Assembly (NCBI GenBank): GCA_023380955.1
Contig: JAMCTB010000184.1
Coordinates: forward strand, 5,810-12,489
Direction of reading: 5' to 3'
Source: Chloroflexota bacterium
Lineage (GTDB): Bacteria; Chloroflexota; UBA6077
Length of the DNA: 6,680 nt
This document shows, piece after piece, positions 1 through 6,680 of this stretch (positions are counted from its first letter, which is position 1; every line of letters starts with the position of its first letter). A program made the position numbers and the translations under genes. The notes beneath the pieces were generated by a model, which saw nothing but the letters and a program-made list of their open reading frames with translations, was not told where the DNA came from and made no database searches.

Positions 1-187
1 TCAGTTCGCCGTAGACGCACGCCATCATGGCCGCGGTCGTTTCGTGCTTCGTCAGGACGAACTGGATGCCCTCCCTGTCCGCGGCATCCAGCAGGTCGAT
101 GGTTCCGCCACCGCCCGGGATGCCGAAGACGTATTCGATCCCCTCCTGCTTTATCGCGGCAGCGACCAGGTCGACAACTGTGGCCAA
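1..187 (-). CDS. ThDP-dependent enzyme, acetolactate-synthase type, N-terminal fragment
   Basis: Sixty-two N-terminal residues are visible; the rest lies left of the window. They match the pyrimidine-binding (PYR) domain of ThDP enzymes such as acetolactate synthase, benzoylformate decarboxylase and 2-hydroxyacyl-CoA lyase. Visible marks are an early helix, then 'EYVFGIPGGG' at residues 18-27, 'DLLDA' at 31-35, and 'TKHETTAAMMA' at 46-56. E49 is the conserved glutamate that activates the ThDP aminopyrimidine ring. I chose the TTG start at 187..185 because a strong GGAGGTGA lies eight bases upstream (GGAGG at 196..200). An in-frame GTG at 196..194 overlaps that ribosome site and is less likely. 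The gene follows the CoA-transferase beta gene on the same strand after a 184-bp gap, so a shared catabolic route is possible. The substrate cannot be told from this fragment. Confidence 0.85.
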   Translation of the reverse strand, partial: MATVVDLVAAAIKQEGIEYVFGIPGGGGTIDLLDAADREGIQFVLTKHETTAAMMACVYGEL

Positions 188-294
188 AGCGTTCACCTCC
201 AGAACGTGGTGGGGACACAGCACTCAGGATCGGTGCGAGACTGCCTGAACGGGATGGACAGCACAACCGGAATGGGTCATCACCAATCTGGCGT

Positions 295-308
295 GGGCCG
301 CGCGGCCC
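295..308. repeat. 14-bp GC palindrome in the 184-bp gap between the CoA-transferase and ThDP genes
   Basis: The gap 188..371 holds a perfect palindrome, gggccgcgcggccc. It could fold into a five-base stem with a four-base loop, but no T-run follows on either strand, so I do not call it a terminator. I see no convincing promoter or RNA gene in this gap. The strong GGAGGTGA at its left edge belongs to the ThDP gene. Confidence 0.4.
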
Positions 309-371
309 TCTCCACCACCACCGCGGCGCCCAATCGGTGGGCCGGGACCTCCGATCGCCGGCAACCGGGCG

Positions 372-1142
372 CTAACGGCCGATCACGTAGCGGTAGGGGT
401 CCACCTCCTCCCGCAGCACCCGCAGCTCCTCCCCCGTCGGCGGCGGCGTCTCCGCCAGCGGCTCCTTGAACAGCATCGGAAAACCGGTTCGCTCCCGGAC
501 GGTGTCCGCCGTCACCCCGGCGTGGAGGCTCTCCACCTCCATCCGGCAGCTCTCCTGGGGGTAGCCGATGATCCCCAGGTCGGTGATCACCTTGTAGGGG
601 CCCGTCCCCGGGGGCAACCCGGCTGCCTCCCGCGCCCCCTTTCCCGCCAGGTAACCGGGGGTGGTGACGAAATCCACCTTCGGGACGAAGCGCCGGGTAT
701 CCTGGGGGGTCATCACGATGGTCCGCCAGCAGAGGGAGGCCAGGTCGTTGGCTCCGCCGGAGCCGGGGAAGCGCACCTTGGGCTTCCGGTAGTCCTGCCC
801 CACCATGGTCGAGTTGATGTTCCCGTGCATGTCGATCTGGCCCGCCCCCAGGAAGGTGTAGTCCACCAGACCCCTCTGGCACATCTCCATGATCTCGTTC
901 ATGGAGCCGGCCAGGATGGCCCTGTGGAAGGTGCGGGAGTCCCCCACCGAGATGGGCATGGTGGGCAGGAGAGGGCCGATGCCCCCCGCCTCGAACAGGA
1001 TCATCAGGTTGGGCGCCCACAGCCGCTGGGCCAGCATCGCCGCGGCGCAGGGCGCTCCCGTCCCCACCACCACCGTCCTGCCGTCCTCCAGCTGCCGGGC
1101 GGCCGCGCAGATCATCATCTCCATCTGGGTGTACTCAGCCAT
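372..1142 (-). CDS. CoA-transferase beta subunit, glutaconate CoA-transferase (GctB) type
   Basis: An intact 256-residue protein of the family I CoA-transferase beta group, at the usual length. Enzymes of this group move CoA between acyl-CoA and a free acid as alpha/beta pairs in the cytosol. Visible marks are 'VVVGTGAPCAAAMLAQR' near residues 24-40 and 'ILFEAGGIGPLLP' at 48-60. E51 in the latter is the probable equivalent of the catalytic glutamate of glutaconate CoA-transferase beta. Also seen are 'GAGQIDMHGNINST', the 'FPGSGGAND' glycine-rich motif, and 'SLHAGVTADTVRERTGF' near the C-terminus, all family signatures. The ATG at 1142 fits the family's N-terminus (MAEYTQMEMMICAAARQL). Only five bases separate that ATG from the inferred IS end, no good Shine-Dalgarno is present (a weak AGG lies about ten bases up), and no alpha subunit is in the window. 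The substrate is unknown; relatives include IpdB-like and 3-oxoacid CoA-transferase-like proteins. Confidence 0.88.
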   Translation of the reverse strand: MAEYTQMEMMICAAARQLEDGRTVVVGTGAPCAAAMLAQRLWAPNLMILFEAGGIGPLLPTMPISVGDSRTFHRAILAGSMNEIMEMCQRGLVDYTFLGAGQIDMHGNINSTMVGQDYRKPKVRFPGSGGANDLASLCWRTIVMTPQDTRRFVPKVDFVTTPGYLAGKGAREAAGLPPGTGPYKVITDLGIIGYPQESCRMEVESLHAGVTADTVRERTGFPMLFKEPLAETPPPTGEELRVLREEVDPYRYVIGR

Positions 1143-1165
1143 CTAGACGAGACCTGGTCATAAAT
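1140..1165 (+). repeat. IS terminal inverted repeat, left end
   Basis: This stretch matches the reverse complement of 2233..2258 at 23 of 26 positions. The mismatches are the 7th, 8th and 22nd bases. The core GAGACCTGGTCA is identical at both ends. The transposase stop codon (1170..1168) lies just inside. The outermost three bases are the start codon of the CoA-transferase beta gene. Confidence 0.85.
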
Positions 1166-1167
1166 CG

Positions 1168-2139
1168 TCAGGCGGCCTGCAAGTAGGGTTTGAGCCCGAC
1201 TCGCAGATCGTCACCGTTCTCGAAACGACGGAGCAACGCCAGTTGATACACCAACACGGCCCCCAAGACATACCGTCGGGTCGGGAGGAGTCCTCGGGTC
1301 GGCACCTGGCCGAGACAGTTGAAGATGGCCTTGAACTGGGCGTTGAAGTTCTCGATGGCGTGAGAGCGCAACTGATGGAAGACGCGACGGACCTCGACGC
1401 CATCGTCGGTGTGAGGGTACTTCCCCCGCTTGGTGGTAACCAACAGCCTGTCCTGGGACTCGCACAGTTGAAGCAGTTCGGGGTCGTTGTACTGGACATC
1501 CCCCAAAATGACCCGGATGTCGGCCGGCAGCTCTTCCAGCAGGGCCGGAGCCTGCGTGTTGTCCCCCGTGTTGGCGGCCGTGAGCTGAGCGGACAGGGGG
1601 ATCCAGACGGCCGCCACCGTGGTGACCAGGTGGAGTTTCCAGCCATAGACCCAGCCATGCCAGCCCGACTTGGTCCAGCCAGCCTCGGTGTCGATGGAGG
1701 TGTGAGGCACTACCCCAGCCTCCCGGTGCTTCTTGTGCCAGACGCCACCTCGGGCAGCCAGAGCCGTGCTGTCGATGGCGGCGGCACGGCCCCAGTCCTG
1801 GAATGGGTCGATCAGCACCAGGAGGTGGCGACCAAGGCAGGCGATCTGAGCCGGCAGGGTTTCGGGCATCGCCTTGAGCCGACGCTCGAAGGTGCGTCGA
1901 GTCGGGTAGCGACCGTTCTCGACCAGGAGGGTCCGAAGAGGCTGCATCTCGGGCTCCTCCAGGACGGCCAGCAAGCTATGCACTTTGGGCAGATGGCGCA
2001 CGACCATGATCACCAGCGCCTTCAAGAACAGGCGGTCCGAGTAGGTCTTGGGCCGACCTCGACGCCGGGTCGAGGTCGGCATCGGAATACGGTCAATGAG
2101 CCCTATGAGGGCGACAAGGATCGCTGTCTCGGTTACCAT
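1168..2139 (-). CDS. IS transposase, DDE type (IS4/IS5 superfamily)
   Basis: An intact 323-residue transposase that would cut and rejoin the ends of its own IS. The N-terminal region (about 20-100) is basic and helical ('STRRRGRPKTYSDRLFLKAL') and suits DNA binding. The RNase H-fold core carries the probable catalytic triad. D123 lies in 'AAIDSTALAARGG', D214 in 'VILGDVQYNDPE', and E263 in 'SHAIENFNAQFK'. The E-x6-K spacing to K270 is typical of IS4/IS5 enzymes. 'GWKLHLVTT' (167-174) followed by 'LTAANTGDN' is also standard for DDE_Tnp_1 proteins. The ATG at 2139 has GGAG about nine bases upstream. The gene is undamaged and fills the IS, so the element may still be active. It reads in the same direction as the dprA gene upstream of it. 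Confidence 0.92.
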   Translation of the reverse strand: MVTETAILVALIGLIDRIPMPTSTRRRGRPKTYSDRLFLKALVIMVVRHLPKVHSLLAVLEEPEMQPLRTLLVENGRYPTRRTFERRLKAMPETLPAQIACLGRHLLVLIDPFQDWGRAAAIDSTALAARGGVWHKKHREAGVVPHTSIDTEAGWTKSGWHGWVYGWKLHLVTTVAAVWIPLSAQLTAANTGDNTQAPALLEELPADIRVILGDVQYNDPELLQLCESQDRLLVTTKRGKYPHTDDGVEVRRVFHQLRSHAIENFNAQFKAIFNCLGQVPTRGLLPTRRYVLGAVLVYQLALLRRFENGDDLRVGLKPYLQAA

Positions 2140-2179
2140 ATGGTTGTCTCCGTGCTAGGGTGTGGTAACCATATGGTAC
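2131..2179. repeat. Twin ACCATATGGT palindromes at the transposase start
   Basis: The ten-base palindrome ACCATATGGT occurs at 2135..2144 and 2168..2177, exactly 33 bp apart (about three helical turns). The wider copies, 2131..2144 and 2164..2177, agree at 13 of 14 positions. The proximal copy covers the transposase ATG; the distal one lies in its leader or promoter region. Paired palindromes on the same helical face could be operator sites for autoregulation or subterminal transposase-binding sites. Function is inferred; the repeat is directly seen. Confidence 0.6.
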
Positions 2180-2186
2180 GGGACCG

Positions 2187-2212
2187 CCGCGCCGGATTGT
2201 CCTCCGGCGCGG
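2187..2212. repeat. Perfect 10-bp stem-loop inside the IS upstream of the transposase
   Basis: Arms CCGCGCCGGA and TCCGGCGCGG pair perfectly around a six-base loop. No T-tract follows on the minus strand. The hairpin lies between the right inverted repeat and the transposase start. There it could hinder read-through from dprA into the transposase, either as a weak terminator or by structure in the read-through mRNA. Some IS elements are known to use such protection; its use here is inference. Confidence 0.6.
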
Positions 2213-2232
2213 TCTGCTATTCATGACCAAGC

Positions 2233-2258
2233 ATTTGTGACCAGGTCTCGCTTAGATG
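2233..2258 (-). repeat. IS terminal inverted repeat, right end
   Basis: Partner of 1140..1165, with identical core TGACCAGGTCTC on the plus strand. The outer bases 2252..2258 also encode the last codons and TAA stop of the dprA-like gene in its restored frame. The IS therefore abuts, or slightly overlaps, that gene's 3' end. Confidence 0.85.
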
Positions 2259-3414
2259 TCTCTTTGGTCCTGCCCAAAGATGGAAGCTTGCTTCGGTCGA
2301 TCGCTCGTTGGCCGATAACGAATCAAGCAGTGCCCGCTTGAGCCAGTCGTTTAGCTGAGCTCTGGTGACTTCCGTATGGCCGAGGAGCTCCTCCATCGTG
2401 ACCGGAGACTTCGTCGCTAGCTCCTGGAACCGCAGCAGAAACAGATCATAGAAAGCGCAGTCTCTCCATCTGGCCAGTCCACCCTGGGAAGTCCGATGAG
2501 AAGAGGGCTGCCATGTCAAGCTCCCCCTCGGGCAGCCAGCGTGCGCCCTTGCGAACCAGTTCGGCATTGCCGGACTCGCCGTCCAGACGTGACTTGACCC
2601 AGAGGGGGACCCAGCGATGCTTCAGGTCTTCGACGGCTCCGTTCCAGGTACCCCCCTTACCCAAGGTGGATGAAACGACCACCGCCGCGTCAGACAGGCA
2701 GTATACGTACTTGTTGCGCGCCATGGCATTGCCAACGTCGAAACCCGCCTCCGGATTGAAGGGAGAGACCAGGACAAGGTTATTCGCCATGAGGAACTTG
2801 CGATACTTGGCCGACGTCGCCAGTCGCAAGAGACTGTCAGAGAGGACGCCGACTGCCGTCCCGTCGCACTCTAGCGCCGCAAGCATGGCCGTCTCATCGA
2901 CGCCGCGGGCACCACCTGAGATCACGGAGAGTCCCTGCTGTGCTGCCGTCTGACCGAGCAGGGTGGTACAGGCCAGATCGTCCGGGTTGGCGTCCCTCGA
3001 CCCGACCACTGCAATACCGCCCTGGTCTAGGAGGTTGCGGTTGCCGCAGCCGAAGATAACTGAAGGAGAGTCGGTCTTGAGGTGCATCTTAAGCCGGGCG
3101 GGATAGTCGGCATCGGATCGAGTCAGAAGCCAAAGCCCGGCGCGCTGCCACTTTTCCAGGGCCAGTCCCAGGCCGGCGGCGCGACCCAGCAGGTAGCGGA
3201 TGCGCTCCTGCGTTACCCTGCTGTCCACCCAGCCAGTCAAGAGCATGGCGGGATCCTCGGTCAGCAGGGCACCCGGCGAGATATCCCTTTCCTTAAGCCA
3301 GAGGGCGAAACGTCCCCATTCCGCGGGGGACAAGGGACGCGGGTCCTCTTTCGCCGGCTTGCCGAAATGGACCGTCATCAACAGGATCGCCTGGGTCTGC
3401 ACGCCAATAGTCAT
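2252..3414 (-). pseudogene. DprA/Smf-like protein gene broken by two frame changes near the 3' end
   Basis: The first frame gives 322 residues (3414..2446) with a clear DprA/Smf Rossmann fold. Visible are 'AVVGSRDA' at 135-142, 'VISGGARGVDETAML' at 164-178, 'GTAVGVLSDSL' at 185-195, and 'GNAMARNKYVYCLSDAAVVV' at 228-247. DprA proteins bind single-stranded DNA and load recombinase; relatives occur in conflict systems. The frame stops at a TGA just after 'MERLRF'. The +1 frame continues with a winged-helix-like tail, 'YDLFLLRFQELA' to 'NDWLKRALLD' (about 2454..2324). A second shift is then needed to reach 'IRYRPTSDRP' and 'QASIFGQDQRDI', ending at TAA 2252. One extra base in the A-run 2452..2454 explains the first break. 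The second looks more like a small deletion. The ATG at 3414 has GGAG inside the recQ end and follows the recQ stop after one base (TGA-A-ATG), implying translational coupling. Sequencing error cannot be excluded. The 322-residue product, lacking the tail, might still be made. Confidence 0.8.
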
Positions 3415-3415
3415 T

Positions 3416-5527
3416 TCAGTCTCCGGGGCTCGTGCTGGCCAGCGCCAGAGGCCACACGGGGCCGCTGCTGGAGCGCAGCAGCAGGGCGGCAACCACGGTC
3501 ATCGTCCAGCCGGAGTCTACCACGTCGTCGACCAACAGGACCGGCTCACGCGGGATGTCGTCGGCAACGGCGAACACGCCGTCGAGGTTGCGGCACTGGT
3601 GATCGCGATTCTGCTGAAGCTTCTGAGGCTGGTTGTCGCGCACCTTGGCAACGGCAGCTACAAAGCGCAGCCCCATCCGGTCGGCCAGGCGGCGTGCGAA
3701 ATCGGGGACCAGTTCCGGATGTCTGCGGGATGGAACGCATGTCACCCAGGCGGGGGCCGGCTCCGGCTGCCAGCGATCCCTGACCATCTCCGCGACCGCG
3801 TCGACCAGCTCGTCCCGAAAACGGCCGGCACGCTTGTCCTCGGCCACCATGTGTCCCCAACCGGCGTCGCCCCAGCGAGAGAGCACCCGCCCCACCTGGG
3901 CGCGCAGCGGCTGAGGAAGGTTACCACGAAAACCGTATTCGACGAACGCTCCTCCCGCCACCTGCTTGTTACATTCCAGGCGCAGCTCGGCCTGCCTCAG
4001 GTAGAGCGCCGCTTCCGCCGCCAGACGATGGTCGAAGTCCGCCGGGACCACCGGACGCCCCAGGCAACCAGCGCACTTGCCGCAAGGCTGGGTAGTTGCG
4101 CCGTCCAGGGCCACCGCCAGAAACGCCATCAGGCAGCCCCTGTAGTCGACATACTGCTGGACCTCTCTCCACTCCAGCTCCCGCTGTTGAGTAAGGCGCT
4201 GGATGCGCTCGTGATCCATACGATATTCTACCGGGGTTCTCACCCATCGTGAGCCGGTCTTTATGACCGGAGCCGGGTTTTCGACCGACAGATACTTCAA
4301 TACCTTCTGGATCTGGCCCAGGCGCAGATTGACGACTCCCTCCAACTCGCGCTCGCTCAGCCCGTCGGTCTCGGCCAGTTCAGCCAGTATGGTTTCGACG
4401 TGACGCTCGTCGGGAAAGGCGCTGGTCCGGAAGTACTCCTGGATCTCTCCATCCTCCCGACCCGCTAGCAGCACCCCCACCGCCCGATCAATGGCGCGCC
4501 CGGCGCGTCCCACCTGCTGGTAGTAGGCGATGATGGAACCAGGGGCCTGGTAGTGGACGACAAACCCCAGGTCCGGCTTGTCATAGCCCATCCCGAGGGC
4601 CGTCGTGGCCACCAGCGCCTTGATGCGATTGCCGAGAAGCTGCGATTCGAGATGCTGACGGTAGGAATCGGTAGTCTCGAAGCCTTCCGCTGTGACGCCG
4701 GAGTAGTAGGCGGACGCGCTGATGCCCTTTTGGTTCAACCAGTCGGCTACCTGATCGGCATCGCGCTTGGTGAGGGTGTAGACGATGCCGGTTCCCGGCA
4801 GGCTCGGCAGCTGCTCGGCCAGCCAGGCCAGGCGGGCCGCCTGATCGGGGAGGCGCAGGGTCTGCAACACCAGGCTCTCGCGAATCAGCGGTCCCCGTTG
4901 CACCTCGATGTCGCCGAGCTGGGTACAAACGTCTCTTACCACCCGGTCGTTGGCCGTCGCCGTGGTCCCAAGCACCGGCACGTTCACCGGCATGGAACGC
5001 AGCACGTTCACCAGCCGTCGGTAGTCCGGGCGGAAGTCGTGCCCCCAGTCCGAGATGCAGTGGACCTCGTCCACGACCAGTAGGCCCAGGGTGTTGGCGA
5101 TGGGGAGAAGCACCTCCTCCACGAACTGGTCATTCGCAAGCCGCTCCGGCGAGATCAGCACGGCATCGGCTTCGTTGTCCAGCACCCTCTGGATGAGAGG
5201 TGGCCAGTCTTCTCGATTTGCGGAGTTGATGGTCAACGCTCCGAGCCCGAGGCGTTCGGCGGCTTCGATCTGGTTGCGCATCAGCGCCAGCAGCGGGGAG
5301 ACGATCAAAGTGGGCCCCCTCCCCCGGTCGCGTAGGAGGCGGGTTGCGATAAAGTAGACCGAGCTCTTCCCCCAGCCGGTGCGCTGCACCACCAGCAGCC
5401 TCTTGTGATGGTTCACCAGCGCGTCAATGGCCTCCCACTGGCCCGCCCGGAACTCCGCCGCGGCATTGGCGAGCGCTCGCCGTAGCAGTTCCCTCGCCTG
5501 GTCTCTCTCCGTGGCCTCGAATCTCAT
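3416..5527 (-). CDS. RecQ-type DNA helicase fused to a ComFC-like phosphoribosyltransferase domain
   Basis: Intact, 703 residues. Helicase motifs in order are motif I 'QRTGWGKS' (48-55), Ia 'SPLLALMRNQ' (77-86), and II 'DEVH' (153-156) followed by the RecQ aromatic loop 'CISDWGHDFRPDYR' (157-170). Motifs III 'GTTATAN' (187-193), V 'ATTALGMGYDKPDL' (307-320) and VI 'YYQQVGRAGR' (335-344) follow. RecQ zinc cysteines are C465, C482, C485 and C488. No HRDC domain is visible. Instead, after a linker domain (about 495-585), residues 590-703 resemble ComFC-type phosphoribosyltransferases: 'CVPSRRHPELV', a Q/R/N-rich flexible loop (633-650), and the PRPP-binding signature 'VLLVDDVVDSGWTM' at 663-676. 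Expected activity is ATP-driven 3'-5' DNA unwinding in the cytoplasm; the PRTase substrate is unknown. The ATG at 5527 overlaps the leader ORF stop (ATGA), and GGAGG lies about 11 bases upstream. It is one base from dprA, so the two form an operon. Confidence 0.93.
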   Translation of the reverse strand: MRFEATERDQARELLRRALANAAAEFRAGQWEAIDALVNHHKRLLVVQRTGWGKSSVYFIATRLLRDRGRGPTLIVSPLLALMRNQIEAAERLGLGALTINSANREDWPPLIQRVLDNEADAVLISPERLANDQFVEEVLLPIANTLGLLVVDEVHCISDWGHDFRPDYRRLVNVLRSMPVNVPVLGTTATANDRVVRDVCTQLGDIEVQRGPLIRESLVLQTLRLPDQAARLAWLAEQLPSLPGTGIVYTLTKRDADQVADWLNQKGISASAYYSGVTAEGFETTDSYRQHLESQLLGNRIKALVATTALGMGYDKPDLGFVVHYQAPGSIIAYYQQVGRAGRAIDRAVGVLLAGREDGEIQEYFRTSAFPDERHVETILAELAETDGLSERELEGVVNLRLGQIQKVLKYLSVENPAPVIKTGSRWVRTPVEYRMDHERIQRLTQQRELEWREVQQYVDYRGCLMAFLAVALDGATTQPCGKCAGCLGRPVVPADFDHRLAAEAALYLRQAELRLECNKQVAGGAFVEYGFRGNLPQPLRAQVGRVLSRWGDAGWGHMVAEDKRAGRFRDELVDAVAEMVRDRWQPEPAPAWVTCVPSRRHPELVPDFARRLADRMGLRFVAAVAKVRDNQPQKLQQNRDHQCRNLDGVFAVADDIPREPVLLVDDVVDSGWTMTVVAALLLRSSSGPVWPLALASTSPGD

Positions 5528-5688
5528 GGGCCTCTCTTCCTCCGTCTACGGGATTCCCCACCGAAGAGCGAAGAGTGATTCCTGCTCGACGAGCTTCTCC
5601 GGCCGTCGACCGATTTCGGCTGGAGGAGGACTTCGTCCGCAGTGTGCCAGACGAAGCTGATGATACGGTCCGGTTGGGGTTGGTGCAT
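5524..5688 (-). CDS. Possible 54-codon leader ORF coupled to recQ; HsdM-like N-terminus, likely a remnant
   Basis: The ATG at 5688 has GGAGG five bases upstream, and the TGA at 5526..5524 overlaps the recQ ATG (ATGA), a classic coupling arrangement. The first 21 residues, 'MHQPQPDRIISFVWHTADEVL', resemble the start of type I restriction methyltransferase subunits (HsdM), which typically read roughly 'isFiWsvADvLr'. After this the reading becomes arginine- and serine-rich and unlike HsdM. Another minus-strand frame then looks more protein-like (5605..5549, 'RPEKLVEQESLF', TAG stop at 5548..5546). The best reading is a deleted hsdM-like or other gene whose start survives as a leader ORF. A chance ORF is the alternative. 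The HsdM similarity rests on about 13 residues, so confidence is low. Confidence 0.35.
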   Translation of the reverse strand: MHQPQPDRIISFVWHTADEVLLQPKSVDGRRSSSSRNHSSLFGGESRRRRKRGP

Positions 5689-5713
5689 CCGATCCTCCGC
5701 GGGGGAGGATCGG
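5689..5713 (-). promoter_or_regulatory. Hairpin that hides the Shine-Dalgarno of the leader ORF
   Basis: On the minus strand CCGATCCTCC and GGAGGATCGG form a perfect ten-base stem around a five-base loop. The 3' arm contains the GGAGG ribosome site and ends directly before the ATG at 5688. In the transcript from the predicted promoter just upstream, this stem would block translation initiation until melted or remodelled. Through the ATGA overlap it could also affect recQ. The structure is certain from sequence; the control role is inference. Confidence 0.55.
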
Positions 5714-5740
5714 AGGGACGTACATCTTCTTGCCCCGATC

Positions 5741-5769
5741 AGTGTACCAGTGTCGTCTGCTACGGGCAA
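5741..5769 (-). promoter_or_regulatory. Predicted sigma70-type promoter for the recQ-dprA operon
   Basis: TTGCCC (5769..5764) and TACACT (5746..5741) lie on the minus strand with a 17-bp spacer. TGG directly precedes the -10, giving an extended -10. Transcription would start near 5734, about 46 bases before the leader ATG, and would run through the hairpin at 5713..5689. Each hexamer matches four of six consensus bases. Confidence 0.45.
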
Positions 5770-5793
5770 CGAGGGGGCTGAAGGGCTTGTGCG

Positions 5794-5831
5794 CGGGCGG
5801 GGATGCGCCCGGTCGCCGGGCAGGGTCTTTT
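5794..5831 (+). terminator. Weak terminator-like pair of overlapping hairpins followed by TCTTTT
   Basis: CGGGCG (5794..5799) can pair with CGCCCG (5806..5811). Alternatively GCCCGG (5807..5812) can pair with CCGGGC (5816..5821). The two stems share bases and exclude one another. A T-rich TCTTTT ends at 5831 on the plus strand. No plus-strand gene lies upstream, so if it works it would stop antisense transcription coming from the recQ region. It may be chance in GC-rich DNA. Confidence 0.25.
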
Positions 5832-5834
5832 AGT

Positions 5835-5904
5835 TGTCACCCTGAGCGCAGCGAAGGGTCTCCACGCACATGTGCAGAGATTCTTCGCTGCGCTCAGAAT
5901 GACA
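5835..5904. repeat. 70-bp REP/MITE-like foldback repeat
   Basis: Arms 5835..5861 and 5878..5904 are inverted copies differing at about five of 27 positions and share the core CTGAGCGCAGCGAAG. The centre holds a perfect palindrome, GCACATGTGC (5866..5875), so the whole unit can fold into one long imperfect stem. Repeats with this core are dispersed widely in Chloroflexota and several other environmental phyla, and give spurious 'HSERSEES' translations. It has no coding function. It may act as a transcript-end structure or be a non-autonomous mobile repeat. Confidence 0.8.
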
Positions 5905-5982
5905 CGGCCGTGGCCTTGACGCTGCACTTTGTGGGTTTGGCACCGGAAAACTAAAAGGCCCTGATAGCAAGGCGAGGGTGCA

Positions 5983-6011
5983 TTGCGTGGTGGACTGAGT
6001 CCCCATATAAT
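5983..6011 (+). promoter_or_regulatory. Predicted sigma70-type promoter for the radical SAM gene
   Basis: TTGCGT (5983..5988) and a perfect TATAAT (6006..6011) are separated by 17 bp. Transcription would start near 6018, leaving an untranslated leader of about 125 bases before the ATG at 6144. The -10 is a full match; the -35 keeps only the TTG. It lies in a locally AT-richer patch of otherwise GC-rich DNA, which supports a real signal. Confidence 0.6.
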
Positions 6012-6143
6012 GGCTCAGCTTTCCCTTGGCCGGCCACACTGTATTGCCCCTGAGCCTGCCGGCCCTACTGGGGCCTTAGCCCGCAGTGCCTCTCGCCTTC
6101 GTTGATGCCCAACGGCGCCGAGAGCCGGAAGAGAGCTGTTCGG

Positions 6144-6680
6144 ATGATCGAGACCACCAATAAGAATCTGCTGGGGAAGGCCTGGTCCTCCCTGGCCCGC
6201 AAGGGCCCGGCGGGGCTGGGACGCGACCTTCGCGACTACCTGCGTTGGCGTCTGGCCCAACCCCAGGCGGCGACCGAGTTGCCCCGAGCTCCCCAATCCA
6301 ACTGGGATCTCAATCAGGAGGAGCTGAAAAGCCTCCCCGACGTTCTTCGGTCGAGGCCGGTCCTGGTGTACGCCGAGTCTACCACCCGGTGCAACCTCCA
6401 CTGCTTCATGTGCCGGCTGTCCTTTCCGGAGACGACCCGGCAGACCAGGGAGCACATGAAGCTGGAGACCTTCGCCCGGTTGGAGCCGCTACTGGAACCC
6501 GGCAGCCGGCTCAGCCTCTTCGGCCTCGGCGAGCCTCTGCTGAACCCGAACTTCGTGGAGATGCTCCGCATCGCCAAGGGGAGGGGCAGCTTCGTCGGCC
6601 TCAACTCGAACGCCATGCTGCTGACGGAGAGGATCGCCCGGGCCATGGTGGAGCTGGAGCAGGATCTGCTGGTGGTCTCC
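6144..6680 (+). CDS. Radical SAM domain protein, N-terminal part (cut by window edge)
   Basis: An open frame of 179 residues continues past the window end. Residues 1-70 form a basic, helical N-terminal region. The radical SAM signature CxxxCxxC follows as 'TRCNLHCFMC' (81-90), with C83, C87 and C90 as ligands of the 4Fe-4S cluster that cleaves S-adenosylmethionine. 'FGLGEPLLNPNF' (126-137) is the GGEP-like SAM-binding motif, and 'LNSNAMLLT' (153-161) fits the next strand of the barrel. This layout is common in radical SAM/SPASM proteins, but the C-terminus that would show a SPASM domain is missing and the substrate is unknown. The ATG at 6144 has GGAAGAGAG upstream. An in-frame ATG at 6105 lacks a ribosome site and is less likely. 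It is divergent from recQ with its own promoter, so it is probably a separate unit. Confidence 0.9.
   Translation, partial: MIETTNKNLLGKAWSSLARKGPAGLGRDLRDYLRWRLAQPQAATELPRAPQSNWDLNQEELKSLPDVLRSRPVLVYAESTTRCNLHCFMCRLSFPETTRQTREHMKLETFARLEPLLEPGSRLSLFGLGEPLLNPNFVEMLRIAKGRGSFVGLNSNAMLLTERIARAMVELEQDLLVVS

Follow-up and report, generated by a model that had tools for sequence, protein, structure and literature searches.

Identity of the gene pair

We asked what a helicase-phosphoribosyltransferase (PRTase) protein and the DprA-like protein encoded directly downstream on the same strand do together in the window, by which we mean the whole 6,680-nucleotide stretch of Chloroflexota bacterium DNA that was analysed (Table 1). 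The first-pass annotation had described a conflict-type pair that it could not place under any name. The conflict-type assignment stood, and the name could be supplied: judged by PADLOC profiles (PDLC03928/PDLC03927) and BLAST, the pair is PsyrTA, also called RqlHI, an already named toxin-antitoxin system. PsyrTA traces to Sberro et al. 2013, as cited in PMC8790059 and PMC9122126, and RqlHI is described as a toxin-antitoxin pair of E. coli by Russell and Mulvey 2015 (PMC4670107). The window toxin fits the PsyrT model nearly end to end (984 bits, hmm 5-687 of 689), and the antitoxin fits PsyrA over positions 1-303 of 398 (457 bits). The two genes lie in the same order as in E. coli, and BLAST alignment to the E. 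coli Nissle homologues gave 60% identity to RqlH over 694 residues and 55% identity to RqlI over 311 residues.

Table 1. Features of the window, with positions counted from its first nucleotide.
Feature	Position	Strand	Evidence and remarks
psyrT/rqlH, RecQ-like helicase-PRTase toxin	3416..5527	-	703 aa, intact frame; PADLOC PsyrT
RecQ helicase core	4403..5458	-	residues 24-375, TIGR01389 match
Cysteine cluster C465, C482, C485, C488	4064..4135	-	alignment, 81 rows
PRTase domain, about residues 590-700	3428..3760	-	Pfam, NCBIfam and PADLOC profiles
PRPP loop VLLVDDVVDSGWTM, residues 663-676	3500..3541	-	sequence, alignment
psyrA/rqlI, DprA-like antitoxin, remaining frame	2446..3414	-	322 aa; PADLOC PsyrA
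DprA/SLOG Rossmann core, residues 89-294	2533..3150	-	PF02481
Winged-helix (HTH) remnant of psyrA, second frame	2313..2462	-	PADLOC PsyrA, BLAST
Clamp-like motif remnant, third frame	2276-2290	-	fits wider pattern only
C-terminal tail remnant of psyrA, third frame	2252..2320	-	three-frame translation, by-eye comparison with intact tails
Insertion sequence adjoining psyrA remnant	1137..2261		terminal inverted repeats and transposase ORF

The RecQ-like core of the toxin is intact. Its full set of RecQ motifs, noted in the first-pass annotation, was borne out by Pfam (DEAD, 7.8e-22; Helicase_C, 1.2e-12), by TIGR00614 recQ_fam (222 bits against a cut-off of 219.8) and by the active-site residues, which are Walker K54, D153/E154/H156 of the DExH motif, R341 and R344. 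A structure search with the full-length toxin placed RecQ folds at the top of the PDB comparison, and the best 50 matches listed were all helicases; helicase relatives number at least 7,998, all 7,998 scored candidates having matched at E ≤ 0.001. Residue conservation was counted over 81 rows, comprising 80 loci and the window. The zinc cysteines that had been claimed were found, with C465, C482 and C485 each kept in 70/81 rows and C488 in 67/81.

The C-terminal domain is matched weakly by general PRTase profiles, with 25.8 bits to PF00156 over residues 610-684 (gathering score 26.3) and weak NCBIfam matches to GntX, ComF and HGPRTase, and it aligns with the C-terminal portion of the PADLOC PsyrT model at 2.6e-70. 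The PRPP signature previously read near the C-terminus is present as VLLVDDVVDSGWTM, so that by sequence and profile the window carries the C-terminal PRTase domain with PRPP loop that is a feature of PsyrTA. Within this loop D667 is kept in 78/81 rows and D668 in 77/81. K49, D148 and D663, the positions mutated in E. coli RqlH, align with K54, D153 and D668 of the window toxin, and PMC4670107 describes RqlH toxicity as requiring the PRTase domain, with D663A abolishing most of it.

The downstream gene is DprA-like, as had been claimed (PF02481, 9.6e-37), and begins after the single base (3415) previously reported between the toxin stop and its ATG; its frame ends at 2446, however, and not at 2252. 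Foldseek matched the antitoxin to DprA (3uqz, E 9.6e-14) and to ShosA (8zva, E 7.6e-12), and its score against the canonical DprA model TIGR00732 was 89.1 bits, below the cut-off of 191.15. LOG-type Rossmann folds were also among its structural matches. These folds and the conserved PRPP loop would fit a signalling pair, in which the DprA/SLOG fold responds to a nucleotide-derived ligand produced or bound by the PRTase domain. We consider this improbable, given the account in PMC4670107 that RqlI restrains RqlH and that its co-precipitation with RqlH needs the PRTase domain; the sections of that paper cited here report no ligand for RqlHI.

ShosTA also combines a PRTase toxin with a DprA-like antitoxin (Rousset et al. 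2022, PMC9122126; Pu et al. 2025 via PMC12593503), and the PRTase profile match to it is weak (6e-4). Membership of the window pair in ShosTA was rejected on architecture, since the window toxin has a helicase core, whereas the Pf-phage ShosT examined is annotated with HAD and PRTase domains and gave no helicase core match. The RqlH of M. smegmatis (Ordonez et al. 2012, via PMC4670107) resembles the window toxin, by description, as a helicase with the same domain plan, but according to PMC4670107 it has no RqlI partner.

A disrupted 3′ end of the antitoxin gene

The remaining frame of the window antitoxin stops short of the family model. PsyrA positions 304-336 are unmatched, and positions 337-385 are matched solely out of frame, by an HTH remnant (E 3.7e-6); among the BLAST matches listed, the 12 best relatives align with this remnant at 47-63% identity across 43-73 residues. 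The tail remnant ends at a stop at 2252. Because the HTH and tail pieces lie in two other frames, 2252 marks the end of the broken gene. Deletions have moved both the HTH and a clamp-like motif out of the reading frame, an erosion that the first-pass annotation had not mentioned. Beside the remnant lies an insertion sequence with 29-nt imperfect terminal inverted repeats (1137-1165 and 2233-2261) and a DDE transposase ORF (1168-2139, minus strand). Sequencing error as the sole cause of the broken tail was judged unlikely, because comparison by eye shows whole stretches to be missing, namely the greater part of the linker and the residues that precede the tail, and because the cluster of the 322-aa protein at 90% identity holds 4 members on 6 contigs.

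An in-frame C-terminal HTH is frequent among PsyrTA antitoxins and is lacking here; it was not taken as defining the system because 25 of the 65 uncut loci have antitoxins without it. E. coli RqlI has 400 aa and an HTH, and a truncated form, RqlI 1-320, is described in PMC4670107 as still neutralising RqlH without the HTH. The window antitoxin is a natural parallel of this truncation, which would suggest by analogy that the pair may still be functional despite the broken tail.

It could also be argued that the locus is dying, with the antitoxin tail deleted, an insertion sequence alongside, the toxin next to go or already silent, and no function left. The frame-breaking losses and the adjoining element fit such decay. 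We find it unlikely, since the toxin frame is intact with its active-site residues, the 322-aa antitoxin retains the whole DprA core and recurs in its cluster, and HTH-less antitoxins are common among uncut relatives.

A clamp-like motif in PsyrA tails

Many intact PsyrA proteins carry a Q-x-x-L/M-F-type motif, located either C-terminally or in the linker that precedes the HTH. The strict motif was found in 39/95 dereplicated tails against 3.3 expected from shuffles, and the relaxed motif in 65/95. The excess is specific to the Q anchor and was not seen with nine other anchor residues. Canonical DprA showed no clear excess (relaxed 6/39 vs 5.9, strict 2/39 vs 0.7). Within the conserved DprA core of the antitoxins the relaxed pattern is itself in excess (41/65 vs 17.6) and the strict pattern is not (3/65 vs 3.1), which leaves the strict pattern as the only clean one in that region. 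The pattern was devised once the tails had already been viewed. The hold-out (n=29) is not fully independent, as the L153 and L167 tails read as discovery rows L049 and L066. Duplicates (L121, L162, L110-L120) and contig-cut antitoxins (L036, L051, L057, L059) were left out of the motif test, and six borderline proteins (L109, L170-L174), of which four have the motif, stand outside the main hold-out count.

The letters fit QL(S/D)LF, the published consensus for clamp binding in bacteria, for which variation is reported (PMC9690074). The tails suggest that PsyrA may normally be hooked to the DNA replication machinery, and we tentatively propose that PsyrA/RqlI proteins may be sliding-clamp ligands, the motif docking antitoxin and toxin on DnaN as a guard mounted on the replisome. 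Somewhat more doubtful is that the motif instead binds another partner, such as the toxin or a different replication protein. Its patchy distribution would agree with that alternative, since it is absent in 22/64 loci (in 14/64 even by the wide pattern), it switches between present and absent 14 times over the tree, and the one ShosA examined, unlike many PsyrA, lacks it. The fit to the clamp consensus, the Q-specific excess and the lack of a clear excess in canonical DprA argue against it. Contact between a toxin-antitoxin protein and the sliding clamp has a precedent in SocAB of Caulobacter, likened here by description, but there the toxin bears the clamp motif and not the antitoxin (PMC9690074).

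The tail of the window 322-aa frame has no clamp-like match, whereas the RqlI Nissle homologue carries the linker motif; the one relaxed match in the frame lies at residue 8, in the conserved N-terminal part. At the position for which both the strict and the relaxed pattern require L or M, the out-of-frame remnant has I, and by pattern some of the nearest relatives of the window antitoxin (P0122, P0124, P0127-P0130, P0133 and P0134) have no motif. In the numbering used here RqlI 1-320 retains only the first motif residue and still neutralises, indicating that antitoxicity does not depend on the motif.

The HTH has been lost or gained about ten times. As an observation in its own right, the motif recurs with and without the HTH, at two places in the tail, and is found in many antitoxins that lack the HTH. 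The pair itself was already known; relative to what has been published, the predicted clamp-like motif in PsyrA tails looks new.

Proposed mechanism

Taken as a whole, the window is very probably best explained as a PsyrTA (RqlHI) pair whose toxin is intact and whose antitoxin lacks a tail; it would work as follows. Going by the published E. coli genetics, genotoxicity would depend on the C-terminal PRTase domain of the RecQ-like helicase toxin, and the same domain would be the site at which the DprA-like partner binds and restrains the toxin. Once released, the PRTase domain may use PRPP and purines, leading to DNA damage and a growth stop; the analogy is to ShosTA, for which a PRPP/purine draw, DNA damage and growth stop are reported in a review (PMC12593503). 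In many intact members the tail would add up to two localisation devices, the clamp-like motif and the winged helix, which could keep the complex on DNA that is being replicated. In the window copy, what is left of the antitoxin, its DprA core, is probably enough to neutralise the toxin.

If the clamp-guard reading is true, the toxin would be set free or delivered when a phage took over or stalled the replisome, the HTH would be an optional second anchor, and the window copy would have been freed from both anchors. A tail that binds the clamp would also offer a direct way to test the location of the complex and the signal it responds to, and would agree with the published SOS induction and mutability of RqlH. 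These points bear on the triggering of PRTase toxins such as RqlH and on the DprA likeness of their antitoxins. For E. coli NILS69 PsyrTA, PMC12409345 describes a growth defect and no detectable phage protection in the conditions used.

Genomic neighbourhood and the competence question

PsyrA follows the toxin in 69/80 loci and does not in the other 11, two of which ran off the stored sequence; according to PMC4670107, RqlH stands alone in 99.6% of Gram-positive carriers. Some psyrTA copies lie inside type I restriction-modification operons, and on one plasmid a BREX gene lies beside the pair. An hsdR gene was found within 8 kb of psyrTA in four of ten test genomes (L006, L010, L014 and L058, the L058 match lying below the NCBIfam cut-off), and no restriction families were matched around canonical dprA in the 10 psyrTA test genomes. 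A conserved housekeeping location, which the first-pass annotation had named as the case against a defence role, is therefore not the rule, but in the three E. coli genomes read the chromosomal copy sits between gntU and yhgN. PMC4670107 describes E. coli K-12 MG1655 as lacking both genes. The restriction-modification and BREX neighbours suggest that psyrTA is a back-up to DNA-targeting defences.

The first-pass annotation had also pointed to natural transformation, in which ComFC, a helicase and DprA handle incoming single-stranded DNA. Weak ComF and GntX matches, the DprA fold and the single chromosomal site in E. coli would be in keeping with a competence or housekeeping repair module akin to ComFA/ComFC/DprA. 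We regard this as very improbable, given the published toxicity and the restriction or BREX neighbours at some loci. Since canonical dprA exists as a gene of its own in 10/10 host genomes tested, a competence module was rejected, which leaves the uptake role unsupported.

The PsyrA model matched 379/398 and 237/251 genomes, mostly at canonical-DprA scores, and only strong matches were used. ShosA at a threshold of 1e-45 was found in none of 119 genomes of one family, which does not prove absence, and matches to its model in 201/229 genomes (best 127 bits) were taken as canonical DprA. Relatives at E ≤ 1e-60 occur on 13 plasmid records, and nine phage records gave partial matches throughout, at no more than 76% coverage and below 60% identity. 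Among 17 IMG/VR loci, two (L081 and L082) are nearly full-length at 50-51% identity, two are partial at 57-72%, and the rest reach at most 54% over part of the protein, mostly 28-36%.

The gene pair is PsyrTA

The first-pass annotation had described a helicase-PRTase protein followed by a DprA-like gene, and the RecQ core, the four cysteines, the C-terminal PRPP loop and the one-base gap between two minus-strand genes were all confirmed (see table). It could not place the pair in a named defence system; a conflict-type pair was indeed found, but one that already carries a name. PADLOC identified PsyrT (984 bits) and PsyrA (457 bits), the toxin and antitoxin also published as RqlHI, and the available text of PMC9122126 already treats shosTA, syrTA and rqlHI together, as systems whose antitoxins are DprA homologues. 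Against the RqlH and RqlI homologues from E. coli Nissle, the window proteins show 60% and 55% identity, and residues K49, D148 and D663, which were mutated in the E. coli protein, align with K54, D153 and D668.

Positions of features in the window and at related loci (L numbers)
Feature	Position	Strand	Remarks
psyrT	3416-5527	minus	703 aa; RecQ-type helicase core; C-terminal PRPP loop, residues 663-676
psyrT cysteines	residues 465, 482, 485, 488		four
psyrA	2446-3414	minus	322-aa DprA-like protein
psyrA winged-helix part	2313-2462	minus	second frame
psyrA last tail part	stop at 2252	minus	third frame; tail read by eye
Insertion sequence (IS)	immediately beyond psyrA remnant		29-nt imperfect inverted repeats; DDE transposase
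GGTTACCATATGGT-type sites	2131-2177		two, near-identical, 33 nt apart, at and upstream of IS transposase start
CoA transferase gene	372-1142		flanks locus; start overlaps one IS end
Radical SAM gene	6102-6680		flanks locus
Hairpin	5835-5904		28-nt inverted repeat, REP-like; between psyrT and radical SAM gene
Nested psyrTA, L006, L010, L054	around 6700-16700		Vibrio, Providencia, Shewanella type I restriction-modification operons
Nested psyrTA, L251	2625-12704		hsdS-hsdR; E. coli IncF plasmid NZ_OX030731.1
psyrTA, L256	1-7028		directly after BREX pglX, before DUF262 gene; Acinetobacter plasmid
addB-/addA-like genes and psyrT, L055	3127-9814		Chloroflexota; addB-/addA-like genes directly upstream of psyrT, matches under NCBIfam cut-offs

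According to the accessible part of PMC4670107, RqlH without RqlI causes SOS induction, filamentation and mutation in E. coli, and most of this toxicity requires the PRTase domain and D663 within it, although the domain alone is non-toxic and helicase mutants behave in a complex manner. RqlI restrains RqlH and co-precipitates with it only when the PRTase domain is present. For ShosTA, the portion available of a review (PMC12593503) describes two activities, PRTase and pyrophosphatase, together with a disturbance of purine pools and DNA duplications, and names T7 Gp0.7 as the trigger; by analogy, PsyrTA chemistry may be similar.

The PsyrTA family

Scanning genomes with an alignment of the toxin gave at least 80 loci. 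PsyrA directly follows the toxin in 69 of 80; it lies on the toxin's strand (unfiltered search of the family loci), at a spacing of -34 to +47 nt from inferred starts in 66 of the 69 pairs. No PsyrA was found after the toxin in the other 11 loci, of which L031 and L072 run off the stored sequence. In haloarchaeal L068, L077 and L252 no PsyrA was found directly downstream; in L068 the toxin match spans only part of the protein. Two IMG/VR viral contigs (L081, L082) encode relatives of PsyrT that are almost complete in length and 50-51% identical.

The PRPP loop is conserved at D667 (78/81 rows, gapped rows included throughout), D668 (77/81), D671 (69/81) and W674 (78/81). The loop, DDxxDS, resembles that of hypoxanthine-type PRTases, and the window toxin has a weak NCBIfam HGPRTase match (E 0.0013), whereas the loop of Pf-phage ShosT reads differently. 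Nine loci (L050, L057, L058, L060, L062, L065, L069, L070, L078) form one well supported tree group in which the zinc-type cysteines are missing; the remaining helicase residues that were checked are intact.

Among the 65 antitoxins uncut by a contig end, the C-terminal HTH is present in 40 and absent in 25, which include L015, with a different C-terminal extension, and the divergent L017 and L018. On a quick tree built from the window and 78 loci, with 63 rows labelled for the HTH, this label changes 10 times, at least nine changes being forced by branches with support of at least 95.

Genomic neighbourhood

PADLOC was run at 1e-15 on ORFs predicted by a simple rule: 116 within 8 kb of psyrTA in 10 genomes, and 117 from the canonical dprA regions of these genomes, each region being 5.5-16 kb long. 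The psyrTA surroundings matched 143 families; the 25 of these listed include the restriction enzyme of type I systems (up to 4 ORFs), the type I methyltransferase (3) and a specificity subunit (2), as well as mad2 (5 ORFs, vs 2 near canonical dprA). Around dprA only 11 families matched in all, with no restriction family among them; the PsyrA and ShosA models hit 10 ORFs each, taken as dprA itself, alongside DpdF (3 ORFs), PbeA (1) and RTasPolA (1). Defence-type neighbours were thus found in some of these 10 genomes, with hsdR within 8 kb of psyrTA in 4 (one match below the NCBIfam cut-off), but the E. coli chromosomal copy sits between gntU and yhgN in each of three genomes. In 3 of the 80 loci, hsdS and hsdR of a single type I operon flank psyrTA. 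PsyrTA of strain NILS69 speaks against a general defence role: it gave no detectable protection under the conditions used, according to the accessible text of PMC12409345.

A clamp-like motif in antitoxin tails

Reading the PsyrA tails revealed a recurrent Q-x-x-L/M-F or Q-x-x-L-x-L/F motif; the bacterial clamp-binding consensus is given as C-terminal QL(S/D)LF, with variability possible, in the available part of PMC9690074. The pattern was written after the discovery tails had been seen, in which it occurs in 43/65 loci (shuffles mean 10.9) and 69/119 proteins (26.8). In the hold-out, fetched later, the relaxed pattern matched 21/29 PsyrA (500 shuffles: mean 4.6, maximum 10) and the strict one 14/29 (mean 0.9, maximum 4), vs 6/39 (mean 5.9) and 2/39 (mean 0.7, maximum 4) for canonical DprA. 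Dereplication kept 95 of 213 tails, with 65 relaxed (mean 16.6, maximum 32) and 39 strict matches (1,000 shuffles: mean 3.3, maximum 11); swapping Q for nine other anchors gave 2 to 8 of 95, vs 1.8 to 4.6 expected.

This set contains 77 relaxed motifs: 46 stop no more than 15 residues short of the C-terminus, 23 are found 88-133 residues ahead of it, roughly in the linker that precedes the HTH, and 8 fall between. The motif occurs in 26/40 HTH and 17/25 HTH-less antitoxins, and on the tree its place, C-terminus or linker, changes 8 times and its presence 14 times. The search pattern found none in 22/64 loci and a wider pattern none in 14/64, the latter matching 50 (shuffles mean 21.7). It is absent from the last 40 residues of the toxin ORFs (0/80, some incomplete) and, unlike in many PsyrA tails, from the one Pf-phage ShosA examined by eye.

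In intact members, a putative clamp-docked complex would sense replisome disturbance. The Nissle RqlI homologue carries QPELF at 320-324 if the start is chosen so that the protein has 400 aa, as stated for E. coli RqlI in the accessible text of PMC4670107. If strain F11 is like Nissle, the engineered RqlI 1-320 would have kept only the motif's Q; since it neutralises, the motif would be dispensable for antitoxicity, pointing either to a distinct targeting function or to no role at all. In a mostly open-access literature search on antitoxin-clamp links, DprA in antiphage contexts and RqlH/RqlI, no title or abstract among the papers listed recognisably tied PsyrA/RqlI to the clamp, and neither "clamp" nor "DnaN" occurs in PMC4670107.

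A broken antitoxin tail in the window

The first-pass annotation had the DprA-like gene end at 2252; this position instead closes a broken gene, the PsyrA frame stopping at 2446. Compared with intact relatives, the tail lacks most of its linker as well as the stretch that joins helix and tail, so deletions seem likelier than single-base slips. Rescue by RqlI 1-320, without the HTH, was nearly complete in one assay and effective in a second (PMC4670107, accessible part), and judged by its sequence the 322-aa protein therefore closely resembles a natural version of that construct. It represents a 90%-identity cluster of 4 member sequences, with 6 contigs counted. The paired sites near the IS transposase start are a possible operator or IS signal.
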